This document shows, piece by piece, positions 1 to 64,000 of a stretch of 64,000 nt of DNA (the stretch's first letter is position 1; each line of letters starts with the position of its first letter). The position numbers and the translations under genes are program-made. This DNA comes from Rhizomucor pusillus (Eukaryota; Mucoromycota; Mucoromycetes; Mucorales; Lichtheimiaceae): positions 124,001 through 188,000 of the forward strand of contig FWWN02000668.1 in NCBI GenBank assembly GCA_900175165.2, given 5' to 3'. A model generated the notes under the pieces. The model was not told where the DNA came from and searched no databases. It saw nothing but the letters and a program-made list of their open reading frames with translations.

Positions 1-1212
1 TTTGGGACCAGGAATTTGGCGAGAGTCCACGCCCGAAACGAGGTCGCCGTGCTCTAGGTGCTGCGCGGGAACGGTCAACAGGCATAAGACGGGGTACAGA
101 CAGGGAAAGCATTTTGGCACGATACAAGATTATGCAAGTTCAGGTTCAGGACAGGAACGGAAATTACTTTATGATCAAGAAAAAAGTCAGGCAAGTTCTT
201 TCTTTAGCTTCCAGATGCCATTGCGTAAGCTCACAATGTTTGCAGTGCTATCGATCCCAGTTTGCCCACCTATGTCAAAATCCCAGGAAAGCCGATACCG
301 AGATCGTGGGCTCATACCATATTGCAATTAGCAGAAGCAAAACCAGCGGGTACACCGTTTGGATCACACTACCATGAAGTACAAGATATACTCTCATTGG
401 ATTTGAAACAATTCGGTACATCGTTTACTGCTGTGTACATGGATCCTCCATTGCTGCTACCAGACGAAGAACCAACGCCGGGAAAGATTTCCATTGATGA
501 TCTGGCAAGTATAATGCAAAGTGGAACCTGCTCGCCTGTATTTGTATCTGACACTATTTTTATCTAGTCACGGCTGAATATACCTGATATTGTTCCATTC
601 GGTTTCCTGTTTATATGGCTGGAGAAAGAGTGGTTGCAAAGAATTGTTCAAATTGCTGCTGGATGGGGATTCAAATATGTCGAGAACTTTTGCTGGATCA
701 AGAAGAATATCAACAATCAAATACACAAAGGAAAATACCGATATTTTAACAAGAGCAAACTTTCCCTTCTGATATTCCGAAAGGTAGCTTATAACCTTGC
801 GAAAACAAGAAATACACTTCTGAGTAGCCTATTATGCTGTAGGATGGAGACATTGAACTTCGACATCAGCGCAATCCTGACTGTGTTTTCGATTTTATAA
901 AGCCGATGCTTCCTGGTAAGCCAGAGTTTTAATTTAGCCTGGAAATTAGCGGCTGTTGTACTCACAACACAAAAATAGGCGAGGTCACAGAGTCAAAACC
1001 AGCTTTTGTGTACGATGTGATCGAGACACTGCTACCAACTGCTGTGTACCATCCTGAAAAGAATCCAGATGGCAAAGGACTCTTGGAACTGTGAGTGTAT
1101 ATTTGCAAAAGTTTGCCTGCTTGCAACAACTTGCTAAAATGTTACATTGAATAGCTGGGCCAAAAAGGGCCAGCGAAGACAAGGCTGGACGACGGTTTTG
1201 GAGAAACATTGA
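1..1212 (+). CDS. MT-A70-family adenine methyltransferase-like protein, METTL14/MTA9-type (5' partial)
   Basis: The gene enters from the left edge. Coding is open in frame 3 from base 3 (charged, Arg-rich, then RYKIMQVQVQDRNGNYF). It continues in frame 1 from about 261 (LPTYVKIPGKPIPRSWA) and ends with TGA at 1210-1212. Hallmarks of MT-A70 methyltransferases follow in order: a DPPL tetrapeptide where the catalytic DPPW would be (about 440-451), FGFLFIWLEKEWL, WGFKYVENFCWIKKNINNQ, SKLSLLIFRK, IELRHQRNPDCVFDF, VYDVIETLLP, LLELWAKKGQRRQGWTTV. The family methylates adenine N6 in DNA or RNA. Trp to Leu in the fourth motif position is typical of non-catalytic partners such as METTL14 (EPPL) and ciliate MTA9. 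I infer a partner subunit of an MTA1c-like 6mA DNA methyltransferase; an RNA-directed role is not excluded. Introns at about 191-260 and 505-567 fit best as GC-AG; others are near 784-841, 923-978 and 1091-1153. Confidence 0.8.
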
Positions 1213-1745
1213 CGAAAACAATGAATTAAAGACATTAACATTTGCTGCATAATTCCACATTGTCAATGTTTCAAGAACCTTTACTGGTTTACCACCCCGC
1301 AATAATCGCGCGATAGAAATTGTAGAAGGAGCTCTTGAGATCTTCAGCAGTCAAGCTTAACTTTCGGATGAAGATATTTTTAGCAAGAGCCGTTGCCCAT
1401 ATAAGGAAAGAACGGATCGACACGCCTCAAGGCACAAAGTGGTCGATCACATTAATGTCAACTTTTCGGTCTGTGGTGATATCTGTAAGATAACAAGAAA
1501 AATTGCATGGGATAGGGTTAATGCAAAGCTTGAATATACCTTGAATGATGTGACTATTTCAATTCCTGCAAAACAGTAAAGTGGATGTGAGTGTGGCGAA
1601 AAGAGGGGCAACCTGAAAATGGAAAGACTCCGCCAACTGCAGGGCAAAACGGGAACACGAAAAACCACATCAAAAAGCTTGCGCCCCGTTTTGTTAGGCC
1701 AGACTTGTTTCTCTCTCTCTCTTTTGCTTGTTCAACACAGCAAAC
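1213..1745. other. Intergenic, no gene seen
   Basis: This AT-rich spacer lies between the methyltransferase stop and the start of the FkbM gene, both on the plus strand. Only short non-conserved frames are present. It should hold the 3' UTR of the first gene and the promoter of the second, with a CT-rich run just before the ATG (about 1710-1735). Confidence 0.5.
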
Positions 1746-3686
1746 ATGATGAAGTCCTGGCTAAGTTCGAGGGCTTGGCTGCTTGCCCTGATATTCCTAT
1801 TCTTCATTGCAAACTTGATCTTTTGGACATATAATCCTCGCGACAACTGCGATCGGCATGGCAACTGCTCTCCAGAAATGCATAACGTGAGTGTTCTTTT
1901 CTAGTCATGAACTTCATCGCAGTAGATGCTCAAAGATGCTGCAACAGGAACATCATCACCCTGAAGGCCCGGAAGCAGCGCCGCCACCGCCACCTCCTCC
2001 ACCTCCTCCACCTCCTCCACCACCAGCTGTGCCTGCCCCTCCACCTCCACCACCGCCACCCGCAGAAGCAAAACTGTATGGACCCGCCCAACTCAACCTC
2101 CAACCGATCAAAGCTCCAAAGACCTACATCCCTGGTATGACAATCGGTGTTTTCTTGTCATTTACGTGGATCATGACACTAATACAAATGCAGCAAACCA
2201 TCCTCCTTCCGCCAAGAGTCTTGAGATCATCGCACCCACCGCCGATAAGACTACGATGCGATTGGTTAATGGTGATACCCTTACCTACGCTGGCGTGGAC
2301 AATCCATGGCAATTTGGAGTCGTAAGTTTTTCAGCATATTCCACCTAGTGATGTGAACATCCTTGATTAATACTCTATTGTAAAAGATCCACTCCAAACC
2401 GGATGTTTTCATTGCTTCAGAGGGCCACATGGCAGACATTAACAACCATTACTGGCGTGAACACCGTATTTATACGCTCATGAAATGGATACTCCGTGTA
2501 TACCGACGTGATCCGGAGAGAGCTACACCTTTGGTTATGGTCGATGCAGGTGAGCGTCGTTGGATCAATGCGAGTGTTGGTGTATATACAGTAACTAACG
2601 CATTGTCAATCAAAATGCTAGGTTCTAATCACGGTCTTTTCTCGATGGTTGCTGGTGTAAGTGGTGCCCACGCTATTGCATTTGAGCCGCAAACGAACCT
2701 ACGCAGTAAGTCGAGCAATGTCGGCTTGGATACTTTCGGGTAAGCTCACATTTCTGCTAGGTGTTATCAACCTTGGAGCACGTCTCAATCAAGTATCCGA
2801 CCGTCTCCGAGTATTGCCATGTGCAGTTCTCGACAAGTTCCGAAAATTGTCCATGTCCAACTACAATGTCAATGACGGTGGCATTGGTTTCTTGGACTAT
2901 GAGACGAAGAGCAATGTCATGCAGACACAAACTATTCGGTTGGATACTTTGCCGTCGTTTGATATCCTCTTCCATCCTCGCAAGAATTCTCTTTACAATA
3001 GCGTGGATGAAATTAATGCCAAGTATGCAGCTGCTATCAATGCCGCCACCACAGAGGCGACCAGCGCGACCAAGCCAAATATCGATCAAGCGTTGCTGTT
3101 CCGCCAGCCTATCCATTTCTTGAAGATCGACGTCGAAGGTTTCGAGTTGCAAGCTCTCGACAGCGCATCTGAACTCTTCAACGCCGGTCTAGTTGAGCAC
3201 TGCGTGCTCGAGTTTGGCCCTCCCAACCGCTGGGATGTTACTCTGGAGAATGCACACGACATGTCGGAAGAAGAAAAGCGAAAAATTACCAAGAATCATG
3301 CCAAGCGTGTCCTCCACCGCGCTGTTACTGATTGGAACATGGATATCTACCTCCTTCCAGCCATCGGATGGGACCGCACCGTCGAGTGGATGATTGACCA
3401 CAACGAGGACTATGGCAAGAAGCCGCACGAGAACAGGGTCGTACACTACCTCAAGTCCTGGGACTTTGACGGCAAGCCTAAGGATGGAGATGAATTTGAA
3501 GCAGAGTTGGATAACAAGCAGCAAGTTGTTACCGAAATCGTCAAGCTGCCACCGCGGCTTATCGATGAATACATGGAAGATCTGGACAAGATTGGTGAAA
3601 TGTATCTATGGTTTGCCAAGCGTAACGGCAACCCTGCTGTGCTCAGGAAATTAGAAATTGGCAGAAAGAGCCAAACTGAAATGTAG
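1746..3686 (+). CDS. FkbM-type methyltransferase with N-terminal signal anchor
   Basis: The first exon (ATG 1746) encodes a short N-terminus with one hydrophobic segment (WLLALIFLFFIANLIFW), as in type II membrane or Golgi proteins. After an intron (about 1887-1935) comes a stem with two long proline runs (about 1979-2060). The catalytic part follows over several exons: VMVDAGSNHGLFSMVAG (an SAM-binding motif I-like glycine region), AIAFEP, then one long exon 2760-3686 with VINLGARL, FLKIDVEGFELQALD and HCVLEFGPP. LKIDVEGFE is the signature of the FkbM/Methyltransf_21 family, which O- or N-methylates small molecules and glycans. The anchor suggests action in the secretory pathway on a glycan or lipid, but the substrate cannot be read from sequence. 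The C-terminal ~120 residues are charged and specific to this protein. Confidence 0.85.
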
Positions 3687-3874
3687 AGACAAACATTCTA
3701 TTTAGCAATATTATTCCTTCTTTCTGTTCATACTGTTATTTTTGTTGTCGTTGCTGCTATTGTCATCATCACCAAGTGAAAATGATTAAAATTACATTCA
3801 GCAATTTTCTTTATCGCAAACTTTTCAACGGTTCTTTGTGAATTACAATTCAGTCAGTCTATCCTTTCCAGTGA

Positions 3875-6841
3875 CTACTTGATAATTGAATACATACCAT
3901 ACGGTTTAACTACTTCGTACAGGCGTTGATATGGTCTGAATGCAGTGCAGTCCACTTTGAGTGCATTGAGCTGTTTGATGATGTTAAATCCTTGTCCAGA
4001 AAGGGTCGGCACAGCAAAGATTTACCTCTTGGCCGATCTGACAAACATCGAGTAGGATTTGCAGACGTATTTTATCTTCATCTGTCATGTTCCCTTGCTG
4101 GCCTGTTGAAGGCGAATTGGCCGAACCGGTCTTTCGTCCCTTCTTCATCCTTTTCAGGGAATCCTCCATCTTCTTTATGCTTGTCAAGAGTTCGGTTATA
4201 ATAGAATGATATCTAGCGACACAGTGAGCAACTGACACTAGAATATTAAATCTATCAAGCCCATGATAGATTACCTGGTTAGGACAACTTCAGCAACCAT
4301 GGAACCCCACAATGCACGTTTTTGATCGTCTATCCAGGTTGCATATTGATCGATAAATGTTGTAAAAGGTTTAAAAATATTGGGTATAAAGTTGGAGTGT
4401 TCGGTGGGCGGTTGTCGGTTGGTGTGTCTATATTGGCTAGTGATATTACGTACAAGTTTCAAATGCTCGATGCAACGGCGGCTGATGATATTGGTGATGC
4501 GTCGTTGGATGTCGGGAATGGCAGAGTCCTGTAATTTGTGCAGTATAGCGTCTACGCTATCTGTAAAGCCGTCAGGCTCTGCGTACTCGATCAACCATAT
4601 ACGACCCTGTTTTACCTTTCAAGGATGTGGAGTCCTGGGATCCCTCTGGGAGTTTAGGCAGAGCAAGAGCATCTATTTTATCTCGAGACTACCAAAGAAA
4701 ATGGCTCGTGAGCATAATGGTGGAACGTACCCTCCCAGTATCTCTAGATATACTTGCCACTGTCACAAACGTCTCAACATCGTATGCAAGAACTACAAAC
4801 AGCATCTCATCCGCTGTCTCCTTCTTTTCCTTGCCGGTGCCAGCCGATGACGAGTCAAGTTCGTTTTGCATCACGTTCGAGACCCATAAATTATATCGTT
4901 TTAACAGCTAGACAAATCAGGCTTTAGATAATTTATATGCCTGAAATTCCGCAAACCTTTTTACCTGAAGAGTGAGCTTCCAAAATCGGTGCGACAATCC
5001 ATATAAAAATACACGATCCGACCAGCACTGCTCTACAGCTTTGATAACTGCTTTGGAAGCAGGCAAGACAAGACCTAGACCAAATATTGTTACAATTTGC
5101 GACAATTATACTCATCATATTTGTTCTTAGTGCACCTTCTTCCTTCCGTTGTTCTATTTTATCCGTCGGAATTGTCAGCTTTGAGTTGCTCAATACGTCT
5201 TCAACGATGTTAACAATCTCCCTAAATCTATACCAGTAATTAGCATCCATCCTCCCAACAGATACTCCTGGTACTGACCGTAGTTGAAAGTATACAGGCA
5301 GCTGCCATCGTTTCATAAACTCGGTGTATCGCGGATGTTGTCGAAAGTATACAAGAGACTTTTTGGAGCTACATAAGCTCTCCAGATTAGATACGAATGA
5401 AATCGAAGCGGTGTAGTTCTAGCAAATTAAAGAATTATCAATATACAATGCAACCCAGCAATAAACGGTAAAGCCTACCTTGTGGAAAGTATCCGTCTGT
5501 CCCGGTGCGTATATGCCGCTGAAATCCTTGTTTATCCGATCCACCAATTCAGTCCAGAAAGAGTTGACCACTACTTCGTAACTCGTGCCTCGCAGGGTCT
5601 TTTGTGCAATATCCAAAATTGGCTGCAGGTCATTCGTGGCAAAACTTAGTAATTTACCATACAGCACCGTGAGTGGATGAGTGCTCGGTGCATCGTCAGA
5701 GCGTGGTGGATCCAGCACTCTTTTTGTCATTGTCTTTGCCAGGAAAGGGCGAACAAACTCTTCCCGAATCAGATCCTCGGCAACTCGTGTTTGGTCGATC
5801 AATGCATATGTTCTCAGACATTGAGTCAGCGCATGCGTTGTTGAAGCGCTCGTTTTCCCTGCTTGTATTTCTCGCAACGATGATGATAATGATCGTGACA
5901 GTTTGTTTTGTAGAGTATCCTTGATCCGTTTTATTCTCTGTTCACTTTGTAAGCAAATACTTTTTCCTCCAAAGGAATCTTCGTAAAAATACATACCCAC
6001 TCATTTTCTGCCATGAACGGAGAATCCTTGGCCCTTCCTACCAAATGCTGCATTTGATTGAACTCGATGGCTACTCTTTCAATCTGCTTCCCGAGACTAA
6101 ACTATGTTAACGCCGTGTTATGTATAGACATTTATTCATCGTCGTACCTCTTATCAGAGCCTGACACTTGACTGCTTGCAGGTTCTCCCGTATTTTCTGC
6201 ATTCGCATTGATCTCCAACAATTTCTCGATTTTGCTCACAGAGTCATGTATATTAAGATATAGCTTGAGACTAGTCTAAAACATCAAATGAATACATGCG
6301 ATTTATAACATGGTTCTGGAGATTTTCGTACCTTCTTCTCGCGTATCTCTGCTCGGTATCGCAACTGACTCTCGAGATCGTCGATGGTTGCCTGGAAATG
6401 GTCTCTGGCTTGCTGTAAAATATAGATAAGCATCTCATACGCAATCAATGCAATCAAATATCCACTGCTCACCTCTGCCTTTGTTCCCATTTTCAAAAGC
6501 GGCCGTCTCAAATCATCGATAGTCCGATCGACGCCTTTCAGGTTGGTAGACAAGTTGATAAAGTCTTGGTAGTCGCGATTTATGAGTTCGAACAGCTCGG
6601 TCTTCAAGTATCTCAAATGGTTGTTAAGCTCTACTTTGAGTCTTTCTAGTCCAAGGTGTCGTCGACTTGAAAGAAACTGATCGGGATCAAAGTGAGGTGA
6701 GGTGAACGCGGAACGATCGACGGCAGTCTTTGTCAAAGGCTGTAAATTGCTGCGCAGTGTCTCATCGTCTTCGTCCTCGTCGCCGAAACTAAAAACGGCT
6801 CGCTTTCCTCGTGAATTGCTCCGTTGCGCCGAGGAGGTCAT
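3875..6841 (-). CDS. COG2: Conserved oligomeric Golgi complex subunit 2
   Basis: COG2 is a lobe A subunit of the COG tether, which directs retrograde vesicles within the Golgi. The N-terminus is diagnostic: FDPDQFLSSRRHLGLERLKV, then LNNHLRYLKTELFELINRDY and QDFINLSTNLKGVD, a helical CATCHR-type start. Downstream exons on the same strand add coiled-coil segments, a conserved middle (GTSYEVVVNSFWTELVDRIN, SGIYAPGQTDTFHK) and the C-terminal part ending VVKPYGMYSIIK before TAG at 3875-3877. The start at 6841 (MTSSAQRSNSRG) is chosen over further in-frame upstream residues because an acidic leader and then the conserved block follow directly. About eight to ten introns. The last one (about 3971-4025) gives the best frame when spliced to the acceptor before LNALKVDC. 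Confidence 0.85.
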
Positions 6842-7327
6842 TGTCAAGAGAGGAGAAGGCTGCTGGTTCCAAGTGGCAGCCAGAGGTAAGCGATTGGGCG
6901 CTGAGAACAAAGTCGCGTGGGCGGATATTTCTATCTTAAAAAGTTGAAGGCGGCGCGCCGACAATTTTGATTACGATAATTGAAACGCATAGCAACCTTT
7001 GGAGGTCAATCAGGAAGACGGCTCGCTTCCAAAATATGTTAGACAACTTTACATCAAGATATACAAATGCTTGCTACTTTCAACATTTGACACACATAAC
7101 ACATAGCAACCATTCACTGTATCGTCAGCGGCGTTTAAAGTATTGGTTATGCAAAGTCTTCTCTCAGAGAGTCATTCTCCCTTTTTTTTTCATCTAAATC
7201 AAAGGCTCGCAAAATCACAGCGATAATCAAAAATATGGTGCAGCTAGACAATATCGCATTTATTTCCAGAACATGGAATTACCTAGGAAGCAAACCAACG
7301 AGTATCCATTGAGAACGACACAATAAC
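6842..7327. other. Intergenic: COG2 promoter and DERA 3' flank
   Basis: Both flanking genes are on the minus strand, so this stretch should carry the COG2 promoter and the 3' UTR of the aldolase gene. Only short frames without recognisable similarity were seen. Confidence 0.5.
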
Positions 7328-8089
7328 CTAAGCACTGCGTTTCTTGAACTCTTCCAAAATCTGAGCAGTAGCAGATGCACCGCATCTTGTTGCTCCTCTT
7401 TCCAACAGACCCAAAACTTGATCCAGGGTCTTGATGCCACCGGATGCTTTGACTTCCATGGACTCAGGAACCGATGAGCGCATCAACTCGATATCTTCAA
7501 ACGTTGCTCCCGAAGGTCCAAAACCAGTGGAAGTCTTTTGGCATTTGTCAGTGAAAGCAGGCAATGAGCATTAGACCAGTTAATGTTTTACCTTGACGAA
7601 CTCTGCACCGGCTGCTTGAGATATTTTGCAGGCAGTAACGATCTCCTCCTTGGTAAGGTATGCATTCTCGAAAATGATCTTAAAGATGACATTGGAGTTT
7701 TCTGATTTGCATTTAGTGATAATAGTCTTCAATTCTTGCTCGCACTCATCATATTTGCCGGATTTCAAGTGTCCAATGTTGATCACAACATCGAGTTCGA
7801 TAGCGCCGTCTTGCACAGCTTGTAATGCTTCTGCGACCTTGGCCGAGGTAGGCGAGTTGCCGTGCGGGAAGGAAATAACCGTACCGACGAGGACGTCCGA
7901 GCCTTTGAGAATCTCTGCTGCTTGCTTCACATCGCAAGGCTTGACGCACACTGACTTTACGTTGTATTCCTTGGCCAGGAGACAACCGGCTTCGACGTCT
8001 TTGGTAGTTTGTTCAGGTTTGAGAATAGCGTGATCAAAGACCTTTGCTAGTTGCGTGTATGTAAGGTTTTTGGTGTCGATCTGGGTCAT
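7328..8089 (-). CDS. Deoxyribose-phosphate aldolase
   Basis: This enzyme cleaves 2-deoxy-D-ribose 5-phosphate to glyceraldehyde 3-phosphate and acetaldehyde in deoxynucleoside breakdown. Exon 1 (about 8089-7592) starts MTQIDTKNLTYTQLAKVFDH and contains DHAILKPEQT, SVCVKPCDV, VGTVISFPHG, AIELDVVINIG and KIIFENAYLT. One intron follows Lys of EFVK, and exon 2 begins TSTGFGPSGA. Joined, EFVK-TSTGFG is the classic Schiff-base lysine motif, and VKASGGIKTL carries the second conserved lysine. The predicted length of about 234 residues matches the short bacterial-type class I enzyme. An upstream in-frame GTG at 8128 would add 13 residues, but the ATG at 8089 is the natural start. It is divergent from the Phe-tRNA synthetase gene. 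Confidence 0.93.
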
Positions 8090-8591
8090 TGTGCAGAATG
8101 TATCGTGGGAAGAGGATGCGCTCAACACGTCGCGTTGTGTTCTCGTTCCTTGAAGCCCGACGACCGGACGCGCATTCCGAGTATCCGATAGTAAACCTTG
8201 CTCTGGACTACATGCACATGGACTACTGACCTATGGGGAAAGAGTAACAGAACATTAGACTTTCGAAAGTCAAAGACAAAAGCACCTTTGATTTCTCCAT
8301 TTCTTGCTCGTGCAGCGTTTTTTTTTTTTTTTTCGTCTCTTGTAAATCAATTGACAGTTCTGATTCCGTTTTATAGCATTTGCTTCAATGGATGCTTGGA
8401 TGGACTATGATAAAGTACAACACCCCTCCAAGTATACACGAGTAGATATATCCTTGCTGGTGGTAAGCTTTGTGATCCAAAGTATCAAACTTTTGGAGAA
8501 GGGCAGTGCCCACTCGTCTCATCTTGGAGGTCCGAAAAACCAAGGTTGCCCTGGCAATTTTTGTGTTTCTGCCGCAGCTGTCAAAAAAGAA
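8090..8591. promoter_or_regulatory. Shared divergent promoter region
   Basis: About 500 bp separate the ATGs of the aldolase (minus) and the mitochondrial Phe-tRNA synthetase (plus). It contains a poly-T run (about 8320-8333). No coding capacity is recognised. Its role as a promoter is inferred from gene orientation only. Confidence 0.45.
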
Positions 8592-10123
<1,532 letters not shown>

Positions 10124-11440
10124 ATCAATAATTCGAAGGATAAAAGATAAATACATGCGTTAAATATATAAATGGATCAGCATTTCATTTATCCGAATGC
10201 TCGATGATCTTTAGTAATGCAAAATGAGAATCCCGTCCAATTCTGAGGAAGCTTGTACGCTCTAGCTTGATCGAAAAGAAGAAGGAAACATATGTAAATG
10301 ATCGTCATACGTTATCTCCAAAGTTTCAAGGCGCACTGTGGGTGTTGCACAAGAGAGAGGGAGGTGCAGCCGCCTCCCACCCTACTGAGATTTAGGGATT
10401 TGCTTCGGGCAGATAGACAGACAGTAGTCTCTCTTGGATAGGCAACAATTGCTTACGTTGTTAATGAAATATGATTTACCGCAAAATGCATGTTTTCTAA
10501 TCGAACATGTTTATAAGAGATCCATTCATGCTATACGACAACGGTAAAAGCGAACTGACTTCTTTGTACCCCGTCCTTTCTTTGTTCAAGCGATGCATAA
10601 AAAATAGGAATTTGTTGGCCTATTCGCAAGCACTTTCAATGACGAAATCCTTCTCGACTTTTTCTAGGTTTTTCTTTACCTTCTCTATAAATGCATATTG
10701 GATCCCCTCCTTTATCAATACGATTAATCCGCCCAAAAGCGCCTAGACTATCCGTCACCCTTCTCTTTACAGTGGATGCTATAGACAAGCGAAGATAAAA
10801 GTCATACGAGCGATCCGGTACTTGCTTGGTTCAGTATATATCAAATCTCCTCTTGACATTCTTGAATCGCTGCATTCTTCTAATAATAATAAATGATACA
10901 TCTAAAGCGATTAATAGAATAATATCTGCACAATGCATAGCAAACTATGATAGCAGCGAGAACCTCGAGTCCTGGGAGGAGCAAGAACCGTTTTAGACTC
11001 CGAGACTCACCTACAAGGAACGTCAACGAATTTGACGCCATCGAGACTTTGCTACAATGTAACTACCTCGATTTTCCGTATTGAATGATACCTTTGAACT
11101 GCCCCATGCCATCAAATTTGCCTAGCTTTCATATAATACCAAAGACAGGCCCAAACGCAGAAATTTTACCACAAGCTCATGAAAACAAAAAAAAAAAAAA
11201 AATAAACAGCCAGGCTTTGCAACGAGGCTGGCCACCAGACTTAAACGGGGGATCCACTGGCCTCACTCATCGTGAGAAAGGTGGCGAAGGGGTAAGGACC
11301 AAGGGGAAGAAAGTCCTAATTTTTTAACGCGCCTCATTACCTTGACTCAATGTCAAGATCTGTCGCCATAGTTTAGCTTTTTTCTTTTCAAGAAGAAATA
11401 AACATAAATCGTGTAAAGGTCTTTGCAAGCTTTCGTACCA
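10124..11440. other. Gene-poor interval
   Basis: After the PheRS stop I see only short open frames with irregular composition, plus a poly-A run (about 11189-11203). No conserved domain, tRNA-like arm or repeat was recognised. Confidence 0.45.
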
Positions 11441-11803
11441 ATGACCAGTTTTGATCCCTCACTGCTCTGTATCGTCACTGGCCACATGTTTTTGTATCGT
11501 GTTCGAATTGATGGCAAAGAGCTCGGTGGAGGGTTCCCCTTCCTATCGTAAAATTCTCTCGATGTGCATCACCACTGTTCGTTCGACCGTAAGCTTCGAC
11601 GCAGTTGATTATGATGCCATGTTTCTGTTTTCATGCAAGAGTAAAGCACCGCCGAAGATCTGCGCACAGCAGTACTTCATTTGGAGGCATTGGGAGGGTC
11701 CAGCATGGATTACCGAGTGCGTCCATCCAAAATGTGGGGATTCATCCAAACAGATGGACATATTACAAGACAAGCAGAAAAAGGAAATGCCTATCAGATA
11801 ACA
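11441..11803 (+). CDS. Possible small two-exon protein, unknown
   Basis: An ATG at 11441 opens a 34-codon frame (MTSFDPSLLCIVTGHMFLYR, then VRIDGKELGGGFPF). Removing a 46-nt GT-AG intron (about 11544-11589) joins it in frame to FDAVDYDAMFLFSCKSKAP, FIWRHWEGPAWITECVHPKC and so on, ending with a stop at 11801-11803, about 104 residues. I do not recognise the family. There are four to five Cys residues in the second half. The local region is otherwise gene-poor, and this could be a relic of a larger gene. Confidence 0.3.
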
Positions 11804-12886
11804 TGATTGACAATTTTTTACACATTGGTATGTTTCATTTCAAGCCTCTGCTTCTACATAGGGACAAAAATAATGCGACTTCATTTTGCCATCCTGACAC
11901 TAGCTTCGTGCTATGATGGCGAGAGTCTTTAGTATACATCATTTGATGGGTGCTATTGTAAATTGTCCATTGATGGATCGACTTACAAATATATGTAGTT
12001 ATTCGCAAAGGTAGCTCAGATAGTATCCTATTTCATATCCTTCATTTATAGTAGGATAATGACATTTTCATCACACCAATATATGCCTGTTCTTACGCTC
12101 AAACAAAACTCTATGCCCGAGCTGCTTCGACATCTTGAAGAAGACCACTTGTTCATACATTCTGGAACAGAGAAGGCTTCGATAACGGCTATTCCTATTT
12201 CTTTCCAGTGAGACAAGTCTATGATATATATGGCCCGATTCCTTTCTATATAGCCTTATTGCATCGTGGAAAGAAATTAGATGTCTCGCTTGTAATTCGT
12301 GACATCAATAGCACCTATTACAACTCGCTTCAGTATTTTTCTTGTATACATGCACTTTGTTAGCCCCGAATTCATTGAATGCCATCAGCATCTTGATTGT
12401 ATTAATATCACTTCCAGGAAAATATCTTCTTGTTTCGTGATTTCTGCGAGTCGTGACGTGACAGTTAGTATCAATACTTTCGACGCAGCCATCCGCAGCG
12501 CGAAACTAACTCTACTATCGTTTGAACCATCCCATGCCGACATCCCGCAAGTCAATATCTTCTCTTGATTTGCATGCATGGAATACATACGTCAACCTAT
12601 TTCAATTCACGAAGAATCTGCCTCCACTGATCTTTCTTGATAAAACAAAGACTCTACTAACAATTCGTATTGAATTTCTGTTGGACTACCATGAACCAAA
12701 CTATGTGCGCTATATTTTCTTTATGGCTTTTTAAGTGTCAGAGGAGCCAAACCCTACATTTGCATGGAAGTTAAGCGGAGAACAAGGGAAAAGATTATTT
12801 ACTGTAATACCTAAATTAATTGGAAGTGCCGTCATCAAAGGCATGTCCATACAACTGCAAAGAATGAACGCTCCCGCCAGTTATAT
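11804..12886. other. Gene-poor interval
   Basis: AT-rich DNA with only short frames. Nothing recognised except that the right end approaches the gag-like relic at 12887. Confidence 0.4.
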
Positions 12887-13063
12887 CTGTCGCGTAATGA
12901 CAGAGAAGACAATGACCGTTCCAAAACGGATCACTTGTTCAGCAGCTTGACACCGGATATCCGTTCTGATTTCAAGCTTTTCGAGAGGAATTTCCTCCAT
13001 CAGTTTGGCGGAGGTTCTCAGCCAACTACTCGTTCGGCATTGGAGAACTCGGAGCATTTATAA
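12887..13063 (+). pseudogene. Retrotransposon gag-like fragment
   Basis: A 58-codon frame reads DHLFSSLTPDIRSDFKLFER and then NFLHQFGGGSQPTTRSALEN before a stop. The pattern of a helix, then SDFxxFxxxFxxQFGGG, then a short helix resembles the capsid/gag region of Ty3/gypsy-type retroelements common in fungi. Flanking sequence is frame-shifted, with no protease, reverse transcriptase or LTR seen, so this is at most a decayed scrap. The call rests on motif resemblance only. Confidence 0.35.
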
Positions 13064-13379
13064 CGTTGCGGTCGTGGGACTCTTTTTCTTTCCTGGACTT
13101 AGCAAGGTCAGTATTGCTAATTATCTCTCTCCCATCTCTTTTTATCCCTTATTCAGTACGCGCATATTGCGAGTAATATGTAACTCTACCTTGTTAATCA
13201 CGTATCATCCATTGAACTTTGTATCGCAATAAATTATATTATAGCTCATTGACGTGATCTATCATCCAGTTCTGACATTGTGAAACGTGGTTTCGGAATG
13301 CTTCCTCACTACTCCTCTGCTGGTGTAACATAAATGGTGATGCAGATTGCGAGCTTCCGCCTCTTGCTTTTGCAATATC

Positions 13380-15430
13380 ATGACCCAGGTGGCAGCAGCA
13401 GCGAGAAGGGGAGCCAGCGTTACCGTTGACGACCGCCCTCGAAAGTCGTTTCTCCAGATATGTTTGGCGACATTTTGCATGGTCGGCATACAATTCACCT
13501 GTAAGCTGCTGAAGCATTTGCAATGTCAGAAGGCGATCTACTAACTGCTCGGCTGTAGGGACGGTCGAGCTTTCGTAAGCGGCCAAAGAAGTGCTCAATA
13601 TCTCGGGAGTATTAATGAAATACGCGTAGATACGGTACGCCTTACCTTTTGTCGCTCGAGCTCTCCAAGGAATTGACAGCCCTAGTTTGGCTGGCGGGAC
13701 CATTATCGGGTACGTAAATAACGTATATATAAAATTGCAGTAAAGAGCACCAACTGATATATATACGCTAGGCTTGATCGTCCAACCTGTAAGTTCCGAT
13801 CTAACAACCCCTTTTCCTTGCGTCAATTGACGTTTCGATTTCTTTAAGGTCATTGGCGCCCTAAGTGATCAGAGCCAATTTCGATTGGGGCGTCGTCGTC
13901 CGTTTATCATTGGTGGCAGTGTTTTGGTTTGCGCATCGATGCTTGGCATTGCATATGCTCGAGAAATCGCAGGCATCTTTCTAGGACACGATGTGGACTC
14001 GGCAAGTTGCTCACATTATTATCAGGATGATGTATCTAAATCTAACAGCAATTGTGGTAACAGAGATCTATGGCAATAGCAGTAGCAGTGACATCGTTTT
14101 ACGTTCTTGACTTTTCGCTGAATGCCGTCCAAGCTTCCTGCAGATCTCTAATTATCGACGCTTTTCCGATCACGCAGCAGGACACTGCCAACGCGTTTGC
14201 AAGCAACATGGGCAACATAACAAACGTCTTTGGGTACTTTGTTGGTTACATCGACCTCGTCAAATACTTTCCAGCACTCGGTGACTCTCAAATGAAAGTG
14301 TACTGCATAGCTGGAATACTTGTTTTTGTCACGGCCATGACTATCACGTGCGCCTCTGTGCACGAGACGCCATTTGATGGCGGTGACGGAGCAAAGCAGG
14401 ATAAAGAGTAAGCGATATGCATCTGCGAATATACATACTGTGTTTACAAATTGCTGATCCAAAGAGCTCTAGACCTTGGTATGCGTCTATCCACAAAATC
14501 TGGCAAGCTTTTCGCCACCTTCCCAAGTCGATTCAGCGCCTATGCAATGTCCAATTTTTCGCTTGGATGGGCTGGTTCCCTTTTCTTTTCTACAGGCAAG
14601 TCAATATCGTATACGTAAGAGTTGGTGAATGCTGACTAAACGGCGTACATAAATGTAGCACAACGTGGGTATCAGGCATCTACTTCAAAGCTCACAACCA
14701 TGATTCATGGGACGAAGGCACGCGCGCAGGATCGTTTGCACTTCTCACATATGCCATCATATCCGTCGTTGCTGGGACTGTGCTACCCTCCTTGACAGCA
14801 AACAACATTATATCGCTCAAAAACACGTATACACTGGCGCACGTTGTGTTTGCAACAGCGATGCTATCGACCGTGTTTGTGGAGACGGTTCAAGGTGCGA
14901 CCGCCTTTTTGGGTTTACTTGGTATCTCATGGGCTTGCACAATGTGGATTCCTTTTGCTCTTATCGGCGAATATCTTGTGTTGGAAGATAAGCGGCCAAG
15001 TATCAACGATTATGGGGCCACTGCTGTGACCGTTGAGTCATCTTCGTCGTTGGCTGCATCGTCGAATACAAAAGGCGATGACGAAACAGCCCAGCTTGTT
15101 GAGCACAGTAGCGACAGCAAAACTCAGTACGACTCTGGCATCGTTTTAGGTGTGCTCAACATGTACGTTGTTTTCCCCCAGTTCGCTGTAGCTATCATAT
15201 CTGCATTGATATTTGCGGTTGCCGATATAACTGCCTCAGCAGGACCATCAGCAAGCGGTGCGTCTCCAGCAGCAGCAGCAGCAGGAGGAGGAGGAGGAGG
15301 AGGGGGGGCAAATGACAACACAAAAGGCGTTGGATGGGTGCTCCAGTTCGGAGGTCTGATGGCTATCATTGCAGCCATCCTCAGCAGACGAGTGCTTGAT
15401 GTACGGACTGAAAAAGCAGAATCGCATTAA
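13380..15430 (+). CDS. SUT/SLC45-type sucrose (alpha-glucoside)/H+ symporter
   Basis: This is an MFS transporter of the GPH/SUT group, which moves sucrose, maltose or related sugars with protons across the plasma membrane. ATG 13380 gives MTQVAAAARRGASVTVDDRP and then the first membrane span (ICLATFCMVGIQFT). Splicing through two tiny exons (13559-13574, 16 nt; 13772-13788, 17 nt) rebuilds the family core: FTWTVELSYGTPYLLSLELS, ELTALVWLAGPLSGLIVQP, then VIGALSDQSQFRLGRRRPFI. GRRRPF is the conserved loop 2-3 motif. Later exons give LIIDAFPITQQDTANAFAS, RLCNVQFFAWMGWFPFLFYS and TTWVSGIYF, all typical of SUTs. Before the last spans there is a low-complexity Ala/Gly linker (about 15257-15310). 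TAA is at 15428-15430. Substrate specificity is inferred from the family. Confidence 0.87.
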
Positions 15431-15481
15431 AGCAATTTTGACTTCCCGCAAATCCCTATCTTCTTCCCCCACTTTGTTTCC

Positions 15482-15981
15482 ATGGTGTTCAGCTTGATCA
15501 CGCTGCGATCTGCTACTCAGATCTCAATAAAGCCGATACAATGTAAATGGCTACCGGTGCAAAGCACGATCGTTTTTCGTCGTTTAGAATCCACAGCAAG
15601 TAAGCCGTCGAATGGCAGTACAGCAGACGCTCAAGTGACAGCACCGAGGAGTGCCTGGAGACCAAAGAAGCGTCTGTCACGCGAGGCCATGGAGGACCTT
15701 CGAGCGCAGTCGGCTAGGGTATGTGTGTATTGTAAGTTCGATTGTAGAAAGTATCTAACGGGAAATACAATTAGCTTTCGGCCAACGAACTCGCAGCGAA
15801 GTTCAATATATCGTACGAAGCTGTACGCCGTATATTAAAGTCAAAGTTCACGCCGACCAAGGAGATTGCCGAGAGACAAGAAAGGAACCGTTACAACGCT
15901 ATGGCCGAACGCCAGAGACAATTTCGAAAACAAGAAGGATCAAAACAGAAGCCATCATCAACATCAACAGACCATGAATAA
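15482..15981 (+). CDS. RRG9: RRG9/neugrin-like mitochondrial protein
   Basis: Exon 1 (ATG 15482) encodes a basic leader consistent with mitochondrial import, then SAWRPKKRLSREAMEDLRAQ. A short intron (about 15720-15774) leads to ELAAKFNISYEAVRRILKSK and then FTPTKEIAERQERNRYNAM. The sequence W-P-KKRLSREAMEDLR...FNIS-EAVRRILKSKF-P is the RRG9/neugrin signature. Family members are needed for mitochondrial genome maintenance or mitoribosome function and respiratory growth. The gene starts only 51 bp after the stop of the sugar transporter on the same strand, so transcript overlap is likely. Stop at 15979-15981. Confidence 0.8.
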
Positions 15982-16170
15982 GGCAAATCTATCATCCTTG
16001 AATAGTCGTGTCAACTTCGTATACACAATGCATACCATGTACAATAGAGTCCAAGTTTGAATCAATTACACAAATGTCATTCCGAGTCTTGTCGCAGATG
16101 CGATCTTGCCTAAATTTCAGTCAGACATTATTGCGGGGAAAAAGCCGCTCTCTCTCATACAACTTGACAA

Positions 16171-18543
16171 ATGAAGATCGTCGACAAACTCAACGAAGCT
16201 CGGCGTAATCAGACACCTGTCTACTCGTTCGAGTTCTTCCCGCCAAAGACTGAAGAAGTATGCATTTTTTCTGCTCGAGACAAGCAAGAGCCGCAGCGTT
16301 AATGAACCGATCGTACTCGAACGTTCATGTAGAGTGTAGCGAATCTGTACGATCGTATGGGCCGTATGGCCCGGCTCGAGCCTACGTTTATCTCGTGCAC
16401 GTGGGGTGCCGGCGGCTCTACGAGCGAGAAGACGCTAGATATTTGCACGACTGCTCAGAGTGTGTACGGGCTGGAGACAGTGATGCATTTGACCTGTACC
16501 AACATGGAGAAGGAAACTCTCGACAAGGCCCTCAAGGTACCCACACATCGATGATACGATTGGGAGCTAAAAACATAGAATTGATTTGGAGTGTATAGGA
16601 AGCGAAAGATGCCGGCATCAACAACATCTTGGCCTTGCGAGGCGATCCTCCGCGCGGGCAAGAATACTGGACAGCGTGCGACAGTCGATTCCGCTATGCA
16701 TCGGACCTCGTGAGATATATACGTGAACAATACGGCGACTACTTTTGCATTGGTGTTGCTGGGTACCCTGAAGGGCATGTGGACTCTACAGACAAGTCTG
16801 TGGATCTCCAGCATCTCAAAGCTAAAGTTGATGCCGGCGCTGATTTTATCGTCACTCAGCTCTTTTACGATATCTCCGCCTTTGAAACATGGATCAAGGC
16901 ATGTCGAGAGATAGGTAAAAAGGATGGAGAATAGGGTGGAATCAGCGATTTGTCTGTGTGTATGCTAAGCAAAAATTTGGATACGGAAAAAAAGGCATTA
17001 GCGTACCAGTTATCGCTGGCGTCATGCCCATACCCACATACCAGATCTTTCGACGCATCATCAATCTCTGCAAGATTAAAGTACCGAAGGATATCATGGA
17101 AGCTCTGGATGAAATTAGGGTGTGTATTGGGAATTGTCACTAGACTCGACACAGTAATTGAGGGAGGAGGAATAGAGCGATGACCAAAAGGTCAAGGAGT
17201 ACGGCGTACGTCTCGCGACTGAGATGGTCAAAAGGTTGGCGTCCAACGATCAAGTGAGCGGTATTCACTTTACAACACTCAACCTGGAACGATCCCCCAA
17301 GCTGGTTCTGCAAGAGCTCAAATGGCTTAAAGAATCGGCGACAAAGGTAAGTGTAAAATAAGTCGCTTATATATTTAGATATCTGTTACGCTGACTAAGT
17401 CTCAAGGCTAAACCCACCAAAGGTCCGCTGGCTTGGGCACTTGGTGGTGATTCTGCACGCGCTGAAAATTGGGACGAGTTTCCTAACGGTCGTTACGGTG
17501 ATGTCCGATCACCAGGTGAGTGAAGGAAAATAGTATAATTCAGCAGGTTTCCATCCAGTTGTTAATTTGTATAATTTTGCAGCATTTGGTGAAAACTTAC
17601 TGAGCGCTAGCCAAATTCAGCCGGTGAGTTTTTTTTTTTTACGATGACAGAAGAGTATCCGGCCGGTGACAGCGGTTATTAATAACGGTAATCGGAAAAA
17701 ACAGACTTCAGCAGCAGCGAGCAAATGGGGCCATCCGGAGAAAGCATCGGATATCACGGCATTGTTCGAGAGATACATCAATGGACAACTAAGCAGTCTC
17801 CCGTGGTGCGAAGAACCTTTGCAGACAGAGACCGACAGTATACGACAGCAACTTTCTGAATTAAACCGCAATGGCTACTGGACTGTGGGATCACAGCCGG
17901 CGGTAAACGGCGCGAAAAGCGAAGATCCCGTGTATGGATGGGGTCCCAAAGGAGGATACGTGTATCAAAAAGTAAGGCCGCCGCGGCTGTAGAGACTGGA
18001 GAAAACGGGCTAAAGATATTTTCTATTTTTGCAGGCATTTTTGGAATTCTTTGTCTCAGATACGCAGCTGCCTACATTGTTGGAAAAGCTCGACAAGGAC
18101 GCTGCTGTAACATATTACGCTACGGATTCACAGGTATAGGATGCAACTCTAGCAACGAGCCAAGACAGGTGACTCTAAAAGTATAACCAAATAGGGAACG
18201 CTCAAGACAAATATGAAGGACCTCAAGGCACAGAATGCGGTGACTTGGGGCGTGTTTCCTGGTAAAGAGATTGTGCAACCAACAATCATAGAGCTTGTCA
18301 GTTTTGAGGCTTGGAGGGTGAGTTATATAGCTATTTTTAGCAGAAGAGGGCCGATTATCTAACAGAGAGAGTGCGATGCAGGATGAAGCTTTCGCGTTGT
18401 GGGCTGATTGGCAGCGGCAGTATGCACCCAACACTTCGTCCGCGAAACTGCTCAAGGAGATCTCAGAACGCTACTGGCTAGTGAACGTTGTTCACAATGA
18501 TTATCAGCAACCCGATGGTTTATTCAAGGCGATCCTTTCATAG
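16171..18543 (+). CDS. Methylenetetrahydrofolate reductase
   Basis: It reduces 5,10-methylene-THF to 5-methyl-THF for methionine synthesis, using FAD. ATG 16171 starts [20 protein letters not shown], continuing EFFPPKTEE, the conserved catalytic N-terminus of the barrel. Later exons give [70 protein letters not shown] and [14 protein letters not shown] [14 protein letters not shown], the FAD- and folate-binding set. The C-terminal regulatory half follows: [39 protein letters not shown] and [23 protein letters not shown] at 18541-18543. About nine exons. Yeasts have two paralogues (MET12, MET13) and I cannot assign which. Convergent with the HMG gene, whose stop lies 88 bp downstream. Confidence 0.93.
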
Positions 18544-18631
18544 AATGAACACACAAGTTAGAGTAGTTGTTAGAGAAAATGCATAATCGATCCGTCTCAT
18601 CCATCATCGTCATCATGCAATGGTGAGATTT

Positions 18632-19160
18632 TTACTCAGCAGCTTGTTCCGAAGCCTACGCGTATGTGTAAATTTTTTTCGTGAGCATACGGAGAGAAAA
18701 AAGTTTCCCCTTTGTTGCACTTACGGCAGCCTTCTCAGCTTCGTATCGCTTCTTATCTTCTTCAGCCTTGGCGTTGTAGGGCTAGATAACCACCAATGTT
18801 TAGGATGAAAACGCGAAAATGACGCGATCAGACGGGGATTAGATAGATATTATACTCACAGCCTTTTCTTCGTCGGTCATGTTCTTCCATCGTTCACCCA
18901 AGATCTTTCCAATAGCGCCTACAGGTAAAAATGCTAGGATCAGCAACAAAAGAACGGCCTAAAAGGATGAGGATTTGGAACGTACCAAAGTTAGCGTCAG
19001 GGTTTTCTTCCTTGACCTTGGGACGCTGTTCCTGGGAGAAGAACATGTATGCAGAGAGGCCACGTTTGGGTCCAGACTTGTCTTTCTTGGAGCGACGCTT
19101 GCCGTCCTCAGACTTGGCAGAGGCGCGCTTGGAGACCTTGGTAGGAGCTTCTTTGGGCAT
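18632..19160 (-). CDS. NHP6: NHP6-like HMG-box protein
   Basis: This is a small non-histone chromatin protein that bends DNA and, in yeast, assists FACT. Four exons: [20 protein letters not shown] plus a lysine-rich stretch, then [20 protein letters not shown] and KEENPDANF, then [19 protein letters not shown], then [19 protein letters not shown], and a last short exon ASEQAAE with the stop at 18632-18634. A single HMG box after a basic tail, about 100 residues in total, is the NHP6 layout. The box residues P-R-S-Y-F, the central W (RWK) and the Y of PYNAKA are present. An acceptor-like site just upstream of the ATG suggests a 5' UTR intron. Confidence 0.93.
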
Positions 19161-19921
19161 GTTGATATATAACTATAGGAGGGGGGTAGAAAAAGAGTTA
19201 GCAACGCTTGGAGTCTTGAAGAAACTGGTGGAAAGTGCGCGATGGCGGCGTGCAGGGAGGTTGGAGTGGGCATGAGTAAGATGAGGGAGCAAGGTATGGA
19301 GAGGGAAGGGGAGAGGTAGAGAATAATTTTTTTCGGTGTCTAGCGTAAAGTGCGACTCACCTATAAGCACAGAGGAGAATAAGGCTGTCTGTCTGCCTGA
19401 GCGCGTAGAGTGTGTGTGTGAAAGTATGAGGGAAGACGCTGCTGGCCTGGGTGGGCGGCCACGCCAGCCCAAGTCTTCAGAGAAATTTGCAGACCCGACG
19501 ACTCCGCAAGCACCCAATCACAGTGCTCCCGAGTCACATACCTGTTTCAGTGCTGCCCCCCTTGCCACGTTCGCGCCACGTATGCTTTGGCATCTTTACC
19601 CTGTGCAAATGGTAGAAAATATAGTAAATGGAATAATAAATGGGAGAGAAATGTGTGCCAAGCAAATATAAAAAGTTGGGAAGCACTCTGACAATTTCAA
19701 ACATTACTTATCGTCTCACAAGTCAAGTTTGGACTCCCAGGATATGGGAATATTGTGAGAAACTATGGTAACCGGTCTTACAGCTAAGACAGCCTGCAAA
19801 TACATGGCTACGATGCAAGTCGTATGCAGAATTGTTTGAGTCAAGTAGGATAGAGATTGAAGCTTTCACGCAGCGCTCAAGCCGCGCGATTTCTGCAGAC
19901 CATTGTCACACAGAATACGAC
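19161..19921. other. Divergent intergenic region between NHP6-like and USB1-like genes
   Basis: This holds the 5' flank of the HMG gene (minus) and of USB1 (plus). A GC-rich patch occurs near 19440-19500. No open frame with recognisable similarity was found. Confidence 0.4.
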
Positions 19922-21192
19922 ATGCTGCCTATAGCCGCGTACGAAAGTGACAGCGACAGCGAGCAAGAACAGCACAAAGAGTAGATCCTCCAACGCATTC
20001 GACGATAAATCTGTTTCTTACTTGGTTTCGTAGATCTAGCTTGCCAGCGCTGCCATCCTTTTTCTCGCCTTGTGAGTATAAGCCCGTAGATCTCTCTAGC
20101 GTGATTCACTAACATGGATCTATGCTAGCGTCAGCGCCCAAAGACGATCCTGCCAAGCACCAAGGTCGGTTTCGTACCACACCTCACAAAGTCAACAGCT
20201 GGGCTACACACGTCTATGTGGAATGTGAGCATATACACAATATGTTATCGATGCCAAGATGGCACTAAATGAAATTTGGGTTATGTAGCACCTCTTAACG
20301 AGTATTTAGACCGCATCATCGAAAGTGTAACAAAGTTCAGTCCAGACATTCATTCATTGACGCATGATGGACAAGCGCATATAAGTCTAAGCAAATGCGT
20401 ATTTCTTAAGGAACATCAATTAGATAACTTTGCAGACGCCGTCAGAAGAGCCCTCCCGGACAAGCACAGCAGGTAAACGCTTGAATCCTTGCTGTTCTGG
20501 TTAGTTTTATTGACGAAGAATGAATATGGATCTAGTTTCATTGTATCGTTTGCGCAGTTATCTGTTCTGACAAACGAAGAACAAACGCGTTCTTTTGTCA
20601 CTGCGGAGATCGGAGCAGGATATAATGAGGTACATGAATGATTTTAGCATGTTTTCTCCGCGCCCTGACAGAAAAAAATCCCGAGTTGCTTTAGTTGTCA
20701 GCATTGGTAGAATGCATTGACAGTGTCATGCTCAAGTTTAATCAGCCTGTTTTCTACAAGGCAAGTTCTCACTTCCTCTCTCTGACAGCCTTCCAAACAA
20801 ACCAATAACATCACTTGATAGCCACCGCGCTTCCATGCGAGCATCGCATGGTCGCTGACGCCTTTGCCATTGGAGCAAAGTCTAGAAACGGTCCCTGCAG
20901 ATTATGTAGACGAGCTTGTACAGTTAACTCAGCCGGTAACCAGTCTAGTTATCAAAATGGGTAACCGCTCAACAAAGATTCCGTTTCGGTGAAGATCAAG
21001 CAAATCACACTTTATTCTATTGTATCACTAGCAACAGGAACGCTTGATAGCATGAGTGAGCTGTGTAAAATTGGCCTCTGGACCGAGGTACACTTTGTGC
21101 AACCTATTATGCTTTTGTATGATATTCGACCAGGAATTAATGGAAGAAACACAAACAAACGTGGGTGCCTCGATGTTTTCCCAATGGAATAG
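19922..21192 (+). CDS. USB1: U6 snRNA phosphodiesterase, USB1 family
   Basis: USB1 is a 2H phosphoesterase that trims and modifies the 3' end of U6 snRNA in the nucleus. ATG 19922 gives an acidic start ([19 protein letters not shown]). A 53-nt intron joins it to [12 protein letters not shown], a conserved USB1 block. Next come [20 protein letters not shown] and, after another intron, [20 protein letters not shown], which contains the first HxS catalytic motif (HIS). A later exon gives [16 protein letters not shown] with the second HxS motif (HAS). The last exon reads [13 protein letters not shown] and runs to a stop at 21190-21192, a little longer than in typical family members; an earlier stop through different splicing is possible. 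Seven or so exons. Confidence 0.82.
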
Positions 21193-21513
21193 GAAAGCGA
21201 CGAGTTCATCGTCTTTACCTGCAGGATGCTTGTTCGTACTTTGAAACCAAAGACGGCGATCTGTTTCAAAATAGCTGCGCTGTCGATGCCGCTGCTGCGT
21301 TTAGCTCAGCACGGATGTTTCTCGGTCATTTCAACATGTATTGTATCTGGCCCGATAAAAATAGATCGAGAAGCGGGTGGCGAATTTTTTTTGAATCATC
21401 AGTGTTAAGCCCAAAAATTCCACATTCGATCCTGGTCCCCCTGGAAAGGCCCACTCTCCCTTTTCTTTTCTCTTCTTCCTGTCTGCTCTTCCTCTCTTTC
21501 TCATTCACTCCTC
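21193..21513. promoter_or_regulatory. Chitin synthase upstream region
   Basis: A 321-bp spacer on the plus strand between USB1 and the chitin synthase gene. It is strongly pyrimidine-rich just before the ATG (about 21455-21510), a common feature of fungal 5' UTRs. No coding sequence was recognised. Confidence 0.4.
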
Positions 21514-24500
21514 ATGTCCAACTACCCGTCCGGGTACCAGCCCGCCCTGCGTGGCTATGCAGCGGACGCTCGTGCTTCGCGCCAAAGCTTCCAACAGCAG
21601 CAGCAGCAGCAGCATTCTCAACGACTGCCTCAGCAGCCCGGAGCGCCTGGTCCGTATGGTCCTCCACGTCCTCCACCTCATCGTCAACAGACTCCAACAC
21701 GTCCTCCCCATATGCCGCAACAGCGTAGCTCTCTGCACCACACTGCTTCAAGACCCGAAGACGCTAGGCGCTCTCGTGAATATCTCAACCAACCGCAACG
21801 TCAACCAACTCGCACGCCTCCGATAGCAGGAGGACGAAATCCACATCAGTATAATCAATACCACCATCAGCAACACACTGAAGGAGGAGAATACGGTCGT
21901 GGACCTTACCGCCGCGTAAGCGTCAGCCGCTCACGCTCTCTGTCACGACCAGAACGACAACGACCGAAACAGGGCATGATTCGCTCACCATCCCAGAATC
22001 GAGCTGCGATAGGAGTCCGTCCATACCCAGGCGCAGCGCCTCCATCCATGTACGGTGGACAACGGCCATACTACAACCAGCCAATGTCAAGTCATTTGCA
22101 GCAGCAGTTGCAGCAGCAAAAGCTCCAACAGCAGCAGGCCGCCGGTCTCGATGCACCTATTCCCAAAGAATCCGCTCCAGAAGAGCCAGAGCCTAAGCCA
22201 AAAGTGCTGACCAGCTGGTGGGCTTGGACCGCCTTCTTGCTGACATGCTGTATTCCCAACTGGTTCATTCGTGTTGTACTTCGAAAGCCCAATCCATTGA
22301 TGCAACAAGCTTGGAGAGAAAAGGTATATTACGTAGTTACACGCAAAATATACTGCTGTTATTTACTTACAGTTAATGCCTACATCCCAGCTTACTCTTG
22401 TATTCATTATTTGCTGTCTATGTGGTGCGTTGGCATATATTACTTATGGTCTCAATATCACGCTGTGTCCCGAGTCCCGCCAAAACTTCCCTTACTCAAC
22501 AGTAGTGGATGGCGTCCGTCGTCCCATGTATCGTGAAGACCCAAGAGTTTACGGTGAAATCTACAAACTCGATGTTGTCAAAGACTTTTTTAGCAGCAAA
22601 GGTCTCAACTTTACTAACGATTATGAAAACATGGAAATCGGCAGTATCTTTGACGGCGATACTACCGGTGCTTGCTCGCAGTTCGATCAAGGAAGCACGA
22701 CAACCCTCGGTGACTGCCGCCTTGACAGTCCTTATGGTGAGAATTATTATATCATTAGCGTGTAGATAAGGTTCTGACGTTACAAAGGTGGTTCCATCGT
22801 TTACAACAACGGCGAATGCTTGAAACTTTCGGAACTGCAATCGTATGCTTCCTCTGTGGGCTCCGTGGGCTTCTCATGGGATGATTTGCGTCCAAACGGC
22901 GTCGATGCCTTGGGAGATACCGATCTTGTTGTGCTCGGCGATGCAGGTACTTCTTCGAAATTTCAGTGTGTACAATGCTCTGGGACGTTAATTCCATTTT
23001 TTTCTCTCTGTAAAGTTTTGAATCTGACAAAGTACTTCAACTCTGGTGAAAAGTTCTTTGGCACCAACGTCGACACTGCTCTTCACGCCACGCTTGGTAA
23101 CGATGCGTCGTATGCAATCTTGTACAGTGCCGGAAAGAAGACCCGAGACTGTCTGTTGGCACGATACACCGCTGGTGTCATGGAGACCGAGACTGGAGGC
23201 TGCATTGCACACAATATCATCATGAACCTGATGCTTGCTGTTATCATTGCGATCATTGTCGTGCGTTACTCTATGGCGCTTCTGTTCCAATGGTTCATTG
23301 CACGTCGTCTCGTTAAACCAGGCGGCAGATCCAATTGGCTGGCTTGGCGTTCCATTAAGGGAGGTAACGATGATCCAGCAAATCACATTCCCGGACCTTA
23401 CAACAACTATGGGCCTATGAACATTGCCCGAGGATCTTCGGCATCCGTCAACACATCCTCGTCTCGCGGTGGAACACCTAGCGAGCAGAGCTCAGCTCTT
23501 GAACTCGGTGGTACACGCTCTGACATTGTATCGACCGAACTGTATACCATTATGCTTGTCACTTGCTACTCTGAAGGTGAAGATGGTCTGCGTACTACCA
23601 TGGATAGTTTGGCCGAAACAACATACTCGAAAAAGCACAAGGTAAACTTGAATATCCTATCCGATAAATTTGTTTTCGTACTCACGCTTTGCCGCAGTGT
23701 TTCTTTGTCATTGCTGATGGTATTATCACTGGCGCTGGAGAAACACGCTCTACACCGGATATCGTAGTTGACATGATGACATTGGACCCTACCATGGCTA
23801 ATCCAAAGCCTGCTTCATACCTGGCTATCGCTGACGGTGAGAAACAACTCAATATGGCCAAAGTGGTAAGTGTATACACAAATATGCAAGACAAATTCAA
23901 ATGTCAACCGAAAATTTTCCAATCTAGTACGCTGGACACTACAAAGGAGTTCCTTGTATCACAATTGTCAAGTGCGGCACTGAAGAGGAAAAGGACGCTC
24001 CAAAGCCAGGCAACCGTGGCAAACGTGATTCTCAGCTTATCCTCATGTCCTTCTTCCAACGTGTTCTGTTCAATGATCGTTTGTGCGAATTGGATTACGA
24101 AATCTTTTGGAAAATGACATGGCTGATGAAGGGAGTGACTCCTGACAAGTTTGAGTTGGTTCTCATGGTAAGTGGTTACTCAATGAATGGTGAATGCAAG
24201 TGAATTCACACGATGCAGGTCGATGCCGATACCAAGGTTTTGCCGGATGCATTGACTTACATGGTGGCTGCAATGGCCAATGATATCACGATTATGGGTT
24301 TATGTGGCGAAACTCGCATTGCAAACAAACGTGCTTCATGTGAGTGACCTATTCTTTACTTGGTCACATGCGCTGGCCCCGCTGACGACAAATTTATCGA
24401 TAGGGGTGACGGCTATCCAAGTATTCGAATACTACATCTCTCACCACTATGCAAAGGCTTTCGAGTCCCTGTTTGGTATTGTCACCTGTCTTCCCGGATG

Positions 24501-25503
24501 TTTCAGTATGTTCCGCATCAAAGCCCCCAAGAACGGCGCGTGGGTCCCTTTGCTGGCGAACCCAGATGTCATTCTCGAATACAACCAAAATGTTGTCACG
24601 ACCCTGCACGAAAAGAACTTGCTCCTCCTCGGCGAAGATCGATTCTTGTCAACCTTGATGTTGCGTACATTCCCGAAGCGACAAATGATGTTTGTACCTC
24701 AGGCCCGCTGTAGAACAATTGTACCCGACGAATTCCGGGTATTGCTTTCTCAAAGACGTCGTTGGATCAACTCGACTGTCCACAACTTGATGGAGCTTGT
24801 GCTCGTATCAGATCTTTGCGGTATTGCATGCTTGTCTATGCAATTCTCCGTCTTCGTTGATCTGGTTGCTGCACTAGTCCTTCCGGCTGCCATTGTCATG
24901 ACCATCTACCTTATCATCAGCTCGGCCGTATCCACCAATCCTCAGTGGCAATCGCTTGCTCTTCTCATCTGTATTCTGGGTCTTCCCGGTGTACTTATTG
25001 CAATTACAACCTTTAAATTAATTTATGTTCTTTGGATGTTTAGTAAGTGCTGGTGATATCTAGGCCTGGAAAATGAATGCAGGTATGCTAACGAAAATAT
25101 CTTAACAGTATATATCATTTCATTGCCTATTTGGAACTTCATTCTCCCTGTTTACTCATACTGGCACTTTGACGACTTTTCTTGGGGTGCTACTCGCGTT
25201 GTTGCCGGCGAAAAGAAGGACAAGGGCCACGGCGACGCTGAAGGCAAATTCGATTCGTCTCGACTTGTGATGAAAAAGTGGGAAGATTGGGAAGCAGAAC
25301 GAACTGGTCAACGGTTTGCACGCAACCGGTTTACGCTCAAGACGCCTCTTGATCCGCCACTCGCGTTTGATGGCAAGTCATCCGTGACACCGGTTACACC
25401 AAAAAATATCTTTAGCGACCGTAAAATGTTCGGCTCGTCAGCCTCGGTTCTCAGCGCCACCGGATCCGCTGGCAGTATTGTAAATGGTAGCAACAGTCGA
25501 TAA
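21514..25503 (+). CDS. CHS3: Chitin synthase, CHS3/class IV-like
   Basis: This GT2 enzyme makes chitin from UDP-GlcNAc at the plasma membrane. ATG 21514 is followed by about 200 residues of Gln/Pro/Arg-rich disordered sequence, then [20 protein letters not shown] as the first membrane part. A long extracellular or luminal region and another hydrophobic span ([20 protein letters not shown]) precede the catalytic core: [77 protein letters not shown], and [28 protein letters not shown] and VDADT are catalytic signatures of the family. C-terminal transmembrane helices and a Ser-rich tail follow. There is no myosin head and no DEK-C domain, which fits class IV rather than V/VII. At least eight introns. 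Confidence 0.93.
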
Positions 25504-26305
25504 AGAGAACCCCACCCTTGGTTTGTACACACAAACACAACACACGCACACACACATCCATCCTTCTAGTTAGTTTGTCTACATATAGACTTTATATTCA
25601 TTATCCCAGTTTTCCCTAACTGTGAATTCATGTACACTTGTTCACCACCCTTTATTCCTGCTCATACTCGCTTCAAGTATTTTCTATACTCTGGCTCCCA
25701 TATAAAACCCAAACTTTATTTTTGCATGTCGAAGAACAAACATTGACAGCCTTTTTACAGATCAAGTTTGCTTTTATCGAGTCATTTATGCCAAGACAAA
25801 GTTTACTAGAACTGAAAATTGCAAACATGTCTGTCAACGTCAATCATTTCCAGCGGCTGTCGTAATAGTCTTACGTTGCCTAGTTGTGTGCTACTGCAAG
25901 CTAACATCTTCATATTACTAACTGGACTGCATATCAGATGATGCTCTGTCACCATCGTCAATTCGGACGTAAGAAAGGTTGAAGTCTTGACTTCTGTTTA
26001 CTCATACTGCCCCAAGGCCGGTTAGATGTCTAAGATTAATTGTTCCGCCTATACTTCGTGCTCTCTTTCTATAAGGGCTGAGATTTCCGTATGATGTGGA
26101 TGTTATACTTAATGAATTAAAAACCGAAATAAGGACGGTACAAAGAAGAGCAGCAGCAGCACCCTTTGGTAGCCCTGATAGGCTGAGCTGAGCGGCGGCG
26201 CGCGCGGACAAGCAGCTGCCATTTTGGGACTTGGTGCATTCTTTTTGGTCGTACGGCTCTTTTCATTCACTTTTTTTTCCTTTTATCCTCTTTATATACA
26301 ATTTA
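25504..26305. other. Intergenic between chitin synthase and calmodulin
   Basis: This holds the 3' UTR of the chitin synthase with a CA-rich run (about 25530-25555), then AT-rich DNA and the calmodulin promoter and 5' UTR, including a small GCAGCAGCAG run near 26150. No gene was recognised. Confidence 0.45.
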
Positions 26306-27013
26306 ATGGTAAATTGCATGCTTCAGCTCTGTGCCGGCTACGCAACCGGGGAAATCTGTCATTTTTGCTAGTTGTGCTGACCATATATACCTTGCTCGTT
26401 CGTTTCGTTCCGCAGGCCGATCAACTCACTGAAGAGCAGATTTCCGAGTACCGGGAAGCTTTCCAGCTGTTCGACCGAGATGGCGATGGCACCATTACTG
26501 CGGCAGAGCTTGGTGTTGTGCTGCGCTCCTTTGGCATGAACCCTGATGAAAGCGAGCTGAATGACATGGTACGGGATAAAAAGGGCGAGAACTTTTTTTT
26601 AACGGTGGTGGCATACTGATGAATGATCAATGAATGATTTATTGCAGGTAAACGACGTTGATGCGGATGGTAACGGTACCATCGACTTTCAAGAGTTCCT
26701 TGGACTCGTAGAGAACCTAAAGTCTGGTAACGAGAACGAAGATCTAGAGGAAGCATTCAGGTAAAAAATCAGAGGGAGACGCAGGTCAAGATCAACAACA
26801 ACAACAACTGAATTGAACTGATTTGATCTGAGCAGAGTATTTGATGCAGACGGCAATGGATTGATTGATCGCGAAGAACTTGCACGTGTCATGAGCTCTT
26901 TAAACGAACAGCTCTCTCAAGAAGAGTTAGACGCCATGATCCGAGAAGCAGATACAGACGGCGATGGTCAGATCAGCTTTGAAGAGTTCAAGGCAATGAT
27001 GGGAGCAAAGTGA
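26306..27013 (+). CDS. CMD1: Calmodulin
   Basis: This is a calcium sensor with four EF hands. The first coding exon is the ATG alone (26306-26308), followed by a 107-nt intron. Exon 2 begins [20 protein letters not shown], the near-invariant calmodulin start. Loops seen: [36 protein letters not shown] and [12 protein letters not shown], each with acidic or Gly residues at the required positions. Three further introns lie inside the coding region. TGA at 27011-27013 after FKAMMGAK; about 150 residues. Some positions ([19 protein letters not shown]) differ from the most conserved fungal calmodulin, so a calmodulin-like paralogue is possible. An intron directly after the ATG is typical of calmodulin genes. 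Confidence 0.9.
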
Positions 27014-27713
27014 AAAAGAAAGGAAAGAATGGAGCCAACATTGCAAAAGTCTTGATCATACAAATCCCCGTTGTACCATAGTCTCAATGTTTACTATCCT
27101 GTAAATTCTGTGCCATTGGACTGGCGTCTATTTTCGAGCGCCTCACCGTCGTGCATTCTACTGAAATATACATTCAGCTCACTACTGAAGAAGAATATGG
27201 TTCTAGAACACCGTTGTCGGATCATCTGTCTGTCTGTCATTATTTAAGATTGCCTCCAAATATTATTGCTGCTGCCAGAGTTTCCCGAAATTTAATGCTT
27301 ACATGCATACTCGATTGCATGAGGCATTGTATTTATGAATGAAGGCATTATTCAGAGACAGTTCTACAATGCAATTGATTTCTTTGTATGTATAACGGGT
27401 TAATTATCCCATTTGTGCTAATTTATTTCGTATACCAATTCCGAACCTATTATCCTAAATTGTGGAGAAGCATTGTTTGGGAAATCATGCATCTGGCGCT
27501 CCCTCCCTCGAACTGCCAATTCTGGTGGTCGTTGACCGCAAGTTGCACAATTGGCAAGGTATCGACGAGGCAACCTACATCATAGCACTGATCCGGCCAA
27601 ACTTGAGTCATTTAGCTGACCTTCAAAAACCGAGGCATACACATCCCCCAAACTTCGGGAAAATGGGATTTGCCCTTGGCGTTTTCTGCAAGGCGGTAGT
27701 TTTCTGATCGACA
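27014..27713. other. Intergenic upstream of THI20-like gene
   Basis: AT-rich spacer between calmodulin and the thiamine gene, both plus strand. I looked specifically for a TPP aptamer (CTGAGA followed by ACCTGAT) and found none here. No coding sequence was recognised. Confidence 0.45.
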
Positions 27714-29759
27714 TGTCACCCGGCAAGATCCCGAAAGTACTCACGATTGCAGGCAGCGACAGTGGCGGGTACGGATACAACGCTGGTCGTGAGATTCGTA
27801 TATGTTTGCTGGCAACGGGAATAACGCACGGACTTGTAGTGGAGCTGGTATCCAAGCAGACATAAAGACCCTTACGTCGCTGAACGTGTACGCAACTGCG
27901 GTTCTGACGTCTATTACGTCACAGAACACGCTCGGTGTGGATGGCATCCACGACCTGCCTCCCGAATTTGTGGAAAAGCAGCTCAATGCCGTCCTGAGCG
28001 ATATCGGTTCAGATGCAGTCAAGACCGGCATGCTCTCATCCGCACCCATCATCGAGACCGTCGCTAAAGTACTCAGGCAGTATCCCGAGTCTTCCCGATA
28101 CTTGGTCGTCGATCCAGTGATGGTGTCCACCAGCGGATCTAAACTTTTGGCGGATGGAGCCGTCCAGGCGTTCGCGGACCATCTAATCCCCATCACATAT
28201 CTGCTGACGCCCAATGTACCTGAGGCTGAAGTCTTGCTAGGTTTGCAGCAAGGGTCGATCAAAACACTCGAGGATATGTACGAAGCTGCTAAGCGCATTG
28301 GCGCTATGGGTGCTCAGTACGTCTTGGTTAAAGGTGGCCATTTGCCATTGGAACGCAGTGGAGAAAAGAAAGTAGTGGATGTTCTCTATGAATCGTCTAC
28401 TGAAACTGTCTATGAGATCGAAAATCCGTTCATCGCAACCAAGGACACGCACGGCACCGGATGCACTCTATCTTCTGCCATTGCCGGCGAGTTGGCGAAA
28501 GGCGCTGATGGTATGTAATAGCATATGATCGGAGCTAATCCTTTTTACTGACAGGAGGTCAACGATTTTACTTTCTAGCTCTCAGTGCTGTCAAGACCGC
28601 CACGACCTATATTCAGGATGCCATCGCCACATCCTTGGGCTTGATTGGTAAGGGCTCCGGTCCTGTAAACCACCTGCATAACATCAGAAGCATGCCTTAC
28701 ACAGGGTAAGTAAGCATTATCTGCGTCTTCTACAGCCAGCATTTCCATTATTTATGACCCGTCATGCAGACAAAGCTTCGTACAGGCACTCAAGAATTCA
28801 TTGCCCCCCGGTCTTTGGGACGAATTCATCAACCATCCTTTTGTGCGCGGAATGGCTGATGGAACTCTTGACAAGGAATCATTTATATTTTACATCAAGC
28901 AAGATTATCTCTATTTACAGCATTATGCTCGCAGCGCTGCTCTCGCCGCATACAAATGTGAGACCATTAATCACACTGGAAAAAAAAGGTTATATACTTG
29001 TTTGCTAACTAACTGTTACTCTTGAAGCTCCTACGATCGAGATGGCAGCTCGGAACGCCCGGATCGTGCTCCACATCCACGAAGAAATGCAGATGCATTT
29101 GAAGGTATATTGAGCTGCGGACAAGAGTTAGAAGACAGCTGCCTAACATTGAAATCCTAGTACTGCGAGCAATGGGGTATTAGCAAGGAAGATATCTTGA
29201 AAACTCCCGAGAGTGTATACAATGTAGCGTACACCCGATATGTCTTGGATAAAGGTAAATTTCTTACCATGCGAATTAATTATGCAGGAACCCTAAAACA
29301 CGCGGCTCTCGTTAGGTGCAACTGGCGACCAGCTTGATCTCCAAGTAGCCATGGCTCCTTGCTTGCTTGGTTACGGTGAAATTGGCGTCATGCTATACAA
29401 TGATCCCAATACAAAGAGAGGCAAGTCAGAAAAAGGGAGGAATTGAAATGATCAATACAGTTACTGAGACTCCACTTGAATCAGAGGGCAACCCTTACTG
29501 GACATGGATCAGAAACTACGCCGAAGACTCGTTCCAAGATGCTGTCAAGGCTGGCAAAGGTAAGGCAATCTGACGAAAAAAAGATAGCTGTACTGTTGTC
29601 GCAAGGAGTATTGATATGTTGGGAGTAGATTTATTGGAAGAACTAGCTATCCAACGAGTATCCACGTCGCCGGCGCGTTTCCGTGAAGCGTGCGAGATCT
29701 TTGAGCAAGCAACCCGGCTGGAAATTAGTTTCTGGGAAATGGGTCTCAAGCGCCAGTGA
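27714..29759 (+). CDS. THI20: Bifunctional HMP/HMP-P kinase and TenA (THI20/21-like)
   Basis: The N-terminal ThiD half phosphorylates HMP and HMP-P to HMP-PP for thiamine synthesis; the C-terminal TenA half salvages thiamine breakdown products. ATG 27714 starts MSPGKIPKVLTIAGSDSGG. A 69-nt intron completes AGSDSGGGAGIQADIKTLTS, the substrate-binding start of ThiD. Further ThiD motifs: ITSQNTLGVDGIHDLP, DAVKTGMLSSAPII, YLVVDPVMVSTSGSKLL, YLLTPNVPEAEVLLGL, YVLVKGGHLP and KDTHGTGCTLSSAIAGELAK (anion hole and catalytic region). The TenA half follows: LWDEFINHPFVRGMADGTLD, FIFYIKQDYLYLQHYARSAA, CEQWGISKED, MAPCLLGYGEIGVMLYND and YWTWIRNYAEDSFQDAVKAG. Stop at 29757-29759. The domain order matches yeast THI20/21/22. 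It is convergent with the transporter gene, leaving about 94 bp between stops. Confidence 0.93.
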
Positions 29760-29853
29760 GTTCCCCGTTGTATTATAATTATTATTGTGAAAAATTTAAC
29801 AAGAATAATGAAAAAGAAAAGAGATGCCGTAGTCTAGATAGACAAACGAGCTG

Positions 29854-31893
29854 CTAGGCTTCGCTGGAAACTTGTTCAGACTTGTCAACTTTGAGGCGCT
29901 TCATATCACCGTTCAGCCACAGACACGGCAGAGAGCCGACGCACATGAGAACTGCTGATGCGATTAGCGAGTTGTGCATATTTCCTGGAGGATTCGCATC
30001 AGGTCCTGCGCGCAGCGTATCCGAGATAACTGTAAAGATGAGCATGGATATAGATATAGAAGCCCAGATCAGATTGGAAACTAGTGATTCTGGTATAGGG
30101 TACATTACTGGTATGTGCCAAATGTATAAATAATAGTTAGTGTGTGGTTGGCAGGACTGCAGGGATGGATGAAATTGGATACATTACATTCACATGCGTA
30201 TTCCAGTTGAATCGGGAGCAAGCCCATGGCGAAGAAACCGATAAGCATAATGGCAATCACAAGAACACCATATGCATTAGGTACAACTACATATGTATGT
30301 AAAACGGTTTAGAGATTCAAAAGCATAAATCCATCATGTACACTTACTTTCGAATATCAGCATTATATAAGTCGTGCAGAGCATTGGCGTGAACATCTTG
30401 AGGATCATCAGATGCTGAAAACTTCTTCCAGCCCAGTATCCGGTCATGGCTACAAAAGTGATGATTAGATGGGGAGTAGGGAACTAGATAAATGGATCCA
30501 GCAGATATGTTTACATTACCTCCTCCAAGGTAGCCAGCTATGGCAGAAAGCGAGCCAGCGAGACCAGTTTGCGACTCCGTGTAGCCATACGGCGCTGCTG
30601 CTTGAACAACAGTTACAGAAATGGAAAAGAACATACCAGCGTTGAAAGAGGTGATGATAGCGATAGTCCAAAACTGAGCGTTACGCACCAACGTTCTCAT
30701 ACCGTCCCAAACGCTAGTGCGGCTCGCGCACGCACTCGCTGAAGGCGCTTCTTTGGGTTTCTTTGGCATCATCAAAAGAGGGACAGCAGCCACCGTAGAT
30801 ATAACAGCTACGATGATGAACTACGGCATATGTAAATTAGAGCTTTAACCATCCTCCCTAAACTTTGCTGTATGATCACCGTACTTACAGATCTCGGTGT
30901 TTCCTCAGGCACTCGAGCCAACAGCGGGCCAGCAACGGGTATAACAATTTGTCCAATGGAAAGAGCTACATACGTGTACATCCGTTTAGGTGAGATACGA
31001 AAAAAAGGAAGCAGTATAGTTGCGGAATGTTTCCTCTGCTGCACACTTTTACCTGTGAGCATGTTACCAAGACCGCGATCGGCAGGCGCAAACCATAAAG
31101 CTACGAACTATATCGTATGGATAACTCGCCCGGTTACTGATATTATCAAAAGTGGCAACAATGAGAAAGAGAAAGAGATGCATGTTTGTACCTTGGCGGA
31201 TATGCTGCAGCGAGGAAATATTAGAATTGTTTGATATCATGCGAGTTAATGGGGGAAAGCATAAAGCACCTACTTGTAAACAAAGGGGCCGCCTATGCTT
31301 GCTATAATTTGACCCAGAAGCACGACCGGATACCGATGCGCAGGGTCTGCAACTATGGAAAGACACCGAATCCAGCAACCGAGGACGTTCATGACTGCCG
31401 AAAATATCAACTGCAAAAGAAGAGGACACAATGGTCTGTAAAAACGGCTCTCAGCTGGACTCCGCAGACAGTGAATACTTACGCATGCTTTTATGCCGAA
31501 CCTCTCGTAAGACCAGACACAAACGATAGAAAATATGCAGTTTGCAATTGCTGAAGTGTTTGATAACCAGTTGACCTGTGTAAGGTTTGCATTCATCCAG
31601 TCAGCCGTGGTGATAGCAGCGCTGGATGCCGTCTGCCACATTATCGTGCATGCAGCGTTGTGTAAACTGATGCATACGGTGAAAACCCAGGCGATCCACG
31701 TCGTTTTGCCACCAAAATCGATGCTGGGAGCAGTGGCCGCGACCGAGGGCCGCTTCTCGAGTACAACCGCGCTGTCTAGATTATCGAATTTGCTGCTGCT
31801 TTTGTGTGCCACTTTTGTGTCCACAACAGGATTTAATTCGGCACGGTCATGATTGTTTGCCGGGTTGGATATTGACGTATTCACTCCCTCCAT
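29854..31893 (-). CDS. MFS transporter, FLVCR (SLC49)-like
   Basis: The first exon (ATG 31893) encodes a hydrophilic N-terminus, then WIAWVFTVCISLHNAACTIM, WMNANLTQVNWLSNTSAIAN and VCVWSYERFGIK, which resemble the FLVCR/SLC49 group. Later exons give CWIRCLSI, DPAHRYPVVLLGQIIASIGG, ALSIGQIVIPVAGPLLARVP, PLLMMPKKPKEAP, NAQFWTIAIITSFNAGMFFS and YTESQTGLAGSLSAIAGYLG. The last exon has two more spans and ends at 29854. Animal FLVCR proteins move choline, ethanolamine or heme-related cargo; the fungal substrate is not known to me. Its place next to a thiamine gene makes a vitamin or precursor cargo thinkable, but that is inference. Many short introns. Confidence 0.82.
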
Positions 31894-33593
31894 TCTGGCT
31901 TTTCAGCTACGGATGGATAAGTATACTGTAAGCGACAAGTTGAAAGAAGCAAGACGTTTGCTTGCAGTGTATGTTCCAAATAAAAGAAAAAGTACTCAAG
32001 AAAAAACAGGTCCGTCTGTTATCAATAAATGTATGAAAAAAAAAGAAAAAAGAAAAAAAGAAAGAGAGAAAGAGGAAAGAACGGGAGCGATCATATCCAG
32101 GGTGTTTAGGGGTGAAGCTTTTGATATTTAGAGGCGAAGATGATGCTCTTCTTAGGGATCGATTTAAAATGCAGAGCTCTTTTATGCGTGAACCTATAGC
32201 CTTTAATAATCTAGATATACAACAGTCATCAAGAGAGGACACGATGCCGGCAGGAGTTCTAAAAAACAACCTGCACCAGACCTTGCGGAGCTCTGCTGAT
32301 ACTTTTATGCGTCGATATCTCCGCTTTCCATGCCTGGGCCGTGTATAACCGGAGGTCAGTTCCCATGACCTTTGCTGGTGCCCACATCGACAGAGGAGAA
32401 GATAATATAGAATGGACGGCTACTAGCAAAGATGAGCAAAATCAGGGTCGTATATGTATTGGCGTACTAACTGGAGATTTATTGTCTGCTTAATTATCGA
32501 TGGAACTGCAACTCGTTGAGATGCCGATATTTAGTGCTAGCATTGCAGCGCTGCTACAGAAAAGGAATTATGTATACGCCATATGCCTCTACCGGTTCTC
32601 CGGCACATTCACGCTTTACAGTTTCATCATGTTTAAATAGGGAAAACACTCCTGACAGGCTGTGTAATAAGATTTTGCTCCCGATGCACGATACGTATAA
32701 TATTAGCTTGCGCCGCTGATGGAACGCCGACAGAGACGTCTCGATTTTATAGCGGGGTAGATCTCTGGATGCCCATCTCGGTCTTTACGTACCCATTTCT
32801 TTCTTCCGAGTTTTAATAACTAATGTGTTTCATTATCTTATTCATTTCAATCGCTTATTCCATTAACAAAATCATATACATTTAGGGCACTATGAATCCA
32901 TTTCTCTAACTTCTTCATATACTCTGTATGGTGACGAGTGTGACATAGCAGTAGAGAGTGGTATGTCCGATAATGGACAAAGACAGTAAATACTGCGAAG
33001 CTCCTGTAAGGTTCTATATTAGGTCACCACAGCTTTATATACTTCTATCAGATCGGTAATGACAAAAATCCGTTTCATTCTCTTCTTTCTCTTTTACAAC
33101 CTTAGATGCCACACCCTGTATGCAAAAAGAGCTATTTAGAGCAAAGACTCCACTGAATAGCTATCAAAAATACCATAATCTGTATACAGAACGAATCCTC
33201 TACCTCCTGACGAATCGAATCACGCTAAAATTAGGATAGGATGCGAAGCGTTTTTTTGCGAAACAAATGATCCCGTTGCTGAAGGTTGTTTGGCAAGCAA
33301 AATCGACAATGGGAAGCGGATGTCACTACGTTGGAGGAGGATGATACGGAGGTTGTTTACGCCGCCAATAAAAGTCAAGGTCAATTGCTTCCGCCGTGCA
33401 TGTCTGTATTGCTGCACCAAAGAAAATTAACAGCTCGGGAGGCCAGCTTATCAAAATAAAATTGTTAGTCTTTTCAATGCTTACGATACCCACGGTGTAT
33501 GTTATCATATCATTGGTTTGCTGATGCTATTTATTCTCAAGACCATTTCCACTTGTTTCGTATGTAAAACTAAAAATGACTATAGCCCCTTTA
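31894..33593. other. Gene-poor interval
   Basis: This begins with the transporter's upstream region, including an A/G-rich run (about 32036-32075). The only longer frame is at 32112-32348 (plus), without recognisable similarity. A minus-strand hydrophobic stretch near 33326-33508 could belong to the unknown gene family just to the right, but I cannot join it with confidence. Confidence 0.4.
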
Positions 33594-34291
33594 TTAGAAG
33601 GTAGCATATTGTACGTTAACAGAAGTATTGATGCATTGTTGAATGAGAATTTGGTTTGTTACTTCGATGTCCGTTAGATAACCTAGTATTGTAATTGGCG
33701 CAAAGGCGAAATAAATTAAGTCTACTTTTTCATCTCGCTGACTACAATGGTCACTGGTCCAAGAGCAGTATAGCTGATCAGTTTGGGAGTACCGCATCAA
33801 TCTGACTGCCTCATATACCTATCAGCACCGCCAGCACTAACACGACCCCAATGGCAGCCCGCATTTGGCAAAAGAGCTTTCTCCGTTTGTCTAGCTTCAT
33901 GCGATACTCATGGTCTGTTTGTAACACTGAGCTGGCTGAGGAGCAAGGAGCATGAGTGAATAATGTCGCGCATACAGCCGACGATTTTTTCCTCTTGGTT
34001 ACCATGCTTTTCATCGTGTAACTGTGAGTTATCAACATCAATTGCACGGTGCATGTCGTTCATCATATGCCACAGCATGGACTCTGTGCCTGGTTCCATC
34101 GAGTCCTTTCGTGACTGTGGCCGTTGTAGCTGGTCGGCAGTGGTGATAGTGGTGCTTGAAGCTCTGTTGTGAGGAACTGCTGCTTCAAAACTCGGCATTC
34201 TTATTCCAGATGGCTTGCCACGTCGCTCTCGACCACGCTTGCTCGGAAAGATAGAAGAAAAGGGTCCTAGCTCCTCACATGCGCAACACAC
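33594..34291 (-). CDS. Unknown gene, copy A of an inverted pair
   Basis: I do not recognise the family. Minus-strand frames read MPSFEAAVPHNRASSTTITT, MLWHMMNDMHRAIDVDNSQL, then in another frame SASSVLQTDHEYRMKLDKRR and a hydrophobic stretch MRAAIGVVLVLAVLIGI, then in a third frame MRYSQTDQLYCSWTSDHCSQ. The frame changes may be introns: an ATAG|GTAT junction before the last block is shared with copy B. If so, the product would be a small protein with one membrane-like span near its C-terminus. The matching, more damaged copy B lies at about 34690-35060 on the opposite strand. Whether copy A is an intact gene or a pseudogene cannot be settled from sequence. Confidence 0.35.
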
Positions 34292-35060
34292 TCAGCATTT
34301 AGGACATGTGGTTTTTCCATCCAGCTGCTCTAGCATCTAGGTCTCTTTTAAAATGAAACCAGCAATCGATAGGCAGCAGTAACGCTCGGAATTTTGCTTC
34401 TTCTGATATATGATATTCACTGTAGCATTTCTGCTCCATCCCTGTGTAGGATATTTATTGTTTTCGAGATAAATATATTTTTGCATAAATCATGTTTACG
34501 TTGCTGTGTTGAGTCTTAGATCTCTCAAATGAATTGGCTGTACCTACATAATACAGAGCATTTCAGTGAACTCGACCTTATATAGTAAATTTGCTTGTTA
34601 TGTTTTTGGAACTTTAGTTGCTCTGCGATCAAATAGCTTATTATTTCTTCACTGATGCAGCAGATCGAGCCACCAAAGAGTCTACCTCGTGAAGCCAGTG
34701 GTCGCAATCACATATTATTCGATGGAACACAGTATGTAATACATGTTATGGCATACGATAAACTATATGCATCGAATGATCGATGTTAATTGGCATTGCT
34801 GCGATAGTGACCAACAAAAGCGAGCTGCATGCATCTTGGAGGGTTCTCATGGATCACATGCCGCCCTCAGCCAGCTCAGTGTTACAAACAGACAAAGGCT
34901 GTTTGCCTATAGCACAGGCTGCCATTGGAATATGCATTGGTGCTTATAGGTATGAAGTAATGCGTTGTAGCACTCCCAAGCTGGTTCACTATTCATCACC
35001 GTTTAATAGCTCTCACTGACCATTGTCGTCATTGAGATGAAAAGACAGACTCCATTTATC
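33700..35060. repeat. Diverged inverted duplication
   Basis: The minus strand of about 33700-34180 matches the plus strand of about 34690-35060 over several hundred bases with substitutions and gaps. The best block is a 29-bp perfect match: 33913-33941 is the reverse complement of 34865-34893 (core CAGCTCAGTGTTACAAACAG). Other matching blocks encode MLWHMMNDMHRAIDV versus MLWHTINYMHRMIDV, and SASSVLQTD in both. The central spacer is roughly 0.5 kb. No terminal repeats or target-site duplications were recognised. Confidence 0.7.
34690..35060 (+). pseudogene. Copy B of the unknown inverted pair, likely decayed
   Basis: Plus-strand fragments read MLWHTINYMHRMIDVNWHCC, then in another frame PSASSVLQTDKGCLPIAQAA and IGICIGAYRYEVMRC. 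They align with copy A, but the hydrophobic span is shortened and frames break repeatedly, with stops such as after NSSH at about 35017. This looks like a decaying duplicate. Confidence 0.5.
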
Positions 35061-35905
35061 ATCAGTATTAAACTCTATTTCACGCATCAAAAAGCCAAAT
35101 TCTTAAATTGTGACGTTATGGAGAAATAACCGGAAATGACAGCAATATTTGGACTAGTGTATGCAGATCTGCAAACGTATGGATCAAGTAGATTGGGCTG
35201 CTTATACTTCTTGCGCAGCATGTAATAATTACAAGTTGCCTGACTTGGCTGCATGCAGAAAACCCGACAAATGAGGGGAACGCACAACTGTTATGTAAGA
35301 TTATCTTTGTCGATGGATACAGCAACGAGTTGATTAACATTTCGTTGCTGTTGAGGAGTAATAGTGGATATACGTAATCTGAGTCTATACAGCAACAACA
35401 AGCAGACGATCCAACGAGATAAAATGGAAGGGGGAAGGGGTAGGGTGGAGACCATTATTGTTGCAGACAATTGCGCTCATGATCGGTGTTGAGTATTTGC
35501 GACCGCCAAGCCAAAGGGAAATTAGAGCATGTATATTTTTGGTGTCAAGAACCCTGCATATGGATTGCATCAGCCTCGTACTCCTCTTCACCTCAGACGT
35601 GTGTAGGAGGTGCAGTGTATACGCAATTTTTATGGGGCTAAAAGGGCTAAAGGGGCTAAAGGGGTTCAAGGGGTTCAGTCTGGGAGATGCTGCTGAAGAG
35701 AACGTGCAGTCTGGAGTTTGCGACATTGAAGGTAGTAGCCACCGAACTCCGTAATATGCTCGTAACTGAACGAGAGTGTATGTGTGAGAAAGAGAGAGAG
35801 AGAGATAAGGCTCTCATTTTATTTATTCTTTTTTTCATTTTAGCAGTAATAATAGTAATATGGATAGTAAGAGGCGGGATGTTGTAATTTTTTTGAACAG
35901 CAATG
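35061..35905. other. Intergenic with a 9-bp tandem repeat
   Basis: No gene was recognised. The interval contains five 9-bp units at 35634-35678 and a GA-rich run at about 35790-35806, and it ends at the 3' flank of the IQ-motif gene. Confidence 0.45.
35634..35678 (+). repeat. Short tandem repeat, five 9-bp units
   Basis: Units GGGGCTAAA, AGGGCTAAA, GGGGCTAAA, GGGGTTCAA and GGGGTTCAG follow each other without gaps. They are slightly diverged, with the last two forming a variant. Being a multiple of three, the run stays open in frame, but no gene is supported around it. Confidence 0.8.
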
Positions 35906-38547
35906 TCATGATGGAATCCTACGAGCGGTGGTGCTCATCCGACTTGACGGTCTTGTTGCTTGTGAAGTTGGTACAATAGTGCGGCGTACTGGTGGTAAGT
36001 TATTGCTTGACAATGGAGTGACTGATTTGGAAAGGCGGCTTGAAGACTGGCGGAGCAGCGTGGATGATTTGGGAGGAGGTTGGGGGTCCTTGGGGTTAGT
36101 AGCGGCAGAAGACTTGCCCAGAATTCTGGGCTTGGTCCTTGCAGAACTGGGATGCGCTGCTGCTGTTGATGCTCGTACTTTATTTGATGATGATGTGGAT
36201 TTGGCTCCAGTCGATTGCGATCCAGGATTCTTGTTCCTCTTTAGCGATTCGATTTCCTGCAATGCATCGTCGAGTTTCCGTTGCAAGGCGATTTTGTATT
36301 CCTCTTCCTTCCGGGATGCTGCCTTCTGTGCCTGCTGCATATCCTGTAACTGTGCAACCACGCCGGAAACAATCTTCTCCAGTTCTGTCCGAGCCTTGAT
36401 CTCATGCTGTAATCGATCTTCCAGAGGATGGATTATCGACAATGCCTGATCCATTCTGCGTTCATATGTACGACGCATGCTAACTTCCTGCTCGATACGG
36501 TTGTACAAAACTTTCTGCTGTTGATCGATCAGAACGGTCATATCCTCCATAGCTTTTTCGAAAGCTGTTCTCATTGCAGTTTCCTCACGCAATCGCTGCT
36601 CCAGCTGGGAGATACGCTGTTCCATCTTCTGCATAGTCCGTGACTGAGATTTACTGTATAAATGTGCCAGATCGAATAAAAGTCTTCGAGAAGGACCGAG
36701 ATTTCCGGACGAAGCACGCTCCTTTCGAAGCTTGTAGCCTCTCCATGCAGCCTGTATTTTGGTGGCAGCTGCATCGCGGAGCTCTTTGCGCTCAACTATA
36801 CATTCTTGTTCCTTTTCTGAGAGTGGCAGAAACACGGATGCAGATTCTATAGGCAGTTCTCCTTCCAGGTCCTCCTCCTCCTCCTCGTAACCTTCGTCGC
36901 TGGTTATATAAGTGAAGCTGGTTGCGCATCGCTGCCGCTGGCTGAGGACCGATGAAGAGTATCTGGAGCGATTGAGTTTGATGAAAACAACTCGAGATGC
37001 ACATGAAGAATCGTTGTCGCTGTCAAAGCTGCATACATCGTCCCCGATGGGTTCCGATTCACTGTAAAAAACTGGTAACTCCCATTCGTCATCCACCAAA
37101 GTTTCCGTTTGCGCCGAATGCATAACATTACGTCGTGGGGTATCTAAAGGCAAAATTTGTTAAGCTTTTTTCTTTTTTTTTTTTTCTCGGGGCTGAAAAA
37201 TCTCGGGCAATATATATCCCACGTTACCTTGGTGACAGGCTTTGCGCTTGCCATGCGTAACGGTTGGGCGTACAAGTTGGTGATCGACGCCGTTTCCTGT
37301 GACACCAACATGTTCATGCCGTTTTTGTGAGCAGCTCCTCAGGAACGAGGACGGGCCAACAGGGTCAGCTGCAGCGTCCAACGGCGTTCGTCGCCCAGGT
37401 CGAATGATAGTGGCAGTGGAATCACAAGACATCTTCCGGGACCTGGGATTGCTATTGTTACCTTTCACTGCCGCAGCAGGATTGGCTCGGGCGGGCAATT
37501 GAAGAGGGGAAAGACCACTGTCATCCACTAGTTGCATGACTTCATCCTGGTACTCGTCATCATCGAAATCGTGGCGCTCAAATCTGGAGGGCGGTTCCTT
37601 GTGATGATTCGAATAGGTTCCGCGCTGGGGCATGTGACCAGATTGGGTATCCATGCGGGTGTCTGCGTAAGACGAGGTTATAGATTCGATGAATTTATCC
37701 AACTGATCATCGCCCGCGAGATCGGTGACTGGATCTGTTATCCATGAACAAGATGAGAATGCAGAGTTTTCGTGCGAGGAGAAATTGTACATGTTGTGCT
37801 CTGAGCCATCCGTCGAGGATGCTTCATTGCCGGATATTGAGTAGGATGTGTTCATTGTGGTTAGCGTTGCAAAGGAGGATTCGTCAAAGAATGAGTAGGC
37901 GTTGTCGTTGTTGCTGTCGAGATATGCAAGCTGTCTCAATCTAGCTTTCGAAGGGAACTCGTATCGATACTGTTCCGGTGCTAGGTTCTGAGGAACAATG
38001 GCAGCCTCTTGGTCAATGTCGTCGTTGTCATTGTCATCATAGAGATGATACGACTGTTGCCGAGAAACGGCGTGGTAGAGCGAAGATCGTGTGCCGCGAA
38101 TGGTGAAAGAGAATTGTTGTTGGAAAAGAAAAGAAAAAAAGAGAGAGAGAAAAAAGAGAAAGGCAAGAAGGCGTATGCAAGGTGTTGGAGGAAATAAAAA
38201 GCAAGTGTCAAAAAAACATAAAACACCGATTAAGAGTGGAGGAGCCCGCCGTTTTTTGTATGCATATGTATGTCAGGACACATTTTCGAATATAGAAAAG
38301 GGAAATAGACAGACGAACATGAGTAATGCTTCCAAATAAGCCCATATAATGGCGAACCAGATTCGTACCACTCACTGCCTCTAATCCACGTACCCCCACT
38401 TACCCCAACCTGCGATCCCGTTCCGACCACGTTGCTTACCTGATCTGAATGGTAGAAATTTACTAATACTTTGTCATCCGCGACCAGCGACGATGGATGG
38501 CAAAGCATGATTGGTTCAATATTAGAATGACTGTAATCAGTTGGCAT
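35906..38547 (-). CDS. IQ-motif, coiled-coil protein of unknown function
   Basis: ATG 38547 starts MPTDYSHSNIEPIMLCHPSS; a roughly 370-nt intron with a purine-rich run leads to an Asn/Asp-rich exon (YHLYDDNDNDDIDQEAAIVP) and on to 37240. A further intron joins CHQ to DTPRRNVMHSAQTE, the 3' exon of about 410 residues. This holds one clear calmodulin-binding IQ motif (AATKIQAAWRGYKLRKER), then about 150 residues of coiled coil with heptads (EQRISQLEQRLREETAMRTA, LEDRLQHEIKARTELEKIV), and a basic Ser/Pro/Arg-rich tail. Such a layout suggests a cytoskeletal or scaffold protein regulated by calmodulin, but I cannot assign a family. Stop at 35906-35908. The start exon is the least certain part. Confidence 0.7.
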
Positions 38548-39811
38548 TATTGATATAATTTTGGGATGATATTAACGCGTTGATGGACAGACAGAGATGC
38601 GCAAGCGCTTCGTCCTGATCAGTGATTTTGGAGAAGAAGAAGAGGAAAATAACGAATGGACTGGGCAAAGAATGGGGAAAAAAGAAAAGAGCAGGAGAAA
38701 GAGAGAGGAGAGAGAAGAAATTTGGTGTCAGCCTCTGGATCGTATTTATAAATGTTGCCAGCAACGCTAATAAAACATACTAGAAAGGGGGTTGCAAATC
38801 GCGAAAGCAGAAAAAGGCCGAGAATAATAAGCGCCTTCGATCATGGCGTATGTCTTTTAAATAGTAATCATGTCATTAGGATTGGTTACACCAGCAGATC
38901 ATATATGTTTTTGCTGCTGCTGCGAACAGGTCTGTTATCCTTTTTTTTTCTTCTTCTTCTTCTTCTTACATGTATGGCTACACAAGCCATGATGACTGAG
39001 TGCGTGGAAAAGAAAGGAAATATCGGCGATCGTGCACACAATAACTTTTCCCTTGTTATTGTTAGTTTTAAGGCACAGTCGGATTGTTGATATTAACGGC
39101 CCTTTCTCTGCCACCACACATGGACTCCCCTATGCCTCTAATTACACCCTTCTTCTTCTGTTCCATCCCATTAAATTGTTTGGTGATTATATACTCAAAA
39201 ATGTTGATGCAGCATCCAAATTAACATTATTGTTTTATATAGGCTGGCTGGCGCCCATCGTACAACTGCCGGATGCAACCCGATCGATGGGATTTCCATG
39301 TATGAGCAAAAATCCCTAGACTTGACAAGTCTGCTGTTGTCGTCGATCGCAAGCAGAGTTTTAACCTCCCAAAGCGTGAGCATAACCTGCATTTGTGTGA
39401 CCAAATGGTGGCATATAACTCGCGCGATCTCCTTGTTCACACCGCATGGTATTTGCTTGCAGATCCTCACACACAAAAGCTGCGAGTGATCTCCTGGCAG
39501 CAGCAGCAGCAGCAGCAGACGCTTACGCTTCTATTCTCCATACAAAAAGGTGCTTGAAAGATTCATTGAATTCATTTCGTTATTGTTCCCACCGATCTGC
39601 CAAGCCGTTTGATCCGTTTTTAGAAGAATGATTGATGAAAAGTATGTTGTGTACACGTCAGGAAGCAAGATCTGATCGCAAGCTACTTCCAACTTTGTCG
39701 CAGCGTCCGAGAACTGCTCAACATTGCCTTACTCCCCGGCCTGGAGGAGCTCCTCCTCCTCCTCCTCCTTTTCTCTCTCATTTAGCGCAGCAGCAGACAT
39801 TCCCCTTTATC
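38548..39811. other. Intergenic, low-complexity rich
   Basis: This holds the 5' flank of the IQ gene (strongly pyrimidine/purine-biased at 38630-38720), a TTC/TTTC run at about 38940-38967 and a CAG run at about 39499-39521. Short frames occur on both strands, none recognisable. Confidence 0.4.
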
Positions 39812-40291
39812 ATGATAAATAGCAGATTTTTCTGTCTTTTCTATCTATTCATCCCTCTGCTAGCAACCTTCAATGTAGACCGATGTATGAATCAGCACCC
39901 TGGAGTCCGTTATGTAAGTCTGCTCGGAGCATCCACGTTGGATTGGAACAGACGTTGCACAAGGAGTAGTTGTGCAAGCACTTGTATACTCCAACAACCA
40001 CGGATGCTCGGAGCAACCACCGTGGACGGAACTGTCAGCTGCTGCCTTTCGCAGACACGTCTCCTCCCAGGATCATGTATCAGCACCTTTTGTATGTATA
40101 TTACGCCAACTGCTTTCACCAGATGTTCGCGCACAACTGCCGCCTTTGACCTCGTGATGATTGTCATAGCTTGTATAACCTTGCTGCCCTGTGCACTTGG
40201 TCCGAGCAAAACTCTAAAAAAGTTGCAGCTCTGCCTGCCGTGTCACGCTTTGCTCGATTTATCTCAGCAAATGCAAAAAATGGAAGGATGA
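39812..40291 (+). pseudogene. Possible secretory-pathway protein or relic
   Basis: ATG 39812 opens with a signal-peptide-like start (MINSRFFCLFYLFIPLLATF). A strong GTAAGT donor follows at about 39914, but I found no in-frame acceptor that makes a continuous product. Downstream, one frame reads VVVQALVYSNNHGCSEQPPW and HVSAPFVCILRQLLSPDV, faintly like a protease-associated (PA) domain. Another frame has a hydrophobic stretch (VMIVIACITLLPCALG). The mix of frames points to a decayed gene of signal-PA-membrane type, or to chance. Low confidence. Confidence 0.22.
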
Positions 40292-40559
40292 TATAGTATC
40301 TAAATAGTATTTCCCATTACGTACTTTGGAATGTAAACATTATCGGATAACGATAATCAGAAAGCCAAACATATTTGCTTGGCGCCAACTATTATTTACA
40401 GATATAGGTTTCCGTAGACCCTTAGCAACGGAACGGCAGGAAAAGACTCAGAAGAATCGATTTGAAAGTGGAAAGATAAATAGACTATGCCAAGATCGTC
40501 TTTCTTATTTGGTGAACAATGTAGATTTGCGTAATTGATTTTTAATTTTGTACAAATGA

Positions 40560-43500
40560 TTAGCTCGGAGGAGAAGGGGAATGACGCCGAATATCTACCA
40601 TTTCGGTCTCCTCTTCTCCCGTTGACGGTGGTGAGGACGATGAGGATGCGTGGCTCAAAAATGGCTGTTGTAAATCAGATGAGGATGATGCTAAGCTACT
40701 GTAGCCTTCTGCAACTTGCAAATGCTGAATGTGATGATCAGATGGGAGGCGCTGCTGTTGGTGGTGGTTATCTTGTTGATTCTTGTTGTTGTTATTGTTG
40801 GAAGAGATTCGTTGCTTCATAGCCTTCATCATCTTCCACCCAAGACTGGATTTTTTATTGCGTTCTGTCATGCTTCCAGCTTCAGGCGCTGTCTCGTATC
40901 TGCGTAGCCGGAATGCTTCCATTGGCATCCAATCTTCCGGCTCCATGGATTCGCGCTCATGCGCGGTAATTGTTGAAAGTGTCACGATAGAGCTGCGGCC
41001 TCGAAGTTGTGAGAGGATGTTGTGATGCCGGTACACAGACTGTCTGTAGCGATCGAACACTGACGCATCGTCAGAGGAATAAGCAAAGCCTGTAAAGGAG
41101 GACCGCTTGCCAGAGCCCATGTGCATAATTTCTGTACGACGTGAAGCTACAGTGTCAGAGCGGCCGAGACGGCTATGAGTCTTGGCTGGAAGAGGCTGTG
41201 CCAAATCGAACGCATTTTCTTCGTCGTAATAAGAATCCATTGCAATGTTTTCGGATTTGAATGCGGTAGATGCTTCGCTGTGGGTACGTGCGAGTGTGAT
41301 AGGCATTTCTTCTTCCAAAGGAGTCTTTGTCTTGCGTCTGCTCTTTCTTTTATCCGATGGGCCGCAAAGAACCATTTCGCGGACAATGTCGTTATCGAAA
41401 GGCTTGCTCATGTGCAGATAGTATTTCGTCGCGTATCGTGGTAGCATGCAAATTGCAAACGTGACAATGAGACATAGCCAAAAGTTGCCCTCTCTGAACA
41501 AGATGTCTTCGCCGTAAAACGTGAATGTCATAAACTTTGCATAGATGGCGGTCCAAATAAAGAACGTTGCTGATGAAAGCACAATAACTGCAACCATCAC
41601 CCAAGTCCAGCTGAAGATCGTGAACCCAACGAGCCCATTTGCAACCACCACAGCAATGCCGGCAATAAACGTACCCAATTCGTACACACCCTCTGTATCG
41701 TATCCGTTTGGACTCATTTTGCCTCGGACAAAAAGCATATACGGCACGCCAAAGCAAATGGCAGATTGATAGATCGCATCAAAGACTGTCAAGTAAAACC
41801 GGGACGTGCGGAACTTGTCGTTGCGTATGCCCATCAAGTACAGTTGAGGATACTTGAATGAGTATTTTGCTTTCAAGTCTTGATCGAGAACGCCTAGCAC
41901 CCTGGAATGTCAGCCAAACCTCACACTAAATTTGCCGTTCAAGTTAGACCTACCTGCAAAGATACATGGAAGTGAAGTAAAGACAAGGTTGTACAGAGTA
42001 ATATACGAGTAATCAAACATCATTGTACCCGAGAACCTGTGCAAAAATTTTTAGTTCATGCGTCCAACCATGCTGCAAGAAAGATCGAGCTACCCGCAGA
42101 AGAGCTGGTACCAAAATAGTACTAGAGTCCACATGATGTTCTTGTAGAAAAAGGTAAAGATCATCTCAGATGTGCGCAAATAAGACCATCGGCCATGGAC
42201 AAGCAACAGCTTGCTTAGATATCTAAACTGAGCGATTGCATAGTCCGATGCCATGACTGCCTGCCTGCCCTCTTGACCAGAGATGCCCACACCCACGTTC
42301 GCCTCTTGAATCATGGAGACGTCGTTGGCTCCGTCCCCAATAGCAAGCGTCATGACTTTTAAGCCTTTCTTGACTAGGTTCACGACTTTAGCTTTTTGCA
42401 TAGGACTGACACGGCAGCATATGACAGCCATGCACTGCGTGCCTAGTTTCAGCAGCTCGGGTTTGCATGGAGGTTCGAGAGCGTATTTTAAAGATTCACC
42501 GTCGATAACTAGTGCACATTTCTGGTACGATGATTTGCTTCGTACTTCTTCTTGTGATCGTCGTATCTGCTCGAGTGTATCTTGCTCATCGCGGCCATTT
42601 ACGCTGATCAGCAGCATATCTTTGGTCAGCAGATTGCATGCAAAACCAATGTTGATAGCAGTTTCTATCTTATCGCCAGTCAAGACCCATATCTTGATGC
42701 CTGCTTGTGCGAGGACGCCGATTGTTTCTGGCACACCTTCCTGCAGTTTGTCTTCAATGGCTGTACCGCCAATCAATGTAAGAGACCGCTCAATCTCATC
42801 GCATACAGCTTCGATTTGCTCGTCGCGGTTACTGATACTGTTTGCTGCCTGCTTGTATCGCGCTGCCCACTCTTGATATTCCTGCTCTGTGAGCATTCGA
42901 GTAGCAATGCATAGAGTTCGAAGACCTAGCAAATGAAAACATGGTTGGTGGGCAGCTCAGATGCTTTATAATCAAATCATTTACCTTCATTCGCGAAAAC
43001 TCCAAGATGGTTCAGTGTCTCTTCTCGCAACCGTTTCTGGTTTTCTCCAGCTTCATCGTCGCTGAGATTCTCTGACAAACGTTCATAGATGACAGAGTCT
43101 GCACCTTTACACAAAAGGACAATGCTGCCGTCCTGTGGCGACCGTAAAATGACACTCATTCGTTTCCTCGTCGAGTTGAATTCTAGGACGTTGAGCAAAG
43201 TAAACTGGCGGGACTCTCCAAGAGCATCAATGAAAACAGTATCATGTTCTCTTGCAACAAAGGTAAAGCCAACATCCCGAGCTGCTGCCACCAAGGCAGC
43301 TTCGTCAGGCGACTGTGCTTTGTACACGATATTGTTTGGATTATCGGGATCCGGTACTTCAGGGATAACTGTGTGGCAGAGTGCCAATGCAGAGAAAAAA
43401 TGGATCAAGCTTTGCGACTGAGCATTCTGGGCTGAGAGATCATCGTACACAGCTGGATCCACAAAAGGTGAGCGCGGGTTTGCATATTTGTGATTGAAAA

Positions 43501-45652
43501 GTTCGCTCTGCTTTAACAGCATTTCTTGACGTGACTTGTCGAGGTCAATAGCATCCGCCACGGTTGTGTCGACTCCGTTCGGATTATCGCGTTTCTTGGC
43601 GCCTAGAGATGCCTCTGTTTCACCCAGACCGTACACGACACCGTTCACGGTGCAGCGCCTGAACTCCATGATGTTTTGCGTGAGAGTACCTGTTTTGTCT
43701 GAAAAGATATACTCGATCTGGCCCAGGTCGTCTGATATGTTCCATGTCTTCGGTATGCAAGGTTGGTCCGACTCTTCATTGTACATTTCCAGGTCGGTGT
43801 GGATGAAATATGCCTAGTATTCGCAATGTTAAATCGAGAGTGGACGGTAGCAATATTTTTTCGGTGCAGTCTTACAGCAGCAGTCTTGACAATTTGTACA
43901 GATATATACAAAGAAATGGGTATGATGTTTTGGTAAATGACGAGTGTAGTCCTTTTGTATACATGCGTTACATACAGTTTTTACATAACTCTTTCCTATC
44001 TGCACTTACCAGAACATGAGGAAACCTTCCATGCTGGCACTTTCCGCGTCAGGAGTTTCAAAGTAAGTGGATGATGTATGGCTTGAATATACGATGCTTG
44101 CTGCAATGGAGCAAATGAGACAAAGAATGAATAAAAGTACAAAATTGACAATGACCTAGCAGATAAAAAGGCAATGAGTAAGATGTTGATATGTCTGATT
44201 ATTTACATTACTCACGTGAGGGTTGGTAGCTTTTTCGATTTTACTACGCTTGCTTGGTGTTTTGCCTGAATTTAGCATGATTTTTGTCTCGTTGCCAGTG
44301 AAAAGCACAAGACCAATGACCCAGCCTGTGTTTCTTAACACGCAGCCGCGCAGCAAAACGCTGCTGCTTGTGATGGCTTCAGTCTTCTCGTGAGATACTG
44401 CGTCTTCATCTTCTTCCTCTTCGTCTTCTTCGGGTATTGTCTGCGAGGGTGATAACGGCACTCCTTTAATTTCCTCTCCTTCTTCATTTATGGTATCCAT
44501 CTCAATCTTCCACTTGAGAACTCCGTTGTACGAGTAAAGATTGGCGTGAGGCGGCTCGCTTTCAATGTAGAATTTTGAGCGCTTGCAGTCGTCGACAGTG
44601 TTGATCTCGTTTGTCGCCTGGAGAGAGCGCATAATTTTTAGATTTGTTTCACCATCCAAGTTTTGCGTTTCTACATAGCAGAGTCCATCCGGTTCAGAAG
44701 TTGATAATACGACAATGTCAGCCGGCACAGCGTCGTCGTTTCGTAGATAAACAAAGTCGCCGACCCGCAAGTCTTGCCACCGCGTGCGTTTCCACCGCTT
44801 GTCGAGCGGTTGCCTTGCGAGCGAGCTGCGGAGCTTTTCTTTTCGAGGATCTGCTGCTGCTGCTGCCGGCTTTGGTTCCATCATTGAGCGTCGGAGTACC
44901 GAGTGAGGGATTTGACCTGGGCGGTACGGCATTTTTCGTTTTTTCTTGGCAAAGACTCGTTTGAAACTGTTGGTGCTCGAGCGAAAGGTATCTCGAAGCG
45001 GTGAGTGTGTTTTGGGGATCTCGAGTCTATCTGATGGGTGATACTGACTGTATACGGTGGAAACGCGACTGGCGGCATATAAATCGTCCTGTTCCTGACT
45101 GGACCTGAACAGGCTTTTGAACCAGTGCCCAATGGATTTGAGCCATCTTCGCCAGCGCGGCACTTTGTATACAGGCACATTCACGTTTGTCCAATCCGAC
45201 AAGGTGTATGTGATTGCTTTGTTGACACTCTCGTCTGTCTTGTGACGTTTGTTGTCTTCGAACGCATCCTTTGCACCTGTGATAATCAGGATAGCGGCAA
45301 GCGGAAGCACGACAAGTACCGGAGATGCCGAGGTGCTAAAGATTGGAAACATTTGTAAAATGACGAGAAACAAAAAGTACAGGTTGGCGATTCCTCTAAA
45401 CTGCTCGAACAAGTTCTTTGGCAGGAAGGTGTACCAGGTGTACTTTGCCGTACGAATTTTGTTTGTCGCATAGACTCGTATCGGCTGGCCATAGTCGTCG
45501 AGTTGATCGTCTGGAATCTCTGTGTTGACATAGATCGTCCTCCCCTCGGTAGATGCTGTCGGGAAAGGGTTCTTCTTTTTGGACCTAAAGTGGTGCGGTG
45601 AATCTGGTCTATTAAAGAGCTGAGACAGCTTTGCCCAGGGACCGGCAGTCAT
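40560..45652 (-). CDS. P4-type ATPase (phospholipid flippase), DNF-like catalytic subunit
   Basis: It flips aminophospholipids or lyso-lipids toward the cytosolic leaflet, normally with a CDC50-family partner. ATG 45652 gives MTAGPWAKLSQLFNRP, then the conserved TNKIRTAKYTWYTFLPKNLF and EQFRGIANLYFLFLVILQMF. The actuator domain has CYVETQNLDGETNLKI. A membrane segment with NIIPISLYISVQIVKT (PISL motif) precedes IEYIFSDKTGTLTQNIMEF, whose Asp is phosphorylated. Then QSPDEAALVAAARDVGF, LLCKGADSVIYERL, KIWVLTGDKIETAINIGFAC and AIGDGANDVSMIQEANVGVG. Six C-terminal helices and a long Ser-rich, acidic tail follow, to the stop at 40560. About 90 basic residues inserted before the actuator domain resemble the extended region of Dnf1/Dnf2. 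Six or seven exons. Confidence 0.93.
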
Positions 45653-47281
45653 AACGGTATATATTAAGGAAGGGACCGGGAGAGAGTGGTATTATGGAAC
45701 AGAGAGGGGTAGGGGAGACAAGTATGCAGAGAGCAGGGAAGAAAAAGAGAGTATATACACAAGCTTGAGAAGAACAAGAGGAAAGGAAGAAAATGGGCCA
45801 CAAAAGGACAAGTTTGTTGAGTAACGAAAATAGGGATGGCAGTAATTGATTGGAAGGCCCTAGTTCATTCCTGCGCCATTAAGGACCCAATATTCGGTTG
45901 ATCAGCTACTTCTTTATAAGGAGACTCTGCGTGCCATCTCTGTGAACGGGGTGATTAGGCGAAAATAATAAAGTACAACGTTATCACCATGTCAGTATCT
46001 CCATTTCGAAAAATTGCAAGCCGCGCTCAATGCCCTCGAGCGGAGTGCTGATGACACTCGGTCGTGCAACCTTATGCACGTGTAGCCTTACTACCTCTGT
46101 GGCGCGTATAACGCTCCATGGCCTCACAGATCTCTTTTTCTCCTTTTACTTATTGTCCCCACTCGTGCTTCCATTGTCCACAGCGTACCTTTATCCGGCC
46201 GTTGGGTGCAAGTTTAGCCATCTTCTAACCGACAGTATCCGGTCTTCTTTGATCTCAGCAAACAATATCCAAAAGCTATTTACCTTTAGTGGACTCTGCA
46301 GACCGTGCTTGCACCCACTTTTTTAGCAGCAGCGACTAGCGGCGACGCGTTCGACCCAGGCAACACGCCGCTAGAAGGAACGTCATACACACTTTAAATG
46401 TGCTTTGCAACGTTCTTGTGCAACAAGAACCGGAATACGCTCATCTATCAGACCAAGCTAACACTGACTAGGAAGTAGAGGCACGAAGGATCGACGGCAC
46501 TTGAGAGGGTTAACTGCAGCGAGCAGATGTCCACACACATGTATCTACATCTTTGTGGTCTCTTGCTCAGGCCGCCGAGAACATACGGGCTATAATTAGC
46601 AACATCAGTCCCACAGAGGTCGCTTACAGCTTCCTTATCCCAGCATCATCTTCCATGTACATGCACGAGGCATACCTCTGCAGAACTTTCCTTTTCATGA
46701 GCCAAAAGAGTCTCCGCAAAATGAAAATTTTCAACATCCTGCGCCTAAGAAACATATGAATATGATATACAGACGCTATTACATTTTAGTTTGACGACCA
46801 GAGTACTTTGACAGCAGAATGTCAGCACACAGTCACTGCTGTTGGCTTGGAAACTTACAATCCACACACGCATGTGCTAGGTAATACCATCCGAAGAACA
46901 GTCCACGATTTCTTTAATAAATTAGAAGAACATACGTAGTAGCTTTTTACATAGCAGTGGAGGATAAACGGATACAGTACATAGAATCTTGGCAGCTGCG
47001 CGTAGGAAAGAAATATATTGCCCTTTTTGTTTACGTTGCATATATTACATATTTTCCGTCCGCTGTCATCGACAAGATAGACAACAGACAAGAGAAAAGA
47101 AATTGACAACAACTATAATCCTTTGCAATAATGTGAAAATTCGGTTCAAGTGTCCTTGTTGTTTTATTTAAACTGGTTGTTTTCATGCCGAAAAAATGTA
47201 AAGTGTTGTACGAGAGAGAGGAAGTTGCGTGCTGCTATTTTTACAATGTTTATTCTTTGTTTGTCTTTTATTTTTCCCTTT
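45653..47281. other. Gene-poor interval with one tentative small gene
   Basis: This lies upstream of the flippase and downstream of the Ser-rich protein. Plus-strand fragments at about 45989-46404 look partly coding (FEKLQAALNALERSADDTRS near 46010-46070; SGDAFDPGNTPLEGTSYTL then TAA near 46338-46396), but I could not build a convincing spliced frame between them. Nothing else was recognised. Confidence 0.35.
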
Positions 47282-47866
47282 TCAGATCATCAGCGAGCGC
47301 TGCAGATCTTTGCGACGAACTTCCCATTCACGTTCAATTTCGCCATCGATGTCTTGGAAAACATTGCCGAGCTGGGCACGGACTGTATGTGCAAGATCCA
47401 GCTGTTGTCGGGGTGGTATCGGTTTTTCTTCTGGTACGATAATATCAGGAGAAGAAAAAGAAGGAGGAGATCTGCTGTTGGTATTGACGGGAGGTGATGG
47501 CGGGGGTGATGGTAATTTGGCATCGACTGCTATTTCAGTTTTCTCTTCTTCCTCGAGAACTTGAGGTGGTCTTTCTGGAACGAGTCTTATCGGGGATGTA
47601 GATGAAAAAAAGGAGGAGAGGCGGCGGCGCATGCTGCTGCGTGGAGAAGAAGAGGCGCTGGTAGGTGAAGGAGAAGACGACGATGACAGTGAAGTCATGG
47701 AAACACCTGCAATGGATAATCGACCTGGCTTATTAGCTCTGTCCTTTTGGGCTGTAGGAGGAGGTGCTCGGCTGGGCATGCCAAACCATCGTCGAGCAGA
47801 GCCATCTGATGAAGTTAGCATTGATATCGAGGCCCGTTTCTCGGCGGATGTTTTGTAGAACGACAT
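47282..47866 (-). CDS. Ser/Pro-rich hypothetical protein
   Basis: A single-exon frame of about 194 residues starts at 47866 (MSFYKTSAEKRASISMLTSS). It is dominated by Ser, Pro and Arg (RRRLSSFFSSTSPIRLVP, LPSPPPSPPVNTNSRSPPSF) and ends in a more ordered helical segment (AHTVRAQLGNVFQDIDGEIE then REWEVRRKDLQRSLMI). I do not recognise it. The composition suggests an intrinsically disordered, possibly phosphorylated regulatory protein. A GA/GAGT-type run directly upstream (about 47878-47922) lies in the 5' UTR. An upstream in-frame extension to 48016 exists but is low complexity. Confidence 0.5.
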   Translation of the reverse strand: MSFYKTSAEKRASISMLTSSDGSARRWFGMPSRAPPPTAQKDRANKPGRLSIAGVSMTSLSSSSSPSPTSASSSPRSSMRRRLSSFFSSTSPIRLVPERPPQVLEEEEKTEIAVDAKLPSPPPSPPVNTNSRSPPSFSSPDIIVPEEKPIPPRQQLDLAHTVRAQLGNVFQDIDGEIEREWEVRRKDLQRSLMI

Positions 47867-48750
47867 TGTAAAGGAGCAGAGAGAGAGAGAGAGAGAGAGA
47901 GTGAGAGTGAGAGTGAGAGAGACAAGTAGCGATAAAGAGTGAGAAGAAGAAAGATGAAAAATATAGTCTCTCTTTGTTACAATGGAAAAGTAACCAAAAA
48001 GAAACATGACGTACACACATACGCATACCCACGCTGCGGGTGTGCGACAACGCCCACCTACAGTATTCCCTTTTTTGAACTATTTAAGCGGGAAGCTGGA
48101 AAGTGCTTTCCGGGCCGTCACTTGACCTTACGAAGCATTTGCAGAGCATGTGGATAGATGATACCCATTGTCTACAACAGAGCACTGCTCTGTTAAGTAA
48201 GCAGCCGCTTCAGTAGACAAAAGTCCCTATACTAGCATCTTGTAATTTCCGTTGATTTGTACTGTCTCCTTGCCCAGAAGCCAAGGCCACACAGTAACAC
48301 AAGCCGCTTCCTGTGTAGCACCCTGATGCATTGTTCTCTGCACCAAATGGATGTCTTCCTAGATTTCCGTGCTGAGCCCTCTTTGTCGACATCCCTTTGG
48401 TTTCTACATTTGACGCGCCGCATGGCTCGCAAGAAACGGCTATAATTAGTACCTACACTGCTCGATGGTGGTCTCGTTCGATATCTTGTATGTAAAAAAT
48501 GATATAATGGAACAAACAAAGCAAGAAATTCTGGGAAATATCCGATCTCGATCCAGATAATCGATGTGTCTTATGATATTCGACTCATGATCTCTTTCAA
48601 CTGATACTTATTACATTTGTGCAGCATCCATCGAATATCTGCAACTGGGCTAATATGGCATTCTATCCCGATACTTGTCGCTGTTACATCGGAGAAGAGC
48701 GGTCACCACATCAAACATGATAAGAACAATTCTCAATGGAAAACAAAAAT
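47867..48750. other. Intergenic downstream of THI5 transcript
   Basis: This contains a GA-rich run next to the Ser-rich gene, then unremarkable sequence. No gene was recognised. The right end meets the THI5 poly(A) signal. Confidence 0.4.
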
Positions 48751-48756
48751 TTTATT
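48751..48756 (-). terminator. Poly(A) signal AATAAA of THI5
   Basis: On the minus strand the sequence reads GAATAAAATTTT about 28 nt beyond the 3' edge of the TPP aptamer. It fits a polyadenylation signal and places the aptamer inside the THI5 transcript. Confidence 0.6.
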
Positions 48757-48783
48757 CAAAGCGATGAAAACAAAGCGGTTCAT

Positions 48784-48869
48784 TCCCTTCCCTTCGCAGG
48801 AATTACCCTGATCAGGTTATGAGAGTATTTCTCAGCCCAGCACCGAAAGTGTCGAGCACCCCTAGGGAT
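48784..48869 (-). promoter_or_regulatory. TPP riboswitch aptamer in the THI5 3' UTR
   Basis: Read on the minus strand, the conserved THI-box elements occur in order: AGGGGTGC, a variable hairpin (GACACTTTCGGTG), GGCTGAGAAATAC, then ACCTGATC, then GGGTAATTCCTGCGAAGGGAA. CTGAGA and the following bases bind the pyrimidine ring, and the ACCTGAT...GCG side binds the pyrophosphate in known TPP aptamers; the terminal AGGGA pairs with CCCT at the 5' end to close P1. The P3 loop is short. The aptamer is on the same strand as THI5, about 147 nt after its stop codon and about 28 nt before AATAAA. Known fungal cases lie in 5' introns; plant THIC has a 3' UTR location. Confidence 0.95.
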
Positions 48870-48886
48870 GACCACTTGCATTTCAC

Positions 48887-49003
48887 CTAAATGTGGATGA
48901 AATAAGGGAAATAAAATGGAATGGGATCGGCAAGATCCCGTCCAACCCGGTTTCTTTGGTTAGCAGACTGCAAACAATGCAACTTGATTGAAAATTACAT
49001 TAC
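48887..49003 (-). other. Candidate 3'-UTR intron of THI5
   Basis: Twelve nt after the TAA stop (49018-49016) the minus strand reads AAG|GTAATG, a good donor. An acceptor CATTTAG lies at 48887, 17 nt before the aptamer; a nearer CAG at 48968 is also possible. GTGAAA directly after the distal acceptor could itself act as a donor. Such sites around a TPP aptamer suggest ligand-dependent alternative splicing. This is predicted from sequence only. Confidence 0.45.
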
Positions 49004-49015
49004 CTTGACACTGGC

Positions 49016-50098
49016 TTAGGCGTGGACAGCGGTAGAGCGGCAGGAGCTGCAGTAACCAGGTACGACACCGGTGTCGACGGTGGTTGGCTCAATACCGGGA
49101 GTAGACTCGGGCAGCATCTCCCAGGTCAAAAACTCGTTGGTCATGTTCTGAACGAAGTCCTGCTTGATAATACCGAGACGTTTGCAGTAGTTGGTGACCT
49201 TGTCCCAGTCGCGCTGAACGTTCTTGAGATCGCGCGAGAAGTAGCGGAAGGAACGCTGGAAGATCTTGCGGTTGACGTCCGATGCCATGATAGGCTTCAT
49301 TTCACAGAATAATTCATATGCCTTGACAGGGTCCTGGAACATGACATCAGCGGCGCGCTTAACGGCCTTCATGAATGCCTTGCATTTTTCAGGATTCTCG
49401 GCCATAAACTGCTCGTTGGCAATCATGAGAATGGAACAGAAGCAGCAGCAGCCAAGCTCGGCCAACTCGTCAATGCGGAGCATGCATACATCGTCGCGGG
49501 AACGGCCTTGCTGGACAGACCATTCTTCAAGTTCTACCATCTGCACGTTCTCGAGACCGATACCGGCATCAATCTCGCCGCGGATGATAGCGCCAGTAAC
49601 ATTCATTCCCACGCGCACGGCAGTGTAATCCTCGGGTGTCATGCCATAATAACGAGTGAGTTCGTCGAGCTGGACCTTGCCAAACTCACCAACGTAGCCA
49701 ATGCGCTTGCCCCGCAAGCTCTGAAAGTCGTTGGTGATACCGCTGCACGACTTGAGGTAGACTACGCCGGTGAAGGGCTCGTCCAGCAGCGTACCCATGG
49801 ACTTGATGGGGAAACCACGCGCCTTGCCGGCAATGGTATGGATCATGGCCTTGCATCCCAAGTCGACCTTGCCCGAGCCAATGATCTCTGTCACATCGGA
49901 TGGGTTGTTGGGCTCAAGAATGGCCACCTTGATGCCTTCATCCTCGAAAAACTTGAGCTTCTCAGCCAAAAAGATGGGGAGATGGTAGGGAGTCGCGTGC
50001 CTGCGCGTTGCAAAAGGCAATTAGATCAGTTGCATATCAGGATGTCACGCTAGGCAGTGTTACCAGTTCAAGAGGCAAGTAATCTTATCAGTCGACAT
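49016..50098 (-). CDS. THI5: HMP-P synthase (THI5/NMT1 family)
   Basis: This single-turnover enzyme builds 4-amino-5-hydroxymethyl-2-methylpyrimidine phosphate from pyridoxal phosphate and its own histidine. Exon 1 (ATG 50098) encodes MSTDKITCLLNW; a roughly 65-nt intron joins HATPYHLPIFLAEKLKFFED. Conserved blocks: AILEPNNPSDVTEIIGSGKV, CKAMIHTIAGKARGFP (Lys62, the PLP lysine, and His66, the donated histidine), RGKRIGYVGEFGKVQLDELT, VRVGMNVTGAI, DAGIGLENVQMVELEEW and the iron-binding GCCCFCS motif. All key residues known from the yeast and Candida enzymes are present. Length is about 345 residues. A TATA box lies 69 nt upstream of the ATG, and the 3' UTR carries a TPP aptamer, so feedback by TPP is expected. 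It is followed upstream by PDS5 on the same strand. Confidence 0.96.
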
Positions 50099-50466
50099 GT
50101 TCTTTTGTTTTTTGTTAGAAAGAGATGGAAAAGGAGTGCTTTTTCACAGAAAGGTTCTCTATGCCCTTTATATAGGGTTTGGCGCGTACTAGATCATCTT
50201 TTTTTTTCTGCTGCTGGTGCGGGAAGATTCGGACACCAAAGGTCCCATGCACTGCAGATTTTTTTTCCGGCAGCGACCTCTTTTGGAAAAGCGTATTCTT
50301 GCAATGAAATGTAATCTGGGTTCTCACTTGGTTCACACTCTGGCTGCCATCCCACAACAGCAGATAGATCATGCATTCTTTCGTTCCCACTTTCCGAAAT
50401 TAGATCCACGTCTTAAAGACAAATGATCATCCGTTCTATGCTCTGCATAGTAAAACGAAGGGCATT
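50099..50466 (-). promoter_or_regulatory. THI5 promoter region
   Basis: This 368-bp stretch separates the PDS5 stop from the THI5 start, both minus strand. It contains the TATA box at 50167-50174 and T-rich runs (plus strand). No TPP aptamer is present here, so the usual fungal 5' location is empty in this gene. Confidence 0.6.
50167..50174 (-). promoter_or_regulatory. TATA box of THI5
   Basis: The minus strand reads CCCTATATAAAGGGC, with TATATAAA ending 69 nt upstream of the THI5 ATG. A consensus TATA box fits a strongly regulated gene. Confidence 0.7.
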
Positions 50467-53400
50467 TTACTTTTTTCCTGTCAACAATTTCATGAATGTA
50501 GGTGGAAGGAAGTTATTCATTAGATTCTATAAGCAAAGAATGACGCGTGAGTCGTTGTCGTCATGAGCAGTGTTACACACTAGTTGGCGACTTACGCGTT
50601 GCTGGATCTCACCAGCCGGTAGCGCCTTGTACAGCTTAGACTGCAAATTTATCCGTTGGGGATAGACGTTCAGCGGCCACGATGATTCCTCACATTTCTT
50701 CTTTATCAAATAGCTCGCCAAATCACATAGAATGTATGAATTCTAAAAAGCAAGTTAACACGGTGGTCTACAACCAACGTTCCATGGTTTCCGATACTTG
50801 CCTGGCTGTGTTCCGGGGAAACCATATCTCGGGACGATTTGATCTTTTGCGCCACGTGATACAAGAAGGAAACATTATCCGGGGTAGCTATGCAGGATAG
50901 ATAGAATTCAAAGTAGTGAACAAAGAGCATAAGGTCGTCGTTCGCTACAGTGAAGTCCGGATGATGTGCCAAAATGTGCATAAGCACAACGAACGATGTC
51001 TCCATGATAGTCGAATGTCCTTTTTCAGCCGCTGCACGCCTCTTGATATAGTTTTTGATTTGCTTGATCAAATCGGACTCTGGTTCATGTGCGTATAAAA
51101 ACAGAAGAGCAAAGTATCTCGGATGGATTTGGTTCAGCTTCAAACCTTTCATGAGGGTCTCAGCAAACATGGCGCGCACATAGTAACAACTGTCCTGTAC
51201 AGTAAGCGCCAGACGCTCGAATTTTGTCACTGTCAGTTCTTGTTCGTAGGGTTCCAGATGCGCTAACTTGATAATAGACTGCGCAGCGGCCAATCGCAAA
51301 TGGGATGTTTCCGCAGCGCTGGAGGCTCATTAATATTTGAGATACTTTCAAAATCAGAAGATGGTTTTACCTGGTATTGTTGGTAACTGCGACGTCGCAG
51401 GATAGATCAAGGCATTCCCACAAGAGCGCAAAAATACGGTCCGCAAGCATGTCAGGATGCTCTTCATCTTTTGTAGCAACAAGATAGTTCACCAAGACTT
51501 GCAAAGCTGCGAGCTTACAAGGGCAATGCGTGTCAAAACCAAATCTTCAAAAAGATTATCAATATTATTCTGCATACCTTTCCTTTTGAGGAATCAGGTA
51601 AAAGGTTATATTCAAGCCATTCTGTGTTTTGATTTTCGTCCTAAAAGTATCGATTAATCATTGTTGTAAATACGTTTTTCTTCAATACATACTGGTGGTG
51701 TTTTTTGCTCCATCAACGTGCCTTTGATATATTCCAACAAAGGCAAGATTTTGTGCGATAGCTCTGCAGCCTTGTACAATGCAAATTCAGCGAGGCACGA
51801 TAGTTTGACAACCAATTTTGGATCATCTACTTTCAAATCTCTACACGCAGTCTACGGGCTTCTGAGTAAGCATTTGCATTTTTAGAAGATACTTTTCATC
51901 CTTCTTTTCGGTATTCACCTCGATGATATCAGCACGCAAATCAGATGCGTCTGTGTTGCTGATTATGATGGCTGCGTGTCGTGCTTGTTCCACTGTTCCA
52001 GTTCGAATAAAGTTACATATTTGATTCAGCATCTCGCCATCGAATAGTTCAAATCGGGCGTTAGTCGTGCTTATGTTTGCAAGCAGCTCAAGTGATCCAT
52101 TTACTGGGAAATTGATTAGCAACTGAAGAAGTAAATTGAAAGCCATCTCGCACCTGTATTTGGATCCGTTTCGGCCAGCAGCAATGATACAACCTGATGT
52201 GCGTAGTTTTGATACATTACTGGGAAAATTGTCGAGATTTCCTGCAAACTCATGTAAATAAACTTTGCTTCCGGATACGTCTCTATACATCACATAGATA
52301 CCTTGAGCAATTCTTGGGCTGATTCAATTTTGCGGGTATCCCTGTGTAATCTTGCGTCTTGAAGAACTTGGAACAGATGGGGAATGTCGGACTTGTTTAG
52401 GATTACAAGGCAAGCTCGATTAAGAATGCCATGGAACGCATCGTGAATACCAGGCATCAAATCTTGAACGGTGCGTTCGAATTGTTTCTTGGGTGCATCA
52501 CTAAGTAAATGGATGTCCGGGCTTAAAAGATGTTGCGGACTTACTCTTGCATTTACAATGATGTCGTATTCAGCTTCAGGATCAATGCATGTCCTGAGTA
52601 ATTGGATAGTATCTATATTTTGAGCTTCTCGTAGTCGTCTGAGGGCATTGGCAGTCTTTGGCCCATCTGGAAATCGTGCTGTTACGACACATAGATGAGC
52701 TTTACGTATTATAGTGAGTAGTTGGTACCATTGCAACTCACATGAGACGTGTTTAATAATAGTTTCTGCTTGCTGTTGTGCATTTAAATCTGCTTCCATA
52801 TCCGTCATGTCGTCCTGATCGCAAGATCAGTTGGTATCGGATTTCTAAGGACCACTCGTTTGTTTCCAGCTTACCTCTGTGGAGCATGTTTGAATATATT
52901 TTGATAAAAGCTGTACGAAGCTGTGGGATAATTTTTTGAGCGCAAATTCATTTCCATCTGCTAGGACTTGTGGTTACCTCTTATGTCGCCTTAAGTAAGC
53001 GGAGAATGCAACTCGCGCTCGCTGCTGGAGAGATGCATGAATCTTTAGCAGTCGCTCAGTCCTGCTTGCATCATCCATGTTTTCCGGGAAAATAAACGCG
53101 TTCAATGTGCTTTCGAGAGCAGACCTGGAGGCACAGTTGTAATATTAGTACGTCATTCTTGTATTATTAGTCACGATAAACCTACATCACAGACAAATCA
53201 TCAAGGTACATGCAGTTGAGTAAAGTATCGGGTATCCACCCAACTTTACTGATAACAATATCATCACCTTCGTATCTTTTGGAACATTTAGCAATGTAAT
53301 AGCTTTCTATGAAGGGCAATCACTCACATTCTCGGGAAAGCTCTGTTGTAGATAGCTCCAAGGGTTGCCATAGCTTCTTTTCGAACAGGTTGCTATATAA

Positions 53401-55022
53401 CTTATTAGATTTACGATATACGCAGTTGTCTATTCAATTATTTTACTTTTTTATCTCGGCAACGCATCGATACTTGTTCCAACACGGTCTTGTCAATGCT
53501 GTACAGGATATCGTGCAAATTCATATTTCCAATGACTTGACAAGCCGCTGCTCGAACCTTCTCTTCCGGATCAGACATTTTGTCTTTGATACAATCTAAG
53601 TCGCAGGAACCCGTTCAGTATATTCACTTCCCAAGTAACTCTCCACTACTTTGTTACCATTCAATTCAGGTATGGTTTGACCATGTCGCTGATAGATAGC
53701 ACCACACCTTTGAAGCCACTCTACGCGTATTTGGACACTCTTATCATTTCGTCTTGTATGACTTGTCAGTAAACCAGATACACACAATGCACCTTGATGT
53801 GGTATTTTACCTGCCGAGCCATGTTTTCCAGATACTAGGATATTGACGAAACAATGCAGTACCTTCCTCAGCAAACATTTTGCCAATTGTCACTGTCGCT
53901 AATAGACGAACATGGAAGTTATCGACCTTCATTTCCTCTTCCAGCTGAGGTATCACATTGAGAAGCAAGTCCGGAATCACTGAGTGTACGCGCTGAATAA
54001 GTTGATGTACTTTTTTGAGCTCCTCTTCGTCTTCTGTGGATCCTTCGCTTCGACTCATGGATACAAGGACATCGGAAAAGTATTGGCAAACACGGCGTTG
54101 AAGTGCATCTGTGCACGCCCGGCACAGATCAAGTGCCATCATGTAGCATGGATCGTTTTCGTTGGTCTACGTATATAATCAGCACAGGCGAATATAATAT
54201 ACATCGAGTACAGAAAATATGACTTGCCTTTTCAAACTGCTCGAGCAACAATTCAATCGATTCCTGAGAGATAGGACCAACTTCTTCTATAATTTGTGCA
54301 AGTAATTCCGTCATGCAAACTTGAACGTTTCGTTGTGGTTCGTTGCTACAATCATATCGGTTATTGTTTTGTTTGTTCAATGCATTGTACAACAACGTTG
54401 CAATTTACCTGATAACGTTGAAGCAGCAGGTAAAGTACTCTGTAGCCATTTCTTCTGCATTTTCAAAGTCTGAAATGATGATGATACTCTTGACAGTTGA
54501 CAAGTTTTCAAGCAAATAGAAATGAAATGCAAAGTTTGGATTCTCACGTGATTCCAGTTGTTTCAGTTGTGACAAGAAGAGGTTGAATATACTCTACAGC
54601 TCCTTATCAGTATACAGCAGATCAGTCGCGTTTACATTATTCACACACTGTGTACCTTGAGTTCTGGCCGCGTGTATGGCGCCTCGGGAGCATATAGTCG
54701 CAGCATATCAGACAGGCAACATGCTGCTAGCGCCTTGACGGCCTTGTTGCTGTGGTTGAGTACCCTCGAATCGACGAGATCCTTAGCGTACGAAGACAAT
54801 GAGTCCTTGTCGACGGTTTCCTGATCAAGGCTCTGGAGCTCCTTGGCCAAGATCTATGTTTCCGCAGTCGTGTTACGCTTTGTTCTCACTCAAGAAACGC
54901 ACAGCGACGCTTACTTCAAGACGTCGTTTCAGCTCGTCTACAGGAATGGAGCGAGAACCGCTTCTTGGAACGATTGGCAGATCGAATTGGAGCGACTCCG
55001 TGGCATCAATGTCCATCGACAT
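50467..55022 (-). CDS. PDS5: Sister chromatid cohesion protein PDS5
   Basis: PDS5 is a HEAT-repeat regulator of the cohesin ring, working with WPL1 and the acetyltransferase ECO1. ATG 55022 starts MSMDIDATESLQFDLPIVPR; the next exon gives ILAKELQSLDQETVDKDSLS and SRVLNHSNKAVKALAACCLS with MLRLYAPEAPYTRPELK, the conserved PDS5 N-terminus. Many exons of helical repeats follow (QVCMTELLAQIIEEVGPIS-type segments, DLMPGIHDAFHGILNRACLV, VRLAAAQS-like MRLAAAQSIIKLAHLEPYEQ). Near the C-terminus are LLFLYAHEPESDLIKQIKNY and PDNVSFLYHVAQKIKSSRD. The last exon, reached by an intron after EIQQR, ends NFLPPTFMKLLTGKK before TAA at 50467-50469, similar to the LPP-F motif that ends the conserved core. About 15 introns; some boundaries are uncertain. 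It is shorter than animal PDS5 because the basic C-terminal tail is missing. Confidence 0.85.
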
Positions 55023-55183
55023 TATGGGTTACGCGAGAAGGACGCGAGATTTAACGAAAAAAGGGGGCAGCGCGCGTCGGTCGTCGGGCGACATTGACGT
55101 CCATGCGCCGCTCGGATTTACAAGCTGTCAATCGAAAACATTCAGGCACAGCACCCACCACACTGTAGTTTACCCAGCCAACA
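55023..55183. promoter_or_regulatory. Compact bidirectional promoter
   Basis: Only 161 bp separate the ATGs of PDS5 (minus) and the TPR protein gene (plus). No TATA-like element is obvious. Its function is inferred from orientation. Confidence 0.45.
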
Positions 55184-56425
55184 ATGTTGCGATCAGCTAG
55201 CAGGCGCCTATACCCATTACTGCGTGCCGAGCAGCCTCCTAGACCTCAATACAGAACCAACCCTATGAAGCGGCATTTCCAGCAGCTGCAACGCGATCTT
55301 AAAACAATGTTCAAATACACCGGCTACACTGCGCTTGCAATGGCTGTCACGGGCACGATCGCTTTTCAGTCTTACCACCTGTACATTGAAAAGTACTGCG
55401 AACCGACACCACCGGAACTCGATAGTCGAGCACGCCGGATGCTGCACGGTGCCTATTTCCGCGAGACCGTCGCTCCAGACCACGAAGTAGCCGCGCACTA
55501 TGTTCGATATGCGCTCGACATTGCACTTTTAGAGCAAAAGTTGCCAGAGGATTCTGAGCTTATGCTCAACTTAAGACTACGTCTGGCTGAAGACGAGCGC
55601 CGGGCAGGCAACGTACTGGATGCGCTCTCCGAGTACGCTCGAGCGTGGAAATATATGCCCAAAGATTCCCCTGTTGCTATCGACACTGCTAAAAAGATGG
55701 GCGATTTGTACATGCGGATAGGCGAGTTTCGAGAAGCCGAAGAATTCCTCGTTTGGGCCTTACACAGCATCAATGAGAAGCGCAGCGATGACGATCAACA
55801 ACAAAACCAGTTACAAGTAACCACAATGTGTTCGCTAGCCAGTGTATATGCTCTCCAAGGAGAATTCAAATTGGCTTTGCCACTGCTGCTACAAGCTCTC
55901 AAACAGGTTCCACAATCAGACATCAGTCCAGGCAACCAGTGGCTGTGCCTGAAAGCTATCATTCAGAACCAATTGTCCGAATGCATGTATGGTGTTGGCA
56001 AGATAGACGAAGCAATGGGCTGGGCTCAAGCCTCGCTGGAATCATCTTCCAAAGGGCTTGAAAGTGATGCAAAACTTGCTGACTGTCAGGAATGCGGAGC
56101 AGTTGTTTCTAATAATCTTGGAAAGCTGCTAGAGGTATTTAAGCGAGAGAGAAGGAGAGAGAAAGAAGATTTGGCTGACTTTGGCTTTTCAATGCAGCTC
56201 AAAGGCGATTTTGACAATGCTGTGAAATACTACAGGCAGGCTGTAACGTATGCAGAAGCCTTTGGCAACGTTACAATTGCAGAGCATTATCGAGATAATA
56301 TTCAACGCTTATCAGAAACTGGCGAATCGGCAACGCAAGCAAAAGACGTAATTGCAAGTGTACAGCAAGAGCAACAGGAAAACAAGCCATCATTGAGTTC
56401 TTGGTTAAATAGTTTGTGGAAATGA
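55184..56425 (+). CDS. TPR-repeat mitochondrial inner-membrane protein (Mgr3-like)
   Basis: ATG 55184 gives an Arg-rich presequence (MLRSASRRLYPLLRAEQPPR), then a basic segment and one transmembrane span (YTGYTALAMAVTGTIAFQSY). The rest is TPR-type helical repeats: DALSEYARAWKYMPKDSPVA, KMGDLYMRIGEFREAEEFLV, TMCSLASVYALQGEFKLALP, VVSNNLGKLLELKGDFDNAV and KYYRQAVTYAEAFGN. This architecture matches Mgr3, an adaptor of the i-AAA protease Yme1. The frame is open throughout, but a GT-AG intron of 63 nt at about 56132-56197 is very likely: splicing restores a continuous TPR helix pair (KLLE joined to LKGDFDNA). Because it is a multiple of three and has no stop, retention would add 21 residues. Stop at 56423-56425. 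Confidence 0.72.
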   Translation: MLRSASRRLYPLLRAEQPPRPQYRTNPMKRHFQQLQRDLKTMFKYTGYTALAMAVTGTIAFQSYHLYIEKYCEPTPPELDSRARRMLHGAYFRETVAPDHEVAAHYVRYALDIALLEQKLPEDSELMLNLRLRLAEDERRAGNVLDALSEYARAWKYMPKDSPVAIDTAKKMGDLYMRIGEFREAEEFLVWALHSINEKRSDDDQQQNQLQVTTMCSLASVYALQGEFKLALPLLLQALKQVPQSDISPGNQWLCLKAIIQNQLSECMYGVGKIDEAMGWAQASLESSSKGLESDAKLADCQECGAVVSNNLGKLLEVFKRERRREKEDLADFGFSMQLKGDFDNAVKYYRQAVTYAEAFGNVTIAEHYRDNIQRLSETGESATQAKDVIASVQQEQQENKPSLSSWLNSLWK

Positions 56426-56679
56426 AGAACAAGTGTATTTAAATAACAACAAATCATACATAGAGCTTTTTGCATTTTCTGCTTTTTCAGGGCATATACA
56501 TGTGGAATGATGTTAAACAATGATGATGTTGATGCATAGGGAACTTTTTGTACGACGTTTTGTATGTGCTAAGTGTTTTCGTTTGCTGTACAGAATGAGT
56601 GGAAGCATATAGATAATTAGATGAATCTTGAACTTTGTACTCGAGGGCGATGTCGCGATACTTGAAACTTCTTTTTTTT
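56426..56679. other. Convergent 3' spacer
   Basis: About 250 bp lie between two facing stop codons. A poly-T run at about 56670-56680 abuts the RhoGEF end. No gene. Confidence 0.5.
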
Positions 56680-59600
56680 TTACAATGTGGATCCCTGTCG
56701 GCTGTATTCGACAATTTGATTCTTCAAATCACTGGCGCGCCTTTGCCAATAATCACGTTCAGCTTGGGCTTCTTTTAGCCGCTGCATCAACTGGGTTTCA
56801 GCATCGTTTCCGGCGAGTGCAAAGTAATCCGGTTGAGCAGTAACTTGGGAGCGGCGATGTTGTTGGGTGTTTCTGTAATTATCGAATATGGTTGCAATCT
56901 CATCAAGATTCGCATTGAACCGCTGCAAACCAGGGTGTGTCAATGATACTGGTTGCTATTTAAGTTTCCGATCAACTTACATTGTAAATGGCATCGTTGT
57001 CTATACTTTTTCTTGACATAAAGTCAGGCGAGTTCTATGCGGGATTCACTCGTGAGCAACAATAATAATATAAAAGCGTTGTTGGCTCACTTACAGCCTG
57101 AAGGTGTTCCGTCATTCGAGTTATTTGACTGCCCAGGACACGACACTTGTCGATAAGCTGATTCCACTTTTCTGTGCTGTCATCAGGAGAGGTGTGCTGC
57201 TGCTGGTGGACGGGTGATACAATGAATCCGTTGTCAGGTGCAGCAGGAGGAGGTGGTTGTCGAGCCAACGGTTTCGGCGAAAACTTCTTCTGAAACGCAA
57301 GCAGCTCCTGTACCTTTCGGCTAATCTCGTCGTCATGGTGTTCGGGGGCGATTCCGACACGCGGTGGTGGCGGTGAGTACTTGAGATACTCCAATTCTTC
57401 CAAGCTCACAGAGCTGCGGGTACTCTGGCTCGTCATGGACGAGACTGTAAAGTGCCCGCTTGCATGGTGACCAGCATGGTTGCAGTTGCCGCCGTTGCTG
57501 AGAGCAAGGCTAGGGGTTGACGAGCGGGTGCTGCTCCGGCTTGAAGGTCGAGACTCGGGACCAAGCGTTGTTGCTGTTGTTGTTGTAGGACTCGAGCTCA
57601 GCTCATGCTCACGAGATAAGCTGGCATACACAGTTTGGATGTGAGCCTTGAGGGGACTAAGATCGCCGCCGCCGCCGCTGCCGTCGTCGCGCCGAACACT
57701 GCCTGCAAATTGGTCAATGTGATTCGTGCAGATTTTGTTGGGACGAGGTGGCTCGTGCAACAAGACCGAATCGGCACTGGCTTTCCTGCCTGCCCCCACG
57801 CCCTTGTAGGCGGTGGAACCGCGCCTGGAGGATCGCGCAGTGATGCTAGGAGGCGATGAGGAGCTGCTTAGAGTATCTGCAAGTGAGGAGAGGCTCGTCA
57901 TGCTGGTTGCACGAGGACGCATGCTGCGGTCCTTAGGAACTGGTTTCCTAACGAGTGTGCTGATCCTCGCCACAGGACTGACTCGTCCAGTGTTTGTAGA
58001 CTGGATGGGTGAAGAACGCGAAGAAGTGGGTGTGATGTTGGCATTACTGTCGATTGCGTGCCGAGACGGCGACGTGGATCTGGACCGACTGCTGCTGAAC
58101 AATTTGCCCAATGTTGGGATACTGGCAGAGCGCGGAAGAGACCTTGATCTTGAGCGTGAGCGTCGACGGGAACCGTGGCTCACTTCGTCCATGCCGGCAA
58201 ACTCTTGCGAACATCTTAGATTTCTTTCGCATAAGATGACTAAATAAGGGAATCAGATCCGGAGATGTCGTGGAACCACACAAAGAGAGAGATACTTACT
58301 ATTGTTCCAGAAGATGCACTCAAAGTCGCTCGTTTTGTGCCCATTCCGAGAATGTGGCACAGTCAGAGGCACCCTGCTGCAAACGCTAAATCGGAAACCT
58401 CTCGAATCGCCTTGAACAAGGGCAACTATCCAGGGCGAGTTGCACGTCTCTCGGAAGAGAGACCGAATATCAAATGTGGCGTCTTCTTCAATGTACACAA
58501 CGGCAATGTTATTCTAAGATTACGAATACAATAAAGTTAAAGCGATGAGTAAACTCGGCTTTGCCACCAGAAATAGTAAAAATGGAGAGTACCTTGTGCC
58601 GAGAGCGAGAATAACTCGCCAAACTGTGAATGTTACTATATACATTAACCGAGTCCCACGTGCGGTAGAATGTCTTGTCGTTTTCATCTGTAAAAAAATG
58701 TACAGATTAGCAACAGATAATGCATCTCTATAGATGTATTTTACACACCGCATTCTTTGGCCAGCGCATGTGCTCTTTGGAACAAAGAGATGAACTCGAT
58801 TGCCTTGGTGAAATATTTGGATGGTTGGCCCTCAGACTCGTCATCCGACGGTGGTGCAAATGTGTAGAGACGAGGGCCCTTGTGAAAGTATTTTTCAAAT
58901 GATGATACAGTGGATGTGCTGTCCGGAATCTGGGCTTTTGCGCGCAACAAGAAGGAGCTCGGACGATCTGTAATCCACGCAGAGCGAATTTAATATGCTG
59001 TATATATCGCACATTTCTCTATCCTTACCAGAAGCGCCGTTAAAGAGTTCTACTTGTTCAATGTCGATCCAGCCCTTGAACTTTAATTGCTCTCGCTTGA
59101 TTCCGCGCATTAAAGAGCCAGACGAATCAGGGATGTTTCCGTCAAGACCGCACAGGTCAATTCCTTTGACATTGTGCGAGGGCCTGTTGGTGACCATGAG
59201 CTTGTCGTTGAACAGGAAGATAGTGACAGCTTGTCTTGGCTTGTTTGTATCGCGATGAACTTCGATGGCATCGACGCAGGCGAGCAGGGATCGATTCTGG
59301 TTGACGAGCGAGCACTGAATTATTTTTTTGTTTCAGAATTAAGGTTAGCCAGGGAACGAGTGTCTCTGGAAATTTGGGTGTGCTACACGTACGGGCGAGT
59401 CTTTGACGGATATGTAGAGATTGTGGCACAATGTGGCTACCTTTGTCGGATCATCGTCAGCCATGGTTGCTATTTCGCTCGATTTAGCGCACGCCATGGT
59501 CAATTGGATAAAGTCACGATGGTCTCTCGGCGTAAACTGTAAAATGTCTAAATTGGTGATGCAGTGAGACAAATGCTTCGGAAAGCATGTGAATGCACAC

Positions 59601-60786
59601 ACACACACACTTGTTAATTTTCCATACCTTTTAGTAGCAACACATATCTAGTTATACGTTGCGGCGGCTGGACCAGCAAGTCCTGTAACCCGCGCCGTTT
59701 GCATCGAGGATCATCTTTGGCCTTGATCAAGAAGCTGCGATATGCCTGATTGGACCTGAATTCCTTGGTATGCAGCTTTTGGGCCTCTCTGTACTCGTGT
59801 AAATATTTGCGATAGCATTCAAAGTTATTCATCTAAATGGTGTAACAATTGGGGGTTCAGCGCAGGGTACCGAAAATATGGATAGAGTAGGTCTTACATG
59901 AGTGGCGCAAATATCACCAAAGCACGCGCCAACGTCGGAACTAGATGCGTTGTACTGCCGAAGATCTTGAATGAATTTCTCGTTTGCTTCGAGGATCTGT
60001 TCAATGTTGAGGAATATTTTGTTGCATTTGAACTGGTTGATGACTGCAAACCGCTCGTGGGAGCTCTTGGCCCGCAGCGGTCGAGCAATGACCTCTACAA
60101 TCGTCCGAAGCGTTTCCACGTACGACTCTTCGCTGCTAATAAACTCCTGGATCGTGTCTTCTCTTCGCTGATCATCCGGCTTGTACTATAGGACGTTTGC
60201 GGTTTAGTTTCCTCCGGAGCAGAAATTTAAAGTAATTGTATTATTACCGCTCTAGCTGTGACGTCTGTGGGTGACTCGGGTGGGGACCGTGCGTCAAAGT
60301 CGTTGAAGATGTTTGGCAACTGTCTGGGGCACGGTGCTCCAACGATGTTTAGCAATTGCCGAAACTGATCTAATCGTCGGATGAGCTGTCAAGTTGCGTG
60401 GCATTCTGTATATATGTATTTACTTGGATTACGTGGCTCGGAAGGCACGACCACATCGACATTTTGGCACTATTGCACAATGGTGAGACAAGAATGCAAA
60501 GCATTGTTCACCGGGCCTTTTTACCAATGGCCGTTTCGTGTTTTGTATTAATCTCGAATAAAAGTCATTGTCGATGTCATTACTATCCTTGAGATCGGGC
60601 AAATCCTTCTCCTTGACGAGCTTCCAACTGTGTGCGAATCCCAGATCGTATAAATCTGACTCAAGTCCCTTTTTTTTATTGTGATTGCATTTAAGCGTCG
60701 AATTTTAATGCCAATATTTTCTTTCTCTCATTCTTTCTTCCCCCCCATTTTCTCAGAATATAATCTACCTTTAGAGAAGAAGGCAT
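56680..60786 (-). CDS. Rho-family guanine nucleotide exchange factor (DH-PH) with long Ser-rich tail
   Basis: It activates Rho-type GTPases by GDP release. A short first exon MPSSLK (ATG 60786) splices in frame to GLESDLYDLGFAHSWKLVKE. Next come LDQFRQLLNIVGAPCPRQLP, then the DH domain: EFISSEESYVETLRTIVEVI, LNIEQILEANEKFIQDLRQY, YLHEYREAQKLHTKEFRSNQ and GLQDLLVQPPQRITRYVLLL, where the last is the DH core helix. A PH-like region follows (RQAVTIFLFNDKLMVTNRPS, WIDIEQVELFNGASGKDREM). FECIFWNN joins by an intron to VILCERNLRCSQEFAGMDEV, so the SR-rich frame starting MDEVSHGSRRR at 58192 belongs to the same gene. The tail is Ser/Arg/Pro-rich and ends in a coiled coil (ETQLMQRLKEAQAERDYWQR). About a dozen introns. 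The target GTPase is unknown. Confidence 0.78.
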
Positions 60787-63378
60787 ATCGATGCAAGAGA
60801 GGAGGAGGATGGAGGCGGACGGGGATAAGAAGAAAAAGAGAAGAAGAATGGAAACGGAAGAGATGTATTGAGGAAAGAAAGAGAGAGATAATAAAAAGAA
60901 AAGAAGAAAAGAAGACGATTCCCGCACTTTCTGTAGGGAGGAAAACGGATTCTTATAATGGGATTTCAAAAGTAGAGTCTTGTCTCCACCCCCTCCCACC
61001 CCCAACCCGCTCCCTGTGGCAAAAGCTGCATGTTGTCTCTGCGAGTGTAACGAGAGAGCAATCGGTGTTAGGCAAGTACCCTTTCTGATCGGAGGCGTCT
61101 CCGATCACACACGCCTGCTATCCTCCCCCAGCCAGGTCGGCTTCCATTCGCCGAACGGAGACCCCGGACCGATCTGTTTGTTCGTTACTTCTTACAATTA
61201 TGACTTTTATGGCCTAAGCTGTGGCAAACGTACCACTTTAGAAATCATGCGACCCGCAGAGTGCTACCTACCATCATGTCAAAGCGCAGCACTTTCTCCT
61301 CGCGCGTCCGATGACGATACGCGTTTCTGTGCTGCCGCCGGGACGCCCAAAGAACCCTAAAGTCTTTCGATGGAAAACTCTGTGGTAGCAAACTGTTTTA
61401 CATCTGTTTACGAGCACTTCCATGGCGTAAATGCACATAACTTTCCCAGCATAAAGGGACAATGCAAAAATGGATGGGCCTTTTTCAATGCCCCGGTCGT
61501 CCTGTTACTTTCCATGGAAATTACACATTTCTAGGCTATTCTAGCGAGCAAAAGTTTTTGGTCTCGCCGTTTCAATCAATGATAGCTGCTGGAAATGCTA
61601 GATGACAGGGAAAAAATAGAAATGCTTAAAAAAGACTTTAGTTATCTTCGACGGCCTTCGATGGCTCTACATAGTCGTTCCACCAACAAGCTTGCTTTTA
61701 TATACTCATTGCAAGCACGCGTTAAGCATGAAGCATGATCCGCCGTCAATTCAACGACTATTTCCCACCCCTAAATCGAAGTGCAATTAGCAAACATGGT
61801 CTGGTGATACCTTGTGTTTTATTACAAATGATGAATGTAAAATACAACGACTTAGAGAGAATATATTCCATGATATAAAGCCATAAGAGAAGAATCAGCT
61901 AAAATAAGCACGCACACGCTGACAATGGAGGACCTAAACCTGAATTATTTATTTTCACGCTGCAGGCTCCGCCTTCATCGTGTTCATGCATATTGTTGCT
62001 TGAAGTGCTACGCCCTGCTAAAGAGCAGCTTGCAGATAGATTATCAGCCTCTTGCATACGCGCTTGCCACGCTATACCTTCTCAGAGAGAGGCGATCGCT
62101 TTGCTCGTCGGGATAGCTTCGTCTACATAGATAAGATGTTGACGTTGGTAAGAGACAGGACGAGTTTCCCCAAGCATGAATCTACCAGCTCGTGCTGTCC
62201 ATCTGTCCTCACTTCCACCACCTGAGAAATGTGATCAGAAAATTGCATGGTTGACAGGTTGCTAAGCATTCTCATACGTAATGCAAAAATGTCACATCGC
62301 ATGCGCAGAGTAGGAGCTCCGCGGGATGATATCGAGCTTCGTTCCTGCTGCTGTCATCACGATTTGACAATCAATTATTCCCCCGCGACCCCCCCCCCGA
62401 AACACCGGACGGCAGATGTCAGTCAGGAACTCACCGCCGCCGACGGTTGTCAATTGATGGATGATCACCTGGTTCGCAGCAGCAGATGAAGCATCAAAGG
62501 AGCAGCAGCGGCAGCCGCAGCCATTGGTCCTCTTTGCTCTGCTCCGCAAATAACCAAATAACAACAAGACGCAGCAGCATGCATGCGCCGGACCCCATTG
62601 CCACGGTAACACTGTAGTACACTCTTTTCAGAAAGCAAATCCCTATCCATTGTTGTTGTGTGTCTGTTCCAACTTGCTCACAGAAGCTCCTTCGATATAG
62701 CTGCTTATAGAATAGAAAAGATCATTGAAAAGAACGGTGGACTCACACATTCCGTTTGCAGGTCCTCGCTGGCCATGAATAAGATTTTTTTGATCATCGG
62801 TTGTTCATTGCCTATGATTGCTGACAGATAGAAATTGTCGATCGACGACTCACCGGACGAGGTATTACTGTTTTCGACCGCGAGATATCAGCAGACGTTC
62901 TGTCCATTCCCGTTACGATGGATCCCAATGGTTAATCCAAATAAGCTCTGTAACGATAACGTGTCTTTTTTATCGATACATACATTTCATGATCTAAAAC
63001 CTTCTTATCACTTCTATAAGTTTCCGGCTGGAACACTCGCAGGGAAACTGAATCTCAATGTTCTGCACCAATTTGCAGGCCCATTTTTGTTACTTTGCTG
63101 CCTCCACAACCATTCGGTAACATCCTGCCTTGTAGGTCAGCTGCAGTCAAGCGCTTCAGAGTGATCTTTTCTGGATATAGCTCGCAGTTTCAAGTGCTCT
63201 TATCAAATCCTCAATTCCCTCTCCATAGAGAATGCAAAAATATGACATCCTTTGCCAAAGCAAATTCACACAAAACTCTTCCCGAAGAGATATGTGCAAT
63301 TAATCTAGCTTCGTAAGTGACATAGGAGATGAGATTTCTGCCAGATGTATTATCATGTTGCTATATTTTTTGGTCTAA
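60787..63378. other. Gene-free interval
   Basis: About 2.6 kb between the RhoGEF start and the IFRD stop. A purine-rich run on the plus strand (about 60800-60915) lies upstream of the RhoGEF. A C-tract occurs at about 62390-62398 and CAG-type triplets at about 62478-62520. A short plus-strand stretch near 61330-61375 (GRPKNPKVFRWKTLW) looks faintly coding but leads nowhere. Nothing else was recognised on either strand. Confidence 0.45.
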
Positions 63379-64000
63379 TCAACGCCCTTTGGACATTTTC
63401 AATCTGCGAGCTCGATCGCGCTTACCAGCGGCCGATTGAGCAGACAGCATCAAGTCTTCATCCTCTCCTTCGAAACCAAAGGCTGTGCCGACAGTCTCCT
63501 CCTCCAGCTCTTCTCCGCCAGATTCAGATGATTCTTCTTGAGTTCCTGCGAAAACTGCTTGCAGCAATTCATTTTCCTACCAATGTTTATTATCAGCATA
63601 AGAGGAAGCTTACAAAATAAATGACAGCCTATCCTGTAACTTACCTGGAGATGCCTGGCGAGACCAGGACCGAGAAAGTTCCGAAACGCAGCCAGCTCAA
63701 CCTGTTGTGCTAAACGGAACGATATTTTCGGTCGTTAAAGAAAATGCAGAATGATTTATCGCCGCGGGAGAGAAAGAGAGAGAAAGAACTCACCCCATCC
63801 ACGAAAATGTAGCAAAGTACCGCCGATTTTGAGCCTATGTTTCGGCCGATCACCATTTTCTACGCTCCGGTTGATATCACGGAAAGCTGTCCTCTGCTCC
63901 TTTCGATCTTGCTTGTTGACACGTTTGTTGCTGTCAGTTGATAAACGCTGCAGCGCGTCTTTGAGCTCGTCCATCTCGACGTATTCGGGAGTCGCGCCAT
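63379..64000 (-). CDS. Interferon-related developmental regulator (IFRD)-family protein, C-terminal part (5' partial)
   Basis: The coding sequence runs in from the right edge: YVEMDELKDALQRLSTDSNK, then KQDRKEQRTAFRDINRSVEN and PKHRLKIGGTLLHFRGW. An intron leads to QQVELAAFRNFLGPGLARHL and a further intron to ENELLQAVFAGTQEES. An acidic run and a basic end (KRDRARRLKMSKGR) close the protein at 63379. The Q-RK-QR--FRDI---VENG block followed by L-AFR-FLG-GL--HLQENELLQ-VF is the conserved C-terminal IFRD domain. Family members are armadillo-like proteins linked to transcription and, more recently, ribosome regulation. The Met at 63974 is internal; the true start lies outside the window. Confidence 0.75.

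Follow-up and report, generated by a model that had tools for sequence, protein, structure and literature searches.

A TPP riboswitch aptamer in the 3′ UTR of the Rhizomucor pusillus thiamine gene THI5, with related aptamers downstream of two sugar transporter genes

The THI5 locus of Rhizomucor pusillus raises the question of whether a fungal thiamine gene can be controlled by thiamine pyrophosphate (TPP) from its 3′ end. In plants, a TPP riboswitch in the 3′ UTR of THIC was reportedly described in 2007 by Wachter and by Bocobza. The fungal riboswitches of NMT1 and THI4 have been grouped as types I-IV, which lie in introns of the 5′ UTR, in coding introns or in the 5′ UTR (excerpted text of PMC5882874), and a TPP riboswitch is recorded in all basal fungi (PMC4133162, as excerpted). 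In the 64,000-nucleotide stretch of DNA analysed here (the window), a first-pass annotation made from the letters alone had placed a TPP aptamer behind the stop codon of THI5 and had proposed a plant-like arrangement in a fungus of the Mucoromycota, an affiliation that proved correct. Here we examine whether the aptamer is genuine, to which transcript it belongs and how it could act.

The gene is identified as THI5/NMT1 by its Pfam profile match, and THI5 gave one match in the 24.45 Mb assembly (353 contigs). Its two exons (Table 1) are separated by a coding intron of the ordinary kind, with the donor CTG/GTAACA and a C at +5. The top named relatives, among the best 120 of 1518 matches, are Mucoromycota (Apophysomyces, Syncephalastrum, Circinella and Mortierella) with 81-84% identity. 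When aligned with nine relatives picked among those 120, the protein has the same C-terminal endpoint, barring a tail of some 20 residues that varies, and it keeps the CCCFC motif; judging from this alignment, the intact TAA stop codon at 49018-49016 of the minus strand is therefore very probably real. A TATA-like box (TATATAAAG) is found at 50174, 76 nt upstream of the ATG, which makes a short 5′ UTR probable, one that would leave little room for an aptamer. Further upstream, exons of the cohesin factor PDS5 occupy window positions 50706-52808 on the same strand as THI5.

Past this stop codon, and on the THI5 coding strand as annotated, a covariance-model search finds a TPP aptamer at 48873-48772 whose score of 67.2 bits compares with an RF00059 gathering threshold of 54.3 bits. 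The CUGAGA and UAAU..GCG motifs for TPP binding occur in the right order and the associated thiamine gene is THI5/NMT1; from the family match and the motifs, the RNA is a candidate for TPP binding. The segment 48763-48886 folds more stably than its shuffled versions (z -2.98; 0 of 200 shuffles as stable), and an AATAAA, at +260, comes right after the aptamer, again as first described. Apart from RF00059, no Rfam family matches anywhere in the 64 kb window at gathering thresholds, so there is no aptamer 5′ of THI5 at that threshold, which bears out the claim that the 5′ region lacks one. We are highly confident that a genuine TPP aptamer sits in the THI5 3′ UTR.

Table 1. Positions of the features discussed. 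Coordinates are those of the window unless a contig or locus is named.
Feature	Position	Strand	Basis or remark
THI5 exon 1	50064..50098	-	ATG at 50098; N-terminus MSTDKITCLLNW same as in relatives
THI5 coding intron, 63 nt	50001..50063	-	Conserved protein on both sides
THI5/NMT1 exon 2	49016..50000	-	PF09084, 226.9 bits; alignment with nine relatives
Candidate 3′-UTR splice donor AAG/GTAATG	49002..49003	-	12 nt after the stop; weak by PWM; splicing putative
Candidate branch point TGCTAAC	48959..48965	-	Sequence
Candidate acceptor TTTAG/	48887..48888	-	Pyrimidine tract before it; long P1 helix directly after
TPP aptamer with long P1 helix (~22 bp)	48764..48886	-	Folding, shuffle tests
TPP riboswitch aptamer	48772..48873	-	RF00059, 67.2 bits, E 5e-11, full length
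AATAAA poly(A) signal	48751..48756	-	Sequence; 7 nt beyond the P1 helix
C177 transporter aptamer	C177:50742-50837	-	RF00059, 55.3 bits, above gathering threshold
C55 transporter aptamer	C55:29767-29953 (L014:3768-3954)	+	RF00059, 33.5 bits in genome search, 47.1 bits in local search
THI4	C14:122024-122823	-	

An RF00059 search of the whole genome gave three matches, a number that is a lower bound because 49 of 725 candidates were scored. A strict pattern built on the binding motifs found exactly the same three loci in the genome and none in a reversed control. With a looser pattern nine sites were obtained, three of them the known aptamers; the other six, judged by eye and unscored, were rejected for a missing P5 motif. 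Contigs C177 and C55 carry the second and third aptamers, each past the stop of one of two paralogous sugar transporters (PF00083). The C55 copy stays under the 54.3-bit cut-off even when the search admits a long P3, and we ascribe its low score to the length of this element. Its P3 is extended by about 95 nt, and an Rfam scan at the gathering threshold misses this copy. The long P1 helix begins 129 nt past the stop in THI5, 17 nt in C177 and 191 nt in C55. Each of the three aptamers follows a stop codon, although this is less certain at C55.

At C55, an AATAAA stands 94 nt past the transporter stop and ahead of the aptamer, and another is found 693 nt past the stop. On the same strand, 510 nt beyond the aptamer, begins a gene for cytochrome c (PF00034, 59 bits). 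A 45-amino-acid piece of this neighbour gave no Pfam match, and it is the longer protein that is recognized as cytochrome c; the stretch that holds the AATAAA, the aptamer and the cytochrome c gene runs from L003:1302 to 2103. Because an AATAAA intervenes, the donor described below is missing and the cytochrome c gene follows on the same strand, the C55 aptamer may lie outside the transporter mRNA. At C177, the AATAAA is about 500 nt beyond the aptamer, and of two long same-strand open frames on that side, neither with a Pfam match, one extends into the aptamer. The predicted minimum fold of the C177 copy is near the canonical aptamer fold.

Genome-wide aptamer searches placed no aptamer near further transporter paralogues, which are at most 45% identical over the matched stretches. 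In the 6.5 kb neighbourhood of THI4 there was no Rfam match, and no CTGAGA motif on the THI4 strand. Many ascomycetes, by contrast, have a TPP aptamer at THI4. Scans of viral and of bacterial/archaeal contigs for THI5 returned 2 and 22 pattern stretches, none of them a relative, and the aptamer pattern had 0 matches in these contigs; a plasmid search for relatives found none.

The transporter pair allowed a comparison between aptamer and coding sequence. The two proteins are identical at 132 of 178 positions (74%, last 178 residues) and their genes agree at 32 of 71 fourfold sites, whereas the aptamers outside P3 match in 86 columns, mismatch in 2 and have gaps in 4 (the 5′ block contributes 25 matches and 1 gap column, the 3′ block 61 matches, both mismatches and the other 3 gap columns). 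Since the identity of the aptamers is far above the agreement at fourfold sites they look selected, and since their P3 elements differ by about 95 nt a recent copying is disfavoured; taken together, the downstream aptamers of the transporters look old and selected, in a test that covers this pair only and has THI5 outside it. In the P1 of C55, the additional U of the 5′ strand is accompanied by two additional A opposite it, in the 3′ strand, of which one is paired and the other bulged in the predicted fold. All three aptamers have a P1 far longer than the five base pairs it has in the Rfam model, and shuffling the flanks gave an equally stable P1 in 9 of 2000 trials for THI5, 58 of 2000 for C177 and 7 of 2000 for C55.

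Between the stop codon and the THI5 aptamer we found the donor and the acceptor that the annotation had named, with the GT at 49003, 12 nt past the stop, and the AG at 48888-48887. The donor, GTAATG, has no G at +5 and was unlisted in a PWM scan that kept sites above the 10th percentile of a training set of 31 introns (24 picked with a +5 G and 7 curated); because 24 of these 31 were chosen with a +5 G, the scan is biased against a donor of this kind. The acceptor scored 5.8, against a training median of 6.3, and the distance from the branch-point A to the acceptor G, 73 nt, is long. A junction from 49003 to 48968 would mean an intron of 36 nt, below the 47-86 nt range of the 31 introns, a small set in which 24 members came from a search restricted to 45-95 nt.

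A similar donor recurs at one of the transporters, TCAAG/GTAATG in THI5 and TCAAG/GTAACG in C177 being each exactly 12 nt past the stop. The pattern TAA-N7-TCAAGGTAAYG, which used TAA only and left out TGA and TAG, has three sites in the 24.45 Mb, two of which are the stops of THI5 and of the C177 transporter. The third is within a TBC-domain gene, with the TAA out of frame, where removal of a 61-nt intron that starts at a TCAAG/GTAATG donor would bring the reading frame back and lifts the fragment's Pfam score (40.4 to 43.9 bits). This putative coding intron (L048:1516-1576) would end in an unusual AAAAAG. By itself, the 11-mer TCAAGGTAAYG occurs 42 times, against 27 in a reversed control (48.9 Mb, both strands), in a comparison that is post hoc, the motif having been taken from THI5 first. 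With only 42 occurrences per 48.9 Mb, a match at an equal offset is unlikely to be due to chance. The C55 copy is without this donor and has TCAAGACG before its P1, and a donor-plus-CTAAC pattern occurs in the genome at THI5 and at one other site. Directly after the C177 aptamer there are two more donor-like sequences, AAG/GTGAGG and GAG/GTGTGA (L002, reverse strand, ~1600-1625), so this aptamer may have an alternative donor on either side.

In our reading, regulation probably goes through the THI5 3′ UTR, and we lean towards a control by TPP that is exerted via splicing of this UTR or via formation of its end. TPP would bind the nascent or mature 3′ UTR and alter its processing, with a lower output as the result. 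The likeliest step would be the splicing of a 3′-UTR intron that begins 12 nt past the stop, which a shift of the poly(A) site may or may not accompany; that splicing from this donor is the regulatory step we propose tentatively, with doubt slightly outweighing belief. With the stop codon ahead of every altered part, the protein would stay unchanged and the amount or stability of the mRNA would vary. The annotation's proposal of an effect on transcript stability or poly(A) choice may be right.

The most specific alternative is the plant THIC switch in full, in which P4/P5 would mask the donor at 49003 at low TPP so that the AATAAA at 48756 is used, and in which high TPP would free the donor to join an acceptor past 48750, with loss of the poly(A) signal and an unstable long mRNA. 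The order of stop, donor, aptamer and AATAAA is much like that of plants, and by eye AGGUAAUG pairs with CAUAACCU of the aptamer at 7 of 8 positions. The computed duplexes of donor and aptamer, however, are not stronger than those of shuffled donors: they were equalled in 702 of 2000 shuffles that kept the AAGGUAA core and in 1008 of 2000 full shuffles for THI5, and in 1492 and 1514 of 2000, respectively, for C177. The donor sits in a local hairpin (8 of 200 shuffles fold equally well) that mostly holds it irrespective of the aptamer, and pairing between donor and aptamer accounted for 0 to 9% of the free ensembles of four segments. The predicted probability that the donor is unpaired was 0.27 in the free 346-nt ensemble and 0.22 with the aptamer forced (0.16 and 0.07, 0.10 and 0.10, and 0.26 and 0.17 in the three other segments), so that in these models the forced aptamer leaves the donor no more open, when the plant mechanism needs the opposite direction. 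Acceptors past the poly(A) signal are modest only, the next listed one, at +367, scoring 4.8, and the transporter aptamers have GCGG where the CCUG of P4 stands, which means that the pairing strand is missing there. Masking of the donor as in plants is thus a prediction unsupported by ensemble folding or by duplex energies, and we consider the full plant-type switch unlikely; of the plant-like arrangement first proposed, the position of the aptamer holds and the THIC mechanism finds no support here. The folded aptamer could also control cleavage and polyadenylation, or mRNA stability, directly and without splicing, as would suit a weak donor and a 22-bp P1 helix that stops 7 nt ahead of the AATAAA. 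Such a geometry is not common to the transporters, given the distant signal of C177 and the two signals of C55, one before the aptamer and one 693 nt after the stop: the three loci are unlike in this respect, and we hold direct control to be rather unlikely. These gradings overlap, the plant-type step and the direct control of polyadenylation being in part narrower versions of the main explanation.

Two further explanations would deny the aptamer a role in THI5 expression. It could be a relic, a conserved aptamer whose regulation has been lost, a situation described for THIC in the diatom Phaeodactylum, where conservation is strong too (excerpted text of PMC9544697). In the predicted ligand-free minimum fold of the THI5 copy, CUGAGA is part of a local hairpin; this fold exceeds the canonical one in stability by 6.3 kcal/mol, which would agree with such a loss. 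The conservation of the transporter aptamers above silent coding sites, which concerns that pair only, argues against it, and a relic appears distinctly improbable. Alternatively, the aptamer could be part of the 5′ UTR of a gene downstream on the minus strand, where there are open frames at 48232-48519 and 47282-48016, much as the cytochrome c gene follows the C55 aptamer on the same strand. Neither of these frames has a Pfam match, nor do the same-strand frames of C177, one of which overlaps the aptamer; the AATAAA comes immediately past the THI5 aptamer, and the aptamer is associated with a thiamine gene. We give this downstream gene almost no credence, and the case that the first-pass annotation had named as one that would overturn its reading, a separate transcript of the minus strand with the aptamer at its 5′ end, is unlikely.

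Aptamers for TPP in 3′ UTRs are already known from plants, algae and diatoms. The plant THIC case, with an aptamer in the 3′ UTR, masking of a donor by the aptamer and a poly(A) site in the intron (PMC10226581, as excerpted), resembles THI5 in having the aptamer 3′ of the stop, a donor-like site upstream of it and a poly(A) signal near; it differs in the gene (THIC, not THI5), and here P1 is long, donor masking is unsupported by energies and the far acceptor is unconvincing. With the fungal types I-IV, as the available part of PMC5882874 presents them, the R. pusillus locus shares the aptamer class and the gene (NMT1 is THI5), but its aptamer lies 3′ of the stop and would have no effect on the reading frame. 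Types I and III involve a 5′-UTR or coding intron with a uORF or an in-frame stop, and here the aptamer follows the stop codon. The same excerpt reports an NMT1 riboswitch in Mucor, and TPP aptamers in the 3′ UTR of eIF5B in Postia placenta that the structure method of its authors could not validate; the latter is also a fungal 3′-UTR case, although from a basidiomycete and in a gene that is not a thiamine gene. The TPPsw-SUGAR riboswitches of Mucoromycota, which belong to sugar transporters and are mostly located in 5′ UTRs according to the excerpt of PMC11683625, are like our transporter aptamers in the type of gene, in a P3 of variable length, which is long in one of our copies, and in a changed P4, whereas both copies here are past the transporter stop and not in a 5′ UTR. 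Algal genes with an NMT1 domain likewise carry a 3′-UTR TPP aptamer with no known mechanism; they are single-exon genes of algae, and their protein, unlike THI5, may not be an HMP-P synthase, an identity that the excerpted PMC9544697 calls doubtful for the diatom protein. According to the same text, the 3′-UTR TPP aptamers of diatoms are conserved and unresponsive to thiamine. In the open-licence papers searched we found no report of a 3′-UTR TPP aptamer for a fungal THI5.

A broader and more speculative proposal, which we regard as doubtful, is that Mucorales possess a portable 3′-UTR cassette, made of a donor 12 nt past the stop and an aptamer with a long P1, that has moved between two unrelated genes, THI5 and a transporter gene, and displaced 5′ control in this fungus. 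A logic like that of plants would then have arisen separately in fungi, with a switch other than pairing between aptamer and donor. The published 5′-UTR placement of the transporter riboswitches of Mucoromycota may merit re-examination. If our reading is true, R. pusillus would offer, after the unresponsive diatom tests, another organism for testing 3′-UTR riboswitches, and 3′ control of thiamine genes would reach beyond plants and algae into fungi.
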